The position numbers were made by a program, and so were the translations under genes. A DNA stretch of 64,000 bases from assembly GCA_016178705.1 (NCBI GenBank), contig JACOST010000011.1, positions 124,001 to 188,000 on the forward strand. The letters run 5' to 3'. Each line of letters begins with the position of its first letter. The stretch's first letter is position 1. Under the pieces are notes generated by a model that was given only the letters and a program-made list of their open reading frames with translations, did not search any database and had not been told where the DNA came from. This stretch comes from Deltaproteobacteria bacterium (GTDB taxonomy: Bacteria > Desulfobacterota > Binatia > HRBIN30 > JACQVA1). This document shows positions 1 through 64,000 of the stretch, piece after piece.

Positions 1-137
1 ACGATGTTGACGACGTACGCTCGCAGAGTCGGATGGTGCTGCAGCGCAATCGGCACGTGGCCGCCGAGCAGCAGCTCCGCATACCGCTCGTGTGTGATGT
101 CGGGCCGGCGGCGGCAGAGGAAGATGAGTTTGACCAT
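1..137 (-). CDS. EthD-domain protein, N-terminal fragment cut by the window edge
   Basis: Reading the minus strand from the ATG at 137 gives 45 codons starting MVKLIFLCRRRPDITHERYA and running off the window. The opening MVKLIFLCRR-PDIT-E-Y followed by H-P-A-L is the pattern of EthD-family (dimeric alpha-beta barrel) proteins, small cofactor-free or accessory proteins often found beside oxidation and CoA-ester genes. Only the first half of the usual ~100-residue domain is visible, so the call is by family resemblance. It is divergent from the CoA-transferase gene. Confidence 0.6.
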   Translation of the reverse strand, partial: MVKLIFLCRRRPDITHERYAELLLGGHVPIALQHHPTLRAYVVNI

Positions 138-177
138 CGCGGCTCGTTTGCCCGAATCGGACGGCGCCGGTCAAGCG

Positions 178-289
178 GCCCCTCGATACGCAGCCCTTCG
201 ATACGAAGCCTGCGGCTTCTACTCAGTGCCGCTACTCGGGAAAGCGGTGTTTTCTTCTCCGAAAATCCAGTACCCGTTTGCCCGAGTAG
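178..289. repeat. TCGATACG / CTACTCGGG dispersed intergenic repeat, copy 1
   Basis: Between the divergent EthD and CoA-transferase genes the sequence carries CCTCGATACG at 181-190, a second TTCGATACG at 198-206, GCTACTCGGG at 231-240, and an inverted CCCGAGTAG at 281-289. The same words recur near 24,640-24,805 and 29,053, so this is a family of short palindromic intergenic elements and not coding sequence. Confidence 0.6.
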
Positions 290-375
290 ATCGCGAAGTG
301 ATCATATCGAGGGCCTCTCGCCTGCGTGACAACGCACCGGTTCAGTGATTGATCAAATCGCACAGGAGCGCCGAG

Positions 376-1591
376 ATGAGTGACCCAGGAGCGTTGAGCG
401 GAATTCGCGTCGTCGAGCTGGGCATGTGGGCCGCGGGGCCCGCGTGCTGCGCGGTGTTGGGCGATTGGGGCGCCGACGTGGTGAAGATCGAAGACCCGCG
501 CACGGGAGATCCCATGCGGGGCTTTCAAGTGCGCAGCAAAGCCGATCCCAATCAACGCGTGTCACCGAGCTTCGCGGTCAACAATCGCAACAAGCGCAGC
601 GTGACGCTCAACCTGGACACCGAGAGCGGCCGAACCGTCGCGCTCGATCTAATCGGCAAAGCCGACGTGTTCGTCTCCAACTGGCGACCACGCGCGCTTG
701 AGCGCCTCGGCTTCGATCCCGAGACGCTCACCGCACATTTTCCTCGGCTCATCTTCGGGCAGCTCAGCGGCTACGGTCACGTCGGACCGGAACGCGATCG
801 TGCGGCGTTCGACTATGGCGCGGCCTGGGCGCGCGCCGGCATCATGGCGAGCATCGGTGAACCCAACAGTCCGCCGCCGGGCGCGCGCCCGGCACTCATC
901 GATCACCCGACCGGTTTGAGTCTCGCCGGCGGCATCGCGGCCGCCCTGTTCGAGCGCACGCGCACCGGCAAGGGACAGATCGTGCGTACGTCGCTGTTCC
1001 AGATGGGGCTATGGATGAAAGCCGTCGACCTGCAGGCGGCGATGCTCGGCGGCGCTCTGCCGTTACCCGAGCCGTTTCGCCGCGGTCAATCCGCTGTTCA
1101 ATTTCTACCGCACAGCGGACGGCCGCTGGCTCTACCTCATCATGATGCAGGGCGATCGCCACTGGCGCGATTTCAGCCGCGCAATCGGACGTGATGACTG
1201 GGCCGACGACGAAGCGCTGCAAACCATGCGTGGGCGCTTTGAGCAACGCAGCGAGATCATCGCGCGACTCGATGCGTTGTTCAGCACTAAGTCGTTCGAC
1301 GAGTGGGCCGAGATTCTCGATCGCCACCATCTCTTCTGGGCACGCGTGCAGAACGACGACGAAGTGCTCGCCGATCCACAGGCCGCCGCGCTCGAAGCAT
1401 GGGGCGAAGTGACCGACGCCGCTGGAGAGTCGATGACGCTATTGAAGAGCCCGATCGGCTTCTCGCGCTCCGAGACGTCGCTACGAGTGGCCGCACCCGA
1501 AGTCGGCCAACACACCGAAGAGGTGCTCCTGGAGCACGGCTACACCTGGGAACGCATCGCCGAGTTGAAGGAGCAAGGCGCGATCGGATGA
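376..1591 (+). pseudogene. CaiB/BaiF family (class III) CoA-transferase, frameshifted
   Basis: The start ATG at 376 has AGGAG seven bases upstream and opens MSDPGALSGIRVVELGMWAAGPACCAVLGDWGADVVKIEDP, the classic N-terminus of class III CoA-transferases, which move CoA between acyl groups (the family Asp lies in the region around residue 160-170). The frame is lost near 1075-1090: the first frame ends at 1194 in nonsense, whereas the next frame gives VNPLFNFYRTADGRWLYLIMMQ and continues in family-like sequence to the stop at 1591. Together the two parts make a normal ~405-residue enzyme. A 2-base loss in the GC-rich stretch at PFR(A)AVNP, or one extra base, would explain it. Either a recent pseudogene or an assembly/sequencing error. 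Confidence 0.8.
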
Positions 1592-1664
1592 CGCGATCGG
1601 ATGATTTGGCGGGCGCGTCCGGCAGTGGTAGCGTTCGCTCGCCATCGCTTAGGAGGAACGACTC

Positions 1665-2594
1665 ATGGGCACCGTCCACTTCGGCGTCTCGCTACCGCAA
1701 ATCAAACGGACCTGGGAGGAGACGCGCGCCGCCGCGCTCGAGTTCGAACGCCTCGGGTTCGATTCGGTGTGGCTCAACGATCATCTCTACGGCATCCCAG
1801 GTCCGCAGATTCCCATCCTCGAAGCGTGGACCACGTTGTCGGCGGTTGGTGCCGTAACCAACCGCGTGCAGCTCGGGACGTTGGTTTCGCCGGTCGGTTT
1901 CCGCAATCCCGCGCTGCTGGCGAAGATGGCGGCGACGCTCGACCAGATCAGCAGCGGGCGCGTGATCGTCGGCATCGGCGGCGGGTGGTTCCAGATGGAG
2001 TTCAGCGGCTACGGCTTCGAGTTCCCATCGCTGCGGGCGCGATTGCAGCAACTCGACGAAGCGGCGACGGTGATGAAGCGAATGTGGACGGAAGAACAAC
2101 CCACGTTCACCGGCAAGCATTTTCGGACCGAATCCGTATACTGCGAACCGAAGCCTGTACGACGCCCGCCGATCCTGATTGGCGGCGGCGGTGAGAAAGT
2201 GCTGCTGCGTTTGGCCGCGCAACACGCCGACATCTGGAACAACCTCGCCGTGGATCAAGGCAACCTCGCCGCGAAGGTCGAGCGACTGACGGCGCACTGC
2301 CGCGCGATTGATCGTGATCCGGCGAGCATCACGATCTCGCAGCAATGTCTCGTCGTCATCGGCGCGAACGACGTCGACGCCGAGGCGAAGCTCGAGAAGG
2401 CGCGGCAGATCTACGGCGGCCACCTCGGTGCCGGCGGTCCGCATGGCATCGCCGGCACCGCCGCGCAGTGCATCGCCAAGATCAAGCAGCACCTCGCGCT
2501 CGGTTGCACCATGTTCATCATCGAGTTCTTCGGCCGCGATACCCGCGAGCCGGCGCGGCTGTTCGCCGAGCAAGTGGTGCCGGCGTTTCGGTGA
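1665..2594 (+). CDS. LLM class F420-dependent oxidoreductase
   Basis: A 309-residue luciferase-like monooxygenase-fold (TIM barrel) protein. The start has an excellent AGGAGG eight bases upstream. Visible family features are the N-terminal FGVSLPQ strand, GFDSVWLNDHL, the VQLGTLVSPVGFRNPALLAKMAATLDQISSGR block, and GIGGGWFQMEFSGYG, all typical of F420-dependent LLM enzymes (TIGR03619-like). The family uses reduced F420 or flavin to reduce or oxidise varied small molecules, so the substrate cannot be read from sequence. It follows the CoA-transferase by 73 bases and is probably in the same transcript. Confidence 0.85.
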   Translation: MGTVHFGVSLPQIKRTWEETRAAALEFERLGFDSVWLNDHLYGIPGPQIPILEAWTTLSAVGAVTNRVQLGTLVSPVGFRNPALLAKMAATLDQISSGRVIVGIGGGWFQMEFSGYGFEFPSLRARLQQLDEAATVMKRMWTEEQPTFTGKHFRTESVYCEPKPVRRPPILIGGGGEKVLLRLAAQHADIWNNLAVDQGNLAAKVERLTAHCRAIDRDPASITISQQCLVVIGANDVDAEAKLEKARQIYGGHLGAGGPHGIAGTAAQCIAKIKQHLALGCTMFIIEFFGRDTREPARLFAEQVVPAFR

Positions 2595-2597
2595 AGG

Positions 2598-2646
2598 CTT
2601 GATCCGACCGATCGCTCGGATCAGTCCAATCTGTCCGATCCGTTGG
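2598..2646. repeat. degenerate GATCCGACC/GGATCGGTC repeat tract, copy 1
   Basis: Between the LLM gene and the cyclase gene lie repeated GATCCGACCGATC, GGATCAGTCC and GTCCGATCC words. A near-identical tract (GGATCGGTCCGATCGGTCC) lies at about 20,644-20,680 upstream of the thiolase. Function not evident. Confidence 0.4.
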
Positions 2647-4217
2647 GCCTCGACATGAGCACACGCGCACCGATCCCACGCTGGTTCATCCTCGTTATCC
2701 TCACGGCGCTGGGGGCGAACTTGCTCGCCGGCGTGACCACCACCATGACCGTCGACCTCATGCATGGGGTGACGCCATTCGCGCTCAGCGTGCGCGAGTT
2801 CGAGTACACGCTCCTGCCATATTACCGCGTCGTGACCTACTCTACCCTGACGACCGTCATCCTCGCCTACCTGTGGCCGATCATTGGCTTCACGCAACGC
2901 GACACGACGGAACCTCCGTCGGCCAAGCTGCAGCGCCGCGTCATCAACGCGCCGTTCGTGATCGCGGCGATCGGCTTCAGCGGCTGGCTCTTCAGTCCGA
3001 TCTTCTTCGCCAGCGCGACGGTACTGCGCTTCGGACGCTGGGCGCCTGAATTGGCCTCGCAGCAGATCTTCTCTCCGCTCGTGAGCGGTTTCCTTGCCGC
3101 CACCATTTCGTATTTGGTCAGCGACTGGATCTTTCGGGTGTTGGTCGTACCGCGCGTGTTTCCGGGCGGGCGCTTGGCAGAGATTCGCGGCACGATCGCG
3201 CCGGATGTCCGCACTCGCCTGCTGATCTTCTTGATCGCCGTGGCATTCGCGCCGTTGTTCACCATGCTCGGACTCATCCGCGCTGCGGTCGTCCGCGTCC
3301 AAGGCGGGCTGCCGGTGAGCGATACCGTCGCAACGCTCTCGCTCGCCAGCGGCGTGACCTTTACGCTGTTCATCGTAGTCGGCATCTTCCTCACGCTGGT
3401 CGTGGCGCGCACGCTGGCGCGCCCGTTGGGTGAGATGGTCGCGACGCTTGGCCGCGTGCAAGGCGGCGATCTGACGCGTGGCGTCTCCGTCGCGTCCGCC
3501 GACGAGGTCGGTGTCTTAGCTGATGGCGTGAACGCCCTGCTCCACACGTTGCGCGACAAGGAACGCATCCTCGAAACATTCGGACGCGTCGTCGAGCCGG
3601 CGGTGCGCGACAAGTTGCTGGCCGGCGAGTTGCGGCTCGGTGGCGAAGTGCGTCAGGCGTCGGTGCTGTTCTGCGATTTGCGCGGCTTTACCGGCCTCGC
3701 CGAGACGGCAGCGCCCGCCGCGGTGGTGGCGACGCTGAACGCCTTCTTCACCGCCATGACCGCGTGGGTGCGCGAGTGCGGTGGCTTTGTCGACAAATTC
3801 ATCGGCGATGCCTTGCTGGTGGTGTTCGGTCTCTTCGATCCTGATCCGCGCGATGCCGGCGCGCCGGCCGCCCTGCGGTGTGCACTCGGCATGCAAGACC
3901 GTCTGGCCGCCCTCAATACCGCGCGGGCCGCGGCCGGCGACGCGCCGCTCGTCGTGGCGGTGAGCGTGCACACCGGCGAAGTGCTTGCCGGCCGCATCGG
4001 CGCCGAGGATCGGCACGAGTATACGGTGATCGGCGATACGGTGAACGTCGCGGCTCGCTTGCAGCAAGTATGTAAGGAGCGCGGCTGCCGCCTCCTACTG
4101 TCGGAGTACACCTACGAGCTGGCGCGCGCGCACGGCGTCACCGCCGAGGTCACGCTACGAGACTCCGTCAGCCTGCGCGGCCGCAGCGAAACGGTTCGGG
4201 TGCTCGGTGTCGCGTGA
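2643..4217 (+). CDS. membrane-anchored class III adenylate cyclase with HAMP domain
   Basis: A 524-residue protein, with an alternative ATG at 2655 (MSTRAPIP); no strong ribosome site favours either. The N-terminal ~250 residues hold about six hydrophobic segments (first at ~14-35), followed by a HAMP linker (ARPLGEMVATLGRVQGGDL) and a cyclase domain at ~330-510. Metal-binding Asp residues are seen in VLFCDLRGFTGL and IGDALLVVFG; the adenine-specifying Lys (FVDKFIGD) and Asp (YTVIGDTVN) and the transition-state Asn/Arg (NVAARL) are all present, so it should make cAMP. The input signal sensed by the membrane part is unknown. Confidence 0.9.
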   Translation: MGLDMSTRAPIPRWFILVILTALGANLLAGVTTTMTVDLMHGVTPFALSVREFEYTLLPYYRVVTYSTLTTVILAYLWPIIGFTQRDTTEPPSAKLQRRVINAPFVIAAIGFSGWLFSPIFFASATVLRFGRWAPELASQQIFSPLVSGFLAATISYLVSDWIFRVLVVPRVFPGGRLAEIRGTIAPDVRTRLLIFLIAVAFAPLFTMLGLIRAAVVRVQGGLPVSDTVATLSLASGVTFTLFIVVGIFLTLVVARTLARPLGEMVATLGRVQGGDLTRGVSVASADEVGVLADGVNALLHTLRDKERILETFGRVVEPAVRDKLLAGELRLGGEVRQASVLFCDLRGFTGLAETAAPAAVVATLNAFFTAMTAWVRECGGFVDKFIGDALLVVFGLFDPDPRDAGAPAALRCALGMQDRLAALNTARAAAGDAPLVVAVSVHTGEVLAGRIGAEDRHEYTVIGDTVNVAARLQQVCKERGCRLLLSEYTYELARAHGVTAEVTLRDSVSLRGRSETVRVLGVA

Positions 4218-4253
4218 CTCTACGCCATCCGATGGCGCGCGTCCCTCTCGATC

Positions 4254-5315
4254 TCAAACCTTCTTCAACTCCGGCATCACGGCCCGTGCGAACAGCCGCA
4301 TGCTGCGCTCGGCTTCTTCGATCGGCATGCCGGCGTAACTGAAGACGCCGATGTATGTGTCGCAGCCCACGTGCCCGCGGATCCGCTGCACGCGGTCGTA
4401 GCACTGCTCGGGCGTGCCCCACACTTGCAAGCCAAGGAAGAATTCGCTCACCGCATCGGCCCCGTGACTGTTCACCATCTCCGACATGCGGCCGTAGTAT
4501 TCGTAGCCCTTGGTCTTGGCCAGGTGATCGCTCGCCAGTTCGTAGTGGCGCAGCACGCTCTGCCAGTAGCCGCCGATGTAGCGCAGCGCCATCTCGCGCG
4601 CGCGGCCTTCGTCTTCGTCGCAGAACGTCCAACCCGCCGCGATGGTCGGCAGCGGCTCGCCGCCGTTCAGTTTTCGATAGGCAACGCGGTACTCCTGCAA
4701 CTCGGCGGCGACAGCTTCCCACGGCTTCTGCGGCACGATGAGAATGCCGACGCCGAGCTCGGCCATGATCTGCACGGATTCCGGCGACACCGCCGCCGCG
4801 TAGGTGCGGCCTTTGAAGGTCTTGAACGGCTTCGGGCGAATGTCGCGCCGCGGTTGTTTAACGTATTGGCCCTCGGATTCGCAGTAGCCCTGCTCGAGGC
4901 CGGTCAGAATCATCGCCGCGCTCTCGACAAAGCGGCCGCGCGATTCGTCCATCGGCACCCGAAAGCCTTCGAACTCGACTTTGCCCAAGCCGCGGCCGAT
5001 GCCGAAGATGAAGCGGCCCCCGCACAGGTTGTCGAGCATCGAAACTTCTTCGGCCACGCGCATCGGGTCGTGCCACGGCAGCACGACCACCATCGAGCCG
5101 AGCTGCGCGCGCTGCGTCCGGCCGGCCATGTAGGTCAGGAACTGCAGCACGTCGGGACACATGGTGTAGTCCGTGAAATGATGCTCGACCCCCCAGATCG
5201 ATTCGAAACCCAGCGGCTCGGCCAGATCCGCCAGGTGTACATCGTTGCGATACACCTCGAAGTCCGGTCGCTCGTTGAACGGGTTCTGAAAGATCGCCGA
5301 CATCCCAACATGCAT
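4254..5315 (-). CDS. LLM class flavin-dependent oxidoreductase
   Basis: A 353-residue bacterial-luciferase-like protein. The sequence shows FESIWGVEHHFTDYTMCPDVLQFLTYMAGRT, then QLGSMVVVLPWHDPMRVAEEVSMLDNLCGGRFIFGIGRGLGKVEFEGF, the long alkanal-monooxygenase-type signature that binds FMN. Its start ATG at 5315 has GGAG in AAAGGAGATTG just upstream. It lies 20 bases after the Rieske gene on the same strand, so the two are likely co-transcribed and may act together. Substrate unknown. Confidence 0.85.
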   Translation of the reverse strand: MHVGMSAIFQNPFNERPDFEVYRNDVHLADLAEPLGFESIWGVEHHFTDYTMCPDVLQFLTYMAGRTQRAQLGSMVVVLPWHDPMRVAEEVSMLDNLCGGRFIFGIGRGLGKVEFEGFRVPMDESRGRFVESAAMILTGLEQGYCESEGQYVKQPRRDIRPKPFKTFKGRTYAAAVSPESVQIMAELGVGILIVPQKPWEAVAAELQEYRVAYRKLNGGEPLPTIAAGWTFCDEDEGRAREMALRYIGGYWQSVLRHYELASDHLAKTKGYEYYGRMSEMVNSHGADAVSEFFLGLQVWGTPEQCYDRVQRIRGHVGCDTYIGVFSYAGMPIEEAERSMRLFARAVMPELKKV

Positions 5316-5335
5316 GGATCAATCTCCTTTGGCCG

Positions 5336-6169
5336 CTACTCAGGCGACCAGACCATTAGCGCTTCGTTCGACTCAAAATCAGTTTGCACGCGCGGGGCTG
5401 GATCGAGGTGACACTCGCGACCATCGACGTTGCGCCCGGTGCGCAGATCGAACCGATAGCCATGCCACGGACACGTGATGCAGCCGCCGTCAACCGGCGC
5501 CTCATCGAGCGGTCCGCCGCGATGCGGACAGACCACCGCATGCGCGATGATTTCGCCGGCGACTTCAACGAGACGGAAGCGCCGGCCACCGGTCTCCACA
5601 ACTAACGGCAAGCGCGCACGTAGTGCCGAAAGCGAACCGAGACTGAGCGGTGGCGGCGTAACGGTCGCGCGCTGCGATTCGATCGTGCCGTCGAGCAGCG
5701 CCTGGCGCCGCGTCATCATCGCTTGGTCTTCGTCCCACAACTGGGTGTAGAGCCGCACGTAGGCATCGCCGACCGTGGCCGCGTGATCGCGCGGCACGCC
5801 GGGCACGTGGAACTCGACCGCGATGTTGGTCGCGTGCGCACCGATCGGGTCGAGGCGCGTGATGATCTCGGTCCCAATCCCCTGGCCGCTCACCGTGCGC
5901 GCGGAGTAGCAGCGATGCGGCCGATCCAACCGCACGTCGAGTTCGATTTCCCATGGCGCGTCGACCGGGGGCAAGGTCACCCACGCGCGCCAGCCATCGC
6001 TGTTCGCGTCGATCAGGCGGATCGCGCGAAACGAGGTGCGGTGCAACCACGGCAAGTGCTCCCAATCGAGCACGTTCTCCCAGATCCGCGCCAGCGACGC
6101 CGCGATGGTCCGGCGGTAGACCGCGACCAACGCCGGCGCGGTCGTGGATGGCGACGGCTCCAGCAGCAT
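5336..6169 (-). CDS. SRPBCC domain - Rieske [2Fe-2S] protein (reversed domain order)
   Basis: A 277-residue protein with an SRPBCC/polyketide-cyclase-like N-terminal half (ENVLDWEHLPWLHRTSF at ~31-47) and a C-terminal Rieske domain at ~185-277. The cluster ligands are clear: Cys214/His216 in VCPHRGGPL and Cys233/His236 in ITCPWHGYRF. Classic Rieske oxygenase alpha subunits have the Rieske domain first and a non-heme-iron SRPBCC domain second; here the order is reversed and I see no obvious 2-His-1-Asp iron site, so it may be an electron carrier or ligand-binding protein. First gene of a two-gene unit with the LLM oxidoreductase. Confidence 0.8.
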   Translation of the reverse strand: MLLEPSPSTTAPALVAVYRRTIAASLARIWENVLDWEHLPWLHRTSFRAIRLIDANSDGWRAWVTLPPVDAPWEIELDVRLDRPHRCYSARTVSGQGIGTEIITRLDPIGAHATNIAVEFHVPGVPRDHAATVGDAYVRLYTQLWDEDQAMMTRRQALLDGTIESQRATVTPPPLSLGSLSALRARLPLVVETGGRRFRLVEVAGEIIAHAVVCPHRGGPLDEAPVDGGCITCPWHGYRFDLRTGRNVDGRECHLDPAPRVQTDFESNEALMVWSPE

Positions 6170-6250
6170 GGCACGGAGCTACACCGGTTGCGCCGCCCTG
6201 GCAACCACGGGTTCCCTTTCGTCGCGGTCCACGCTAATCAACGTTTTGCG

Positions 6251-7285
6251 ATGGCCCCGGATGAGCAGCCCCGTGCGGGGAAGACCAATCCCAACGTCTC
6301 CGTCGTGATCCCGGCGCGCGACGAGGAGCAGCTGATCGCTTCCTGTCTGCGGGCGTTGGCGCGGCAGTCGATCGGCGCGCACGCACTCGAAGTCATCGTC
6401 GTCGCCGCCGGCACCGATCGCACAGCGGAGATTGCGACGGCCGCGGGCAGCAGCTTCCGGCGCTGTGAAGTGGTGACGCTGGAAGCCGGCAATAAGAACG
6501 CGGCACTGCGGATTGGCTGTGCGCGGGTGAGTGGTGACATCGTCGCGCTGATCGACGCCGACACCGAGCTCGCCCCCACCGCGCTGGCGGAGTTTGTGAA
6601 GGAGCTGGAACGCACGCCCCACAGTGTTTTTCATGGGGCGCTGCGATCGCGCCACGCGACATGGGTGGCGCGCTACTCCGAACTCCACTACCGGCTGGTC
6701 AAGGATCTCCACTTCAACGGCAACCTCGGCGGCGGCGTCATCGTGCTCCCCCGCGCCGCGCTCAACGCCATGGATCTCGGCGACTTGTTCCCCGACCGCA
6801 TTGGCGCAGGCGACGATGTTCACCTCGGGCGGCAGTTGCGGCGGTGCGGGTGGCGCATCGCTTATGTTGCCACGGCCGAAGGTACGACCGGGTTTCCGCA
6901 GACACTGCGCGGCCTGGTCGCGTCGATGTTACGCAATCGCCGTGGCGTGATGGCGTTGTTGCCGTGGCCCGAGGCGGCGCTGCAGGCGGCGAATAGCGTG
7001 CTGCTGCTCGGCAGCGCGGGCGCCCCGCTGCTCGTTGCATCGCACTCCTTTACCTTGGCGCTGGTGTGTCTGCTGCCACTGCTCGTTCACCTAGCGCGCG
7101 GCGCATGGCGCGTCGTCACTCTGTATCGGCGCGGCTTGGGCGACTATCGCCGTGATCTGCCGGCGTTCCTCGCGCTCGATTTGCTCGACCGGGGACTCAA
7201 GCTGTGGGCGTTCATCGAGCGCGTGTGCGGGCGCGCGGCGCCGCGAAGTTTTCGCGGTGAGCGGCCAAAAGTCGCAGTGGCTTGA
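6251..7285 (+). CDS. glycosyltransferase family 2, membrane-associated
   Basis: The frame stays open far upstream, but homology starts at the ATG at 6251 (MAPDEQPRAGKTNPNVSVVIPARDEE), giving 344 residues. GT-A features are VSVVIPARDEEQLIASCLRAL, the DXD-like ALIDADTEL, and GGGVIVLPRAAL; the C-terminal ~110 residues hold two to three hydrophobic segments (LLLGSAGAPLLVASHSF, LALVCLLPLLVHLARGA). It resembles membrane GT2 enzymes that transfer sugars to lipid or polymer acceptors. Its stop overlaps the ATG of the next gene by one base, showing translational coupling within the glycan locus. Confidence 0.85.
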   Translation: MAPDEQPRAGKTNPNVSVVIPARDEEQLIASCLRALARQSIGAHALEVIVVAAGTDRTAEIATAAGSSFRRCEVVTLEAGNKNAALRIGCARVSGDIVALIDADTELAPTALAEFVKELERTPHSVFHGALRSRHATWVARYSELHYRLVKDLHFNGNLGGGVIVLPRAALNAMDLGDLFPDRIGAGDDVHLGRQLRRCGWRIAYVATAEGTTGFPQTLRGLVASMLRNRRGVMALLPWPEAALQAANSVLLLGSAGAPLLVASHSFTLALVCLLPLLVHLARGAWRVVTLYRRGLGDYRRDLPAFLALDLLDRGLKLWAFIERVCGRAAPRSFRGERPKVAVA

Positions 7286-8127
7286 TGCCAGGCGTGGTGA
7301 CGGAAGCCAGCAACCGGCCGGCGCTGACGCTCGCCGAGATCGAAGCGTTACAACCGCCCATCAGCACCGGGCTGACACAACGGATCTGCCGGCCGTTGTC
7401 GAAGCACCTCACGTGGTACCTTCTGCGCTGGGGTGTGCCGGCGCCAGCCGTGAGCGCGGCCAACATCATCGTCGGGATCCTCGCGGCCGCCTGCTTGGCG
7501 TGCCCGCACCTCGGCGTCTCGCTGCTGTTTGTGCCGCTGATGTATGTCGCCGAGGTGCTCGACTGTTGCGACGGCGAAGTCGCCCGCGGCAGCGGCACTA
7601 GCGACGTCACGTTCGCCTTCGCCGATGTCGCCGGCCACTACTTCGTCACGCCCTTAGTTGTGCTTGCGCTCGGGCTCCGCGCCGCCGTGCAGTACCAGGC
7701 ACTCGCGCCGCTGGCGGCTGGCGCCCTGGCGGCGATCTTCTGTACGCCCACGATCACGCTCTATCGTGTACGCGCGTCCATCTTGCTCGAAGAACTGTTG
7801 GTGCGCGCCGGAAATGGCCCGGTGTTGATCCATCCTTTACTCACGTCGCGCGCGGACCATCTGCCGAGCGACTTCGGATTCGATCGCCCAACCCATCGTT
7901 TGCGCCTCCCGCTCGGCACCGGCATGACCGTGATCATCGCCGCGGCGATGCTGGCCGAACTCGTGACCGGCTGGGGCGTGCTGTGGTGGGTGTCGGTGGC
8001 GACGGCCGTCGCCTTCCCGCTCGGTCGCGTCTACGACTACACCTCGTCGATCCGCACCCGCAGGTTGACGCGGGAGTTGCAGCGCATCCTTGGAGAAGAG
8101 CCGAAACCACCGTCGGGAACGCCGTGA
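7285..8127 (+). CDS. CDP-alcohol phosphatidyltransferase family protein, atypical catalytic motif
   Basis: A 280-residue membrane protein starting at the ATG of the TGATG overlap with the GT2 gene (a TTG one codon earlier is the alternative). Family enzymes join a CDP-alcohol to a second alcohol, usually in phospholipid synthesis. The motif D-x2-D-G-x2-A-R-x8-G-x3-D-x3-D is present as Asp93, Asp96, Gly97, Ala100, Arg101, but the later Gly is Phe110 and the final, catalytic-base Asp is His118 (FADVAGHY). Hydrophobic segments flank it. In this locus it could attach a phospho-alcohol to a glycan carrier or decorate the glycan; with the substitution its chemistry is uncertain. Confidence 0.8.
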   Translation: MPGVVTEASNRPALTLAEIEALQPPISTGLTQRICRPLSKHLTWYLLRWGVPAPAVSAANIIVGILAAACLACPHLGVSLLFVPLMYVAEVLDCCDGEVARGSGTSDVTFAFADVAGHYFVTPLVVLALGLRAAVQYQALAPLAAGALAAIFCTPTITLYRVRASILLEELLVRAGNGPVLIHPLLTSRADHLPSDFGFDRPTHRLRLPLGTGMTVIIAAAMLAELVTGWGVLWWVSVATAVAFPLGRVYDYTSSIRTRRLTRELQRILGEEPKPPSGTP

Positions 8128-8167
8128 GTCAGCGCCCACGGTTGGCCGGCTCATTCCGCATCTCGTG

Positions 8168-11100
8168 ATGAACCCGCGGGCCACCATCATCATCGTCAAC
8201 TACAACACGTGCGACTTACTGCGCGCGTGCTTGATCTCGTTGCGCACGCACGCGCCCGACATCGCCGTCATGGTGGTCGACAACGCGTCGAGCGACGGCA
8301 GCGCGACCATGGTGGCGCGCGAATTCCCCGCCGTCCAAATACGGCGCAACGATCGCAATCTCGGCTTCGGCGCAGCCAACAACCAAGCGCTCGCCGACGT
8401 GCACACTGAATTCACGATGCTGCTCAATCCCGACACGCGGCTCGCGAACGATGTGATCACCGCGCTGGCGGAGACGCTCGACGCGCACCCCGCCGCGGCG
8501 GCCGCCGGCTGTCGACTGGTCGGGATCGATGGGCGGCCGCAACGCAGCGCCCGCCGCTTGCCGTCGGCGTGGACTTCGTTGCGCCACGCGCTCGGGCTCG
8601 CCGATCCGATTCCGACCGGCCTCAGCGACGTCGAGTGCGTCGACGGCGCCGCGGTGTTGCTGCGCACCGAGGCGCTGCAGGCCGTCCACGGCTTCAACGA
8701 AGCGTTCTTTCTGTACGCCGAAGATGCCGACCTCTGCTGTCGGCTGCGAGCCAACGGCTGGCGGGTCGTGTACGAACCACGCATCAGTGTGGCCCACGTC
8801 GGCGGCGGCTCCAGCGAGCGCGGCGGCACTCTCGACGATCGCCGGCGTTGGGAAGCACTCCACCGCTACGCCTCGATTCACTTCAGTGCGGCGGAGTACG
8901 GCGCCTACGTGTTCGCGCGGGGGTTGGAGTTGCTGCGGCAAACGCTCACCAGCGTAGTCCGCATCGTGGTCGCGCGTGACGCCGAGGCGACGCGCGCACT
9001 GCGCACCGTGTTGCGGCACCTGCGCTGGCACCCGGGTCTGCTGGTCGCGCGTTCCTCGACGTCACTGCGCGCCGGCGAGACGGCCGCTGGCGGCCTGACT
9101 GACACGCCCTCGTCTTCCGCTCTGTGGCAGTTCGGCACGCTGTTGTGGGCCTTCGTGCGCGCCCAGCGTCTGCCGCGCAGTGCGCACGACGTACGCCGCA
9201 TTCTCACCCAATGGGCGTTTCATGTGCGCACACGCGGCCGGTTGATTCGCACCGCCGTGACGCGTGCGCGCCGCAGCCGTCTCGGCTACGCGCGCTGGCG
9301 GGCGATCAACGACTATCGCGCCGCATACGCCCCGCTACAGCGTGCGGTGGTGGCGGCGTGGTCCGACCCACCATGGATCAGCGTCGTCATACGCGTCGAG
9401 CGAGCCGAGCAGCGATGGTTGCAACGCGCCATCGAATCAGTCTGCGCACAAGTGTACCCGCACTGGGAAATCTGGATCAGCGATGACGGCGCCGACCCAA
9501 CGCTCACGCACTGGCTGCGGAGCCTCGCCGAGCGGGAACCGCGTCTGCACGTTGCGACGCAGCCGCAGCTCACACGCGCCGCCGCACTCAACGCCGCTGT
9601 GGCCGATGCCACCGGTACGTTCGTCCTGTGGCTCGATCACCAGACGACGCTCGAACCCGATGCGCTGTACTATCTCGCCGTCTATTGCGCCGAACACCGG
9701 GGCACCGACGTCGTGTACTGGGACGACGATCTCATCGACGACGCCGGGCAGCGATTGTCTCCGCGCTTCAAGCCCGACTGGAATCCGACGTTGCTGCTGT
9801 CGCACAACTACCTCGGTCGCTGCTTCGCCGCGCGCCGCGCCCACGTGCTCGCCATCGGCGGCGTGCGCGAAGGCTTCGGCGACGCGGACGACTTCGACTT
9901 GGTCTTGCGCCTGACGGAGGCAAGCGATGGCATCGCCCATCTCGCGCTGCTGCTCCATCACGAGCGCGCACCGACCCAGGCGCGAGACGTGGCCGGCGTT
10001 ATCGCCGCCGGCCAACGGGCGCTCGACGATGCCTTGGCCCGGCGCGGAATCGCCGCGCGCGCACAAGCTCCGGCGTTCGCACAGCCGGCGGGGCACACCC
10101 TCTACCGCCTGCACTTTCAGCACGACGGCCGCGAGCGGGTCAGCATCATCATCCCCACCCGCAATCAGCGCGCGATGCTGCGCCGCTGCGTGCGCAGCAT
10201 CGCGACCCTCACCACCTATCCCAACTACGAGATCGTGATCGTCGACGACGATAGCGACGATCCAGGTACGCAGGCGTACTTTGCGACGCTCGATTCGCCG
10301 CGCCATCGCGTGCTGCGCTTCGGCGATCGTCAGGGGTTCAACTTCTCGCGTCTCCTCAACCAGGCCGTCGCGGCGGTCGACTCCCCTTATGTGATCCTGC
10401 TCAACAACGACACCGAGGTGCTGTCACCCGACTGGATCGAGGTGCTGCTCGGCTTCGCCAAGCTGCCACAGGTCGGCGCGGTGGGTGCGCGGTTGCTCTA
10501 CCCCGACGGTCGCGTGCAACACGCCGGCGTGTTGCTGGTCGGGCGCGGCGTCGCGCTCGAAGCGTTTCAAGGTCTGCCCGACTGGTCGCCGGGCTATCTC
10601 AACTACGCGATGCTCTCCCGCGAGTATCCGGCAGTGACCGGCGCGTGCCTGATGACGCCGCGCCAACTGTTTCTCGACGTCGGCGGCTTCGACGAAACCG
10701 ACCTGCGCGTGGCCTATCAAGATGTCGACTACTGCCTGCGGCTCGGCGCGGCCGACTATCGCTGCGTGCACGCCGCCAGCGCCGAGCTGTTGCACTATGA
10801 ACACGGCAGCCGCGAGGGGGTCGTTGATCCGCATGAGGCAGCCGTCATGCGCGAGCGTTGGGCCGACCGTCTCGACGACTACGAGACGTACAACCCGAAC
10901 CTTTCCCTGCTCGACGGCCGCTTCGAGATCGCGTTGGTTTGCACGCGCCCGCTGAGCTGGCCACAGCCGACGCGAGCCGCCTTGGTGGTCCCCCACCTCG
11001 ACAACACGGGCGAGCTACAGATGTCGCACGAGGTCAGCCGCGTGCTGCGCGGCCTGGGCGCGGAGGTGACCGTGTTCGCAGCGCGCGATGGTCCGCAACG

Positions 11101-12106
11101 CGACATGTTCGAACGCGAGGGCGTCACCGTTCGCATTGATGGCGCACGCCGCGGCCACGTGAGCGATCTCGTCGCCACGTTGCGAGCGGGCGCCTTCGAT
11201 CTCGTGGGCGCGTGCGGGCTGGATGCGTTCGACGCCGTCAACGCCGCCCACGCCGCCGGTCTGCCGGCGATCTGGTACATCGATGAAGGGCGCGATTGGT
11301 CGCGGCACTTCGCCGACCCGATCGCTGAGAGCGTGCACAACGCACTCGTCTGCACGACCAGCGTCGTCTGTGGCAGTCATGCGGTCCGCCTCCAGTTGCA
11401 GGTGCCGCGGGCGGTACACCTTGCCGTGGTCTACCCGGGCGTCGACGTGCAGGCAATCGCCGCGTATCAAGCGGCAACCAATCGGCACCAAGCGCGCGCG
11501 CAATTCGGTGTTGCCAACGATGCCTGGCTGATCGCCATGGTTGGGCATCCCTGCTCCGTGGCGAGCACGCGCGATCTCATCGCCGCCGCCGCGCAGCTGC
11601 TCGCTACCGAGCCGAAGCTGTCGCTGCACCTCGTCATTGCGGGAATCGACGAGACCCTAATCCACTCGCTGCGCGGCGCGGATGGCGGGGGACTTCCCGC
11701 CGGCATCCATCTCGGCTTCTGCCCTGACGAGGCCACGTTTGCGCTCCTTCACGCCTGCGACACGTTCGTGGACATTGCCGCGGACGAGCGGCTGTCGATC
11801 GCATTGTTGCAGGCCATGGCCTTCGAGCGGCCAATCGTGGCCTCCGCATCGGCAGCGCATCGCGAAGCGGTCCACGACAACATCTCGGCACAGCTCGTGC
11901 CGACAGGCGATCGCGATGCGCTCGCGGCGGCGTTGCGCCACCTGCGACAACATCCAGAGCACACCGCCCGATTGGCGCGCAACGCGCGCGATACTGTCCG
12001 CTTTCGCTTCGACGCCTGCTTCAGCGAGCAGGCGCACCGTCAGATCATCGAGCGCGTGCTGCCGCAGGTGATCACGCGGCGCGCCACAGCGACGTCAGGC
12101 GCGTGA
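8168..12106 (+). CDS. multi-domain glycosyltransferase: GT2-GT2-GT2-GT4-like
   Basis: A 1,312-residue protein (ATG at 8168; the frame is open upstream). Domain 1 (~4-230) is a rhamnosyltransferase-like GT2 with IIIVNYNTCDLL, VVDNASSDGS and LLNPDTRL. Domain 2 (~400-640) is GT2-like but where relatives have LDHDD it reads WLDHQTTLEPD, so the second Asp of the DXD is lost. Domain 3 (~656-920) is a full GT2: VSIIIPTRNQ, IVIVDDDSDD, LLNNDTEV, VAYQDVDYCLRLG. Domain 4 (~936-1312) is GT-B/GT4-like with VVYPGVDV and a C-terminal DTFVDIAADERLSIALLQAMAFERPIVAS donor-site block. Probably assembles a repeating surface glycan on one polypeptide. The end overlaps the convergent Wzt gene by 12 bases. Confidence 0.85.
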   Translation: MNPRATIIIVNYNTCDLLRACLISLRTHAPDIAVMVVDNASSDGSATMVAREFPAVQIRRNDRNLGFGAANNQALADVHTEFTMLLNPDTRLANDVITALAETLDAHPAAAAAGCRLVGIDGRPQRSARRLPSAWTSLRHALGLADPIPTGLSDVECVDGAAVLLRTEALQAVHGFNEAFFLYAEDADLCCRLRANGWRVVYEPRISVAHVGGGSSERGGTLDDRRRWEALHRYASIHFSAAEYGAYVFARGLELLRQTLTSVVRIVVARDAEATRALRTVLRHLRWHPGLLVARSSTSLRAGETAAGGLTDTPSSSALWQFGTLLWAFVRAQRLPRSAHDVRRILTQWAFHVRTRGRLIRTAVTRARRSRLGYARWRAINDYRAAYAPLQRAVVAAWSDPPWISVVIRVERAEQRWLQRAIESVCAQVYPHWEIWISDDGADPTLTHWLRSLAEREPRLHVATQPQLTRAAALNAAVADATGTFVLWLDHQTTLEPDALYYLAVYCAEHRGTDVVYWDDDLIDDAGQRLSPRFKPDWNPTLLLSHNYLGRCFAARRAHVLAIGGVREGFGDADDFDLVLRLTEASDGIAHLALLLHHERAPTQARDVAGVIAAGQRALDDALARRGIAARAQAPAFAQPAGHTLYRLHFQHDGRERVSIIIPTRNQRAMLRRCVRSIATLTTYPNYEIVIVDDDSDDPGTQAYFATLDSPRHRVLRFGDRQGFNFSRLLNQAVAAVDSPYVILLNNDTEVLSPDWIEVLLGFAKLPQVGAVGARLLYPDGRVQHAGVLLVGRGVALEAFQGLPDWSPGYLNYAMLSREYPAVTGACLMTPRQLFLDVGGFDETDLRVAYQDVDYCLRLGAADYRCVHAASAELLHYEHGSREGVVDPHEAAVMRERWADRLDDYETYNPNLSLLDGRFEIALVCTRPLSWPQPTRAALVVPHLDNTGELQMSHEVSRVLRGLGAEVTVFAARDGPQRDMFEREGVTVRIDGARRGHVSDLVATLRAGAFDLVGACGLDAFDAVNAAHAAGLPAIWYIDEGRDWSRHFADPIAESVHNALVCTTSVVCGSHAVRLQLQVPRAVHLAVVYPGVDVQAIAAYQAATNRHQARAQFGVANDAWLIAMVGHPCSVASTRDLIAAAAQLLATEPKLSLHLVIAGIDETLIHSLRGADGGGLPAGIHLGFCPDEATFALLHACDTFVDIAADERLSIALLQAMAFERPIVASASAAHREAVHDNISAQLVPTGDRDALAAALRHLRQHPEHTARLARNARDTVRFRFDACFSEQAHRQIIERVLPQVITRRATATSGA

Positions 12107-13387
12107 TTGAGCCGCCGGTGCGGTCTCGCCGTGCGTCAACGCAACCTGCACACGCACCCTAGGCAACCGCATCCAGCCGTAACGGCCGCCGGGATCCACG
12201 GTCTCAATCACCAAGGCGTTGTCGATCCAGTCGCAGAATTGGTGCTGTTCGAGATCGCCATCCGCGAGCGCCGGCGAGAACGAGTAGGGACCGGCCGCCA
12301 ACGTCGGCCAGGCGAACTCGAACCCGGTCGTCAGCGTGTCGCCCGGCATCAGCGAGGGGACGATGATGCCTTCGTACATCGTGTTGGTCGCGGTCACGAT
12401 GTCGCCGAGCCGGTTGCGCATGGTGAAGCCGAGGATCGGCGAACGCACCGCGCGTTGCGCGCGCGCGGTGACGCGCACACGACAGCGGCGGCCGGGTCGC
12501 ACGGCGCCGTCCACATCGAGGCCGATGCCGAGGATCTGCCCATCGCCGTTACCGTGGCGATGATCGACATGCGGGATTTCGAACACGGGCGGCACATCAC
12601 CCGCCGGCAGTGGCTGCGCCGGCGTTGCCGGGAGCCATACGTCGCCGGCCCCGGTTTCCCCGGCGGTGCGTGAGCCGAGGTATTCGCGCACCACGCGATC
12701 CGGTTCGCCTTCCGCCATCAGGCGCCCCTCGTCGAGCCAGGCCGCGCGCGCACACAGGTTGGTGACGGCGTTGTAGTCGTGCGTCACCAACACCACGGTG
12801 ACACCCGACGCTTGCAGCTCGCGGATGCGGCGCATGCAGCGTTGCTGAAAGAACGCGTCGCCGACGGCGAGCACTTCGTCGATCAGCAGCACCTCGGGCT
12901 CGACGCTGATCGCGGTGGCGAAGGCGAGCCGAGCAATCATGCCGCTCGAGTAGGTTTTCATCGGCCGATCGAAGGCGGCGCCGATGTCGGCGAAGGCACG
13001 CAGCGCCGGCATCCGCTGCGTCATCTCGCGGCGCGACACACCACCGAGCAATCCGCCGATGTAGGCGTTCTCGATGCCGCTGAACTCGGGACTGAAGCCG
13101 GCGCCGAGTTCGAGCACCGCGCTCACCCGCCCGTGCGCTGCGGCGCGTCCGGAGGTCAACGTCACGGTACCCGCGAGCACCTGCAGCAACGTCGACTTCC
13201 CTGACCCGTTGCGGCCGATGACGCCGTAGGTCACGCCGCGCGGGACAGTGAGGCTGACGCCACGCAACGCATGCACCTCGGTGCCGCGTGGGGTACCGGT
13301 GATGCGCTGCCAGACGCGATCAAGTGGATGACGATAGACGCGGTACACCTTGACCGCGTCAACAACCTCAATGGCCGTGTCCGCCAT
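12095..13387 (-). CDS. wzt: ABC transporter ATP-binding protein of polysaccharide export (Wzt-like)
   Basis: 430 residues from the ATG at 13387 (MADTAIEVVDAVKVYRVYRH); a GTG at 13399 overlapping the permease stop is an alternative. Walker A is GRNGSGKSTLLQ, the Q-loop/signature region includes FSPEFSGIENAYIGG and KTYSSGMIARLAFA, and Walker B is EVLLIDEVLAVGDAFF, all typical of Wzt/TagH proteins. The C-terminal ~150 residues form a Wzt_C-like beta-sandwich (LGFTMRNRLGDIVTATNTMYEG), which in O-antigen exporters recognises the finished, capped glycan. It pairs with the permease gene eight bases upstream. Confidence 0.9.
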   Translation of the reverse strand: MADTAIEVVDAVKVYRVYRHPLDRVWQRITGTPRGTEVHALRGVSLTVPRGVTYGVIGRNGSGKSTLLQVLAGTVTLTSGRAAAHGRVSAVLELGAGFSPEFSGIENAYIGGLLGGVSRREMTQRMPALRAFADIGAAFDRPMKTYSSGMIARLAFATAISVEPEVLLIDEVLAVGDAFFQQRCMRRIRELQASGVTVVLVTHDYNAVTNLCARAAWLDEGRLMAEGEPDRVVREYLGSRTAGETGAGDVWLPATPAQPLPAGDVPPVFEIPHVDHRHGNGDGQILGIGLDVDGAVRPGRRCRVRVTARAQRAVRSPILGFTMRNRLGDIVTATNTMYEGIIVPSLMPGDTLTTGFEFAWPTLAAGPYSFSPALADGDLEQHQFCDWIDNALVIETVDPGGRYGWMRLPRVRVQVALTHGETAPAAQSRA

Positions 13388-13395
13388 CGCCGGGC

Positions 13396-14196
13396 TCACA
13401 CGACATCCGCGAACGCGGGCCGCGCGGTGCGGAACACCAACCAGCCACCGACCGCGCACACGCCGCCGACGACGAGCGAGACCGCCGCGGCGTCGAGCGA
13501 CGGCAGCCGGCCGTCGAAGAGCAGGTCACGCGCGACCGCAATGTGCGGCGTCAGCGGATTGAGAAAGCGCAACCAGCCGAGCGCTTCGAGGTTACTCGCC
13601 GGGTACAGCACTGGCGTCACAAACAACCACATCGTCAGCAACGGCCCGACCGCATCGCCGAGGTCGCGGATGAAGGCGCCGACGGCCGCGAGAAACCACA
13701 CCGCGCCGGCGCAGAATGCCAGGTGCCCGACCAACGCCAGCGGCGCCAGCGGCATCAGCCAGGGCGGCGCGCCGCGCACCAGCCAGGTGACGACGAACAA
13801 CGCGCTGCAGCCGAGGAGAAACTGGAGATACGACGCCAGGACGATCGACAACGGCAACGCGCTGAGGGGTACCGCGACTTTACGAACTAGGTGGGCATTG
13901 CCGCGAATCAGACGCGGCGCGCGGGTCGCGCAATCGGCGAAGATCGTCCACGGCAGCAGCCCCGAGAAGAGAAAGAGCGCGTAGTCCGCACGATCGGCGC
14001 CCGGCCGCACACGGATCGGCGCAATGCTGGAAAATACGAAGCTGTAGACGACCAAGAAGGCGAGCGGGATAACCAGTCCGGTCACCCACCCCAGGACGTT
14101 GCCGCGATAGCGCGCCTCGAAGTCGCGGCGCGCCAACACCCACACCAATTCGAAATAGCGAGCGAGGCGGTCAGTCGGGCGCGGGGTGGGGGTCAT
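13396..14196 (-). CDS. wzm: ABC-2 type polysaccharide/O-antigen export permease (Wzm-like)
   Basis: 266 residues from the ATG at 14196 (MTPTPRPTDRLARYFELVWVLARRDFEARYRGNVLGW). The RDFEARYRGNVLGWVTGLVIPLAFLVVYSFVFS opening, the LLPWTIFADCATRAPRLIRGNAHLVRKVAVPLSALPL middle and about six membrane segments are those of ABC-2 permeases that export LPS or teichoic-acid-type glycans across the inner membrane. The open frame continues upstream through the tRNA-Ser gene, but that part is antisense to the tRNA and not coding. Confidence 0.9.
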   Translation of the reverse strand: MTPTPRPTDRLARYFELVWVLARRDFEARYRGNVLGWVTGLVIPLAFLVVYSFVFSSIAPIRVRPGADRADYALFLFSGLLPWTIFADCATRAPRLIRGNAHLVRKVAVPLSALPLSIVLASYLQFLLGCSALFVVTWLVRGAPPWLMPLAPLALVGHLAFCAGAVWFLAAVGAFIRDLGDAVGPLLTMWLFVTPVLYPASNLEALGWLRFLNPLTPHIAVARDLLFDGRLPSLDAAAVSLVVGGVCAVGGWLVFRTARPAFADVV

Positions 14197-14413
14197 TCTA
14201 GTCGGTGTGTGGTGAACCAGAGTGTGCGAGTCTGATACCAGAAACCCGCCGCGCCGGACAACGCACCGGCGCCGCACCGCGCTGGCACCCACGCCGCGAG
14301 GCGAGTAAGCGCTGAAATGTTTGCCGACGATTTGCAACTCGGCGTTCGAGCGGCTACCTCTGCACACAGGAGTTGACCCGCGGCCACACCAATTCGGCCA
14401 CTGAAATATCCTT

Positions 14414-14498
14414 GGAGGGGTGGGTGAGCGGTTGAAACCACCGGTCTTGAAAATCGGCGACCCGCAAGGGTCCGGGAGTTCGAATCTCCCCCCCTCCG
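14414..14498 (+). tRNA. tRNA-Ser (anticodon TGA)
   Basis: The acceptor stem GGAGGGG (14414-14420) pairs with CCCCTCC (14491-14497), with discriminator G at 14498. The anticodon arm is CCGGT-CTTGAAA-ATCGG with anticodon TGA at 14448-14450. The T arm is GGGAG-TTCGAAT-CTCCC (14474-14490), and a long variable arm (CGACCCGCAAGGGTC region) marks a class II tRNA. No CCA is encoded. It reads UCA and other UCN serine codons. Confidence 0.95.
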
Positions 14499-14522
14499 CT
14501 CTTTGCTGCAACTAACGCCGGC

Positions 14523-15089
14523 TCACTGCGGTACGCACGCGGGAGCCGCGGCATAGCCCGCGATCTCCGCGTCGACCGCGGCGGCCTTGTCGGTCCGCCC
14601 CTGCAACAGCCATTCGCGATAGAGCGCGCGGCCGCGTTCGCTGAGGGGCACGACGAACGGACTCACGCTGAAGCGTCGCACCGCATCGACACCGTTCTTC
14701 GGCACCCACAGCTCGCCGGCAAGCACCGCAACGGTCGCATCTCCCGCCAACGCGCAGGCGACGGTCGCGGGTGACGTGGCGAGTGCCAGCCCCTGCGTAT
14801 CGGTGAGTTGAAAGTTCGTCAGCCGCACGAACACCTTGTCGTGCAACCGATTGTGGACTTCGGCGCGATACTGGAAGCGCACCTGCGGCTCCGGCAAGCG
14901 CGTCCCGTCAGCAAAGGCGCGCTCCTCACTCGTGTTCTGCCAGACGGCTGTGACCTCGCCGATCTTCGACTCGGCGTTGAAGGGCGCCACCACGGGCACG
15001 CTCTCGCCATCACGCGAACAGCCGAAGCCGAACGCCAGCGCGAACGCGAGGCATCTCCAGCTCTTCAGCTTGCCCCACCGCTTCGGCAT
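14523..15089 (-). CDS. putative lipoprotein of unknown function
   Basis: 188 residues. The N-terminus MPKRWGKLKSWRCLAFALAFGFGCSRDGE has a basic start, a hydrophobic stretch and a Cys in a loose lipobox (GFGC, not the canonical L-A-G-C), suggesting a lipid-anchored or secreted protein. The body has beta-rich text (VRFQYRAEVHNRLHDKVFVRLTNFQLTDTQG, FSVSPFVVPLSERGRALYREWL) that I do not recognise. It lies 14 bases downstream of the His/Pro-rich secreted protein gene and is probably co-transcribed. Confidence 0.55.
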   Translation of the reverse strand: MPKRWGKLKSWRCLAFALAFGFGCSRDGESVPVVAPFNAESKIGEVTAVWQNTSEERAFADGTRLPEPQVRFQYRAEVHNRLHDKVFVRLTNFQLTDTQGLALATSPATVACALAGDATVAVLAGELWVPKNGVDAVRRFSVSPFVVPLSERGRALYREWLLQGRTDKAAAVDAEIAGYAAAPACVPQ

Positions 15090-15103
15090 GCTGACTCAGG
15101 CGC

Positions 15104-15436
15104 CTAGCGCTCGCCGAACGGGGCCGGGCCGGCGGCACCGTGCGGGGCTGGGCCAACCGCGCCGTGCGGCGCCGGTCCAGGCGCCCCATGCGGCGCAGGG
15201 CCTGGTGCGCCATGGGGGGCGGGACCTTGCGGCGAGAAGAAGCGATGCTCGAGGTCCGCAGTGCGGCAGCTCTCGATATCGGCCGTGCTCAAGCCTGTCG
15301 CCTGCGCGACGGCCTGCGCGCTGTTGCCTTGCTGCAGCAGCGCGCGAATGTCGCCACAGTTCTGCGCTGTCGCGCTGGTTGCAGCGAGCGCCAGCGCTGT
15401 TGCCGTCCACACACTCATACGCGCGTATGCCGTCAT
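15104..15436 (-). CDS. small secreted Cys-Cys module protein with GPAPHGAx octapeptide repeats
   Basis: 110 residues from the ATG at 15436, chosen because AAGGAAGG lies just upstream and the sequence then opens with a signal peptide (TATALALAATSATA). The mature part starts QNCGDIRALLQQGNSAQAVA and has a second Cys 31 residues later (ADIESCRT), then five 8-residue repeats GPAPHGAP/V/A ending GPAPFGER, encoded by 24-bp repeats at ~15107-15226. The Cys-Cys module matches, without gaps, that of the protein at 62633-62977. Function unknown; the His/Pro tail could bind metal or cell wall (inference). Confidence 0.65.
   Translation of the reverse strand: MTAYARMSVWTATALALAATSATAQNCGDIRALLQQGNSAQAVAQATGLSTADIESCRTADLEHRFFSPQGPAPHGAPGPAPHGAPGPAPHGAVGPAPHGAAGPAPFGER
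15107..15226 (-). repeat. five tandem 24-bp coding repeats (GPAPHGA-x)
   Basis: Five in-frame 24-bp units encode GPAPHGAP, GPAPHGAP, GPAPHGAV, GPAPHGAA and GPAPFGER at the C-terminus of the small secreted protein. Unit number may vary between strains. Confidence 0.7.
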
Positions 15437-15629
15437 GAAACCTTCCTTTCGTTTCGCAATCGGGAACTCCCGACCCGCACAATGGTTGCGGATCGATTCG
15501 AGGCACAAGTGAATCACGCGGGATTATAGGGACCGATTCGCAACTGACGCAACGCCGCGGCCGTCACCCCAGGAAGTCGCTCGCGACGCAGTGATGGTGT
15601 ATACAACCGCAACCAGCGAGGAGGACATC

Positions 15630-15956
15630 ATGAGTGACTTCTATCAGGCCGATAGCATCAAGAAACTGCGCAAGCTGCGCGAACTCAAACCCGACTTGTT
15701 CAAAGCGTTTGTCGAGTTCGACACCAAGGTTTTCGAAGAAAGCGCGTTACCGGTGAAGACCAAGGAATTGATTGCGGTCGCGGCGGCGCACATCACGCAA
15801 TGCCCATATTGCATCGACGCGCACGTGCAGCGCGCCAAGAAGGCCGGGGCAAGCGATACGGAGATCGCCGAATCGGTATTCGTGGCGATGGCGCTGCGCG
15901 CCGGCGGCTCGTGGGCGCACAGCTGCATCGCGATGGAAAGCTTGGAGAAGGCGTAA
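15630..15956 (+). CDS. carboxymuconolactone decarboxylase / AhpD family protein
   Basis: 108 residues from the ATG at 15630, preceded by GAGGAGG at a good distance. The active-site pattern E-x-CPYC-x3-H is visible as ITQCPYCIDAHVQRAKKAG, the redox CxxC plus His of AhpD-like members that reduce peroxide-detoxifying partners. The length suits the single-domain CMD family. Stand-alone gene; the partner peroxidase is not in the window. Confidence 0.85.
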   Translation: MSDFYQADSIKKLRKLRELKPDLFKAFVEFDTKVFEESALPVKTKELIAVAAAHITQCPYCIDAHVQRAKKAGASDTEIAESVFVAMALRAGGSWAHSCIAMESLEKA

Positions 15957-15988
15957 TCGCCTCGCAACGACCCACAGGCAAGCGAGCA

Positions 15989-16888
15989 ATGCGGAAGCCC
16001 GCCCCGCTGCGGCGCGGCGACGTGATCGGGGTGGTCGCGCCTGCGGCGGCGGTCGACTCGGCCGCGCTCGCCGCTGGCATCCATGCGCTCGAACAACTCG
16101 GGTTCCAGGTCCACGTGGGGCCGGCGGTGTTCCATCGCGACGGCTATCTCGCGGGCAGCGATCAGGAGCGCCTCGCCGATCTGATCGCGATGTTTCACAA
16201 CCCGGAGGTCAAAGCGATCATCGGCGCGCGGGGTGGCTACGGGTCGGGACGGTTGCTCCCGTTGCTCGACCCGGCGGTCGCCCGCGCACACCCTAAAATC
16301 GTCGTCGGCTTCAGCGACCTGACGTTTGTGCTCAGCGATTTGGTGCAGCGTTCGGGCTTGGTCGCCTTCCACGGTCCCGACGTCGTTCACGTCGGCCGCA
16401 ACGCCGAAGCGGCGACGCGCCTGGCGGCGCTGTTAGGTGGAGAACGGCACGATTGGAATTTGCGCGCGAGTGACGTCATTCAACCCGGCACCGCCGAAGG
16501 GCGGATCGTCGGCGGCTGCCTCTCGGTGTTGGTCGCCACGTTGGGCACTCCGTACGCAATCGAGACCGATCGGTGCTTGCTGTTTCTCGAAGACACCAAC
16601 GAGAAACCGTTTCGCATCGACCGCATGCTCACGCAGTTGCGTCAGGCGGGTAAACTCGATCAGGTCGCCGGCGTTGTCTTCGCGGACATGCACGCGTGCA
16701 GCGCCGGGCCGGATGAAGCAGTCACTGTCCGTGACGTGATCGCGGAAGCGTTCGCGGGCGCGATCTATCCCGTCGCCTTCGGGCTCCCCAGCGGCCACGG
16801 CACGGGCTCGGTCACGCTGCCCCTCGGTGTCCGAGCGCGGCTGGCGGGCGAGCGACTCACGCTGCTCGAATCACCGTTGTCGGAGTGA
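15989..16888 (+). CDS. ldcA: LD-carboxypeptidase (S66 family), murein recycling
   Basis: 299 residues from the ATG at 15989 (MRKPAPLRRGDVIGVVAPAA). The S66 serine nucleophile is Ser109 in VVGFSDLT; the Glu and His of the triad fit FLEDTNEKPFRIDRML and PSGHGTGSVTLPLGV. The family removes the terminal D-Ala from murein tetrapeptides in the cytoplasm, giving the tripeptide that Mpl re-uses. The mpl gene lies two genes downstream on the same strand, which supports the recycling role. Confidence 0.88.
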   Translation: MRKPAPLRRGDVIGVVAPAAAVDSAALAAGIHALEQLGFQVHVGPAVFHRDGYLAGSDQERLADLIAMFHNPEVKAIIGARGGYGSGRLLPLLDPAVARAHPKIVVGFSDLTFVLSDLVQRSGLVAFHGPDVVHVGRNAEAATRLAALLGGERHDWNLRASDVIQPGTAEGRIVGGCLSVLVATLGTPYAIETDRCLLFLEDTNEKPFRIDRMLTQLRQAGKLDQVAGVVFADMHACSAGPDEAVTVRDVIAEAFAGAIYPVAFGLPSGHGTGSVTLPLGVRARLAGERLTLLESPLSE

Positions 16889-16901
16889 GCCGACTCCCCG
16901 C

Positions 16902-18026
16902 ATGACCTTCGACCTGGCGGAACGCGCCCTCGACGACGCCGTCGGGCAGCGCGTGTTTCCCGGCGCGGTTCTGTTAGTGCGTGAGGGCGAACAGGTCTAT
17001 CACCGTGCCTTCGGCAACCGCAGCCTCGACCCCGAGGTCGCGCCGATGGCAGCAGACACCGTCTTCGATCTCTCGTCACTGACCAAACCGTTCGCCACGA
17101 CCATCGCAATCCAGATGCTGATCGCGGAAGGCAAGCTGCGCCTTGACGACCGGGTGTCGCGCTTCTTCCACAACTTCGGCGTCTACGGAAAGACCCACAT
17201 CACCTTCCGTCACCTGCTCAACCACAGCTCGGGGCTGCCGGCCTGGCAGCCCTACTACAAGGAGATCATTCAAACCGAGCGCAAGGGCGGCAAGATCAAT
17301 TTCATCAGCAGCCCGGGCGCCAAGGCGTACGTCTATCAATCGATTCATCGCGAGCGGCTCGCCGCACCACCCGGCACGCGGGCGGTCTACAGCGATCTCG
17401 GCTTCATACTGCTGGGCGAAGTGATTGAAGAGATCAGCGGCATGAGCCTCGATCGCTTCTGCCACCAACGTATCTACCGCCCGCTCGGATTGCGCTCCCT
17501 TGCCTTCGTCGATCTCTGGCTGTTGCGTTCGCGCAAGTTGGAGCCAATCGCCGAAATGATCGCGCCGACCGAGCGCTGCCCGTGGCGCAAGAAGGTTCTC
17601 TGCGGCGAGGTGCACGACGACAACTCGTATGCGATGGGCGGCGTCGCCGGCCACGCCGGCTTGTTCGGCTCGGCGCGCGATCTCGATACGCTGGTCTGCC
17701 GCCTGCGCCAGGGTTACCACGGCACGAATGAATGGCTCCCGCGTGATCTGCTGCGCGAGTTTTGGACGCGCGATGCGAGCGTCCCCGAGTCGACGTGGGC
17801 ACTCGGTTGGGACACGCCGAGCGCACGCGACTCCAGCGCGGGCGCGCTGTTCAATCGCCATGCGGTCGGCCACCTCGGTTTCACCGGCACGTCGGTGTGG
17901 ATCGACCTCGACCGCGACCGCCACATCATCCTGCTCACCAACCGCGTTCATCCCAGCCGCGACAACGATGCCATCCGGCAGTTTCGGCCGCTCATCCATG
18001 ATCTGATAGTGAAAGCCTTGCAATGA
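16902..18026 (+). CDS. serine hydrolase, class C beta-lactamase / penicillin-binding-protein fold
   Basis: 374 residues from the ATG at 16902, 13 bases after ldcA. The catalytic S-x-x-K is Ser59-Leu-Thr-Lys62 (DLSSLTKPF), the Y-x-N equivalent is Tyr163-Ser-Asp (AVYSDLGFILLGEV), and the third motif is near HLGFTGTSVW. No signal peptide is seen, so it is likely cytoplasmic. Between ldcA and mpl it may hydrolyse a muropeptide or amide bond, but esterase activity is equally possible for this family. Its stop overlaps a possible ATG of mpl (ATGA). Confidence 0.8.
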   Translation: MTFDLAERALDDAVGQRVFPGAVLLVREGEQVYHRAFGNRSLDPEVAPMAADTVFDLSSLTKPFATTIAIQMLIAEGKLRLDDRVSRFFHNFGVYGKTHITFRHLLNHSSGLPAWQPYYKEIIQTERKGGKINFISSPGAKAYVYQSIHRERLAAPPGTRAVYSDLGFILLGEVIEEISGMSLDRFCHQRIYRPLGLRSLAFVDLWLLRSRKLEPIAEMIAPTERCPWRKKVLCGEVHDDNSYAMGGVAGHAGLFGSARDLDTLVCRLRQGYHGTNEWLPRDLLREFWTRDASVPESTWALGWDTPSARDSSAGALFNRHAVGHLGFTGTSVWIDLDRDRHIILLTNRVHPSRDNDAIRQFRPLIHDLIVKALQ

Positions 18027-18037
18027 AGGACGGGACG

Positions 18038-19486
18038 ATGACTCAGCGAGACAGCGGAACGATCGCCATTGGCGATATCCGTCACGTCCATCTCATCGCG
18101 ATCTGCGGCGTCGCGATGGCGGCGTTGGCCGGCATGCTGAGGCAACGCGGCTATGCGGTGACCGGCTCGGACGAGAATGTCTATCCACCGATGAGCACGT
18201 TACTCCAACGCTGGGGGATTCCGATTCGCGCCGGTTTCCGCGCGGAGAACTTGGCCGATCGACCGGATGCCGTCGTCGTCGGCAACAAGGTCTCGCGCGA
18301 CAACCCGGAGGTGCAGGCGCTGCTTGCCAGCGCGATTCCCTACTTGTCCCTGCCGCAGGCGCTGCACGATTTCTTTCTCGCCGGCAAGCGCCCGAGTGTG
18401 ATCGCAGGCACGCACGGCAAGACCACCTCCACGGCGATGCTGGCCTGGGTGCTCGAAGCGGCGGGACGCGATCCCAGCATGATGGTCGGCGGCGAGGCGA
18501 AAAACTTCGCCGGCAATTTCAAACTCGGCGGCGGCGCCGACTTCGTGATCGAAGGCGATGAATACGACACCGCGTTCTTCGACAAGGGTCCAAAATTTCT
18601 CCACTACGCGCCGCAGGCGCTGATCCTGACCGCGGTCGAGTTCGATCACGCCGACATCTATCGCGATCTCGATCATGTGAAGTCGGCGTTTCGCAAGCTA
18701 ATCGACATCTTGCCCGCCGGCGCTCCGCTGATTGTGGCGGCCGATTTCCCGCACGCGATCGAAGTGGCGCAACGCGACGGATTTCAGCCGGAGACGTTCG
18801 GCGTCGGCGATTCCGCGCAGTGGCGCGTGACCAACCTACACGCGGCCAACGGCGAATCGGTCTTCGACATCACGCACGACGGGGCGATCGAGTGCACCGC
18901 CACGCTGCGTGTGCCGGGCGCCATCAACGCGCGCAACGCGCTGGGCGTGTACGTGCTGGCGCGCCGGCTCGGCTTGCGCAGCGACGAGATCCTTCCCGGG
19001 TTGCGAACCTTCGCCGGAGTTGCGCGGCGGCAAGAAGTGGTTGGAGAGTTTGGCGGCGCGACACTCATCGACGACTTCGCGCATCATCCGACCGCGGTCG
19101 CCGGCACGCTGGCGGCGCTTCGCCAGCACTATCCCGGCCGCCGACTGTGGGCGGTGTTCGAGCCGCGCTCCAACACCAGCCGCCGTAAAATGTTCCAGCG
19201 CGAGTATGTCGAGGCCTTCACTGCCGCCGATCGCGTGATCATCGGCGGCGTGTTCCAGAAGCAAACCGATGCGGTCGGTGCCGAGGAACTCTTTTCGCCC
19301 GAGCAGCTCGCCCGCGATCTCAACGCCCGCGGCGTCGAAGCGCGGGCGTTCGGCGAGATCGACGTCATCGTTGCCGCCCTCGTCCGCAACGTGCGGCCCG
19401 GCGACGTGATCGTGTTGATGTCGAACGGCGGCTTCGGCGGGTTGCGCGAGAAGCTCGTCGCCGCCCTGCCCGCGCGCCGCGCCTAG
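18038..19486 (+). CDS. mpl: UDP-N-acetylmuramate:L-Ala-gamma-D-Glu-meso-DAP ligase
   Basis: 482 residues from the ATG at 18038, preferred over the overlapping ATG at 18023 because AAGGACGGG lies just upstream. It is a Mur ligase: HVHLIAICGVAMAALAGMLRQRGYAVTGSDENVYPPMSTLL at the start, ATP-binding AGTHGKTTSTAMLAWVL, FVIEGDEYDTAFFDKGPKFLHY, NARNALGVYVLARRLG and DDFAHHPTAVAGTLAALR. The EGDEYDTAFFDKGPKF text distinguishes Mpl from MurC. It ligates recycled tripeptide to UDP-MurNAc. Last gene of a three-gene recycling run with ldcA and the serine hydrolase. Confidence 0.95.
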   Translation: MTQRDSGTIAIGDIRHVHLIAICGVAMAALAGMLRQRGYAVTGSDENVYPPMSTLLQRWGIPIRAGFRAENLADRPDAVVVGNKVSRDNPEVQALLASAIPYLSLPQALHDFFLAGKRPSVIAGTHGKTTSTAMLAWVLEAAGRDPSMMVGGEAKNFAGNFKLGGGADFVIEGDEYDTAFFDKGPKFLHYAPQALILTAVEFDHADIYRDLDHVKSAFRKLIDILPAGAPLIVAADFPHAIEVAQRDGFQPETFGVGDSAQWRVTNLHAANGESVFDITHDGAIECTATLRVPGAINARNALGVYVLARRLGLRSDEILPGLRTFAGVARRQEVVGEFGGATLIDDFAHHPTAVAGTLAALRQHYPGRRLWAVFEPRSNTSRRKMFQREYVEAFTAADRVIIGGVFQKQTDAVGAEELFSPEQLARDLNARGVEARAFGEIDVIVAALVRNVRPGDVIVLMSNGGFGGLREKLVAALPARRA

Positions 19487-19487
19487 T

Positions 19488-20633
19488 TCACAAGCTGTTA
19501 CCGAGAATGCTCACGCACGACACGGCCGCGGGACCGCCGAGGTTGTGAGCCAGGCCAAGCTCGGCGCCCTTTACCTGGCGCGCACCGGCGCGGCCTTGCA
19601 GTTGGTGGGTCAGCTCGTAGAGCATCCGCACGCCGGTGGCGCCGATGGGATGACCGAAGGACTTCAATCCACCGCTGGGATTCACCGGCAACTCGCCGCC
19701 GAGTGTCGCCCGGCCCTCTTCGACAAAGCGCCCACCTTCGCCGCGTCCGCAGAAACCAAGGTCTTCGTAGTTGATGATCTCGGTGATGGTGAAGCAATCG
19801 TGGACTTCCGCGAAGTCGATGTCCGCCGGCGTCACGCCGGCTTGTTCGTAGGCGCTCGCTGCGGCGCGCCGGGTGGCGGGAAAGCTCAAGTAGTCGAAGC
19901 TCGGCTTGTAGTACGGCTGGCCCGATACTACCGCCAGACCGACGCCCTTGACGTACACCGGATCGGCTCGAAATTGTTTCGCCATGTCGGCACGACAGAC
20001 AACGACCGCAGCCGCGCCATCGGTGGTGGGGCAACAGTCGAACAGACCGAGCGGGCTGTAGATCAGCGGCGCCTTGAGCACGGTTTCCTCGCTCACCTCC
20101 ATGCGCAGATGGGCCTTGGGGCTGAGCGTGCCGTGGTGATGATTCTTCTGCGCCACTTTCGCCAGCGTCGTCTTCGAAGCCCCGTAGCGTTTGAAGTAGC
20201 GATTGGCGGCCAGCGCGAAGATGTGCGGCGCGCGTTCGCCCTGATCGATCACCGGATGCACGCGCGCCGGCCGGTGATGGCCGCCGTCGCGCATCTTCTC
20301 GAAACCCAGTGCCAGCACAACGTCGTACATGCCGGCGGCCACCGCGAGGCAGGCGTTGCGGAAGGCGTCCATTCCGGACGCGCAGTAGTTCTGCACGCGC
20401 GTGATCGGGATGTCGTGCAGTTGCAGCGCATCGCCGAGACCGTCGCCGGCAAACGGCGACATCTGGGTCCCCACCCAGGCCGCCTCAATCCGCTGCGGTT
20501 CGATCCGCGCATCGGCGAGCGCTTCGAACGCCGCGTCGCAGATCAGTTGCTCGGCGCTCATCTCGTACAGCTCGCCGAACTTGGTGCACCCGGCACCGAC
20601 GATGGCGACGCGGTTCTTCAGTGCATTCTCCAT
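19488..20633 (-). CDS. SCP-x/SCP2-type thiolase family protein (acetyl-CoA acetyltransferase)
   Basis: 381 residues from the ATG at 20633 (GGAGATACG just upstream). The nucleophile is Cys84 in VQNYCASGMDAF; the His of the active site is in EVHDCFTITEI and the C-terminal GHPIGATGVRML loop carries the other conserved His. Thiolases of this non-classical subfamily act in fatty-acid or sterol side-chain degradation and sometimes need a partner DUF35/OB-fold protein, which is not seen here. Convergent with mpl, one base apart. Confidence 0.88.
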   Translation of the reverse strand: MENALKNRVAIVGAGCTKFGELYEMSAEQLICDAAFEALADARIEPQRIEAAWVGTQMSPFAGDGLGDALQLHDIPITRVQNYCASGMDAFRNACLAVAAGMYDVVLALGFEKMRDGGHHRPARVHPVIDQGERAPHIFALAANRYFKRYGASKTTLAKVAQKNHHHGTLSPKAHLRMEVSEETVLKAPLIYSPLGLFDCCPTTDGAAAVVVCRADMAKQFRADPVYVKGVGLAVVSGQPYYKPSFDYLSFPATRRAAASAYEQAGVTPADIDFAEVHDCFTITEIINYEDLGFCGRGEGGRFVEEGRATLGGELPVNPSGGLKSFGHPIGATGVRMLYELTHQLQGRAGARQVKGAELGLAHNLGGPAAVSCVSILGNSL

Positions 20634-20643
20634 CGTATCTCCG

Positions 20644-20674
20644 GAGATCCGTCGGATCGGTCCGATCGGTCCAA
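20644..20674. repeat. degenerate GGATCGGTCC repeat tract, copy 2
   Basis: The gap between thiolase and egtD holds GATCCGTCGGATCGGTCC and GATCGGTCC words very like the tract at 2598-2646, running into the 3' end of egtD. Confidence 0.4.
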
Positions 20675-21793
20675 TCACCGCCGCCCGAGCACGAGCCCGA
20701 AGTAGCGGTTCGTGGGCTCGAACCAACGCAGCGGTTCGAAGCCGGCGCGACACAGCATCGCCTCGGTTGCGGCACGGGAGAATTTGCGACTGATCTCGGT
20801 ATGAATCGTCTCACCGCTGCGGAACGACACCTCGAGGTCGAGCGCGGCGATGCGCACGGCGTGCGCGCGTTGCGCCCGCAAGTGCATTTCGACCTGCGAC
20901 GCCTCGGGGTTGAAGAACGCGACGTGATCGAAGGCGGCGGGGTCGAAGTCGGCGCCCAACGTGCGATTGATCACCCGCAGCATGTTGCGATTGAACTCGG
21001 CGGTGACACCGGCGGCGTCGTTGTAGGCGGCGTGCAACACCGCGTGGTCCTTCGCCAGATCGACACCGAGCAAGAAGTGCTCGCCGGGAACGAGCTGCGC
21101 GGCTACCCGGCCAAGAAATTCATCCGCCTCGATGGGTGTGAAGTTACCGATCGTGCTGCCGAGGAACGCGACCAGCCGGCGCTCGCCGCGCGGCAAGCGC
21201 GCGAGATGGCGCTCGTAGTCACCAACGACGGCGTGAATCGCCAGCGACGGATACTCCGCGAGCAATGCGTGGGCACTGCGACGCAGCATGCCCTCGCTCA
21301 CGTCCATCGGGATGTAGCGCGGGTCACGCGTGACGCGAGTGAGGGCGTCGAGCAAGACACGGGTCTTGCGCGACGCGCCACTGCCGAACTCGACCAGATC
21401 GGTCGGCCGCGCCAGGACGATGATCTCGGCGGCGACCCGTTCCAGCAACGCTTGCTCGGTACGGGTCAGATAGTACTCGGGCAGATCGCAGATGGCATCG
21501 AACAGCCGCGCACCGTGGTCATCGTAGAAATACTTCGGCGGCACGCTTTTCTGCGCCGCAGTGAGACCACGGCGTACATCGACCGCAAGCGTCGCCCGTT
21601 GCGTGGGTTCGAGGTGGACCTCGATCTGCAAGCCCGGCTCGCGCTCACCCGCGCGCAGCGGCGCGTGCGGCTCCAGCGGCGGGTGAGGACGCGTCGGGTG
21701 ATACGCTGTGGCTGGCTTCGTCGCGTTCGTCGTCCCCTCCTGCGGTTGGAGTGAATCTAGCGGCCCGCTTGCAGCAATTTCGAGCGTGGGCAA
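20675..21793 (-). CDS. egtD: L-histidine N-alpha-methyltransferase, ergothioneine synthesis
   Basis: 372 residues as drawn. EgtD trimethylates histidine to hercynine with SAM. Seen: VPPKYFYDDHGARLFDAICDLPEYYLTRTE, the SAM site LVEFGSGASRKTRVLLDAL, VVGDYERHL, FLGSTIGNFTP, and the C-terminal EISRKFSRAATEAMLCRAGFEPLRWF. The first ~55 residues are Pro-rich and unlike the family, and the drawn ATG lies only 15 bases from the divergent egtC start, so the true start may be an internal GTG/TTG nearer residue 55. Divergent from egtC. Confidence 0.92.
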   Translation of the reverse strand: MPTLEIAASGPLDSLQPQEGTTNATKPATAYHPTRPHPPLEPHAPLRAGEREPGLQIEVHLEPTQRATLAVDVRRGLTAAQKSVPPKYFYDDHGARLFDAICDLPEYYLTRTEQALLERVAAEIIVLARPTDLVEFGSGASRKTRVLLDALTRVTRDPRYIPMDVSEGMLRRSAHALLAEYPSLAIHAVVGDYERHLARLPRGERRLVAFLGSTIGNFTPIEADEFLGRVAAQLVPGEHFLLGVDLAKDHAVLHAAYNDAAGVTAEFNRNMLRVINRTLGADFDPAAFDHVAFFNPEASQVEMHLRAQRAHAVRIAALDLEVSFRSGETIHTEISRKFSRAATEAMLCRAGFEPLRWFEPTNRYFGLVLGRR

Positions 21794-21808
21794 AGATTAG
21801 ATAGACCA

Positions 21809-22615
21809 ATGTGCAGGCTAGTGGAATACATCGGGCAGAGAATTCCCCTTCGTCGTCTGATCGAAGAACCGGAGCACTCGCTCGTCGTGCAAAGTTATCG
21901 GCCGCGCGAGATGCGCTCCGGCGTGGTCAACGCCGACGGCTTCGGCGTCGGCTGGTATCAACCCGAGGTCGAGGACACGCCCGGTGTGTTCACCAGCGAG
22001 ATGCCGATCTGGAGCGACGCCAACCTGCCGCAGCTCGGCCGCAAGATTCAATCGAGCTGCGTCTTCGCGGCGGTGCGCAGCGCCACGCCCGGCATGCCGT
22101 ACGGCCAAGCGCATACGCAGCCGTTTGCGTACGGGCGCTATCTGTTCATGCACAACGGCTACATCACCGGCTTCCGCGAACGCATCATGCGGCGGCTGCG
22201 CGAGCGCTTGCGCGACGAGTACTACACCGCGATCAAGGGCGGCAGCGATTCGGAACACCTCTTCGCGCTGCTGCTTGAACAATTGCCGCCCGACACGCAC
22301 GGTGCCGCGGCGATGAGTGACGCGCTCAGCCGCACACTCGGGCTGCTGCACGACTGGACGCGCGAACTGCACCTCGACGCACTCTTGAACTTGGCTATCA
22401 CCGACGGCGAAGCGATCGTCACCTGCCGCTACTCGACGACCGACTACGCGCCCTCGCTGTACGTCGCTCGCGCCGACCCGTTTTTCCCGAAGGCGGTGGT
22501 CGTCGCGTCCGAGCCACTGTTCGCCAACGGACAGTGGGAAGAGGTAGAGGCTGGCACGATGCTGAGCGTCGACACGAGTCTCCGGATCACATGCAGCTCG
22601 CTGGACCTCGATTGA
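21809..22615 (+). CDS. egtC: gamma-glutamyl-hercynylcysteine sulfoxide hydrolase (class II amidotransferase fold)
   Basis: 268 residues starting MCRLVEYIG; Cys2 becomes the N-terminal nucleophile after Met removal, as in class II glutamine amidotransferases. Further family marks are NADGFGVGWYQPE, FAAVRSATPGMPYGQAHTQPF and YLFMHNGYITGF. EgtC removes the gamma-glutamyl group from the EgtB product; its presence implies the EgtB here uses gamma-glutamylcysteine. The 3' end overlaps egtB by 25 bases, so the two are an operon. Confidence 0.92.
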   Translation: MCRLVEYIGQRIPLRRLIEEPEHSLVVQSYRPREMRSGVVNADGFGVGWYQPEVEDTPGVFTSEMPIWSDANLPQLGRKIQSSCVFAAVRSATPGMPYGQAHTQPFAYGRYLFMHNGYITGFRERIMRRLRERLRDEYYTAIKGGSDSEHLFALLLEQLPPDTHGAAAMSDALSRTLGLLHDWTRELHLDALLNLAITDGEAIVTCRYSTTDYAPSLYVARADPFFPKAVVVASEPLFANGQWEEVEAGTMLSVDTSLRITCSSLDLD

Positions 22616-23883
22616 GCGAGACGCTGCGCGCGCGGTTCGACGCTGCGCGCGCCGGTACGCTGCGGTTGCTCGAACTCGTCGACGACGACGCGTTCACCGC
22701 GCAGCCCGATCCCGACTTCAGCCCCATCGGCTGGCACGTCGGACACATCGCAACCTTCGAAGCCTACTGGTTACTCGAACAGTGCCAGGGCAACGCGAGC
22801 CTTCCACCCGAGTACCGTCAACTCTTCTCGCCGCTCGAAACGCCGAAGTCGCAACGCCGCCAGTTGCCGCCACGTCCAACCATCATGGCGTGGCTCGCCG
22901 CCGTGCGGCAGCGCGTGCTGCGGTACCTCGATGCAGTTACTCTCGACTCGAATCACCATCTGCTGCGTGACGGCCGTGTCTTTCGCACCGTCCTACAGCA
23001 CGAGTACCAACACAGCGAGACCATCACGCTGGTGTTGCAGATGTGTGATCGCAAATCGGCTGCGCAACCGGCGCTGCTCGTACCGGGTGAAGCGGGTGAC
23101 ACACCGATGGTGCGAGTACCTGGCGGCGCCTTCGTCATGGGGCGCGACAAGCTCGACGATTGGTATGACAACGAGGTCCCTGCGCATCGCGTCAATGTTG
23201 CCGACTTCCTGATCGACATCACGCCGGTAACCAACGCGCAGTTCCTGAGTTTCATCGCGGCGGGCGGCTACGACTCGCCGACATGGTGGAGCGCTGATGG
23301 CTGGACCTGGCGCTGTGCTCACACGATCCACGCGCCGCGCTACTGGCAACGCGACGACGCCGGCTGGTGCACGGCGGGATTCTTCAGCGATGGGGTGTTG
23401 CGACCGGACCATCCGCTGATGTGCATCAGTTGGTACGAGGCCGACGCCTACGCGCGCTGGGCCGGCAAGCGCTTGCCGACCGAAGCCGAGTGGGAGAAGG
23501 CCGCGGCGTGGAACCCGCGCAGCGGCGCGGCGCGATCGTACGCCTGGGGCGAGGAACCGCCCGACTCGTCGCATTGCAATAGCGAGCGTGCGTTCGGGAC
23601 GACCACGGCGGTCGGACGCTTCGACGCGCGCAGCCCGAGCGGCTGCTGCGACATGAACGGTAACGTGTGGGAATGGACGGCCACCCCGTTCGCACCGTTT
23701 CCAGACTTCGCAGCGTATCCGTACGACGGCTACTCGCAACCCTACTTCGACGGCCAGCACTTGGTGTTGCGCGGCGGCTCGTGGGCAAGCCGAGGATCAA
23801 TCGTACGCAACACCTTCCGCAACTGGTACGCACCCGCTACTCGCGCCGTCTTCGCCGGCTTCCGCTGCGCTCGGGACGCATGA
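22591..23883 (+). CDS. egtB: hercynine oxygenase / sulfoxide synthase
   Basis: 430 residues from the ATG at 22591 (MQLAGPRLSETLRARFDAAR). The N-terminal DinB-like domain supplies iron ligands: His in GWHVGHIATF (His49/His52) and LQHEYQH (His137/His141). The C-terminal FGE-sulfatase domain (~175-430) shows VRVPGGAFVMGRD, NAQFLSFIAAGGYDSPTWW, RLPTEAEWEKAAAW, GNVWEWTA and LRGGSWASRG. EgtB joins hercynine and a cysteinyl thiol using O2 and iron. Its stop overlaps the ATG of the following ABC ATPase gene by ATGA. Confidence 0.95.
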   Translation: MQLAGPRLSETLRARFDAARAGTLRLLELVDDDAFTAQPDPDFSPIGWHVGHIATFEAYWLLEQCQGNASLPPEYRQLFSPLETPKSQRRQLPPRPTIMAWLAAVRQRVLRYLDAVTLDSNHHLLRDGRVFRTVLQHEYQHSETITLVLQMCDRKSAAQPALLVPGEAGDTPMVRVPGGAFVMGRDKLDDWYDNEVPAHRVNVADFLIDITPVTNAQFLSFIAAGGYDSPTWWSADGWTWRCAHTIHAPRYWQRDDAGWCTAGFFSDGVLRPDHPLMCISWYEADAYARWAGKRLPTEAEWEKAAAWNPRSGAARSYAWGEEPPDSSHCNSERAFGTTTAVGRFDARSPSGCCDMNGNVWEWTATPFAPFPDFAAYPYDGYSQPYFDGQHLVLRGGSWASRGSIVRNTFRNWYAPATRAVFAGFRCARDA

Positions 23884-24611
23884 TCGATCTGCGCGCCGTC
23901 ACCAAGATCTACCCGGACGGCCACGTCGCGCTCCGCGAGGTGTCGCTACACATCGAGCACGGCGCAACCGTGGCGCTACTCGGGCCATCGGGGTGCGGCA
24001 AGACAACAACCCTGAAGCTGATTAATCGCCTCGTCTCACCAACGTCGGGCGAGGTGCGGGTGAACGACAGCGACATACAACGCAGCGACGCGGTCGAACT
24101 GCGGCGCAGCATCGGCTACGTCGTGCAGGAGGCCGGGCTGTTTCCGCATCTGACCGCGCAGCAGAACGTCGAGATCGTCCCGCATCTACTCGATTGGCCA
24201 GAAGCGCGGCGTAGCGAGCGCGCCAAGGAACTGTTCGCGCTGCTCGGGCTCGATCTCGCGCTGCACGGTCCGCGCTACCCGGCCGAGCTGAGCGGGGGCC
24301 AACGACAGCGCGTCGGGCTCGCGCGCGCCATCGCCGCCGATCCGCCGATCGTGTTGATGGACGAACCGTTCGGCGCGCTCGATCCGCTCACCCGCCGGCG
24401 CCTGCAACTCGAGTTCAAGGCAATCAACGCCCGCCTGCGCAAGACCGTCGTGCTGGTCACGCATGACGTGGAGGAAGCGTTTCTATTGGCCGATCGCGTC
24501 GCCGTGCTCGCCGACGGCGTGCTCGCGCAGGTCGGCACGCCCGAAGAGATTCGCCGAGCGCCGGCGTCGGAGTTCGTGGCGAGCTTTCTGGGTTTGTTGG
24601 GTGATCTGTGA
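23880..24611 (+). CDS. ABC transporter ATP-binding protein, OpuCA/EgtV-like, in the egt operon
   Basis: 243 residues; the start ATG overlaps the egtB stop (ATGA). Walker A is GPSGCGKTTTLKLINRL, Q-loop YVVQEAGLFPHLT, signature LSGGQRQRVGLARAIA, Walker B IVLMDEPFGALDPLTRR, H-loop VTHDVEEAF. The sequence is of the glycine betaine/choline/osmoprotectant group but lacks the C-terminal CBS domains of OpuCA, as in shorter OpuC-like and EgtV proteins. Translational coupling to egtB suggests the transporter handles ergothioneine or a precursor (betaine-like hercynine); this is inference from context. Confidence 0.88.
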   Translation: MIDLRAVTKIYPDGHVALREVSLHIEHGATVALLGPSGCGKTTTLKLINRLVSPTSGEVRVNDSDIQRSDAVELRRSIGYVVQEAGLFPHLTAQQNVEIVPHLLDWPEARRSERAKELFALLGLDLALHGPRYPAELSGGQRQRVGLARAIAADPPIVLMDEPFGALDPLTRRRLQLEFKAINARLRKTVVLVTHDVEEAFLLADRVAVLADGVLAQVGTPEEIRRAPASEFVASFLGLLGDL

Positions 24612-24639
24612 AGTCAGTGAGTCTGCTGGGACAACGCCC

Positions 24640-24808
24640 CTCGATACGCGGCCCCTCGCGGGCATGCGCGCCGCCCCTCGATACGGCCCCTGGACAGATG
24701 GGGCCTACTCGGGGTGAACGGATTTACCTCTGTCCATCCTGTTCGGTTCCCCCGACCCGTTCACCCCGAGTGCCGGCCCGTCCTCTTGGCCCGGTGTATC
24801 GAGGGGCA
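24640..24808. repeat. inverted pair of TCGATACG / CTACTCGGGG elements
   Basis: CCCCTCGATACG occurs at about 24640 and again at about 24674, the latter followed by GGCCCC-loop-GGGGCC and CTACTCGGGGTGAACGG, an imperfect palindrome. The reverse complement (CCGTTCACCCCGAGT ... GTATCGAGGGG) follows at about 24766-24806. The two elements face each other across about 45 bases, between the ABC ATPase and the fusion gene, where translation of the open frame gives low-complexity text. Confidence 0.65.
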
Positions 24809-26356
24809 CTCTCACCGGGAGCGCTGCTACTCGCGCTGCTGTTGGCAGTGCCGACGTTGGCCGCCACCGAGCCGACCATCGTGGTCGGCGCCAAGAACTT
24901 CACCGAAGGCACCATCCTCGGCGAGATCATGGCGCAAACGCTGGAGCAACACGCCGGTGTGCGCGTGGAGCGGCGCTTCAATCTCGCCGGAACGAAAGTG
25001 GCGTTCGACGCGTTGCAACACGGCGCCATCGACGCGTATGCCGAGTACACCGGCACCGGGCTGCGCGAGATCGTCGGCGATGCCAGCGCGGTGGCCGGCG
25101 CCAGCGACGCCTTCGCGCGCGTCAGCCGCGCCTTCAGCGAGCAGTACGATTTGGTCTGGCTGGCGCCGTTTGGGTTCAACAACACCTACGTGCTGATCAT
25201 GCGCGCCGCGCACGCGCGCGAGTTGCAACTCGCGTCGGTGAGCGACGCGGCCGCGCATCCGCTGCGCTACGGCATGTCGCACGAGTTCTTGCAGCGCGAA
25301 GACGGCATGCCGGGATTGCTCCGCGTCTACGGCTTGCAGACCGCGTCGCTCGTCGGCATGGAGCACGACCTCGCGTATCAAGCGCTCGCCGATGGCGCGA
25401 TCGAAGTCTCCGACGGCTACTCCACCGACGCGAAAATCGTCGCCGGCAATCTCGTCGCGTTGCGTGACGATCGGAACTTCTTTCCGCCATACGAAGCCGC
25501 GCCGTTGGTGCGCCGCGATCTGTTGACGCGCGTTCCGCGCGCCGCCGAGGCGCTCGCGTTGCTCGCCGGCCGACTCGACGAAGCGGCGATGCGGCGGCTC
25601 AATCATCGGGTCGAGTTCGAACGGCGCGAACCGGCTGACGTCGCGGCGTCGTTTCTACGCGAGGTGGGCATCGGCGTTGAGCACGCCACCGGCGAGGTGC
25701 GGTCACGCTCGCTGCTCGCGCTGTTGTGGCAACGCCGCTTCATCACGTTGAATCTGGCGAGCTGGCACCTGCTGCTCACCGGAATTGCGGAAGCGCTCGC
25801 GTGCATGGTCGCCATCCCCCTCGGCATCGCCGCCAGTCGAAAGCCACGCCTTGCATCGACTGTGCTCGGGATTGCCGGCGTGCTGCAGACGATCCCATCG
25901 ATCGCGCTGCTCGCCTTCATGCTGCCGTTCTTTGGTATCGGCGCGCGCCCGGCGATCGTGGCGCTGTTTCTCTACGGGCTGTTGCCGATCATCCGCAACA
26001 CGGTGACGGGATTGCGCAGCGTCGATGCGAAGCTGATCGAAGTCGGCCTCGGCCTCGGCATGCGTCCGCGCCAGCTATTGTGGCAAGTCGAGCTGCCGCT
26101 GGCGGCGCCGGTGATCCTCGCCGGTGTGCGGACATCGTCGGTGATCAACATCGGCACCGCGACGCTGGCGGCCTTCATCGGTGCCGGCGGCCTCGGCGAC
26201 CCGATCGTCACCGGCTTGACCGTGAGCGACACCAACTTGGTGCTCTCCGGCGCGCTGCCGGCGGCGGCACTGGCGCTGGTGGTCGACGCCGCACTCGGAC
26301 AAGTCGAACGCTGGGCGACGCCGCGCGGGTTGCGGATCGGACGTGATGCAACTTGA
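24794..26356 (+). CDS. ABC transporter substrate-binding/permease fusion, OpuC/EgtU-like
   Basis: About 520 residues from a GTG at 24794, which gives a signal-like LLLALLLAVPTLAA; the frame is open back to a GTG at 24608 that overlaps the ATPase stop, but that 62-residue stretch only translates repeat DNA. Residues ~30-300 are an OpuAC-type binding domain (VVGAKNFTEGTILGEIMAQTLEQH, YAEYTGTGLREI, FGFNNTYVLIM, ALADGAIEVSDGYSTDAKI). Residues ~310-515 are the permease, with several helices and the EAA-like loop EVGLGLGMRPRQLLWQVELPLAAP. Binding domain first and permease second is the reverse of what I recall for EgtU of Streptococcus pneumoniae. Imports ergothioneine, betaine or a relative. Confidence 0.82.
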   Translation: MYRGALSPGALLLALLLAVPTLAATEPTIVVGAKNFTEGTILGEIMAQTLEQHAGVRVERRFNLAGTKVAFDALQHGAIDAYAEYTGTGLREIVGDASAVAGASDAFARVSRAFSEQYDLVWLAPFGFNNTYVLIMRAAHARELQLASVSDAAAHPLRYGMSHEFLQREDGMPGLLRVYGLQTASLVGMEHDLAYQALADGAIEVSDGYSTDAKIVAGNLVALRDDRNFFPPYEAAPLVRRDLLTRVPRAAEALALLAGRLDEAAMRRLNHRVEFERREPADVAASFLREVGIGVEHATGEVRSRSLLALLWQRRFITLNLASWHLLLTGIAEALACMVAIPLGIAASRKPRLASTVLGIAGVLQTIPSIALLAFMLPFFGIGARPAIVALFLYGLLPIIRNTVTGLRSVDAKLIEVGLGLGMRPRQLLWQVELPLAAPVILAGVRTSSVINIGTATLAAFIGAGGLGDPIVTGLTVSDTNLVLSGALPAAALALVVDAALGQVERWATPRGLRIGRDAT

Positions 26357-26377
26357 ACCTGATGCGAAAATAAGGAG

Positions 26378-26467
26378 TTCACCACGAAGGCACGAAGACC
26401 ACGAAGGCCGGCACCGGAACCTTCCTTCTGCTTCTCTGCTCGCGTCCTTCGTGTTCTTCGTGGTGAA
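26378..26467. repeat. CACGAAG inverted repeat
   Basis: TTCACCACGAAGGCACGAAG starts at 26378 (left arm to ~26407) and its complement CCTTCGTGTTCTTCGTGGTGAA lies at 26446-26467. The arms can form a long stem with a ~40-base loop. It lies between the convergent fusion-permease and gamma-subunit genes and could act as a bidirectional terminator or be a dispersed intergenic repeat. Confidence 0.65.
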
Positions 26468-26504
26468 GATTTGTTTCCGATCAACATCCATTGACCGCGG
26501 TCGC

Positions 26505-27050
26505 CTACATCCCTCGCGTAACGAAATCGGCGCCGAGATTGAGCAGCGCGACGTTCTTCTCCGCGAGATGTTGGCGATGAGGCGGCAGCGACTCGCGCAT
26601 CGCGGCGATGAGCGCTTCGTGCGGGACCAATGCGGTCGCGGCAACGAACGCGCCGAGGGCGATCATGCCGGCGCCCATGATGTTCTTCGCTTCCTCCGCC
26701 ATCTTCGTCGCCGGGACGCTCAGCAGCGTGACGTCATCGCGCGCCGGCGCCGGAACCAACGTCGAGTTGAGGCACAGCACGCCGCCCGGGCGCAGTTTCT
26801 TGCTCTGCTCCGCCAGCCCCGTCGCGTGCATCGCCAGCACGCTCCAGGTGAGCGGGATGATCGGTGGCGCTTGAATCGCGTCGTCACCGATCACCACCGT
26901 CGAGTCGCTCGGCCCCCCGCGCATCATGCCGCCGTAAACCCCGAACAGCATGACCTGCTTGCCAGCCTGCATCGCAGCCTGCGCGAGAATCTTCGCCATG
27001 AGCTGAATCCCCTGCCCGCCGATACCGGTGATGATGACTTCGCGTTCCAT
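26505..27050 (-). CDS. 2-oxoacid:acceptor oxidoreductase gamma subunit, orphan
   Basis: 181 residues starting MEREVIITGIGGQGIQLMAKILAQAAMQAG, the signature of the gamma (POR/KOR/IOR gamma) subunit of pyruvate/2-ketoacid/indolepyruvate ferredoxin oxidoreductases, followed by VYGGMMRGGPSDSTVVIGDDAIQAPP. The complete enzyme needs alpha, beta and usually delta subunits for oxidative decarboxylation of 2-oxoacids to acyl-CoA; none lies next to it here, although they could be elsewhere in the genome. Confidence 0.88.
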   Translation of the reverse strand: MEREVIITGIGGQGIQLMAKILAQAAMQAGKQVMLFGVYGGMMRGGPSDSTVVIGDDAIQAPPIIPLTWSVLAMHATGLAEQSKKLRPGGVLCLNSTLVPAPARDDVTLLSVPATKMAEEAKNIMGAGMIALGAFVAATALVPHEALIAAMRESLPPHRQHLAEKNVALLNLGADFVTRGM

Positions 27051-27210
27051 GGTGTGGTGTTCACGTCAACGAGTGGGACTCACGGTCTGGTGGTGCATAG
27101 ATCAAACCCGCGACGCGGTGCAATCGGAACACCGCTCACCCGAAACGTCGAAACGCGCGAAACACCGCGATCCGTTGAGTTCGTTCACCGCCGCGACTAG
27201 ACTCCGTCGC

Positions 27211-27564
27211 GTGCCACAGTCGTCACGAAGGCTTGACCTTCACCGCATTGCTGAGGAGCGCAGCATCGCCTACCACCGAGTGATCGCCCAGCGCCTGCTT
27301 CTTGATGGGTCGTTGCTTGAGATTGCGCGCGCACGCGTTCAGAGCTGGCTGGAGGGCGGTCACCCCATACCGGAGTACGCACGCGCGTGGAGCGAAATTC
27401 TTGCTCAGGACATGGGAACCATCGCGGGCTCGCTGATCGATTCGAGCGAGCGAGGTCGCGAGCTGCGTCAGTCGTCGCCGTTCGCCGGCTGTTTGTCCGC
27501 TCAGGAACGCTGGCGGTTGTGGCGTGAGGTGCGCAGCCTGATTGAACAGACCGATGACACGTGA
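27211..27564 (+). CDS. small helical protein upstream of DUF6036-type nucleotidyltransferase (candidate antitoxin)
   Basis: About 117 residues from a GTG at 27211 (the frame is open upstream to 27028). Predicted largely helical: LDLHRIAEERSIAYHRVIAQRLL, ARARVQSWLEGGHPIPEYARAWSEILAQ, SPFAGCLSAQERWRLWREVR. This type of protein is seen directly upstream of small nucleotidyltransferases in many high-GC bacteria, by recollection only. It overlaps the next gene by 11 bases, as toxin-antitoxin pairs often do. I could not assign a named family. Confidence 0.5.
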   Translation: MPQSSRRLDLHRIAEERSIAYHRVIAQRLLLDGSLLEIARARVQSWLEGGHPIPEYARAWSEILAQDMGTIAGSLIDSSERGRELRQSSPFAGCLSAQERWRLWREVRSLIEQTDDT

Positions 27565-28084
27565 AGCGCTCGAACACCTCATCCGTGCCGCCGCCGACAT
27601 CGCCGACGATGATGAGATCGTGGTGCTGGGGAGCCAGGCCCTCCTTGGTCAGTTTCCGGCGGCCCCTGCCGCCTTGCGCGTCTCCTGTGAAGCCGACGTC
27701 TTCCCGCGCAATCATCCGGAACGCGCGGACCTGATCGACGGATCGATCGGTGAGCTTTCGCCGTTTCACGCCACGTACGGTTACTACGCCCACGGGGTCG
27801 CCGAGTCGACCGCCGTGCTACCCGACGGGTGGCGCGAGCGCTTGATCCCCGTTCGCAACGAGAGCACGCGCGGCGCAACCGGCTGGTGCCTCGAAGTACA
27901 CGACTTGGTGGTGTCGAAACTGGCCGCCGGACGAGAGAAGGACTTCGCCTTCGCCCGCGAAGCGCTCGGGCATCGGCTCGTCCACGCACCCACACTGCTG
28001 GCGCGGATCGAAATGATCCCGCTCGCGCCCGAAGCACGTGAGCGACTCCGCACATGGGTGCGATCCTACGGCGATCAATCGTAA
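27554..28084 (+). CDS. DUF6036-like nucleotidyltransferase (candidate toxin)
   Basis: 176 residues from the ATG at 27554. The nucleotidyltransferase-fold signature is VVLGSQALL (Gly-Ser motif) followed by a D/E-x-D metal motif in SCEADVFP, then a substrate-pocket DGWRERLIPVRNES and EVHDLVVSKLAAGREKDFAF (helical Lys-rich motif). Such proteins are annotated as DUF6036 or MNT-like nucleotidyltransferases and are found in toxin-antitoxin-like two-gene units. It overlaps the upstream helical protein gene. Confidence 0.65.
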   Translation: MTREALEHLIRAAADIADDDEIVVLGSQALLGQFPAAPAALRVSCEADVFPRNHPERADLIDGSIGELSPFHATYGYYAHGVAESTAVLPDGWRERLIPVRNESTRGATGWCLEVHDLVVSKLAAGREKDFAFAREALGHRLVHAPTLLARIEMIPLAPEARERLRTWVRSYGDQS

Positions 28085-28111
28085 GCGCGAAGTCGCGCGA
28101 CCATGATCATG

Positions 28112-28143
28112 GTGTTGACCCGCCGGGCGCGGCGGGTCAACAC
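28112..28143. terminator. perfect 14-bp hairpin after the nucleotidyltransferase gene
   Basis: GTGTTGACCCGCCG (28112-28125) is followed by a 4-base loop and its exact complement CGGCGGGTCAACAC (28130-28143). No U-run follows, so it may be a factor-dependent terminator, an operator or a remnant of a mobile palindrome. A smaller inverted repeat, GACCCGCG-loop-CGCGGGTC, lies at 28233-28256 in the same gap. Confidence 0.55.
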
Positions 28144-28342
28144 GGTTCGATGTCGCATGAGAGGATGCCCCGCAGTTCCTTGAATCCGTGATGCATCCGG
28201 GTGTATGAGGCGCGCATGCGTGCACCCGTATTGACCCGCGAAGCCTTGCGCGGGTCGCTGGGTCGTTGATACGCCTAATTCAAAGTTGGGCAGCAGCAAA
28301 CCGCTGTGACGGCTCGGGAGTGGCGCAGGAGAGCGTTACGAA

Positions 28343-28966
28343 GTGTTCCAGCTGATTGAGGCCCACTCCGAGACCTTGGTTGCATCCATCCTTCCTACTC
28401 ATGTCCCGAACTACGACTGGCTCGTCGAGAATATCGGTCGGGCTGGAGACTCCGCGTATCAGTCGAAGTACCGGGCCTTCTGGGCGATGAACGCGGCGCG
28501 CCTCAGCCCGGCATACTGCGCAGAGTATTTCCGCCGGCTCGCGGCTGCGGGTAGACGCCAGCCGGCGTTAGCCAGCCTCGCCACAGACCTGTTCAACGTG
28601 CCTACCCAGTCCAAAGGCCGGCAGAGTCTTCAGTTTTCCTTCGTTACAAAGCTCGTCCATATGCATGATCATCACTCCCCGATCTACGACTCTCAAATCG
28701 CGGCCTTTTACTTCTTCCGCCAACCTGACCGCGGCCTCGACCTTGCGCAGCGAGTGGAGCGGCTCGTGAACTTTCATGCGTTCCTGAGCCGTGAGTACGC
28801 ACGGATTCTCGCGAACGGGCTGCTGAGAAAGTCGATGGCCGCCTTTCGGGCTAGGTTCAAGCCCGTCCATTTCACAGACGAAAAAGTGATCGATTCCCTC
28901 ATCTGGGCAACCGTATCCCGACTCCGCGACGGAGGTCTCCGAGATGGCTCCGTCATCTATCGGTAG
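28343..28966 (+). CDS. 207-residue protein of unknown function in the accessory stretch
   Basis: Starts at a GTG at 28343 with AGGAG about 11 bases upstream. No family was recognised with confidence. The central block LQFSFVTKLVHMHDHHSPIYDSQIAAFYFF, with F-x-T-K-L-H and P-I-Y-D-S, resembles a motif I associate with HhH-GPD/OGG-like DNA-repair-related proteins (Lys plus Asp), but that is a weak memory-based link. It has about the same base composition as neighbours and sits alone between two toxin-antitoxin-like modules. Confidence 0.5.
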   Translation: MFQLIEAHSETLVASILPTHVPNYDWLVENIGRAGDSAYQSKYRAFWAMNAARLSPAYCAEYFRRLAAAGRRQPALASLATDLFNVPTQSKGRQSLQFSFVTKLVHMHDHHSPIYDSQIAAFYFFRQPDRGLDLAQRVERLVNFHAFLSREYARILANGLLRKSMAAFRARFKPVHFTDEKVIDSLIWATVSRLRDGGLRDGSVIYR

Positions 28967-29052
28967 CGTTAGCGGGTCGGCTCTGCCCAACTTGACTCTC
29001 CATGAACACGGAATGATCTATGATGGTTGATCCACGTCGGGTCGCTCGGCAC

Positions 29053-29070
29053 GCTACTCGGGGAAGCGGA
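29053..29070. repeat. CTACTCGGGG element, partial copy
   Basis: GCTACTCGGGGAAGCGGA matches the half-element at 231-246. It lies in the gap before the duplicated gene fragment. Confidence 0.4.
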
Positions 29071-29142
29071 CTGATCTCGAACTGGGTGACTCACACCGAC
29101 GAATACCCGTCACCAACCGAATCAACCATCGGCGTTGATCGG

Positions 29143-29356
29143 CGTGCATCGGCGGTTGCAATGTCCGCGATCACTTCCCTTTGAACTGCGGTGTGCGGCG
29201 TTCCATGAAAGCGGTCATGCCTTCGCGGGTGTCCTCCGACTACGTGACCAGCGATTGCACCAGCGCTTCCTCCTCGAGCGCGGTTTCGAGGGACGATTCG
29301 AGCGAGCGATTGAGCAACCGCTTCGACATGCCGATGGCGAAGGTCGGGCCTTGGGC
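29143..29356. repeat. 214-bp direct repeat, left copy
   Basis: Aligns base for base without gaps to 29991-30204 (offset 848): 15 mismatches in 214, about 93 percent identity. It covers the 3' end of an enoyl-CoA hydratase gene plus 28 bases beyond its stop. The intervening 634 bases hold the toxin-antitoxin pair. Confidence 0.85.
29171..29356 (-). pseudogene. 3' fragment of an enoyl-CoA hydratase gene with a nonsense codon
   Basis: Minus-strand reading gives the same C-terminal 60 residues as the intact hydratase at 30019-30813 (FAIGMSKRLLNRSLES and onward to PQFKGK) except that one Gln codon is TAG. Of the 11 base differences in this part, ten are silent and one makes the stop, so the copy descends from a functional gene. 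The homology ends abruptly at 29356. Confidence 0.85.
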
Positions 29357-29428
29357 AGGCCGCTCAAGTCAAACGTTGGCGGCATTAGCGGCTACCGTGC
29401 TACGCTCAACAGCGAAGTGGAGAACAAG

Positions 29429-29668
29429 ATGGCGCACTCACTAGCTGAGATCGAGGACGACGCGCTCCGATTGCCGCCCGAGGACCGCGCACGGCTCGCA
29501 GTGCAGCTATTGGCCAGCCTGGAAGGGGATGTGGAGTCGCCAGAGGAGATCGAGAAGCTCTGGCTTGCCGAGGCGGAGCGGCGCTTTCGGGAGCTGCGCG
29601 ACGGAGTGGTCGAGGGGATACCGGCTGGCGAAGTCTTCGCGCAACTCCGCGCCAAGCTGCGGCCGTGA
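29429..29668 (+). CDS. addiction-module antitoxin component (TIGR02574-like)
   Basis: 79 residues starting MAHSLAEIEDDALRLPPEDRARLAVQLLASLEGD, matching the short helical 'addiction module component' family whose opening L-x-x-A-x-x-L-x-x-x-E-R-x-x-L-x-x-x-L-L-x-S-L is characteristic. The C-terminal EKLWLAEAERRFRELRDG probably wraps the toxin. Its stop codon overlaps the GTG start of the next gene (GTGA), so the two are coupled. Confidence 0.8.
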   Translation: MAHSLAEIEDDALRLPPEDRARLAVQLLASLEGDVESPEEIEKLWLAEAERRFRELRDGVVEGIPAGEVFAQLRAKLRP

Positions 29669-29967
29669 AGGAGGCCGTCTTCCACCCGGAGGCGCGGGCG
29701 GAAGCCAACGAGTCGGTGGATTTCTATGAGGCCCGTCTCGATGGACTCGGTCTTCGCTTCCTCGCGGCGGTCGAGCACACTACCGAGCGCATCTCTTCAG
29801 CTCCCGAGTCGGGCGCGCCGCTTGCCGGTGGTTTTCGCAAGCGGATCGTTCCTGGGTTTCCGTACAGCATCATCTATCGGATCTGGCAGGATTACGTGTA
29901 TCTCGTTGCGGTCGCCCACCAACACCGCCGTCCCGACTACTGGCGGCAGCGCACGGACCGCCGCTAA
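29665..29967 (+). CDS. RelE/ParE family toxin
   Basis: 100 residues starting from a GTG that overlaps the antitoxin stop. The RelE/ParE pattern is clear: VFHPEARAEANESVDFYEAR at the N-terminus, GLRFLAAVEHTTERI, and RKRIVPGFPYSIIYRIWQDYVYLVAVAHQHRRPDYWRQR at the C-terminus. RelE members cleave mRNA on ribosomes and ParE members block gyrase; the text AVAHQHRRPDYW is that of the ParE-like group. Lies between the duplicate hydratase ends. Confidence 0.88.
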   Translation: MKEAVFHPEARAEANESVDFYEARLDGLGLRFLAAVEHTTERISSAPESGAPLAGGFRKRIVPGFPYSIIYRIWQDYVYLVAVAHQHRRPDYWRQRTDRR

Positions 29968-29990
29968 CCCGCACGGGGTGCCGGCCGGCA

Positions 29991-30204
29991 CGTGCATCGG
30001 CGGTCTCAATGTCCGGGCTCACTTCCCTTTGAACTGCGGCGTGCGGCGTTCCATGAAAGCGGTCATGCCTTCGCGGGTGTCTTCCGACTGCGTGACTAGC
30101 GATTGCACCAGCGCTTCCTCTTCGAGTGCGGTTTCGAGTGACGATTCGAGCGAGCGATTGAGCAAGCGCTTCGACATACCGATCGCGAACGTCGGGCCTT
30201 GGGC
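29991..30204. repeat. 214-bp direct repeat, right copy (end of intact enoyl-CoA hydratase gene)
   Basis: Counterpart of 29143-29356; comprises the last 186 bases of the intact hydratase gene and 28 bases of its 3' flank. Confidence 0.85.
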
Positions 30205-30813
30205 GAGCTTCTCCGCCCACTCGCGCGCGGCCGCCGCGAGTTGATCGCCCGGGACGACTTTGTTGACAAGGCCGAGACCCAGCGCGGCGTCGGCACTGAG
30301 GTCCTCGCCGAAGAACACCAGCTCCTTCGCCTTCGACAGGCCGATCAGCCGCGGCAGCAGAAATGCGCCCGCGGCGTCGATGGCGATGCCGCGGCGGACG
30401 AAGATTTCGATGAAGCGCGCGTCCTGCGCCGCGATCACCAGATCGCTGGCGAAGGCGAGGTGGGAACCGAGTCCGGCGGCGACGCCGTTGACCGCGGCGA
30501 TCACCGGCTTCTCCAACTCCCACAGCGCGCGAATCAGGCGCTGCGAACTCTGCTTCATCACCTCGCGCCCGGCGCCGGGGCCGCTCGGCCCTTGGCCGCG
30601 CGGGCCGCTGAGATCGGCGCCGGTGCAAAATCCTTTGCCGGACCCGGTGAGCACCAGCGCGCGAATGTCGCCGTTGCTGCGCGCGTCGCTGAGTACCGCG
30701 ATGAGTTCCTCGCGCATCTCGGCGTTGACCGCGTTGCGTGCGTCGGGCCGATTCATGGTGACCCAGGCGACTTGGTTTTCGAGCGTGAACTGAATGGCTT
30801 TGAAGTCGGGCAT
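30019..30813 (-). CDS. enoyl-CoA hydratase/isomerase family protein
   Basis: 264 residues from the ATG at 30813, with AGGAGAAG just upstream; the longer frame to 30855 is not needed. Crotonase-fold marks are VTMNRPDARNAVNAEM, LTGSGKGFCTGADLSG, VIAAVNGVAAGLGSHLAFASDLVIA (oxyanion hole) and FVRRGIAIDAAGAFLLPRLIGLSKA, where the catalytic acid position is Asp. It hydrates or isomerises enoyl-CoA esters. Downstream of the acyl-CoA dehydrogenase and amidohydrolase genes on the same strand, which suggests a degradation pathway. Confidence 0.88.
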   Translation of the reverse strand: MPDFKAIQFTLENQVAWVTMNRPDARNAVNAEMREELIAVLSDARSNGDIRALVLTGSGKGFCTGADLSGPRGQGPSGPGAGREVMKQSSQRLIRALWELEKPVIAAVNGVAAGLGSHLAFASDLVIAAQDARFIEIFVRRGIAIDAAGAFLLPRLIGLSKAKELVFFGEDLSADAALGLGLVNKVVPGDQLAAAAREWAEKLAQGPTFAIGMSKRLLNRSLESSLETALEEEALVQSLVTQSEDTREGMTAFMERRTPQFKGK

Positions 30814-30900
30814 GTTCTTCTCCTTCCGCTCCCTCGCCCGGAGGGAGACTGTCAATGAGCGCGGCCGTCGCGCTGTTTCCTAGCAGATTTTCCTCTCCCT

Positions 30901-30980
30901 GTAGGGGCGACGCATGCGTCGCCCGGAAGTGACATGTCCGCTGCGGAGAAACCGGAGGGCGATGCATGCGTCGCCCCTAC
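30901..30980. repeat. 80-bp palindromic dispersed element, copy 1
   Basis: Starts GTAGGGGCGACGCATGCG and ends CGCATGCGTCGCCCCTAC-type inverted sequence. Each end also carries an internal GCGACGCATGCGTCGC palindrome. The reverse complement of its interior (TTTCTCCGCAGCGGA) matches the interior of the second copy at 44029-44110, so the two are the same element in opposite orientation. Confidence 0.8.
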
Positions 30981-31028
30981 GCTCAGAGACAATCGACTGC
31001 CTCTCTCCGGGAGAGGGAAACTGTTGCG

Positions 31029-31838
31029 TCACTGCAGTTTCAAAATCCGCCGTGCGTTTTCGCGCAGGAACTTCCGCTTTACTTCCGGCGTCAACCCGAG
31101 GTGTTCGTCGATCTCCTTGGCTACGCGGTCGAAGCCGAGCAGCGGATAGTCGGTCGCGAAGCAGACTTTGTCTTGGCCGAAGGTCTTCAGAAAATTGACG
31201 AACGCCGGCGGGTAATGGCGCGGCGCATGCGCCGAGGTGTCGATGACGACGTTGGCGTGCTTCCACGCGATCGCGATCATCTCTTCGGTCCACGGCCAGC
31301 CGATGTGGCCGCAGATGATGCGCAGCTCGGGGAAGTCGAGCGCGACCTGATCGATGTACGTCGGGCGCCCAGTCTCCGACGGAAACAGCGGGCCGGTGTT
31401 GCCGACCTGGGTCTGAAACGCGACGTCGAGTTCGATGCACTTCGCGTAGAGCGGGTAGTACGCGGCATCGGTCGGCGGCTTGCGCCACAGGAACGGCTCG
31501 ATGCGCAGGACTTTGAAGCCGTATTTCTCGACATGCTCTTGCAGACCACGCACCGCTGCCATGATGTCGGTCGGATCGGCATGATACTCGCCGATGAAGC
31601 GCGTCGGATGCGCGCGCACCGCTTCGCGCACGTGATGCGGTTCGCCGGAGATGCACGCGATGGCGACCCCGGACCGGTCCATGTCCTCGAGCATCTGCGC
31701 GACGTTGGTGCCGTTGTGGTACCAATCGAGCTTGCCGTAGCGCTTGAAGACGTTCTCCGCCTGCGCGCTGCGCTTCTCCGGCGGCGTCGGAGAGAGATAC
31801 TGCGTCCACACGTCGATGATACCGATTGATTCACTCAT
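31029..31838 (-). CDS. amidohydrolase family 2 (ACMSD-like) metal-dependent hydrolase
   Basis: 269 residues. Marks of the TIM-barrel amidohydrolase-2 group are the first-strand IIDVWTQYL (where many relatives have D-x-H), a central ICGHIGWPWTEEMIAIAWKHANVVIDTSAHAPRHYP with the metal-region His, and KVCFATDYPLLGFDRVAKEID near the end with the catalytic Asp. The usual H-x-H at strand 1 is replaced by WTQ, as in several such proteins. Members decarboxylate or hydrolyse aromatic or lactone intermediates. It is 30 bases downstream of the acyl-CoA dehydrogenase gene. Confidence 0.82.
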   Translation of the reverse strand: MSESIGIIDVWTQYLSPTPPEKRSAQAENVFKRYGKLDWYHNGTNVAQMLEDMDRSGVAIACISGEPHHVREAVRAHPTRFIGEYHADPTDIMAAVRGLQEHVEKYGFKVLRIEPFLWRKPPTDAAYYPLYAKCIELDVAFQTQVGNTGPLFPSETGRPTYIDQVALDFPELRIICGHIGWPWTEEMIAIAWKHANVVIDTSAHAPRHYPPAFVNFLKTFGQDKVCFATDYPLLGFDRVAKEIDEHLGLTPEVKRKFLRENARRILKLQ

Positions 31839-31868
31839 GATTCGTTCCTCAAGTCCTTCCCAAACACC

Positions 31869-33059
31869 CTATCCTCTCGGCAATCCAAGCACACGCTGGG
31901 CGATGATGTTGCGTTGCACCTCCGAGGTGCCGGCGTAGATCGTCGCGGCGCGCGACCAAAGCAATTCGTGCGACCAGAAGCCGTCGTCAACCGCACGCGC
32001 CGACTCTTCCAGCAGCAAGCCCGAAGGGCCCAGTATCTCGATGGCCGTGTCCTTCATGCGCTGATCGAGCTCGCTCCAGAACAACTTCAGAATCGAACCT
32101 TCCGGTCCCGGCTTGCCGTCGCGCAGGATCACCGACACGTTGCGATAGGCGGTGAGGCGAAGGATCTCGACCTCGATCGCAAACTGCGCGATGCGCTGGC
32201 GGACAATCGGGTCATCGGCAGCCGCCGTTCCGTTGCACCCGGTACGGCGCGCCAACTCGCCGAGTAGCTGGCGCTCGATCTGCAACCGCGTGTGCGGCGC
32301 GGCGCCGCCGCGCTCATGCGCCAGCGTGGTCATCACCACGTCCCACCCGCGGTTGATCTCGCCCACGATGTTGGCGCGTGGGACGCGCAGCTCGTCGAAG
32401 AACACTTCGTTGAACCAGGCTTCGCCGGTGATCTCGCGCAGCGGGCGGATGGTGATGCCCGGGCTCTTCATGTCGACGAGGAGGAACGTCAACCCCTTGT
32501 GCTTCGGCACGGACGGATCGGTGCGCACGACCAAGATGCACCAGTCGGCATAGTGCGCGTAGCTGCACCAGATCTTCTGGCCGGTAACGATCAGCTCGTC
32601 GCCACGCAGCTCGGCGCGGGTCTTAAGCGCGGCGAGGTCAGAACCGGCGTTCGGTTCGGAGAAGCCCTGGCACCAGATCTCGTCGCCGCGCAGAATTTTC
32701 GGAAGGAAGCGCTCCTTCTGCCACGCCGCACCCGACGCGATCAGCGTCGGCCCGACCAAGCCCATGCCGACCGCGAGGTTGATCATGTCGGGCGCGCGCG
32801 CCAGAGCGTACTCTTCGTTGAAGATGAGTTGCTCGACGATGCTGGCGCCACGACCGCCATACTCCCGCGGCCACGCGATGCCGGCCCAGCGGCCGTCGAA
32901 GAGCGTGGCCTGCCACAACTTGACGAAGGCGACCTTCTCCGCCGCGGTGGTCGGCTGGCGAAACGCGGGCGTACCCCAACCGACGGGCAGATGCGTGTGC
33001 AGCCATTCGCGTACGTCGTGGCGGAAGCGTGCCTCGGCGGTGGTCGGTCGGAAGTCCAT
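31869..33059 (-). CDS. acyl-CoA dehydrogenase
   Basis: 396 residues, flavoprotein of the ACAD fold: GIAWPREYGGRGASIVEQLIFNEEYALA, the FAD/substrate block GFSEPNAGSDLAALKTRA, EVFFDELRVPRANIVGEINRGWDV, and the C-terminal SRAATIYAGTSEVQRNIIAQRVLGLPRG. Length and signatures suit actinobacterial FadE-type enzymes acting on steroid or branched-chain acyl-CoA. Likely co-transcribed with the amidohydrolase and hydratase genes. Confidence 0.9.
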   Translation of the reverse strand: MDFRPTTAEARFRHDVREWLHTHLPVGWGTPAFRQPTTAAEKVAFVKLWQATLFDGRWAGIAWPREYGGRGASIVEQLIFNEEYALARAPDMINLAVGMGLVGPTLIASGAAWQKERFLPKILRGDEIWCQGFSEPNAGSDLAALKTRAELRGDELIVTGQKIWCSYAHYADWCILVVRTDPSVPKHKGLTFLLVDMKSPGITIRPLREITGEAWFNEVFFDELRVPRANIVGEINRGWDVVMTTLAHERGGAAPHTRLQIERQLLGELARRTGCNGTAAADDPIVRQRIAQFAIEVEILRLTAYRNVSVILRDGKPGPEGSILKLFWSELDQRMKDTAIEILGPSGLLLEESARAVDDGFWSHELLWSRAATIYAGTSEVQRNIIAQRVLGLPRG

Positions 33060-33063
33060 GGAT

Positions 33064-33181
33064 CGCGAGTCGGGAATCGTGAGTCGTTAGTCGTGAGTGG
33101 TGAGTCGGGGATTGGGTGGAGATTTTCAACTTGTTCCGTCGGTCACGACTCACGAGTCACGGCTCACCATTCACCACTCAC
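33064..33181. repeat. GTGAGTC heptamer arrays in inverted arrangement
   Basis: CGTGAGTCGTTAGTCGTGAG and GGTGAGTC units crowd 33078-33110, and complementary CACGACTCACGAGTCAC and ACCACTCAC units fill 33142-33181. The whole lies between acyl-CoA dehydrogenase and DUF1329 genes and reaches the latter's stop. Function not evident. Confidence 0.5.
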
Positions 33182-34548
33182 TTCCCGAAGCGTTGCAACG
33201 TGTTGTAGTCGAAGAAGCTGGGGTCGTAGGGAACGCGGCGGTCGTTCGGCACGTCCTTGCCCGGCGGGAGCAGTCCGCCCAACGTCGCGCGATTCATCTT
33301 GATGTTCTCGGCGCACTGATAGGCCATCGACGATGCCCACAGCCACTCGCTGGTGCCGTCGGGGCGCTTCAGCTCTTCCTTCTGATACGCGAGCACCTGC
33401 AGCGTGTTGAGCAGTTCGCCGGTCCAGCCATACTTGCGGTTCCACGCCCCCTGATAGGTTTCCTTGTCGACGTAGAGTTGGATCTTGCCGTACAGGTAGT
33501 ACTTGTCCTTGGGCACGGCCTCGATGATCCAACTCGGGCGGCGCGCTAGGGCGGCGCGGACCGGCGCCCACCCGACACCCTTCCAACTCGGATCCTGGAA
33601 GCCGACGGTCGGCACGCCCGCCGGCCACACCGAGCGCCAACCACCGGAGGGCAGCCACACTTGAGTCGGGCGACCCGCGAAGCTGGCGGCATCGACCAAG
33701 CGCAGCACTTCGGTTTCACCGACCAGCTTCCACGTGAAGTCTTCCGGCTTGCCGTCGAAGAACGGCCCGTCGTCTTGGCTCATGTCGGAGCCGAGAAAGC
33801 CGTCGGAGCGATTGGAGGGACTGACCGCACGCACGCGACGCAGCGCCGGCACGTACACCCAGTTCGAGTCGCGCTTGGTCGCTTCGCGATAGCGCCAGGT
33901 GAGCGCGGCAGTGCCGTTCAAGTCGGCGGGGCTGGTGGCGATGGCAATGAACTGGCCGGAGAGATTGTTCGGATTGGCGATGCGATAGCGCTCGCCTTGG
34001 CCGTCATAATAGAGGAAGTGGACGTCTTGCACTGCTTCGCGGTCGACGTGCGACGGGTTCACCCAGTTGAGCAGCACCATGTTGTGGCTGTTGCCTTCGT
34101 TCCAGTACTCGTACTGGAAATTCCATTCGATCTTGATCGCGGCGTTGGGATCGGCGGGATCGATGGTCGGGAACGGCAGCCCGTAGATGAACGGCGGTTG
34201 CTGGCCGCTCGTCTTGTCGACCACGGTGCCAACCGGAGTGACCGTGTAACGGCCGGCGTTCGTCTCGCTGGCGGCTTTGAACTGTGGGTCCCAATGATAG
34301 ACGCCGAGCGGCCAATCGATGATCGTGTTGACGTACTCGCCGTCTTTGTAGTGCCTGAGGATCTCGGGGGGCAGGAGATCTTTGGCCTGCTCCCAGTTGT
34401 CCTTGCCCAGCACCTCGCCGGGCTTCACGCCGGCTTCCTTGGCTTGCTTGGCCGCCATCTCGGCGTCAGGCTGGGGCGCGGCAGAGGCCCCATGAACAAC
34501 GAACCACCCGACTGCCAGTATCAAGACGAACCACAACGACTTGCGCAT
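33178..34548 (-). CDS. DUF1329 family periplasmic/outer-membrane lipid-transport-associated protein
   Basis: 456 residues from the ATG at 34548 (AGGGGGCAGACG upstream), with a signal peptide MRKSLWFVLILAVGWFVVHGASA. DUF1329 features are PPEILRHYKDGEYVNTIIDWP, the NPSHVDREAVQDVHFLYYDGQGERYRIANPNNLSGQF block and FLGSDMSQDDGPFFDGKPEDFTWKLVGETE. DUF1329 proteins are LolA/LolB-like in fold and co-occur with MMPL/RND exporters and YCF48 proteins, as here. The last gene of the operon YCF48-RND-DUF1329. Confidence 0.85.
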   Translation of the reverse strand: MRKSLWFVLILAVGWFVVHGASAAPQPDAEMAAKQAKEAGVKPGEVLGKDNWEQAKDLLPPEILRHYKDGEYVNTIIDWPLGVYHWDPQFKAASETNAGRYTVTPVGTVVDKTSGQQPPFIYGLPFPTIDPADPNAAIKIEWNFQYEYWNEGNSHNMVLLNWVNPSHVDREAVQDVHFLYYDGQGERYRIANPNNLSGQFIAIATSPADLNGTAALTWRYREATKRDSNWVYVPALRRVRAVSPSNRSDGFLGSDMSQDDGPFFDGKPEDFTWKLVGETEVLRLVDAASFAGRPTQVWLPSGGWRSVWPAGVPTVGFQDPSWKGVGWAPVRAALARRPSWIIEAVPKDKYYLYGKIQLYVDKETYQGAWNRKYGWTGELLNTLQVLAYQKEELKRPDGTSEWLWASSMAYQCAENIKMNRATLGGLLPPGKDVPNDRRVPYDPSFFDYNTLQRFGK

Positions 34549-34573
34549 CGTCTGCCCCCTTCTGGCCGCGGCG

Positions 34574-36964
34574 TCAGCCGACTGTGCCGGTTCGTGCCGC
34601 GAGCTCAACGCGCTGCGCCGCCCGCTCGATGGCAAAGCGCGGCTTCAGCAACGACACTAGCGCCGGGATGAACACCAGAGCGCCGATCGCGTGGAAGATC
34701 ATCAACATCATCAGCAAGAACGCCATCTCGGCTTCAAACTTCAGCGGATGGAATAGCCAAAACATGACGCTGACCACCAGCGTCGTGCCGGTGAAAATGA
34801 TCGCCTTGCCGGTGGTGGCGATCGCGCGGCGATTGGCTTCGTCGAAGTCCTGCACCACTTCGTACTCTTCGACGATGCGGCTGAGCACGTAGTAGCCGTA
34901 ATCGATGCCGATACCGATGCCGATGGCGGCTACCGGTAGCGAGTTGATGTTGAAGTCGATGCCGACAAAATACATCACTGCTTCGGACAGAGGTTGCGCC
35001 ACCAACGAGGGAATCATCACGATCAGCGCGCCGACCACCGAGCGGTAGGTCGCGAAGCTCAACAGAAACACGACGAAGAAGATCAGCGGCACGTTCACTC
35101 GATACGACCAGTCGACCTCTTCGTTGGTGGCGGCGAGAAGGCCGAGCAGTCCGCCCGCGAGTAAGTAGCGTACGCTGTCATTGGGCTGCGAGTTCTGGGC
35201 AATGTAGGCCTTGGCGCGATCGAGGGCGCCGTGAATGACTTCGTTGGTGTAGTTCTTGTAGAAGATCGTGACCGTGGCATTGTTGTAGTCAGGACTGAAG
35301 AAGCGGTCCATCTCACCGCGGCTGGTACCGGAGGTGAGGAGGAAGAACAGCTGCCCAACGTGGTCGTTGCGCGTCGGCAGCATTTCCCACTTCGGATCGC
35401 CTTCGTGGAAGGTACGGAAGATTTTCTTCAGCAGTGTGGTGGCGGTCAGCGAGCCGTCCGCCCCTTCGCCTTGTTCCATGTAGCGCTGAAAGAGGTCGAG
35501 CTGATTGAGTGTGTGCGCGTCCTTGATCGCCTCGGGCCGCTTGCCCTCGGCGATGATGACGAGTTGGCTGGCACCGGCGAATTTCTCGTTCACCTTGCTG
35601 AAAGCGACGTTGTACGGATGATCCTTATAGAGCAGCGCATGGCCCGGCTCGGTGTCGCCGGTCTTGAGATGATGGCCGAAGTAAACGCCGATCACCATCA
35701 TCAGCGCGAACGTCGCGACCACGGCCCAGCGCCAGGTGCCGCTGCCCAGCGCGATCAGCCAGCGGGTGATGGCGTTGTAAAAGCGATCGGAGAGCTGCCC
35801 GGCCTTGGGCTCGTGCTTCGGCGGCCGCACGAACGACAGGATGATCGGGTGCAGTGTCACCACGCTAAGGAAGATCGACAGAATCCAGAACGCGGCGACG
35901 AACGCGAGCTTCTGCATCAGCGGAATGCTGGCCACCGCGATAGTCAACGTCGCCGCGGTGTCAGAGGCGATCGACACCATCGCCGGGCTGTAGAGACTGA
36001 CGTACGAGCTGACGATGGCGGCGCGCTTGTCCTTCAAGCGGAAGTATTCCTCGTGGTAGCGCTCCATCGACTGCACGGAGTGACTGAGCGCGCGTGCCGT
36101 GATCAGGACGAAGACCACCAGCACCAGCGGGTCGAGTGTCAGTCCGGCCAAGCCCGCGAAGCCCAGACCCCAGACCGCACTCATCAGACCCGAGAAGGTC
36201 GGGATCACCACCCCCTGCACGGTGCGGAAGTAGAACCACAGCAGGAGGATCATCGCGATGCCGGTGGCGGCCAGCACGTAGCCCATGCTGCCCAGGGCCT
36301 GTTGGAAGTACGCGAACAGAATCGGCGGGCCAGCGACGTAGATCTTCACCTTGCCATCGGCTTCCTCGCGCTTCACGATCTCTTGCACCTTCTGCCACAT
36401 GGTGGCGAGGTCGATGTACTCTTCCCAGAAGCCGGCGGTGATCAACGTCGCCTTGTCGTCCTTCGAGACGAACAGGCCGCGCACGCCTTCGGTGGTGTAA
36501 ATCTTCTGCCGCAAGAAATCGAGTTCCTCCTGATCATCGGGCAGCTTCGGATAGACCAGCGGCACCACTTTGATGCCCGAGCCCGACGTGAGGGTTGTCT
36601 TCAACTTCGGGTGGGTGATCGAAATCACTTGCTCGCCGTTCACGCCCGGCACGTTGTGCAGGAGGTCGAGGGTGATGCGATCGACCTTGTGGATGATCTC
36701 CGGGTCGCTGAAGAGGTCACCCTTCTGGACTTCGAGCGTCATGACCAGCACGTTCGAGGTGCCGAACATGCTGCGGTACTTGAAGTAGGTCTGAATGTAC
36801 GGATGGCCGGGCGGGTAGAGGTCGATGAAATTGGTGTAGATCGTCAAGCGGAAGATGCAGAACCACAGCAAGAAGAGCGTGCTGATGCCGATCGCGATCG
36901 ACACCGGCACGCGGTATCGGAGCAGAAAGTGAAGATACTTCTCAATGAGGCGTTTCGGCAGCAT
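34574..36964 (-). CDS. MMPL/RND family transporter (HAE3-type)
   Basis: 796 residues with the RND plan: TM1 at ~20-38, a long periplasmic loop, a block of membrane helices at ~235-400 (VLAATGIAMILLLWFYFRTV, FAGLAGLTLDPLVLVVFVLITARALSHSVQ, TAATLTIAVAS), and a second loop/helix repeat at ~425-780 (PVAAIGIGIGIDYGYYVLSRIVEEYE, TTLVVSVMFWLFHPLKFEAEMAFLLMMLMIFHAIGALVFIPAL). It likely moves lipids or hydrophobic molecules across the envelope. Its 5' end overlaps the YCF48 gene by 23 bases; operon with DUF1329. Confidence 0.88.
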   Translation of the reverse strand: MLPKRLIEKYLHFLLRYRVPVSIAIGISTLFLLWFCIFRLTIYTNFIDLYPPGHPYIQTYFKYRSMFGTSNVLVMTLEVQKGDLFSDPEIIHKVDRITLDLLHNVPGVNGEQVISITHPKLKTTLTSGSGIKVVPLVYPKLPDDQEELDFLRQKIYTTEGVRGLFVSKDDKATLITAGFWEEYIDLATMWQKVQEIVKREEADGKVKIYVAGPPILFAYFQQALGSMGYVLAATGIAMILLLWFYFRTVQGVVIPTFSGLMSAVWGLGFAGLAGLTLDPLVLVVFVLITARALSHSVQSMERYHEEYFRLKDKRAAIVSSYVSLYSPAMVSIASDTAATLTIAVASIPLMQKLAFVAAFWILSIFLSVVTLHPIILSFVRPPKHEPKAGQLSDRFYNAITRWLIALGSGTWRWAVVATFALMMVIGVYFGHHLKTGDTEPGHALLYKDHPYNVAFSKVNEKFAGASQLVIIAEGKRPEAIKDAHTLNQLDLFQRYMEQGEGADGSLTATTLLKKIFRTFHEGDPKWEMLPTRNDHVGQLFFLLTSGTSRGEMDRFFSPDYNNATVTIFYKNYTNEVIHGALDRAKAYIAQNSQPNDSVRYLLAGGLLGLLAATNEEVDWSYRVNVPLIFFVVFLLSFATYRSVVGALIVMIPSLVAQPLSEAVMYFVGIDFNINSLPVAAIGIGIGIDYGYYVLSRIVEEYEVVQDFDEANRRAIATTGKAIIFTGTTLVVSVMFWLFHPLKFEAEMAFLLMMLMIFHAIGALVFIPALVSLLKPRFAIERAAQRVELAARTGTVG

Positions 36965-38000
36965 GTGTACTCTCGCGAGGGAGATCGACCCGACCGTCCG
37001 CTATCGCTACGCGCCGTCCGCCGGCGCCGACCATCATTCCGTTGGCACCGGGAACGATCGCCACGTCCCGCAGCCAGCTAACCCCCCACGATTGCGGCAC
37101 CGGCTCCCGGGTCCAGGTTCTGCCGCTGTCGCTGCTGGTGAAAATTGCGCCGATCTCGCCCACTGCGTAGCCGTTCGGCCCAACCACGGTTACGGCGTAC
37201 AGGGTGGGGTTGTCGAACGTTTGCCCGGCACCGACTTGCTCCAAGCCGCCGGTTTGCCCCGAGCCGTTTTGCAACTCCCAGGTGGCGCCACCGTCTTGTG
37301 TGTGCAGAATCAAGGCGTCCATGCCGACGGCCCAACCGCGCTGGCGATCGGCGAAGTGAATGGCGAAGAGCGTCTTGTCGGCCCCGGTGTGCTGCTCGCT
37401 CCACGTCAGCCCGCCGTCTTCGGTTACCAGCACGGTGCCGGCTTCGCCGGCGATCCAGGCGTGCTTACGATCGACCATCGAGACACTATTCAAGATGACG
37501 TCGCGTGAGAACGAGTGAGGCTCCCATGTCTCGCCGCCATTTTTCGTGATCAGAATCGTACCCCAGTCTCCGACGACGCACCCGACCTCATCATCGACGA
37601 AGTCGACATCGAAGAGGTGATGATCGGTCTGGCTGGGTTGCGCGCTCCACGAATCGCCGCCGTTGTTGGTGTGCACGATCACACCGGAGCGGCCGACCGC
37701 CCAGCCTTCATTGGTATCGGTGAAATCCACGGCGAACAGCGGTTCTTGCGTGTGCGACGCTTGCGACTGCCACGTCTTGCCGCGATCGTGCGTCCGATAG
37801 ATGGTGCCGAACGCGCCGACCACCCACGCGTCGTCATCGTTCAGGAATCTCGTACCGTAGAGATTGTCGGTGATCCGTTCGCTCGGCGGTGGCGCCGCCG
37901 CGGCCAGCCGGGGCGCCAGCGCGGCCAGACCTACCGCCAGCAGCACGCGCAGGACGCGTCGAGACTGCACACCGAGATGGATATGGAATCGATTCAACAC
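36942..38000 (-). CDS. YCF48/BNR beta-propeller protein
   Basis: 352 residues with a signal sequence (VLRVLLAVGLAALAPRLAAAA) and repeated ~45-residue propeller blades of the form GWAVG-x-G-x-I-x-x-T-x-D-G-G-x-T-W (GTIYRTHDRGKTWQ, GVIVHTNNGGDSWS, GTILITKNGGETWE, GTVLVTEDGGLTWSE, LILHTQDGGATWE, GAIFTSSDSGRTWT). YCF48-like proteins aid assembly of membrane complexes; in MMPL/DUF1329 operons a transport-accessory role is inferred. A DUF1302 partner is not next to it. Confidence 0.85.
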   Translation of the reverse strand: MLNRFHIHLGVQSRRVLRVLLAVGLAALAPRLAAAAPPPSERITDNLYGTRFLNDDDAWVVGAFGTIYRTHDRGKTWQSQASHTQEPLFAVDFTDTNEGWAVGRSGVIVHTNNGGDSWSAQPSQTDHHLFDVDFVDDEVGCVVGDWGTILITKNGGETWEPHSFSRDVILNSVSMVDRKHAWIAGEAGTVLVTEDGGLTWSEQHTGADKTLFAIHFADRQRGWAVGMDALILHTQDGGATWELQNGSGQTGGLEQVGAGQTFDNPTLYAVTVVGPNGYAVGEIGAIFTSSDSGRTWTREPVPQSWGVSWLRDVAIVPGANGMMVGAGGRRVAIADGRVDLPRESTHAAETPH

Positions 38001-38174
38001 CCGGAACTCAACGTCACTCGCGCGAAGGCCGCCGGGTTATAGGTCGCGCAATTCGTTTGTGTCAACAGCATTTCACTCTCACCGTGCCGCCGTTCGCGTC
38101 GCGGCGAGACCGCGCGGCCGTTCATGGCCTCAGGGATTGTCATTCGCCCGCACTCGGTGCCTAACTAACGACCG

Positions 38175-39011
38175 TTAGTCAAGGGCTGGGCTCACTGCAG
38201 TGCGGATGGCGATCGCGGCATCCAAGCCATCGTGGTCGGAGAAGGGATCGTCGACGCCGGTGTTGCGGATCGCTTCGACTTCAGCGGTGAAACGCCAAGC
38301 CGGACTGTGGTGCGCCAGAACGTAGTCGAGCCATTCGTTCTCCTTCACAGCTTCGTTGTGAAGGACGGTGCCGCGGCCGCACCGCTGACGCAGCTTCTGC
38401 GTGAGGTCTCCCCATGGACCAGTGATCTGCGCGTACAGCACCGTCTCTTCCGGCATCGTGTTGAGATCGCCGGCCGCGAGCACCGGCACCGCCGAGTCCA
38501 ATCCCGCTGCCACCTCTGACAACTGGGCAATCTGCGCGTGTCGGATCTCCTCATAGCGGTACTCACCGTACTGCGCTTGCAGGTGCGTGTGGAGGACGAA
38601 CAGCCGTTGGCTGGAATCACGATGGCGCAGTTCGATGATCTGAATACCTTTGGCGCCAAGGCCGTCGCCTTGCCAGAAGATGAGTCGACTCGCCGCCGCG
38701 CCGAATTCCTCGAAGCGAGCGACGCGCCGTTCCGTTGACCACGGACTCGACCTCCGCAGAAACGCGAGCAACCCCCCCTTGCGGCCAAGCAGCGCGCCGG
38801 CCGGAACATCGATCGAGTCGTAGTCACTGCGAAGCTGATCGACCAAGTAGGCAGCGTCGCCGGGAAACCAGACTTCCTGGAGCAAGGCGAGATCCGGCGC
38901 CCGCCGCGCAATCTCCATCGCGGCGGCGCCCATTCGAGCGCGTCGCCGCGGCGCGAACGGGGGCCCGTGCAGATTCCAGGTGACAAGTCTCAGGTACAAC
39001 AGCACGGCCAT
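38175..39011 (-). CDS. endonuclease/exonuclease/phosphatase family protein
   Basis: 278 residues from the ATG at 39011 (MAVLLYLRLVTWNLHGPPF); a longer frame to 39119 is less family-like. Marks of the EEP fold are LVTWNLHG, DLALLQEVW (metal Glu), VLHTHLQAQYGEYRYEEIRHAQIAQLSEV, VLAAGDLNTMP (Asp/Asn) and the C-terminal DPFSDHDGLDAAI with the catalytic SDH. Members cleave phosphodiester or phosphomonoester bonds in nucleic acids or lipids; the substrate is not evident. Confidence 0.85.
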   Translation of the reverse strand: MAVLLYLRLVTWNLHGPPFAPRRRARMGAAAMEIARRAPDLALLQEVWFPGDAAYLVDQLRSDYDSIDVPAGALLGRKGGLLAFLRRSSPWSTERRVARFEEFGAAASRLIFWQGDGLGAKGIQIIELRHRDSSQRLFVLHTHLQAQYGEYRYEEIRHAQIAQLSEVAAGLDSAVPVLAAGDLNTMPEETVLYAQITGPWGDLTQKLRQRCGRGTVLHNEAVKENEWLDYVLAHHSPAWRFTAEVEAIRNTGVDDPFSDHDGLDAAIAIRTAVSPALD

Positions 39012-39224
39012 CCGCTTCTCGATGGACGACCTCGTTGACGACACCTCAGCCACGATCGAGACTTCATCGGCCGAGGTGGTGATACTGAAGTTCGTCATCC
39101 CTGGCGTCGGCTGGCTCATCCAGTTTCACGGCACCGAGGGCAATGTCATCTGCACCATGCACAAAGACCGCGACACGAGATGACGCGGCCGTGTCGACAG
39201 TCTCTACAGTTTGTCGAGGGCAAA

Positions 39225-41717
39225 CTACGACTGACACTCATCGAGGATTCTGCGAGCCCCGTCCGAACTCCGCGAGCGGAGTTGTGTGTAGAGGTCCACG
39301 GAGCGCTGGGCGTAGGGCAATGCTTCCGGCTTCCGGTTCTGGTGAGCCAGTGCTTGTGCCAAGTTGGCACACTCCTCTGCGACCAGATCCTTGCGACCGA
39401 GCTTTTCAGCCAAGGCCAAAGCCTCGCTCGCCAGCGCCTCGGCAGCGGCCCAGTCTTTGCGGTTCAGCGCCAATTGCGCCAGGTTGCCGGTGAAAGCTGC
39501 GACTCCTTCCGAGTCTCCGAGCGCCTTCGCGATACGCAGAGCCTCACGGTGGTCGCGCTCAGCGCCGGCCAAATCCCCCGCCAGATACTCAACATCGGCT
39601 CGATCGTTCAGGCCCATCGCAACATCTTCGCTTTCCCGCGACAGGCTGCGCCAGAGTTCGACGGCCTCATCGTAGGCAGTGATCGCGGCGGGATAGTCCT
39701 TCGCGAGTTGGTACCCAGTACCGCGCAGACGGAGGGCATATGCCCGCTCCCGCGCGCCCGCCTTGGCCTCCCGCCAGTAGGCGGAGGCGCGCTCAGCGCA
39801 GGCGAGTACTTCCTCGGACTGACCGCGCAGGTAGTGTATCCAGCCGGCGTCATAGGCCCGCCAGCCGGCATTGTCGAAGTCCTTTGCGGCCACGGCCCTT
39901 CCTTCCGCCTGAAGGCTCAAGGAGAGACGCTCGTCCCAGTGGCCGGAGAAATCGAGGAACGTCCCAAGCGCGTAGCAGACCGTCTGAAGGGGGTCATTCG
40001 ACCCTTGCAGGAAAAGCGGTAGTGCGGCGGCGACGGTGGGCCAGGCGGCCTCCAACACGGGAAAGTGGTCGTGCTTAGCATAGCCGTCTTCCACTGCCAG
40101 CGCGTAGGCGCGACCCGTGAGGCGGTCCCCCGCAGCCCGCACCGCCTCTGGACGAGCACGGCGAAGAAAGGCTGCCACTAGCGGCATCAGGACGAAGCGG
40201 CGGGCTTCGGAATCACTGATGACCAGAGCGCGGTCGGTCAAATTCTCCGACGCCGTCTGCGCCGCCACCGCCTGCAGGCCACTGAGCTCGGCGATGAACC
40301 TCACTTCAACCGGTAACGTGAAGTGGCAGAGCGCCGCGAGCACTTGAGTCTCGCTTTCGGTGAAGGTATCGGCGAGATCGCCGAAGATGAACTCCAGCGG
40401 ATCGTTGTCGGCCGGAGCGTTGCGGAGCAAGTCGAGCGCTGTCGCCACCGTGCGGCATTGGCCGCGACCGAGTTGCCCGGCGATCCAGCGGATGAGAAGT
40501 GGGTTGCCGCCGGTGTTTTCATAAAGGGCAGCGCGTTCGCCTTCCGTGGCGAGGCGCAGCGGTTTGCGGTCGCGCGCCAACTCGGCGATGAACTGAAGCG
40601 CGGCACCTCGGCCGAGCTTGTCCAACCGCAGGACGCGCGCATCCACATCCGAGCGCCGCCGGCTGGTTACGATGGCTTTGCAAGCGCGTGGCAGTCGGCT
40701 CAGAAAATCGAACAGCCGGTCGCGGTCGTCCGCCGGCAGGCTCTCCAGGTTGTCGAAGATCAGCAGAGCGCGCTCGTTCTGCAGAGCCCGCTGTAGTAGC
40801 GCGGGGCGCTCCTTCTCGTCCTTCGTCTTGGCCTCGTCCCACACATCGATCTCGCGGGCAAGCTCGGTCAGCATCTCTCGATACGCCGGCGTCACAAAGT
40901 TCGACAAAGCCCGCTGGCCGTCCGGAGTCAGCTCGCTGGATTTGGCGGAGAGGAAGATGATGCGCTGGAACTGGCCTGGTGGAGTTTGCTCCGCGGCGCG
41001 AATGGCAAGAGCCGTCTTGCCCATGCCGCCCGGGCCGTCAATGAGCGCGCCCCAGGTGCGGGCTTGCGGCTCGAGTGCGCTGGCAATCGTCTGCAACTCT
41101 TCCTCACGCCCGAAGAAACCATACGGCAAGCGAGGCAGATTCGAGCGTGCGGCAGCGTGGTCGTGAATCTGGACAGGAGCCAGCGGTGGCAGAGCACCGA
41201 CACCAGTACCGCTCGGCAGATCGCGCATTGCGCCGAGCGCGACGGGAACGATCTCAGGCTGTCCAGTGATCTGCCGGTACAGCGCCAGGTAACCTTCCTC
41301 GCTGTCAACGCGATAGCGCATGAAGGAGCGAAGTGGCTTGGGAATGTTTGCGCCGTCCGCATCCGAGAAGATGACCGGCAAGAACTTCCTGTTGCGCACC
41401 CCGCTCTCGTAGAGGTCCTGCGTGACGATGGCACCTTCCCAGGTCGCGCCGAGCCCCATACCCGCAGGCGCGTGGCCGGCGAAGCGCTCCGCGTATTTCG
41501 GCGTTGCAACCACAACGACAAACGCTGCATGCTCGATCTCGTTCTCCATCCAACGGGGCCAGCCTTCCTCGGGGAAGGTAGTGAAGCGGTCCATCCGCGC
41601 GTCTACGCCGTCGGCGCGAAGGCGTTGCGCCAGTTCAAGGACGCGCTGTTTGTGCTCGGGCGAATCCCAACTGTAGCTCAGGAAGACACGGAGTGGAGTG
41701 GGTGTGGCTGTTGGCAT
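39225..41717 (-). CDS. SEFIR - NB-ARC/STAND NTPase - TPR protein, candidate immune receptor
   Basis: 830 residues from the ATG at 41717. Residues ~8-150 are a SEFIR domain (TIR-related): RVFLSYSWDSPEHKQRVLELAQRL, DGVDARMDRF, VVVVATPKYAERFAGHA. Residues ~200-440 are a STAND ATPase: FFGREEELQTIASAL, Walker A GPGGMGKTALA (228-235), Walker B ALLIFDNLES (317-323), then ENTGGNPLLIRWIAGQLG. A winged-helix-like linker follows, and residues ~620-830 carry TPR repeats (AAITAYDEAVELWRSLS, AERDHREALRIAKALGDSEG, AEALASEALALAEKLGRKD). This layout resembles STAND immune sensors, where TPRs bind a phage product and the TIR-like effector fires, but could also be regulatory. Confidence 0.85.
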   Translation of the reverse strand: MPTATPTPLRVFLSYSWDSPEHKQRVLELAQRLRADGVDARMDRFTTFPEEGWPRWMENEIEHAAFVVVVATPKYAERFAGHAPAGMGLGATWEGAIVTQDLYESGVRNRKFLPVIFSDADGANIPKPLRSFMRYRVDSEEGYLALYRQITGQPEIVPVALGAMRDLPSGTGVGALPPLAPVQIHDHAAARSNLPRLPYGFFGREEELQTIASALEPQARTWGALIDGPGGMGKTALAIRAAEQTPPGQFQRIIFLSAKSSELTPDGQRALSNFVTPAYREMLTELAREIDVWDEAKTKDEKERPALLQRALQNERALLIFDNLESLPADDRDRLFDFLSRLPRACKAIVTSRRRSDVDARVLRLDKLGRGAALQFIAELARDRKPLRLATEGERAALYENTGGNPLLIRWIAGQLGRGQCRTVATALDLLRNAPADNDPLEFIFGDLADTFTESETQVLAALCHFTLPVEVRFIAELSGLQAVAAQTASENLTDRALVISDSEARRFVLMPLVAAFLRRARPEAVRAAGDRLTGRAYALAVEDGYAKHDHFPVLEAAWPTVAAALPLFLQGSNDPLQTVCYALGTFLDFSGHWDERLSLSLQAEGRAVAAKDFDNAGWRAYDAGWIHYLRGQSEEVLACAERASAYWREAKAGARERAYALRLRGTGYQLAKDYPAAITAYDEAVELWRSLSRESEDVAMGLNDRADVEYLAGDLAGAERDHREALRIAKALGDSEGVAAFTGNLAQLALNRKDWAAAEALASEALALAEKLGRKDLVAEECANLAQALAHQNRKPEALPYAQRSVDLYTQLRSRSSDGARRILDECQS

Positions 41718-41815
41718 TGCGGTACTTACTGCTTCGCACGGTGCACGTCGTCTCGTCAATCTGCTCAGACGCGTCGGGCTTTCCAACGAGGCGAGTCGTG
41801 GTGCTGACTGTGCCG

Positions 41816-42727
41816 CTACTCCAACCAACGCGACAGATCGCGCTCGATCAATGCTTCCAGCCGTCGAATCTCGTCGCGAAAACTCGCCGTCAACTGCCGG
41901 CGGAGTTCAGGATCGAGCGCGGGCCTAAATTGATTCGACTCGTACAACCGTCGCCATATCATTCCGCCACGTCGCCACCATGTTGTCGGCAGCAGCGACT
42001 TTGCTGGGAGTAGCATTCGTGCGACCGCATGCAGCGCTCGCTGGAACGCCACACTGGTGGGAAGCGTGGATTGATTGTGCCGCCGCGAGGTATCGGGAGT
42101 GAATGCGTCATCAACCCCCAGGAAGCGAAAGATGTCTCGGCACATTCCAACCGGGTCAGCCTCGAAGTCTTCATACAGATGGATTTGAAACTGGCGCCGA
42201 TCGAAATGATCGAAGTAGCGCGTCAGTTGCTCGTGGTAGCGCCCGACGCGGCGGAAGTACCGGGACCATTCCCAGTTGGCGCGCACGCGCGCATCCTCTG
42301 CAGCCAGAGCCTGGGCGAAATCGCGCAGGGGTTCTCGCTGATCGCGCACGAGCTGCAGAAAGTGCGAATACGCTCGATCCACCGGATGGCGCAGCACGAC
42401 AATGAACTTCGCCTGCGGAATGTAGTGTTGAATGCATGCCGGCGCGCGCTCGCTGTAGAGGTAGACCGGCGACACTTCTCCGATCGCCGTTTCATGCCGG
42501 ACGTTTTCGAAGTACGCCGCGTAGGCATCCAGAGTGGTGATCGTTCGCCGATTGAATGTTTCATCACCCGGCCCGCAATAGGTCGGTGGCTGACCCTCGT
42601 AGGCGAAGAACCGCGGTTCCTTCCAGGTCGGGTGCAAGAAAATCGCCGGGTGTTGGAGCAGGTATTGGTGCAGCGCGCTGGTTCCCGCCTTCGCGGCGCC
42701 GAGGACAAGAAAGTTCGGCAGAGTCAT
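41816..42727 (-). CDS. sulfotransferase family protein
   Basis: 303 residues from the ATG at 42727 (MTLPNFLVLGAAKAGTSALHQYL); an ATG at 42763 is the alternative. The PAPS 5'-phosphosulfate loop is GAAKAGTSAL and the 3'-phosphate-binding text is VVLRHPVDRAYSHFLQL, with the family's KEPRFFAYEG and AIGEVSPVYLYS. It transfers sulfate to a sugar, lipid or protein acceptor, probably at the cell surface; the acceptor is unknown. 98 bases upstream of the SEFIR gene on the same strand. Confidence 0.88.
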   Translation of the reverse strand: MTLPNFLVLGAAKAGTSALHQYLLQHPAIFLHPTWKEPRFFAYEGQPPTYCGPGDETFNRRTITTLDAYAAYFENVRHETAIGEVSPVYLYSERAPACIQHYIPQAKFIVVLRHPVDRAYSHFLQLVRDQREPLRDFAQALAAEDARVRANWEWSRYFRRVGRYHEQLTRYFDHFDRRQFQIHLYEDFEADPVGMCRDIFRFLGVDDAFTPDTSRRHNQSTLPTSVAFQRALHAVARMLLPAKSLLPTTWWRRGGMIWRRLYESNQFRPALDPELRRQLTASFRDEIRRLEALIERDLSRWLE

Positions 42728-42823
42728 CGCTGCGGGCTGGATTCGCACATTCGCCGCGTGCAAGATAGAGGCTCGCCGGCTTCATTAGTAGCGCGCTGAG
42801 GTCACGGCTGTTAGAGAGATTCC

Positions 42824-43966
42824 ATGCACACCAGAGTCACCAAGATGTTGGGGATCGATTTCCCGATCCTCGCTTTCACCCATTGTCGCGACGTGGCGGC
42901 GGCGGTGACCAACGCGGGCGGGTTGGGCGTGCTCGGCGCGGTGGCCCACACTCCCGGGCAGCTCGACATCGACCTCAAATGGATCGCGGAGCAGACCAAA
43001 GGGCGGCCGTTCGGCGTCGATCTGCTCATCCCCAGCAAGTATGTCGGCGCCGAGGCCGGCGGATTCGATCCCGCCAGTCTGAGATCGATGGTGCCCGACG
43101 CGCATCGCGAATGGATCGAGGCGGTGCTCGAACGCTACAGCGTTCCCCCGCTTCCGCCGTCGACGGAGAACGAGCGCGACCAACGCGGCATGGCCGGCTT
43201 GCGCATCGATCCGAAGAGCATGGGTCCGCTGATTGAGGTTGCATTCGATCACAAGGTCGCTCTCATCGCGTCAGCGCTGGGAACCCCGCCGCGATGGTTG
43301 GTTGATAAAGCCCACGCTCGGGGCATCCCAGTAGCTGCACTGGCCGGGCGGATCGATCATGCGCTCGCGCACAAGGAAGGCGGCGTGGACTTCGTCATCG
43401 CCCAGGGGACCGAAGGTGGCGGACACACGGGTGAGATTGCGACGATGGTCCTCATCCCGCAGGTCGTCGATGCGGTCGCTCCCCTCCCGGTGCTCGCCGC
43501 CGGCGGCATCGCGTCGGGGCGGCAGATGGCGGCGGCGATGGCGCTCGGCGCCGAGGGCGTGTGGTGCGGATCGGTGTGGCTCACCACACACGAGGCGGAG
43601 ACGACGCCAGCGATCAGGGAGAAATTTCTCGCCGCGACATCCGCCGACACGCGCCGTTCCCGCTCGCTCACCGGCAAGCCGGCGCGCATGTTGCGCAGCG
43701 CGTGGACCGACGCCTGGGACGAGCCGGGTGCGCCCGCGCCGTTGGCGATGCCGCTACAAAGCATGCTCGTGGCCGATGCGCAGCGCCGCATCCAGCGTGT
43801 CGCCCACAAAGCCGACTCGAGCGCGCGCCCGCTCGTAACCTATTTCGTCGGCCAGGTCGTCGGTCAGATGAACGTGGCCATGTCGACACGCGACGTCGTG
43901 CGCGAAATGGTGGAGGGCTGCCTCGATGCCATGGAACGGATGAATGGTCTGCTGGCAGGCGAGTAG
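42824..43966 (+). CDS. nitronate monooxygenase / NAD(P)H-dependent flavin oxidoreductase family (2-nitropropane dioxygenase-like)
   Basis: 380 residues, a TIM-barrel flavoprotein: MLGIDFPILAFTHCRDVAAAVTNAGGLGVLGAVAHTPGQL, FVIAQGTEGGGHTGEIATMVLIPQVVDAVAPLPVLAAGGIASGRQMAAAMALGAEGVWCGSVWL, the FMN-binding and active-site blocks of the family. The His in EGGGHTGE is the usual catalytic one. Relatives oxidise nitroalkanes or reduce other substrates. ATG with GAGAGATTC before it. Confidence 0.85.
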   Translation: MHTRVTKMLGIDFPILAFTHCRDVAAAVTNAGGLGVLGAVAHTPGQLDIDLKWIAEQTKGRPFGVDLLIPSKYVGAEAGGFDPASLRSMVPDAHREWIEAVLERYSVPPLPPSTENERDQRGMAGLRIDPKSMGPLIEVAFDHKVALIASALGTPPRWLVDKAHARGIPVAALAGRIDHALAHKEGGVDFVIAQGTEGGGHTGEIATMVLIPQVVDAVAPLPVLAAGGIASGRQMAAAMALGAEGVWCGSVWLTTHEAETTPAIREKFLAATSADTRRSRSLTGKPARMLRSAWTDAWDEPGAPAPLAMPLQSMLVADAQRRIQRVAHKADSSARPLVTYFVGQVVGQMNVAMSTRDVVREMVEGCLDAMERMNGLLAGE

Positions 43967-44028
43967 ACGTGATCTCTGGGTCTAGTCGCGTCTCGAACCT
44001 GCCCGCGACTTGCTATCTTCTCTGAAGC

Positions 44029-44110
44029 GTAGGGGCGATGCATGCATCGCCCTCCGTCTTCTCCGCAGTGGATCTCGTCAATTCGCGGGCGACGCATGCG
44101 TCGCCCCTAC
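44029..44110. repeat. palindromic dispersed element, copy 2 (82 bp)
   Basis: Starts GTAGGGGCGATGCATGC and ends GCATGCGTCGCCCCTAC. The interior TTCTCCGCAGTGGATCTC is related to the reverse complement of the interior of the copy at 30901-30980. Sits between the flavin oxidoreductase and the ECF sigma genes, in a 199-base gap. Confidence 0.8.
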
Positions 44111-44165
44111 ACGGAACGCGACATAGACTGGCGAGACACGAGCGCGGAGGCGCGTGGCGCATACC

Positions 44166-45152
44166 TTACGATTGCGCGCTCACGTTGAACGGAAACCGAT
44201 AGCCCAACGTCCGCACCGGATACCCGAAGGCTGCACCGACCTCGGCGACGGTGTCCGGACACAACGCGTAGACCCGAATCCGCTGCACGGCACCGTCCTG
44301 CTCTTCGATGCGCATGACCGAGACCAATGCATCGTCCAGCCCATCGAAGACCAGCACGATGGGTTCCTCCTGAAAGGCCACCGCCTGCCATCGCAACGTC
44401 GACGGCGATCCATCGAACGGGTTGTAGAAGTTGTGATGGAACCAACCGCGCTGGCGCTCGAAGCCCGCGCGACCGATTTCGGTTTCCAAGCCGTGCATCT
44501 CGATCGTCGCCGTATCGCTCATCAACGCCAGCAGCCCGGGAAGATCGCGCGCGCGATAGCGTTCGACAAATCGATCCAGTAGCTCCGCCGACGGCGGCGG
44601 GCGCCGCGGCCCTCTTTCGTTGGCGTTGCGCAGACGACTGCGCCCGCGGTGTAGCGCCGCTTTGACCGCGCCCGGTGTGGTGTCGAGAATGCTCGCGGTC
44701 TCTTCGATGCTCATGTCGAAAACGTCCCTCAGCACCACGACGGCACGCTCCTGAGGTGCCAGCGACAGCATGAGTCGGGTGCCGGCCTCGCGCAGCTCGA
44801 TTGACTCCGCAACGGAAGAAGCGGGCGCCGTCGCGTTGGACGGATCGGCGGCGTGCAGCGCCAGGGCGTCACCTTCGGCGACGCGACGCCGCACGGTGTC
44901 GATCCACAGATTCGATGCCATCCGTAGAATGTAAGCGCGCGGATGCTTGATGCTGTAGAGGACCTGACTCAAATGGCCGAAGGCGCGCAGCAACGTCTCT
45001 TGCACAAGGTCCTCGGTGTCCCAGATGTCGCCCGTGAGCCGGCGGCAATATCGGTAGAGGTCCGGCCGAATGGGATCGAGCGCCTCGAGGAATTCATGCC
45101 AAGCACTCACGAGTCCCCGTCGCAGTTGATCGTTGAGTTCGATGTCCGCCAT
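44166..45152 (-). CDS. ECF-type sigma-70 factor with C-terminal SnoaL-like domain
   Basis: 328 residues. Sigma region 2 is DTEDLVQETLLRAFGHL and IKHPRAYILRMASNLWIDTVRRR; region 4 is LAPQERAVVVLRDVFDMSIEETASILDTTPGAVKAALHRGRSRLR. The last ~120 residues (LDRFVERYRARDLPGLLALMSDTATIEMHG...) are SnoaL/NTF2-like, as in the SigJ/ECF41 or TIGR02960-type factors, where this part regulates activity in place of an anti-sigma factor. It lies downstream of an MFS gene that is divergent from a YCII gene. Confidence 0.9.
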   Translation of the reverse strand: MADIELNDQLRRGLVSAWHEFLEALDPIRPDLYRYCRRLTGDIWDTEDLVQETLLRAFGHLSQVLYSIKHPRAYILRMASNLWIDTVRRRVAEGDALALHAADPSNATAPASSVAESIELREAGTRLMLSLAPQERAVVVLRDVFDMSIEETASILDTTPGAVKAALHRGRSRLRNANERGPRRPPPSAELLDRFVERYRARDLPGLLALMSDTATIEMHGLETEIGRAGFERQRGWFHHNFYNPFDGSPSTLRWQAVAFQEEPIVLVFDGLDDALVSVMRIEEQDGAVQRIRVYALCPDTVAEVGAAFGYPVRTLGYRFPFNVSAQS

Positions 45153-45251
45153 GCACGTGCCCTTCCCTTCCTTACGTCGGCTTTCATCCTATAGACGAAT
45201 GGGAAAACGAAAAGGATACGTCGAAGCGAGTCGAGGAATCTCCTCGGAAGG

Positions 45252-46517
45252 TCAGGCAACCTGGCTGCGCCTGTCGATCGAGTAGGCAAGGAGGGCTCCG
45301 GCGATTCCGACCATCGGGATGACGATCGCCGCACCGGCAAAGATCGCACGCGGAGCGACAATCGCGAACAGCGGCGAAATCAGCAACAGGCCGGTCGCAT
45401 GCGCACCGCGATGGACCAGTGAGATCACGCCCATCACGCGACCCAGCACGTCGTCGGCAATCTGCTCCTGCGCCGCCGAAGTCAGCAGGATCAGCGCGGC
45501 GCTGTGCCCAACTCCCGCGACCACTGCGCCGGCAACGGCGCTCGGGAGCGAACCGCTGATCGCAAACAGGCCGTAGGCTGGAAGATACAAGGTCCACGCG
45601 AGCAAGCTGGCGCGCGCTTTGTTCTTCATCGGGTAGCGGGCGAGCACCGCGCCGACGGCCACCGAGCCGATCGCGTATCCGACCATCACGATCGAGAAGC
45701 CGCCGGCTTCCCGATGCAGTACGTCGCGCACCAATGCGGGCACGCCGGTGATCCACGTTCCCGCCGAGATCGTTACGCCCAGACCGAGCACGATGACACC
45801 AGCCGCCAGAGTGGGCAGTGGGCGCAGCGTCGTAAGCGCTTCGCGAATCCGCGGCGGTTCGGCATTCACGTTGGTGCCGCGACCGTCGGAGCGAGCGATG
45901 CGCCAGATGCATGCGGCGGACAGGAAAAAGGAAACTGCATTCAACGCGAAGAACGTGCTGAGCGGCGCGATGGCCAGCAGTCCGGCGGCCGCGGCCCATC
46001 CGCCGATCGACAGCGCGTTGGTCGTCGCGCCGACCAGCGCGTTCGCCTCCTGCACGTTGTCGCGGTCAACAAGTGCGGGCACCAGCGCGTTGTAAGCGGG
46101 GGCGAAGTATGAGGTCGCCGTTTCGAGCAGAAATGCCGCCACAACCAATCCCCACAGCGGCAATCGATGCGCCAGCCCCGCAATCGCGACCGGAACGAGG
46201 ATCGCCCCGCGCGCCAAGTCAGCGCTGATCATCGTCCGCTTGCGATCCCACCTGTCGGCTGCGATTCCACCGTGAAGGCCGAACACCAACGCGGGAACAC
46301 TATCGGCGAGGCGCACCGCGATGACGCCGAGTGGCCCACCTTCGATCAGCGCCAGCCACATCAGCGCGATGTAGTGAAACGCGTCGCCGAGTTCGCTGAT
46401 TGCGATGGCGACGTACAGGCGACGGAAATCGCGGCGGCGAAGAAGCGCCAGGGCTGGCGTTGTGCGATCTCCTCTAATGATCTCTGACGGGCGAGAGGCT
46501 ATACGACGGCACAACAC
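45252..46517 (-). CDS. MFS transporter
   Basis: About 421 residues from a GTG at 46517; the frame stays open further but would run across the YCII gene. MFS features: RRDFRRLYVAIAISELGDAFHYIALMWLALIEGGPLGVI, the A-like motif GIAADRWDRKRTMISADLARG, and twelve hydrophobic segments down to IPMVGIAGALLAYSI. Resembles the drug-efflux MFS_3/EmrD-like group. The start codon is uncertain because no clear ribosome site is seen. Confidence 0.8.
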   Translation of the reverse strand: MLCRRIASRPSEIIRGDRTTPALALLRRRDFRRLYVAIAISELGDAFHYIALMWLALIEGGPLGVIAVRLADSVPALVFGLHGGIAADRWDRKRTMISADLARGAILVPVAIAGLAHRLPLWGLVVAAFLLETATSYFAPAYNALVPALVDRDNVQEANALVGATTNALSIGGWAAAAGLLAIAPLSTFFALNAVSFFLSAACIWRIARSDGRGTNVNAEPPRIREALTTLRPLPTLAAGVIVLGLGVTISAGTWITGVPALVRDVLHREAGGFSIVMVGYAIGSVAVGAVLARYPMKNKARASLLAWTLYLPAYGLFAISGSLPSAVAGAVVAGVGHSAALILLTSAAQEQIADDVLGRVMGVISLVHRGAHATGLLLISPLFAIVAPRAIFAGAAIVIPMVGIAGALLAYSIDRRSQVA

Positions 46518-46634
46518 ACGGGAAGAGAACTGAACGGAAAGATGTTTACCTGATGTCGATTTCCTGCGGTCGACTTCGACAGCACAGTAGAGGCGCCGGG
46601 ACTGCGCCCGATCACACAGCAAGGAGGACCCACC

Positions 46635-46979
46635 ATGCGATACCTGATGATGATCTGCGATGTGGAAACCCAGCAACTGAAGCCCGGCGATCCCGAGTTC
46701 GAAGAACTCATGGCCGAGTATGCGGCTTTCACCGAGATGGTAGAGAAGCTCGGCATCTTGCGCGACAGCGGCAAGCTGCAACCGACAACCGCAGCCACCA
46801 CCGTCCGGGTTCGCCATGGCAAGACGCTCCGCACTGACGGGCCGTTTGCTGAGACCAAGGAACAACTCGGTGGCTTCTACATTCTCGACTGCACGGATCT
46901 CGATCACGCGCTGGAACTGGCGGCAAAGATTCCGACAGCGAGGAATGGCTCGATTGAAGTGCGTCCGCTCTTGTTTTGA
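46635..46979 (+). CDS. YCII/DGPF domain protein
   Basis: 114 residues with AAGGAGGACC upstream of the ATG. The family marks are MRYLMMICDVE and TLRTDGPFAETKEQLGGFYILDC with the DGPF motif. YCII proteins are often encoded with SigJ/ECF41-like sigma factors; here the sigma factor and an MFS gene lie on the other strand across a 117-base divergent region that probably holds both promoters. Enzyme activity not known. Confidence 0.88.
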   Translation: MRYLMMICDVETQQLKPGDPEFEELMAEYAAFTEMVEKLGILRDSGKLQPTTAATTVRVRHGKTLRTDGPFAETKEQLGGFYILDCTDLDHALELAAKIPTARNGSIEVRPLLF

Positions 46980-47049
46980 TGTCAGCAGGACGCGCTGAGG
47001 GGTCGCGTTCGCGTTGACCCCGTCCATCGACTTCGACTAAGCCGGTTCC

Positions 47050-48657
47050 GTGAGTCTGCAGCCGACCCATCGCCCGCCCGCCGACGCGCCCGACTACCGC
47101 CCGTTCTGGGGCGAGTTGCCGCTGCACCAGCACGTTGATCGAACCGTTGCCGCGCACGCGAACGATGTCGCAGTGATTGACGGCACTCGCCAGCTGACGT
47201 TCCTCGAACTGGATCGCCTCAGCCAGCGCGCCGCGCGCGGGCTGCGCCAGCTCGGGCTCGGCGCGGGCGACGTGATCGCGTACCAGTTGCCGAATTGGTG
47301 GGAAGCCGTGGTGATGTTCCTCGCCGCCACCCGCCTCGGCGCGACGGTCAATCCGTTGCTGCCGATCTTCGGCGCACGCGAGTTGGAGTTCTCACTGCGA
47401 CAGTCAGGCGCCCGTGCCGCGATCATTCCCGGCACCTACCGTGGCGTTGATTACCCAGCACTGTGGACGGCGCTACGCTCGAATCTGCCGCAACTCGAGT
47501 TCCTGTTCGTCGCGCGTGACGCCGCCGCACCCGATTTGCGTTCACTGAGCGAGTTTCTCGACACTCCGTGGGAACGCGCGCTGCGCCCAGAGATGCCCCC
47601 GCCGGGAGCGACCGACCCCGGCGCGATTCTCATGTTGATGTACACATCAGGCACGACCGCCGAACCCAAAGGCGTGCTGCACACGCACCAATCGCTGATC
47701 GCCGAAGTGCGCTCGCTCGAACGGGTCCATCAACTCACGCCGGCCGACCGCACGCTCATGCCATCACCGCTGACCCACATCTCCGGCGTCATCCACGCCA
47801 TCCTCACCCCGGCACTGCTCGGCACCAGCGCGGTCTTGATGGACCGTTGGGAACCGACGCGGGCCATCGAGCTGATCGCACGCGAGCGCGTCACCTACAT
47901 GGTGGGCGCGCCGACGTTTCTGCAAGACCTCCTCGCGCACGCGGATTCCGCGCCGCAACACGATCTCAGCTCGCTGCGCCTGTTCTCGTGCGGCGGCGCC
48001 GGCGTCTCGCCCGAACTGATGCGGCGCGCGCGCGAGCGGCTGCCGCACTGTGTGACCAAACGGGTCTACGGTTCGACTGAATTTCCCACGCTCACGACTA
48101 CCGGTGCGGACGACGCGCTCGCGCGCGGGATCGATAGCGAAGGTCGTGCGATCTGGCCGGCAGAAATTCGCATCGCCGACGAGTCCGGCGCGAGTGTGGC
48201 TGCCGGCAGTGAAGGCGAGGTGCAGGGGCGCGGGCCGGAATGTTTCGCCGGCTATCTCGACACCGCACTGAACACCGAGAGCTTCACGTCGGACGGCTGG
48301 TTTCGTACCGGCGACCTCGGCGTGCTCGACGCTGCGGGCTATCTCCGCATCACGGGCCGCCTGAAGGACATCATCATCCGCAAGGGCGAGAAGATCAGTG
48401 TGAAGGAAGTCGAAGACCTGATCGCGGAACACCCAGCCGTGGCCGAAGTCGCACTGATCCCGCGCCCCGATGCGGCGACCGGCGAACGGGCGTGCGCGGT
48501 GGTCCGCTTGCGCCCCGGCGCCACCATCGATCTGCCATCGCTCACGGCCTTCCTTACAACCAAGGGACTCGCCAAACAGAAGTGGCCCGAGCAACTCGAC
48601 GTCGTCGCTGACTTTCCGCGCACCGGGAGCGGGAAGATCCTGCGCGCGAAACTCTGA
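47050..48657 (+). CDS. AMP-dependent acyl-CoA synthetase/ligase
   Basis: 535 residues from the GTG at 47050. Adenylation-domain cores are LMYTSGTTAEPKGVLHTHQSL, the GGAGVSPELMRRARERL / KRVYGSTEFPTLTTTG block, SDGWFRTGDLGVLDAAGYLRITGRLKDIIIRKGEKISVKEVEDLI and the C-terminal Lys in RTGSGKILRAKL. It activates a carboxylate (fatty or cyclic acid) to its CoA thioester with ATP. The end faces msrB convergently, two bases apart. Confidence 0.9.
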   Translation: MSLQPTHRPPADAPDYRPFWGELPLHQHVDRTVAAHANDVAVIDGTRQLTFLELDRLSQRAARGLRQLGLGAGDVIAYQLPNWWEAVVMFLAATRLGATVNPLLPIFGARELEFSLRQSGARAAIIPGTYRGVDYPALWTALRSNLPQLEFLFVARDAAAPDLRSLSEFLDTPWERALRPEMPPPGATDPGAILMLMYTSGTTAEPKGVLHTHQSLIAEVRSLERVHQLTPADRTLMPSPLTHISGVIHAILTPALLGTSAVLMDRWEPTRAIELIARERVTYMVGAPTFLQDLLAHADSAPQHDLSSLRLFSCGGAGVSPELMRRARERLPHCVTKRVYGSTEFPTLTTTGADDALARGIDSEGRAIWPAEIRIADESGASVAAGSEGEVQGRGPECFAGYLDTALNTESFTSDGWFRTGDLGVLDAAGYLRITGRLKDIIIRKGEKISVKEVEDLIAEHPAVAEVALIPRPDAATGERACAVVRLRPGATIDLPSLTAFLTTKGLAKQKWPEQLDVVADFPRTGSGKILRAKL

Positions 48658-48659
48658 CC

Positions 48660-49232
48660 TCACTTGCCGGCGGCCGGCGTGCTGGTGAAGAGCGGGAGGT
48701 ACTCGCCGTAGCCCGCTTCCTGCAGTTTCGCCACCGGAATGAAGCGCAGCGCGGCGGAGTTCATGCAGTACCGCTTGCCGGTCGGCGGCGGGCCGTCGTC
48801 GAAGACATGCCCGAGGTGCGAATCGGCGTGCGCGGATCGGACTTCCGTGCGTGGCCCGAAGAGCTTGAAGTCGGTCTTCGTGCGAACGTTGTCCGCGGCG
48901 AGCGGCTTGGTGAAGCTCGGCCAACCGGTGCCGGATTCGAATTTGTCGAGCGAGCTGAATACCGGCTCACCGGAGACCACGTCGACGTAGATGCCGGGGA
49001 GGTGATTGTCCCAGTACTCGTTGCGAAACGGCGGCTCGGTGCCTTCCTGCTGCGTGACCTTGAACTGCATCGGTGTCAACGACTGCTGCAGCGTCGCCTC
49101 GCTGGGTTTGTGAAACGTCGCGGCGTCCCATGCGCGCGCGTCGCGACGCGCACCGGCGAGCATTGCCGCGATCACGACGAAGGACAGCAGCATTCGGCGT
49201 GGTGCAACTCGTTTGTGCATCATGGCGAACAT
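48660..49232 (-). CDS. msrB: peptide-methionine (R)-S-oxide reductase, secreted
   Basis: 190 residues from the ATG at 49232, whose AT shares the TAATG overlap with the msrA stop; GGAGGAGGCG is the ribosome site. A signal or anchor ([20 protein letters not shown]) suggests export. MsrB marks are [30 protein letters not shown] and the catalytic Cys in [11 protein letters not shown]. The four zinc Cys of typical MsrB are absent. It reduces oxidised Met in envelope proteins, paired with MsrA. Confidence 0.92.
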
Positions 49233-49897
49233 TACGGCGCCTCCTCCATCCCGCCGTTCGGCGCCGCGCCCCACAACTCCTTCAGGCGTTGGTCGCGGCC
49301 ACAGTTCCAGCGATAGTACTTGTACCGCACGGGATTCTTGTCGTGATATTTCTGGTGGTACTCCTCGGCCGGATAGAACTCGGTCGCCGCGACGATCTCG
49401 GTGACGATCGGGCGGGCGAAGCGCTTGGACTCATCGAGTTGGTGCTTCGACGCCTCCGCCAACTTCCGCTGCGTCTCGTCGTTATAGAAGATCGCCGTGC
49501 GATACTGATTGCCGTGATCGCAGAACTGCGCGTTGGACGTAATCGGGTCGACGTTGTGCCAGAACACGTCGAGCAACTGCTCATAGCGGATCTTCTGCGG
49601 ATCGTAGACGATCTGCACCGACTCGGCATGCCCGGTACCACCGGCTGAAACCTCCTCGTAGGTGGGATTCTTCGTCTGGCCCCCGGTGTAGCCAACCGTG
49701 ACCGATACCACGCCGGGAAGATTTTCGAACGGCGGCTGCATGCACCAGAAGCAGCCACCAGCAAAGGTGGCCTTAGCCGTCGACTGAGGTTGGACGCTGT
49801 CGGCGGCATGAGCGGCGGGCAGCCGCAGCAACGCAAGGCTCGCTACCGCAGCGAGCAGCAGCCAGCGTGTAGTCGAAGTAGTTGTGGCGATAATCAT
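49232..49897 (-). CDS. msrA: peptide-methionine (S)-S-oxide reductase, secreted
   Basis: 221 residues with a signal peptide ([21 protein letters not shown]) and the MsrA active site GGCFWC (Cys49) at the start of the mature part, then [27 protein letters not shown] and [12 protein letters not shown]. It works on S-sulfoxides, complementing MsrB. GGAAGGATCTG is its ribosome site. The two genes form a tight operon. Confidence 0.94.
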
Positions 49898-50090
49898 CAG
49901 ATCCTTCCTTCACACACTAAACTATCACGTGGGCTTCCGAGTTCCCGCGAGTACGATGCCTAGGAACTGATCCGGTTTCAGCTCACGCTGCAAACGAACG
50001 GTTCGCGGTTCGTAGCGTTGGAGATGGTTGCCGGCTTTCGACGGGGGTTCAACGACCTCGTCGCAGGCTTTCAGCGCGCAAGGGGCGATG

Positions 50091-51371
50091 CTACGCCGGC
50101 CGCGATGATTCGCTGGCGACGCGCGAGGTGCGCGGCTTCAGGACCGAGACGGGACGAGGGGCGACGGCGCCGACCGCGTCGGCGAGGAGAAACGCTTCAA
50201 TCTCATCGATGCGCGCAGCGGCATCGCGATAGCCGATGTCGATCAACGCCCGCGTGTAGGCGGAATCGAAGAGCAGGTAACTCATCAGATCGGCGCTCTG
50301 CGCGTCCGGGGTTCCCAGACCATCCATGAGGTATCGCACGAGACGCGGCATCTTGTGCGCCAAGGCCTTGGCGACGATCGCCAGATCTTCAGAAGGATTG
50401 ATCGCCAGCGGGGTCACGACCCGCATGGGCTCCATCGCCGGCCGGTCAGTTTCCTGCGTGGAGGTAACCGCACCCCCGCCGTAGCGGCGAACCAACTCGT
50501 TCATCCGCTTGAGGTGATCGAGATCGGTATCGAGATGATCGAGAAAGATGGCGTTGAAGAAGACGCCACAGATTTGCGACAGCGGCGGCGGTGGCATCTT
50601 CGGTTCTTCGTCGCGCCGGGTGATCAACTCCGTCTGCGAGAGATCGTCTGCCGAACGCGGGCAACGGATCCCGACCGCGAACACCCGCGTGGCGCCAAGC
50701 CGGATCGCCGGGCTGAACGGCGTCACCAACCGCAGTCCGCCATCGCCGAAGTAGAAATCGCCAACCTCCGAGCGCAGCCGCACCGGCTGGAAGACAATCG
50801 GAATCGCCGCCGAGGCGCAGATGTGATCGATGGTGAGTCGGACCGCAAGCGTGACGCGGCGGGCCTTCACCCACAGCGGATGCCCAGGCGTTCCTTCAAT
50901 GAAGGTGAACGACTTGCCCGAGTGGTAGCTGGTGGCTGACACCGCCGCGGCGTAGAGATGTCCGCGCCGGATCGATTCGGCGATACCCTCGAGCGGCAGG
51001 TGCTTGGCGAGAAAGGCGCGCAGCGGCGAGGCGTCGAGCAACGAGCGCACACCGGCGCCCGGGAGCAACCCACCGAAGGTCAAATCCTGCAACATGCGCA
51101 GACCGTTGGCGCCGAGCGACAGCGCATCGGCCTTGAACACGTCGCGCACCGTGACTTCCGACCACAATCGGGCGAGTTGCTGCGTCGCCTCGCGGAAATT
51201 GGGACTCAGCGCCGCGATCATCGCCCCGTTGATCGCGCCCGCCGACGCGCCGGTGACGATTCGAAATGGAGAGGGCTTGTGGCGGAGCGCGGCGATCTCA
51301 CCGATGCGCTTGAGCACACCCGCTTGATAGGCGCCGCGCGCGCCGCCAGCCGTCAATACGAGACCGAGCAT
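50091..51371 (-). CDS. patatin-like phospholipase
   Basis: 426 residues. The oxyanion loop is AGGARGAYQAG, the nucleophile Ser43 is in VTGASAGAINGA (G-x-S-x-G), and the catalytic Asp is in YFGDGGLRLVTP (D-G-G). The tail includes EDLAIVAKALAHKMPRLVRYLMDGLG. Patatin-like enzymes cleave acyl chains from lipids; in bacteria some are secreted toxins, but no signal is visible here. 193 bases separate it from msrA. Confidence 0.9.
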   Translation of the reverse strand: MLGLVLTAGGARGAYQAGVLKRIGEIAALRHKPSPFRIVTGASAGAINGAMIAALSPNFREATQQLARLWSEVTVRDVFKADALSLGANGLRMLQDLTFGGLLPGAGVRSLLDASPLRAFLAKHLPLEGIAESIRRGHLYAAAVSATSYHSGKSFTFIEGTPGHPLWVKARRVTLAVRLTIDHICASAAIPIVFQPVRLRSEVGDFYFGDGGLRLVTPFSPAIRLGATRVFAVGIRCPRSADDLSQTELITRRDEEPKMPPPPLSQICGVFFNAIFLDHLDTDLDHLKRMNELVRRYGGGAVTSTQETDRPAMEPMRVVTPLAINPSEDLAIVAKALAHKMPRLVRYLMDGLGTPDAQSADLMSYLLFDSAYTRALIDIGYRDAAARIDEIEAFLLADAVGAVAPRPVSVLKPRTSRVASESSRPA

Positions 51372-51623
51372 CCCACCCCTGGAAAAGCACCGGTCATGCC
51401 ACCGCGAGAGACGCTCCCGAATCTGTGTGGACCTTGATCGCGATCGGTCAACGACGCTCCGGTGCTCATCGCCACAGCAGTCGCTGCCGGCGCATTAGGC
51501 GGTCGTCGCACAACTCGGCTCCCAGCGCGGGTGATCGCCGCGGGTAGGAGGCGTGGGAGTCGGTTGCTCCTCGTCACCTTTCATCTTAAGGTCAGGACCA
51601 TCCGCGACGAAGGAGAGCCCTTC

Positions 51624-52448
51624 ATGACTGACCAACGCATTCGAGTTGAACCCATCGCTGCCGCGCTCGGCGCGGAAGTGTCGGGGGTGAACCTAGCCGT
51701 GGCAATGGACGCGGACACCGAGCGCGAGATCCATGCGGCGCTGATGCAGCACCAGGTCATTTTCTTTCGCGATCAGAACATCAGCGCACAGCAGCACAAG
51801 GATTTCGGGCGACGCTTCGGCGAACTGCACGTACACCCGGTACTGCCCTCGCTGCAGGCGGAAGGTCATCCAGAGATCGTCGTGCTCGAGAGCAACGAGC
51901 ACATGCCGTACGTCGCGGAGCATTGGCACAGTGACGTGACCTTCGAGCGCCAGCCGCCACTGGGCTCCGTCCTCCGCGGCCTGGTCATACCCGAGGCTGG
52001 CGGCGATACGATGTGGGCGAGCATGTACGCAGCGTACGACGCGCTGTCGTCGGCGATGCAACGGCTGCTCGGGGAGCTGCGCGCCAAACACGACGGCGGC
52101 ACCTTCCTCGCCGTCGCCACTGCCGAACAGAAACAGAAGCTGGAGCAAGATCAGACCGCCGTGCACCCGGTGATTCGCACGCATCCGGTGACGGGCCGCA
52201 AGGGCATCTACGTCAACGCCTCGTTCACCAAGCGCATCGAAGGGATGAAGCGCAAGGAGAGCGATGCGCTGTTGCACTTCCTCTGCGAGCACGTCACCTC
52301 GCCGGAGTTCACCTGCCGCTTCCGCTGGCGCCCGAACTCGATCGCGATGTGGGACAACCGCTGCACGCAGCACCGAGTGGTGACCGACAACGTCCGCGCT
52401 CATCGCCGCATGGAACGCGTCACGATCTGCGGCGACGCGCCGTTTTGA
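51624..52448 (+). CDS. TauD/TfdA family Fe(II)/2-oxoglutarate-dependent dioxygenase
   Basis: 274 residues from the ATG at 51624 (AAGGAGAG eight bases upstream). The facial triad shows as His102-x-Asp104 in EHWHSDVTFERQPPLGSVLRG and His in MWDNRCTQHRVV; the oxoglutarate Arg follows in RRMERVTICG. Members hydroxylate taurine, 2,4-D, or other acids using O2 and 2-oxoglutarate. Stand-alone gene. Confidence 0.92.
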   Translation: MTDQRIRVEPIAAALGAEVSGVNLAVAMDADTEREIHAALMQHQVIFFRDQNISAQQHKDFGRRFGELHVHPVLPSLQAEGHPEIVVLESNEHMPYVAEHWHSDVTFERQPPLGSVLRGLVIPEAGGDTMWASMYAAYDALSSAMQRLLGELRAKHDGGTFLAVATAEQKQKLEQDQTAVHPVIRTHPVTGRKGIYVNASFTKRIEGMKRKESDALLHFLCEHVTSPEFTCRFRWRPNSIAMWDNRCTQHRVVTDNVRAHRRMERVTICGDAPF

Positions 52449-52500
52449 TAGTCGCCTTGTCGGACCCTGACGCGGTCCTCACGGACGATGTGGAGAGACC

Positions 52501-53019
52501 GTGACCCCCCGTCAACTCCGGTGGATGCTGACTGTCCTGGGAGGGTTGGCGCTGGCGCGCGGCGGGGCGTCGATCTTCTCGCGGCCGGAGCAAGAGGTTT
52601 TGTACGCGGCCTATACGTTGCCGCCCACGTGTCTGAGCAGCGGCTGTATTACCATCTACACGCTCACCGTCGGCAACACCGGCACTGAAGACCAGGAGCA
52701 AGTCCGTGTCCGCCTGCACGACTCTGGGCTGCAGGCGGCAGTCCTTCCACCCACGGTACGAACCTTCGGCAAGGTCGAGCGACCGTTCGCCATGAGCGAG
52801 GACGCCGGCGTGCGCACCTACGCGCTCGGCCGCCTGCGGCCCGGTGATCGCGTCGAGCTGTCGTTCGCGTTGCGGACGGCTTCGCCCGCGGCCGCACCGC
52901 CGTGGGATGCCATTCTCGCCGGGGTCGATCCGGCTCGCGGCACTGCTCGCGCCGGTGACCCGGCAGCGGTCAGCCTCGGCCGGCTCCTCTATACCGTGTT
53001 TGGCGTGCGCTGGTGGTAG
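52501..53019 (+). CDS. predicted secreted/anchored protein of unknown function
   Basis: 172 residues from a GTG at 52501. An N-terminal hydrophobic stretch (RWMLTVLGGLALARGG) precedes a beta-sandwich-like body CLSSGCITIYTLTVGNTGTEDQEQVRVRLHDSG, with text like bacterial adhesion or CARDB repeats (LTVGNTG). Two nearby Cys (CLSSGC) could form a disulfide. I recognise no named family. Lies between a dioxygenase and an ABC-F gene. Confidence 0.55.
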   Translation: MTPRQLRWMLTVLGGLALARGGASIFSRPEQEVLYAAYTLPPTCLSSGCITIYTLTVGNTGTEDQEQVRVRLHDSGLQAAVLPPTVRTFGKVERPFAMSEDAGVRTYALGRLRPGDRVELSFALRTASPAAAPPWDAILAGVDPARGTARAGDPAAVSLGRLLYTVFGVRWW

Positions 53020-53050
53020 CCGAACGCCGCTGACTCGCCACGCAATGTGA

Positions 53051-54850
53051 TCACTGCGTTTGCTTCGCTTCCAGTTCGGCCCAGCGTGCGTACAAGCGAT
53101 CGACGTGCTCCTGCGCTTCCCGCAGCATTGTGTAGCGTTGGTGCAGCACCGCGGCGTCGGCGGCGACGGAGGGATCGCTGGTCGCCGCGTGGCACGCTTC
53201 GAGCGCCTGTTCGGCGGCCAGAATTGTCGCTTCCATCGCAACCCATTCGCGGCGCTCGGTGTACGAGAGGCGCTTGACGCCACTTGGCGCGGGCTTGGCG
53301 ACCGGGCTGGCCGCAGCCGGCCTCTCGACCGTCACTTGCCCGCGCTGCGCATCTTGCCATTGCTGGAAGTCGGCGAAGACTTCCGCCCGGCCGGTGCCAT
53401 CGAGCGCCAACACCACGGTGGACACGCGGTCGAACAGGAAACGGTCGTGGGTCACCAACACAATTGCGCCGCCGAATTCGAGCAGACTCTCTTCCAACAC
53501 TTCGAGCGTCGGGATGTCGAGGTCGTTGGTCGGCTCGTCGAGCATCAGCACGTCCGCCGGGCGCAACATGAGTTGCGCGATCGACACGCGCGCCCGCTCG
53601 CCGCCCGACAGCCGCCCCACCGGCATGTCGAGTTGCTCGCTCGGGAACAGGAAGCGCTTAGCCCAGGTGGCAACGTGAAGCGGCCGATCGTTATAGATGA
53701 CCTGATCGCCATGCGGCGCGAGGGCGCGGCGGAGTGTGAGCGTGTCGTCGATCTGCTCGCGGTGTTGATCGAGATACACAATGCGCAGCCCGTCGGCGCG
53801 CTCAATCGTGCCACTATCGACGGACTCATCACCCGCCAGCAAGCGCAGGAGCGTCGTCTTGCCGCTGCCGTTGGGGCCAAGAATCCCGAGGCGCATGCCG
53901 GGCGACAGCGTCAGGCTGAGCCCCTCGATGATCGTTTGGCTGGCGAAGCGTTTCGCGATTTGCTCGGCGACCAGCAGCCGCTTGGTCTTGCGGTCGGATG
54001 CGTTGAACTCGATCCGCACCGCGCGGGTCGATGTCCGACTCGTGACCGTCGCGAGTTCAGCCTGCAACAACGCTGCGTCTTGGATGCGCGCCCCCGACTT
54101 GCGCGTGCGCGCCTTGGGGCCGCGCTTCAGCCATTCGAGTTCGCCGCGCACGCGGTTCGCCAGGGTCGCGCGATAGCTCTCTTGCCCGCGCAGCGCTTCA
54201 TCCTTCTTCTCGAGGAAGTCGCTGTAGGTGCCGCGCGTATCGAGGACGCCGGTGGCATAGCAGCGGTTCAACTCGATGATGCGATTGGCGACGTTCTCGA
54301 GAAAGTAGCGATCGTGGCTAACAACCAAATACGCGAGAGCTTCCGCACGCAGCAGCTTCTCCAGCCACAAGATGCCGTCGACGTCGAGATGGTTGGTGGG
54401 CTCGTCCATCAGTAACAGGTCGGGCGCGCGCACCAGCGCGCAAGCGACCGCCAAGCGCTTCGTCCACCCACCCGACAGCGTCGCTGCGCGTTGTCGCGGG
54501 TCGGGAAAGCCAACCTTGGCGAGCGCGATGCTCACCCGCGTGTGGCGCTCGTCCGCATCGACGAGGTCGTCGGGAAGCGCGGCGGTGACGATGTCTTCAA
54601 TGCCCTGATCCGGCGGGAAGGTCGCGTCCTGCGGCACGTATCCCAAGCGCAGGAGCTTGCGCACCGCGCGCGTGCCGCTGTCCGGGGTCTCGATCCCGGC
54701 GAGGATCTTCAGCAGCGTCGACTTGCCGCTGCCGTTGGGGCCGACCAGGCCGACACGATCGCCCTCAAACAACCCGAAGGAGAGCTGTTCGAACAGCGGG
54801 GCGGTGCCGTAGGCTTTACTGATGGCTTGGCAACTGAGCAAGAGAGACAT
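53051..54850 (-). CDS. uup: ABC-F family ATPase (Uup-like)
   Basis: 599 residues with two ATP-binding cassettes and no membrane part. Walker A motifs are GPNGSGKSTLLK and GPNGSGKTTLLR; signatures LSGGWTKRLAVA and LSGGERARVSIA; Walker B LLMDEPTNHLDVDGI and LMLDEPTNDLDIPTL. A C-terminal coiled coil (TERREWVAMEATILAAEQALEACHAA ... EAKQTQ) is typical of Uup. ABC-F proteins act on ribosomes or DNA intermediates. Start context is clean. Confidence 0.92.
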   Translation of the reverse strand: MSLLLSCQAISKAYGTAPLFEQLSFGLFEGDRVGLVGPNGSGKSTLLKILAGIETPDSGTRAVRKLLRLGYVPQDATFPPDQGIEDIVTAALPDDLVDADERHTRVSIALAKVGFPDPRQRAATLSGGWTKRLAVACALVRAPDLLLMDEPTNHLDVDGILWLEKLLRAEALAYLVVSHDRYFLENVANRIIELNRCYATGVLDTRGTYSDFLEKKDEALRGQESYRATLANRVRGELEWLKRGPKARTRKSGARIQDAALLQAELATVTSRTSTRAVRIEFNASDRKTKRLLVAEQIAKRFASQTIIEGLSLTLSPGMRLGILGPNGSGKTTLLRLLAGDESVDSGTIERADGLRIVYLDQHREQIDDTLTLRRALAPHGDQVIYNDRPLHVATWAKRFLFPSEQLDMPVGRLSGGERARVSIAQLMLRPADVLMLDEPTNDLDIPTLEVLEESLLEFGGAIVLVTHDRFLFDRVSTVVLALDGTGRAEVFADFQQWQDAQRGQVTVERPAAASPVAKPAPSGVKRLSYTERREWVAMEATILAAEQALEACHAATSDPSVAADAAVLHQRYTMLREAQEHVDRLYARWAELEAKQTQ

Positions 54851-54945
54851 CGGGACGCGCCTTGTACCTCAGCGGACGCGGAAGCTGAAGCATGGTGCGC
54901 AGCGGGCATCGCAAGTGTCCCGCTATTCAAGGGTACCGGCGCACC

Positions 54946-57132
54946 TCACGCCGCGCGGTCGACGCTCCCACTCTCCACACGCCGCAGACGGACGGGGACG
55001 CCGTTGAGGATCGACTGGCCGACGACGCTTTCGACGCGCTGGTCGTCGGTGAAGTCGTTCGCCGACACTCCCGCATGCGCGCCTGCAACCGATTGCCACG
55101 CCGCACTCGCCGCATGACCCCAGCCGTGCGGCAGGCTGACGACGCCGGGCATGACTTCGTCGGTGACCCGCACCGGAACGATGCCGCTGTACACCCGGCT
55201 CTCCACCATCGCCGGCTCGCTGTCGCGTAGTCCCGCGCGCGCGGCATCGTCCGGATGGACGTACAACACACAGCGATCGCGACCCGCGACCAGGGACGGC
55301 ACGTTGTGCATCCATGAATTGTTGGTGCGCAGTTCGCGCCGTCCAATGAGGAGCACTTCGTCACTCGGATGCGGCTGCTCCAGTTCGCCTTCGAGCCGCG
55401 CCAACGCGTCCATCAGTGGCGCGGCGACCAGGTGAATCTTTCCGTCTTTGGTCTGCAACCGATGGCGAAACCCAGGCTGCGCCGCGCCAAGATCGACGCC
55501 GTAGGGTGACGCCTTCACGTGCGCCAGATTGATCCCGCGCTTCCACGGCAAGAAGCGATCGCCGTGCGGGCCGATGCGGAACAACAAGTCGAGCGTACGC
55601 TCGGGGTCGTAGCGCCACCCCAGTTTGCTCGCGAGGCGCAGAGGCCCGTCGATCCATTTCATCCCGGTCGGACCGCCGCCAAGCTCTTCGGTCAGTCGCA
55701 ACAGGATCTCCCAGTCGGCCAGTTCGCCGGCTTCCTTCTGCACGACCGGCGGACACCAGCGAGCGGCATTGCGCAGCGACACACTCGGCGACAGCGGTTC
55801 CGAATGGTCTTCGGCCAACGACCAGCACGGTGGCAGGATGAGATCGGCGTGCCGCGTCGTCTCGTTGATGTACAAGTCGACCGACACCATGAACTCGATC
55901 TGCTCCAGCGCGCGATCGAGGCGCCGGCCGTTCGGCGTCGACAACACCGGGTTGCCGGCGACGGTCACCATCGCACGGACCTGGCCCGCTCCCGGGGTTT
56001 CGATTTCCTCGGCCAAAATCGACGCCGGCAAATCGCATCCGGTCTCCGGCAGGCCGCGCACGCGGCTGCGCCAGCGGTCGTGTCCGTTCATGCCGCCGAG
56101 CTTGACGAACTGCGACGCATCGAGGGCGGGCTCGGGAAACATTGCGCCGCCTTCGGCGCCGAGCCGACCCATCGCCAGGTTGAGGAGATCGTTGGCCCAG
56201 GTGGCCAGCGTGCCGAACGCGTTGTTGCATGTGCCAACGCGGGTGTAGACCACGCCGCGCGCCGCCGTGGCGAACTCGAGGGCCAGACGGCGGGTCACAC
56301 TCGCGGCGATCCCGGTCATAGCTTCGGTGCGCTCGGGTGAGAACGACTGCAGCCGCAATGCGATCTCATCCCATCCGGTCGTGATCTGCCGCAACGCGAT
56401 TGGGTCGATCCGTTTGGCTTCGAGCAGCGCGTACACCATGGCTAACAGGAAAGCGGCGTCGCCGCCGGGCCGAATGAAGACATGCTCGTCGGCGAGCTTC
56501 GCGGTCTCCGTAAAGCGGGGATCGACGATGACGATCTTGCCGCCGCGCTCGCGGATCGCACGCAGGCGGGCGCGCACGTCGGGCGTCACCATCGCGCTGC
56601 CCTGCGAGATAGCCGGGTTCGCCCCTACGCACAGGAAGTAGTCGGTGCGGTCGAGATCCGGCACCGGCATCACCATGGTGTTCCCGTAGAGATAGTAGGA
56701 CGCGGCGAAGCGCGGTGACGTGTCCTGCGAGCCCGCGCCGGTGCGATTGCGGCTCCCGAGCGCGTTGAGAAACGACCCGAGCATGGTGATGCCGCTATAG
56801 TTGTGTACCAGCGGGTTGCCGAAGTAGACGGCGACGGCATCAGCGCCGTGGCGGGCGCGGATCTCACGCAGCCGCGAGCCCGCAAGCGCAAACGCCTCGT
56901 CCCACGACACCTCGTGAAAGCGCCTGTCCGGGCCGCGGCGCACGGGGCGGCGCAGCCGGTCGGGATCGTGATGAATGTCGGCGATGGCCATGCCTTTGGG
57001 ACAGACGTAACCGTGCGAGTGTGGATCGTGCTCATCCGGCCGCACCGCGACGACGCGATTGCCCTCGACCTCGAACTTGAGGCCACATCCGGCCTCGCAG
57101 AGATTGCAGCTCCTCAGCACCGTCGTCGCCAT
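54946..57132 (-). CDS. molybdopterin-dependent oxidoreductase (formate dehydrogenase/nitrate reductase superfamily)
   Basis: 728 residues from the ATG at 57132 (MATTVLRSCNLCEAGCGLKFE). The [4Fe-4S] Cys set is CNLCEAGC...YVCPKG. Mo-bis-PGD binding text is NSYSGITMLGSFLNALG... and KIVIVDPRFTETAKLADEHVFIRPGGDAAFLLAMVYALLEAK, and LINLAMGRLGAEGGAM. No Tat signal is present, so it is cytoplasmic. The metal ligand is not obvious: the expected spot reads RTGAGSQDTSP with no Cys or Sec. The family subtype and substrate are unclear. Confidence 0.85.
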   Translation of the reverse strand: MATTVLRSCNLCEAGCGLKFEVEGNRVVAVRPDEHDPHSHGYVCPKGMAIADIHHDPDRLRRPVRRGPDRRFHEVSWDEAFALAGSRLREIRARHGADAVAVYFGNPLVHNYSGITMLGSFLNALGSRNRTGAGSQDTSPRFAASYYLYGNTMVMPVPDLDRTDYFLCVGANPAISQGSAMVTPDVRARLRAIRERGGKIVIVDPRFTETAKLADEHVFIRPGGDAAFLLAMVYALLEAKRIDPIALRQITTGWDEIALRLQSFSPERTEAMTGIAASVTRRLALEFATAARGVVYTRVGTCNNAFGTLATWANDLLNLAMGRLGAEGGAMFPEPALDASQFVKLGGMNGHDRWRSRVRGLPETGCDLPASILAEEIETPGAGQVRAMVTVAGNPVLSTPNGRRLDRALEQIEFMVSVDLYINETTRHADLILPPCWSLAEDHSEPLSPSVSLRNAARWCPPVVQKEAGELADWEILLRLTEELGGGPTGMKWIDGPLRLASKLGWRYDPERTLDLLFRIGPHGDRFLPWKRGINLAHVKASPYGVDLGAAQPGFRHRLQTKDGKIHLVAAPLMDALARLEGELEQPHPSDEVLLIGRRELRTNNSWMHNVPSLVAGRDRCVLYVHPDDAARAGLRDSEPAMVESRVYSGIVPVRVTDEVMPGVVSLPHGWGHAASAAWQSVAGAHAGVSANDFTDDQRVESVVGQSILNGVPVRLRRVESGSVDRAA

Positions 57133-57293
57133 GCGTTGTCCTCCCGTCGCTACGATCATCGAGCTTCCCGCAACTTTCACGCCGCCAGTTGCAAACGATG
57201 CCGCGCAGGGCGGCGCGGCCAGACGCGCCGTGCCATGTTGCAGCCGAGCAACGTCGCGTTGTGCACACACTACAGCGCGTGTCGGCCAAATGA

Positions 57294-57326
57294 AACGGGG
57301 TGCGGGCGAGCTGCCCGCACCCCGTT
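57294..57326 (-). terminator. rho-independent terminator of the DUF5666-like gene
   Basis: Perfect 14-bp stem AACGGGGTGCGGGC / GCCCGCACCCCGTT with a 5-base loop. Read on the minus strand it lies 25 bases after the stop of the gene at 57352-58407 and is followed by TCATTTGG, a weak T-rich run. Confidence 0.7.
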
Positions 57327-57351
57327 CGAGGTGCCGCTTGTGTAACGCAGC

Positions 57352-58407
57352 CTAGTGATGGATCGGCCGCAGGCGGATGCGAATCCGGCGCGTCTCGTTG
57401 CCTCGGACGCGGGCGATCCGGCGGCTCACGCTTGTGGTGCCCGCCTGCACCCGAGTGACGACGACTTTGGCAAACCCGGTCGGCAAACCGTTGAGCGTGC
57501 AGTTGCCGTTGGCGTTGGTGTGAAAGTGCAGCCGCTTTCCTGTGCGCCCGCCGACGGTTCCAACGGCAGTATTGGCTGGCGTCGGATTCTGCACGGTGGT
57601 CAGCGCGACCACGTCGACGGAAATATCGTCGACCGGATTACCGTCGTCGTCGACATCGTTGATCGCGTTGCCATGGTTGTCTTCGATCTCGACCTCGACC
57701 TGGTTGGCGAAGTTCTTGACCTCAAGCTCAGTGGCCACGAGCGGTAGGGTGCTTGACGCCAACTTCACTTCGGCGAACTGGCCGACCATCAGTTGGCTGG
57801 GATCAATGGCTTCGGAACTCTGGTCGTCGTTGTCCGAACCGTCGATGCCGGCGCCGCTGACATCGACCGACAGCCCAAGCAACGTGATCGAGCCGGCATC
57901 GATGCCCTGGATCGGCGCCTTGATCTCCGTCTCGGCGTTGCCGTTGCCTGTCTGCTTGACCGAAGTGGCGATCAGCGGTGTGCTGTCGCTGGCCAATCGC
58001 ACCTCGACCAACTTGCCGACCACGAGCCCAGCACAGCCGTTGGTGATCGGCGCCGCGATCGGTGCCGCTGTCGGCGTAGGCGTGGGAGGCGGCGCGCAGT
58101 AGTAGCAACCGCCCGGCGCGGGATCGTTACCGCCACCGCTACCATGCCGATGACTGGTGGAGTCGTCGGCCTCACCCGGATCTGCCGCGCCACTCTCGAC
58201 CTCAATCGTGGCCGTGCTGACATCGATCGTGAGGCCGAGCACCGTGACGGTCGGCGGCGTGGCGTCGCAGTTGGTAGCATCGAGCGAGGCCTGCATCTTG
58301 ATCTCGGTATCAAAGGTTTCGTCATCAGCTGCCGCGCGGCGCGCGGGGGAAAGCGCGAGCGCGAGCACGGTGGCGGCCAGTACGGATAGTTGCATCGTGG
58401 TCTTCAT
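57352..58407 (-). CDS. secreted protein with tandem DUF5666-like repeats
   Basis: 351 residues from the ATG at 58407, with AAGGAGGATC upstream and a signal peptide (LSVLAATVLALALSPARRAAA). The body repeats DUF5666-type blocks: VVGKLVEVRLASDSTPLIATSVK..., VGQFAEVKLASSTLPLVATELEVK, each preceded by VTVLGLTIDVS or ITLLGLSVDVSG. A Gly/Pro linker (HRHGSGGGNDPAPGGCYYC...PPPTPTPTA) separates them, and the C-terminus looks like a carboxypeptidase-regulatory domain (GNCTLNGLPTGFAKVVVTRVQAGTTSV). Function unknown. Confidence 0.65.
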   Translation of the reverse strand: MKTTMQLSVLAATVLALALSPARRAAADDETFDTEIKMQASLDATNCDATPPTVTVLGLTIDVSTATIEVESGAADPGEADDSTSHRHGSGGGNDPAPGGCYYCAPPPTPTPTAAPIAAPITNGCAGLVVGKLVEVRLASDSTPLIATSVKQTGNGNAETEIKAPIQGIDAGSITLLGLSVDVSGAGIDGSDNDDQSSEAIDPSQLMVGQFAEVKLASSTLPLVATELEVKNFANQVEVEIEDNHGNAINDVDDDGNPVDDISVDVVALTTVQNPTPANTAVGTVGGRTGKRLHFHTNANGNCTLNGLPTGFAKVVVTRVQAGTTSVSRRIARVRGNETRRIRIRLRPIHH

Positions 58408-58551
58408 GGGCTGATCCTCCTTGCAGCTCTTAGGACTCATTGGTTCCGACGCGAGCACTGACAAGAGCTAAGGCAATCGGCTTGCCAACTTGTGGGCTGA
58501 CACTCGAAAGGAAGAAATGCCGCGGATCGAAGGTTCCCGCGGGCTAAGCCG

Positions 58552-58583
58552 CACGCGCTGTGGGGCAAGCCCCCCAGCGCGTG
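58552..58583 (-). terminator. hairpin downstream of the P450 gene
   Basis: CACGCGCTG pairs with CAGCGCGTG (9 bp) with an inner GGGG/CCCC stem and CAAG loop. It lies 17 bases past the P450 stop on the minus strand. No U-run, so factor-independent termination is uncertain. Confidence 0.5.
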
Positions 58584-58599
58584 TGGGGGATTCGCCGCA

Positions 58600-59955
58600 T
58601 CAGCGGCGCGCGTAGGTCATCAGGCAGGGGTGAGCGGCGCGGGCGACGCCGCCCACCTGGCGCGGGCGCGGCACGGCGGCGCTGAAATGCGGCTGTAGGT
58701 CGTAGCGATCAATCAATCGCCGCAAGGCGATGCGAATAGCGGAAATCGAAAAGCGCTGCGCCGGACACGAATGGATGCCGTGGCCGAACGTGCTCACCAA
58801 CTCGCGCGCCGGCAGCGGCACGTCCTTGGCCAAGCGCCGCCCTTCATAGTGCCGCGGGTCGAAGCGATCCAGCCCGCGCGCCGCACTGTTGTTGTTGACT
58901 GGCAGCATGGTGGTCAGCATCACGCCGGGCGCCAGCGCATATCGCCCACTCTCGATCTCGATCGTGAGCGGGGACAGTACCCGCCGCAGCGTGATCGAAC
59001 GCTGCGCCATCCGGATCGACTCGTTGGCGCACTGCTCCAGCAACGTGTCGTCACCGTCACGCACGCGTTCCAGGTACTGCGGGTGCAAGAGCAGATTGAC
59101 CAGCGTCCATGCCAGCGCTGCGTAGAGATTCGACTGCGCGCCCATGTGCAACACCATGATATCGCGGGCCGCGTTGATCTCGCGCTGACCCGCCGGCAGA
59201 TCGGCGAATCCGTCGGCGATGCGTTCGAGATAGTCGCCAAGGCGGATGCCGGTGCGCTGCCGCGCCTGCAAGATCTCCGTGAAAATCTCCTCGATGCCGT
59301 GCATGGCGCGGCGTTCGCGCGCCTTGCGCGTCGCGAAGGTGACGAACGCTTGCGCCGGGCGCACGAAGGAGTCGCCGGAATCGAGGCGGTCGAAGAGCGG
59401 GATCAGCCGATCGAGCGTCGGTGGCGTCGCCGCCTCGCGGCCCGCCCAGCACGACAGCCCGAGCCGATTGCCGAGCCGGCGCATGGTCGCAAAGATCTCG
59501 CAGCGGCCGTGCGCGCCCAGTTCCTCGATCTGCGCGCCCACCGCCTCCTCCAGACACCCGAGATAATCCTCGGTCTCTTGTTTGCCGAACAGCGTATGCG
59601 GAAAGGTGCGGCGACCGACTAGCAGTTCGAGCGGCAGCTTGCGCTTGAGCACCAACTCGAAGGTAGCCAGCCCGAAGCTCGCCTGGTCTTCGGCGAACGC
59701 GTAGAGCTGCTGCACGCCACGGGGCGAGAACACGCAGAACAGGCGATAGCCGAAGACGTCGACAACGAAGGTGTCGCCCAGGCGCGCACGCGTTCGTTGA
59801 AAGAACGCGGTCGGGTTGCGCAGCAAGCCGATACCCGCGCCGACCCATGGCAGCGCGGGTAGAGCGGGCAGCGCGCCGGCCACGCGGCGCGGCATCGGCG
59901 GCATCGGCGGCATCGGATTGACCTCAGGCAGCGGCGTCAGAAACCAGTCGAACAT
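58600..59955 (-). CDS. cytochrome P450
   Basis: 451 residues from the ATG at 59955 (MFDWFLTPLPEVNP); a longer frame starts at 59988. The heme-binding Cys is in FGHGIHSCPAQRFS; the ExxR region is in CANESIRMAQRSI and RSITLRRVLSPLTIE, and the I-helix analogue is INAARDIMVLHMGAQSNLYAALAW. The text KLPLELLVGRRTFPHTLFGKQETEDYL resembles bacterial P450s related to sterol or bile-acid hydroxylases. A Pro-Met run (PMPPMPPMP) precedes the domain. Redox partners are not in the window. Confidence 0.9.
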   Translation of the reverse strand: MFDWFLTPLPEVNPMPPMPPMPRRVAGALPALPALPWVGAGIGLLRNPTAFFQRTRARLGDTFVVDVFGYRLFCVFSPRGVQQLYAFAEDQASFGLATFELVLKRKLPLELLVGRRTFPHTLFGKQETEDYLGCLEEAVGAQIEELGAHGRCEIFATMRRLGNRLGLSCWAGREAATPPTLDRLIPLFDRLDSGDSFVRPAQAFVTFATRKARERRAMHGIEEIFTEILQARQRTGIRLGDYLERIADGFADLPAGQREINAARDIMVLHMGAQSNLYAALAWTLVNLLLHPQYLERVRDGDDTLLEQCANESIRMAQRSITLRRVLSPLTIEIESGRYALAPGVMLTTMLPVNNNSAARGLDRFDPRHYEGRRLAKDVPLPARELVSTFGHGIHSCPAQRFSISAIRIALRRLIDRYDLQPHFSAAVPRPRQVGGVARAAHPCLMTYARR

Positions 59956-60441
59956 CACGAGCCGCCGCGCACGGCGCCATTGACCCAATCGCCGTCGCGC
60001 TCAATGATCACCGTGAACTCGCTGCGCATCGGGTTCTCTGTGGCGAACCCTACCCCGCGCCCTGCTGGCTTGTCCACTTGTGGCTAGGCACGCGTTGGCT
60101 CCGATCACCTCCTCTGGCAGTCGGGGAGCGGGATCGATCCGCCCCGTCTGGGCCTTAACGGCGCAGCGCGCGACGGCAACCAACCGTACTCTTCGAGGTC
60201 GTTGCTCCGAATGAGGGCCGTCGAGTAGCCCTCTGCCAAGGCCTGACCTCACATTTTTTCTTCCTCTTCGGCGCCAAAGGGCTTGACTCTCCCGATGCGG
60301 CCGTTTAAATACGCCCATCGGCATTCCCGTCAGCAGTGCGACGAATTTGGTCTTGAAGACGGGCCTGAGCGCGGCGTTGATCCCAACTTTTCCATCCCGA
60401 ACCTGATGCAGACCCAGCAGTTTTAGGCTTGGGCCGCCCAC
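59956..60441. other. intergenic region between P450 and rpoD
   Basis: About 490 bases with no convincing gene on either strand; a minus-strand frame at 60001-60465 is not supported by family text. It holds the rpoD promoter at 60283-60311 and a TTTTTTC run at about 60254-60260. Confidence 0.5.
60283..60311 (+). promoter_or_regulatory. sigma-70-type promoter upstream of rpoD
   Basis: TTGACT (-35, 60283-60288), 17-base spacer, TAAATA (-10, 60306-60311). The spacing and both boxes are near consensus, and transcription would begin near 60318 and read into rpoD with a leader of about 125 bases. Confidence 0.7.
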
Positions 60442-62286
<1,845 letters not shown>

Positions 62287-62317
62287 GCCGTCAAATCGAG
62301 CCTCGTGTGGAGGTAGT

Positions 62318-62476
62318 ATGATGATCAAACAAAATCTCGAGAAGGAGCTGCGCAACTGGCGCGAAGCTCGAGCCCGCAAACAGAGCGGGCGGCAAACGCC
62401 GACCGATCGGCGTACGTTGCGGGTGAATGGGCAGGAGGTGGTGGTGGTTACGAAGCCTAAGCGGGCTCTCGCCTAA
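62318..62476 (+). CDS. 52-residue conserved-looking basic protein downstream of rpoD
   Basis: MMIKQNLEKELRNWREARARK then QTPTDRRTLRVNGQEVVVVTKP, with GGAGG at a good distance before the ATG at 62318. No family recognised. Helical basic first half, short beta-like second half (TLRVNGQEVVVVTK). 31 bases after the rpoD stop, so may be co-transcribed. Confidence 0.55.
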   Translation: MMIKQNLEKELRNWREARARKQSGRQTPTDRRTLRVNGQEVVVVTKPKRALA

Positions 62477-62632
62477 CACGCTTCACGGCCGTCTACCGGC
62501 CGGACACTTCCTGATACACGCTTCGCTCCAAACAACTCGCGGTGGCTACCGCCCCGCAGCCGGTGAGGTTTGCCTGCACCGTGTCCTTGGTTGACTGGTT
62601 TGGCTTCACCCACTAGACGATGGCAAGCTGGC

Positions 62633-62977
62633 ATGAGTTCCCGACCCTTTCGCTTGTTCACCGCGGCGCTCCTCGGCACGCTCACACTGCCTGCCGCACC
62701 GCTGTCGGCGCGACAGCTCAACTGCGCGGCCGTGCGCGCGGCGCTGAACGCCGGCAAGGCTCCGGCCGACGTGGCCATGCAGTTCCACACCTCGACACGC
62801 CGGGTCTTCGAGTGCAAGACCGGCAAGGATCAACATCACCACCGTACGCCCGGGAGCGCCCATGGGCCTCATGGTCGGTCCCTGGTGCGCCCAACTCACA
62901 CGCCAATTCCGGAACGTGATCAGGCCACGCCGCTGGTGCCAACCCCCGAATCGCCGCGACGTGGCGCGCGCGGCTGA
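62633..62977 (+). CDS. small secreted Cys-Cys module protein, paralogue of the protein at 15104-15436
   Basis: 114 residues from the ATG at 62633; signal-like RLFTAALLGTLTLPAAPLSA, then QLNCAAVRAALNAGKAPADVAMQ and a second Cys 31 residues after the first (RRVFECKT), aligning without gaps to the module of the 15 kb protein (shared N-C, R-A-x-L, G, V-A, S-T, C-x-T). The tail is His/Pro/Arg-rich (KDQHHHRTPGSAHGPHG). Role unknown. Confidence 0.6.
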   Translation: MSSRPFRLFTAALLGTLTLPAAPLSARQLNCAAVRAALNAGKAPADVAMQFHTSTRRVFECKTGKDQHHHRTPGSAHGPHGRSLVRPTHTPIPERDQATPLVPTPESPRRGARG

Positions 62978-63042
62978 GTCGCAACGCCACGCCACTCCCC
63001 GCGGCTTGCCTCGGCTAGCACGCGTCGGTAACGTGAATTCGA

Positions 63043-63858
63043 ATGATAGGGCGAGGCATTGCTGTGTGCGTGGCTCTCGCACTGATCCTCACCGCGCCCG
63101 AGGCGGCGCGCGCCGGGGGAACACGTTACGTACTCGGCCCCGGTAGTTCGATTACCGCGACCTGTCGGGGCTGTGTCGACCCACCGCCCCCGGCGCAACC
63201 GTTGACCGGTTCCTTCGACCTGGAGCCCCTGCCGCTCCCCGGCAACTCCGACGTCGCGGCCGTCACCGGCTTTGACGCGCATGCCGAATCCTTCACCCTC
63301 GCCGGTTCAGGATTTCTGCAGCGGAAGAGCGCGGAGACTCGCCTGGTGGTCGACGCACGGATCAACGATACGACCGTGGTCCTGATCAGCGGGCGACGGC
63401 AAGACATCCATCTCCCCCGTTTCACCGTGATACTCAGCTCGTCGAACTCTCAGTCTATCGGCTACCTCGTGGTGCTGGTGGCGCAGCCCGCCGGTGCCGA
63501 TCAGCACGACAGCGACGGTGACGGCATTGGCGACACGGTCGACAACTGCCGCCACACACCAAATTTCGATCAACACGACGCGGACGGTGATGGGGTCGGC
63601 GACGCCTGCGATCAGTGCGGGGCGACGACCGCCGATCAACCGGTCGGCGACGATGGCTGCAATCTCACCCGCCGCTGCCCGTGCCAAGGCCCACGCAGCG
63701 GCGGGGAATGGTCAGGACAGGGCACATACGTGCGGTGTGTCGCGCGCGCGCTGCGCGAATTGCGACGCAGCGGAAAAATCTCGGCACGCGAAATGGTGGA
63801 TTTGATTCAGCAGGCGTTGCGCTCCGGCTGCGGCCGCACGGCGCTGGCCTGTCGATAG
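63043..63858 (+). CDS. secreted protein with thrombospondin type 3-like repeats
   Basis: 271 residues with a signal peptide ([18 protein letters not shown]). A Pro-rich start (DPPPPAQPL) precedes a beta-rich part, then two calcium-binding-like repeats [14 protein letters not shown] and [14 protein letters not shown] of the TSP type 3 type. The C-terminal ~60 residues ([10 protein letters not shown] ... [11 protein letters not shown]) have more Cys. Such repeats bind Ca2+ and are common in exported proteins of delta-type bacteria. Confidence 0.75.
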
Positions 63859-63869
63859 CGGGGCTACGT

Positions 63870-64000
63870 TTACTTCTTGGTGCTGACCTTGCCGCCGTAG
63901 CCGCGCGTCGATTCCACCGCCCACTGCGTGGAACTGTTCAGATATGACAGGATGCCCGCCGCGTCGAAGTAGCGATAGCACCAAATGCTCGCGGCACCGA
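63870..64000 (-). CDS. C-terminal fragment of an unknown protein, cut by the window edge
   Basis: The minus strand from 64000 to the TAA at 63870-63872 reads an uninterrupted 42-residue tail ending in GGKVSTKK, containing WCYRYFDAAG and YLNSSTQWAVEST. Not enough to identify a family. Confidence 0.45.
   Translation of the reverse strand, partial: GAASIWCYRYFDAAGILSYLNSSTQWAVESTRGYGGKVSTKK

Follow-up and report, generated by a model that had tools for sequence, protein, structure and literature searches.

Among the functions reported for integron gene cassettes, toxin–antitoxin (TA) systems are one of the commonest (PMC8618304, PMC11023631). Groups of cassettes without the integron integrase gene intI (CALIN) are also known, and loss of a recognizable intI is one origin proposed for them in PMC8618304. 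In the fused blaGES-1/aacA4 cassettes, the truncated GES-1 attC was not an integrase substrate (PMC4670013). In Vibrio cholerae, homology-facilitated illegitimate recombination has been proposed for T6SS effector loci, which also retain displaced downstream parts (PMC5361080). The 2021 phylum list of integrons in PMC8618304 names Desulfobacterota, and Binatota is absent from it. Literature searches joining integron with Binatota or Binatia found nothing, the name Deltaproteobacteria being covered only in combination. Here we describe a TA pair that lies between two copies of the end of a metabolic gene in a bacterium that apparently belongs to the Binatia, next to what appear to be the remains of an integron.

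A duplicated hydratase gene end brackets a toxin–antitoxin pair

The window (the whole 64,000-nucleotide stretch of DNA that was analysed) belongs to a genome that we call G000, which was compared with an order set of 15 genomes, itself included, and a class set of 148 genomes. Positions 29143-29356 and 29991-30204 of the window form a gap-free direct repeat with a start-to-start distance of 848, in which 199 of 214 bases are identical (93%) and 15 differ. As called by the repeat search, the family is slightly longer (223 nt, 29143-29365 and 29991-30213, spacing 848, 91% identity), and the copies have a run of 41 identical bases (29193-29233) in common. It is the largest direct repeat among the 20 of 25 window families listed, the next being 83 nt long at 71% identity. 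A duplicated gene end that heads the direct repeats listed in the window is too large for chance. A DNA search of G000 found no third copy.

The right copy (29991-30204, minus strand) consists of the functional 3′ end of an intact enoyl-CoA hydratase/isomerase gene and 28 bases past the gene; it is probably the imported allele, with a GC3 below that of the rest of the gene. The gene encodes 264 amino acids (30019-30813, minus strand; PF00378, 2.6e-63) and forms, together with an amidohydrolase and an acyl-CoA dehydrogenase gene, a three-gene order also found in G007. Repeat search and codon alignment identified the left copy (29143-29356, minus strand) as a displaced hydratase 3′ end with the corresponding 28 non-coding bases and a nonsense codon within. 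Comparison of 62 codons revealed ten synonymous differences and one nonsense change, CAG in the right copy to TAG in the left, and the remaining four differences fall in the 28 non-coding bases. A preliminary description of this DNA had reported a gap-free 214-bp direct repeat, its copies 848 apart with an antitoxin–toxin pair between them, and ten silent changes plus one nonsense codon in the left copy; repeat and domain searches confirmed the first statement, and the codon comparison the second over all 62 codons.

The edges of the two copies behind the gene end differ. An intact dispersed intergenic repeat, CATCGGCGTTGATCGGCGTGCATCGGCGGTT (29127-29157, plus strand; 0/100 shuffles), which has 18 more short matches elsewhere in G000 and one in G003, is complete behind the left copy. 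The right copy keeps only the tail of this repeat, fused to a truncated attC. Separately, a palindromic repeat of the GTAGGGGCGACGCATGCGTCGCCC type was observed between the hydratase and amidohydrolase genes (30896-30983), with an inverted copy 13 kb off at 44026-44115.

The interval between the repeats, 634 bases, is occupied by two adjacent genes that overlap by 4 bases. The first encodes an antitoxin of 79 amino acids (29429-29668, plus strand), which matched PF09720 at 3e-14 with 53.2 bits (cut-off 23.3) and NCBIfam TIGR02574 at 31.8 bits, slightly below the cut-off of 31.9. The second encodes a ParE/RelE-superfamily toxin of 100 amino acids (29665-29967, plus strand; PF05016, 2.8e-9, 37.9 bits, cut-off 23), for which no NCBIfam family was found. 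The combination of PF09720 and PF05016 is that of a type II TA system, and a PADLOC search gave no match for the module. To judge from its intact reading frames, the pair may still work as an addiction module. A search of G000 with PF05016 gave five other places and omitted the toxin at 29665-29967, and this search was thus not exhaustive. No integrase of the kind expected within a repeat-bounded tyrosine-recombinase genomic island was found: the IntI protein of G013, a genome of the order set, had no match between the repeats.

The pair is very probably an integron gene cassette

Homologues of the module were found by DNA search in three other genomes of the order set: G001 (81%), G012 (74%) and G008 (78%, first part only). 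All three lie away from any close hydratase orthologue. In the class set, 15 of 148 genomes had any match to the module, and long matches were confined to G000, G001, G012, G137, G138 and G008. For G001 and G008, the aligned part starts at positions 29374-29375 of the window, at the boundary GTTRGCGGC. The G012 alignment begins later, yet there the attI core TTGATACGCCCGATTCGAAGTT passes directly into GTTAGCGGC, with the GTT common to both. The surroundings of this shared boundary differ: the homologous segment follows attI and precedes an attC in G012, precedes an attC in G001 and follows an attC in G008. Because homologues in three other genomes start at one GTTRGCGGC boundary amid different surroundings, we consider it very probable that the antitoxin–ParE pair is an integron gene cassette. 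Its 5′ boundary is of the G/TT type, with a box that reads GTTGGCG and is therefore not a strict GTTRRRY. By eye, the distant homologue in G138 has GTTAGCG and CGCTAAC at its ends, and that in G137 does not clearly do so. The cassette was not found in plasmids.

Two observations concern the neighbours of these homologues. The G001 cassette directly adjoins an open reading frame (ORF; L146, 4459-4920) that may have hit the cassette boundary and that presumably represents a truncated transposase of the IS110 type, which it resembles. A link between the G012 cassette and a hydratase-like ORF on its contig was considered and dropped, as the orientation differs and G012 is rich in crotonase genes, with 19 matches.

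We then compared the cassette ends with attC sites. A scan for paired R and L boxes over 22 sources, in which most sites were counted on both strands, gave 28 hits in four relatives and none in the scanned part of the window, in the G000 loci or in one shuffled set. With a covariance model trained on 13 attCs from G003, G007, G008 and G013, we scanned 25 sources. An attC immediately follows the homologue in G012 (39.4 bits, E 5.6e-7) and that in G001 (29.3 bits, E 1.9e-4), neither site having been used for training, and another immediately precedes the homologue in G008 (24.7 bits, E 2.7e-3). The model found no attC beside the distant homologues in G137 and G138. Over the whole of G000 it gave 12 matches at E<0.01, the E-values being rough. 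Two of these matches lie close to pieces of intI, on contigs C6 and C31.

In the window the covariance model found no complete attC; at the 3′ end of the cassette, the left half alone is present. This half (29962-29990, plus strand), composed of an R″ box CGCTAAC and an L″ box, ranked 3 of 127,948 with a position weight matrix (PWM) built in part from the attCs next to the homologues in G001 and G012, and 6-8 without them. It ends at 29990, exactly where the right hydratase copy starts. Its best pairing was with the right half of the attC of the G001 homologue, at −40.6 kcal/mol, which indicates that the cassette has lost the right half that belonged to its own attC.

On the other side, an attC-like right half (L′ and R′; 29357-29381, plus strand) leads into the cassette start at G29375/TT. 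With a PWM rank of 375-524 of 127,948, its attC-like identity is moderately supported. Paired with the left half of the cassette it reached −22.8 kcal/mol, a value also reached by 27% of cross-genome pairs and by 30% of 2,000 random 28-mers from the window; the halves of one and the same attC paired at a mean of −30.8 kcal/mol (range −37.7 to −20.7). A single attC opened around the cassette is not supported by this pairing, which is at the level of halves from different cassettes.

An attI-like platform lies upstream of the cassette

Upstream of the left repeat copy, a 22-base core, TTGATACGCCTAATTCAAAGTT (28266-28287, plus strand), occurs once in the window (0/100 shuffles) and has an exact copy in G013, where it lies 3′ of an intact intI and attCs follow. 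Since that exact copy sits between an intact integron integrase gene and attC-bearing cassettes, we read the core as attI, with the terminal GTT as the place where cassettes would be inserted and with an intI that is oriented toward them. When up to 3 mismatches are allowed, 5 of the 15 order genomes contain the core, with 16 copies in all, and a reversed-pattern control gave 0. A slightly wider pattern with at most 1 mismatch found 11 sites in 4 of 148 class genomes, against one hit for the control. The sequence past the core varies from copy to copy, except for similar starts in three G012 copies.

Other parts of the platform can be recognized. A perfect hairpin, GTGTTGACCCGCCG...CGGCGGGTCAACAC (28112-28143, plus strand; 14-nt inverted repeat, 100%), forms its upstream part, and similar hairpins, partly imperfect, were seen by eye at the G008 and G012 platforms. 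A promoter-like pair read from the sequence, TTGAAT and TATGAG with an 18-base spacer (28180-28209, plus strand), is a putative cassette promoter Pc; hexamers like it were seen by eye in other platform copies. Three other stretches of G000 match parts of 28090-28320 at 69-77%. The preliminary description had placed the module between the repeats, which stands, and had overlooked both its cassette nature, with recognizable ends, and this orphan attI platform (28112-28290), which lies outside the segment that it covered.

The core is also traversed by an open reading frame. The attI-like copies L177, L178, L179, L180, L182, L185, L188, L189, L190, L191 and L192 carry a frame of the LTRxxxRRGLxxSLIRxIQS type through it; in several copies the frame stops at the cassette junction, and in 16 of 16 it is open for at least 18 codons upstream. 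This arrangement is reminiscent of ORF-11, a leader found in class 1 integrons. The substitutions nevertheless do not support a conserved leader peptide within attI, as third codon positions were not the most variable (11 same-length copies of 16; permutation p 0.81).

The first ORF after attI (28343-28966, plus strand; 207 amino acids) is, from its position, presumed to be the first cassette. It had no Pfam, PADLOC or NCBIfam match, and a match in 3 of 148 class genomes, G000 included. A candidate R″ box of this cassette, GCCCAAC (28985-28991, plus strand), was picked out by eye (PWM rank 1587-1938 of 127,948) and is the exact complement of GTTGGGC at the attI junction. The remainder of its attC was not recognizable, and the GCCCAAC half paired poorly with all right halves tried. 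An Rfam search of 27900-30300 returned nothing at E<=5.

Where G013 has a full intI, the window has a gene for a DUF6036 nucleotidyltransferase-like protein (27542-28084, plus strand; PF19502, 3e-9). From the G013 layout, intI would be expected at these positions, upstream of attI and in the same direction. Searching with G013 IntI (tblastn, E<=1e-3) found no intI in the window, beside attI or elsewhere. We also observed that a 178-amino-acid ORF without a known family overlaps the DUF6036 gene (27028-28084 together), and the two may form a second two-gene, TA-like module.

The intact G013 gene (C209, 2889-3890) scored 387.7 bits against the integron integrase family TIGR02249 (cut-off 265). 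Matches to this family exceeded the cut-off in 10 of 15 genomes of the order; the 14 control genomes each gave matches below the cut-off, and 0 gave one above. Genome-wide, G000 gave TIGR02249 matches below the cut-off only, and in the G000 stretches examined G013 IntI matched broken or short pieces only, the largest in three pieces on C25. Decayed integron remnants are scattered through G000 (C6:42057-44433, C31:142853-144400, C25:1371-2133, C14:586080, C28:386628 and C28:518606) and comprise intI fragments, attC matches and platform-like stretches. By its sequence features, the locus in the window appears to be a relict chromosomal integron adjoining the hydratase gene.

The two gene ends differ as working alleles do

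We compared the hydratase site across the order set. Six order genomes have a close hydratase orthologue, at 71-79% protein identity, and genes from the right side of the window lie close by for five of the six, the exception being G013. Neither antitoxin nor toxin had a match in the stretches of 16.6-19.6 kb around these six genes, so the array was either added here or lost there. An arrangement fixed in relatives, which the preliminary description had named as the finding that would count against it, was not seen in the six orthologue genomes, relatives that are too distant to provide a true empty site. No genome nearer than 79% protein identity was found as a relative of the left copy, and viral contigs contained no hydratase relatives.

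The substitutions between the copies are distributed unevenly. Differences were found at 10 of 62 third positions, 4 of 28 positions of the non-coding flank and 1 of 124 first and second positions. Neutral sites are concordant and replacement sites nearly still, which is the pattern of two working alleles. We simulated divergence with the left copy freed from selection for part of the time, and kept those runs that gave 8-12 silent changes. No more than one replacement change was obtained in 0 of 3,621 accepted simulations when the left copy was unconstrained for half of the divergence, in 0.14% of 4,373 when it was unconstrained for a quarter, and in 5.5% of 4,779 for a tenth, so that in this last case the pattern is not rejected. 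The simulations thus reject long decay in place, which means that the left copy lost its function recently and that the two ends most likely came from two lineages; the tenth-of-divergence case allows some time since the event. We regard an origin of the copies from two separate lineages as highly likely. An origin of the left copy from a working gene, followed by decay, as first described, agrees with the substitution pattern and the simulations, with the qualification that the decay is recent only.

Codon usage bears on which end is native. At the ten silent sites, the codons of the left copy fit the neighbouring genes better (ln LR 6.3). GC3 is 0.81 in the left copy, 0.73 in the right and 0.86 in hydratase codons 1-203; a GC3 as low as that of the right copy occurs in 4.6% of 304 overlapping 62-codon windows from eight genes of the window. 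Mean codon adaptation is ordinary in both copies, and polarizing the silent changes with the six orthologues was neutral (left matches 19, right 21). The codon evidence weakly suggests that the functional right end may be the import and the left end the native one.

A model for the stranded cassette

The reading that we favour, with a probability of roughly 0.58, is homology-facilitated illegitimate recombination within an old integron locus, which would have stranded the cassette and left the native gene tail behind. The repeated gene end would be the footprint of recombination between two related lineages. The incoming fragment would have carried the cassette at one end and a diverged allele of the hydratase 3′ end at the other. 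Homology would have anchored it inside the hydratase gene, and illegitimate joining near codon 203 of the native gene would have attached its non-homologous end. We give this specific joining a slightly better than even chance. The hydratase gene would thereby have gained a working imported end, with the reading frame kept, and the cassette would have been carried in. The native end, left past the cassette, would have begun to decay. Loss of the right attC half should also have made excision of the cassette impossible. An incoming fragment of this composition fits a left copy with a complete dispersed repeat and a right copy with the tail of that repeat fused to a truncated attC. Among the origins first suggested, recombination that regenerated the gene end fits best, given the allele-type divergence and the rejection of long decay.

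Two other routes to the cassette's position seem unlikely. Each of the two hydratase-copy junctions coincides with the inner edge of an attC-like half, and attC hairpins might conceivably have acted as break-and-join points. Host hairpin processing would then have cut out the cassette at two hairpin tips, and the cassette would have been spliced into the neighbouring gene end. If true, such splicing would allow integrase-independent spread of cassettes in genomes with a dead intI. The integrase may instead have used a secondary, attG-like genomic site close to the hydratase gene for inserting the cassette, with a separate event duplicating the gene end. Cassette insertion at attG sites has been described (PMC12901181, citing Loot et al. 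2024), and the clean cassette start at G/TT agrees with it. However, a long duplication and a truncated attC are not expected from site-specific insertion, so that a second event is needed, and with attI and another ORF just upstream, an array remnant is the simpler account.

A single homologous crossover, as in Campbell-type integration, of a circle in which the cassette was linked to a foreign hydratase end of about 214 bases would give gap-free repeats, foreign-type divergence and a regenerated gene in one step. One attC-like half stands on each side of the cassette, an arrangement that opening a single attC in its loop would produce; once joined, the halves fold at −25.6 kcal/mol. Against this, the two halves pair far less well with each other than the cassette's half does with its G001 partner, and a hydratase fragment within a cassette circle is otherwise unsupported. 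We consider this route improbable.

Tandem alleles of one gene end could also come from a mixture of strains, and the genome may be metagenome-derived, like its named relatives. An assembly chimera of two co-occurring strains nevertheless appears very unlikely: the hydratase–cassette junction at 29356/29357 has few shared bases and neither junction carries a shared word, which makes a misjoin at such a word unlikely, the copies differ at 15 positions, even though 41 consecutive bases of them are identical, the contig is 326,901 bases long and the assembly has 33 contigs for 6.1 Mb. Least probable is a duplication of the gene end within G000 that was later split by cassette insertion, an origin also offered at first, which would likewise yield a truncated extra copy with a stop codon but is largely refuted by the scarcity of replacement changes relative to the simulations, and by junctions that both lie at cassette or attC-like sequence rather than amid an ordinary duplication.

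Comparison with known systems

The cassette and its platform are a relict of a known kind, the integron, and both TA cassettes and intI-less groups were known before. What homology-facilitated recombination would add here is a view of how a mobile TA cassette can become stranded in a metabolic gene neighbourhood, with the displaced gene end as a record of the event. The locus also points to integrons, with integrase, attI and attC, in a bacterial group that is apparently Binatia, and it offers an attI core and an attC model for mining such genomes.

The pair shares with the TA cassettes of chromosomal integrons a two-gene TA unit, a G/TT-type start and, in its homologues, an attC end. It differs from them in that one recognized cassette and an orphan ORF are present, intI is lacking and the attC is truncated by the end of a host gene. 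Like CALIN and other integron relics, the locus has cassettes without an integrase, whereas it keeps an attI core and a promoter-like region, and no complete attC was found. Partial loss of an attC is shared with the blaGES-1/aacA4 fusion, in which the partner is the next cassette; the partner here is the end of a chromosomal metabolic gene. As proposed for the T6SS loci of V. cholerae, a module would have been anchored by homology, and the native downstream part pushed back and orphaned. Unlike those loci, the gene concerned is a metabolic hydratase with a conserved protein sequence, and the cargo is an integron cassette.
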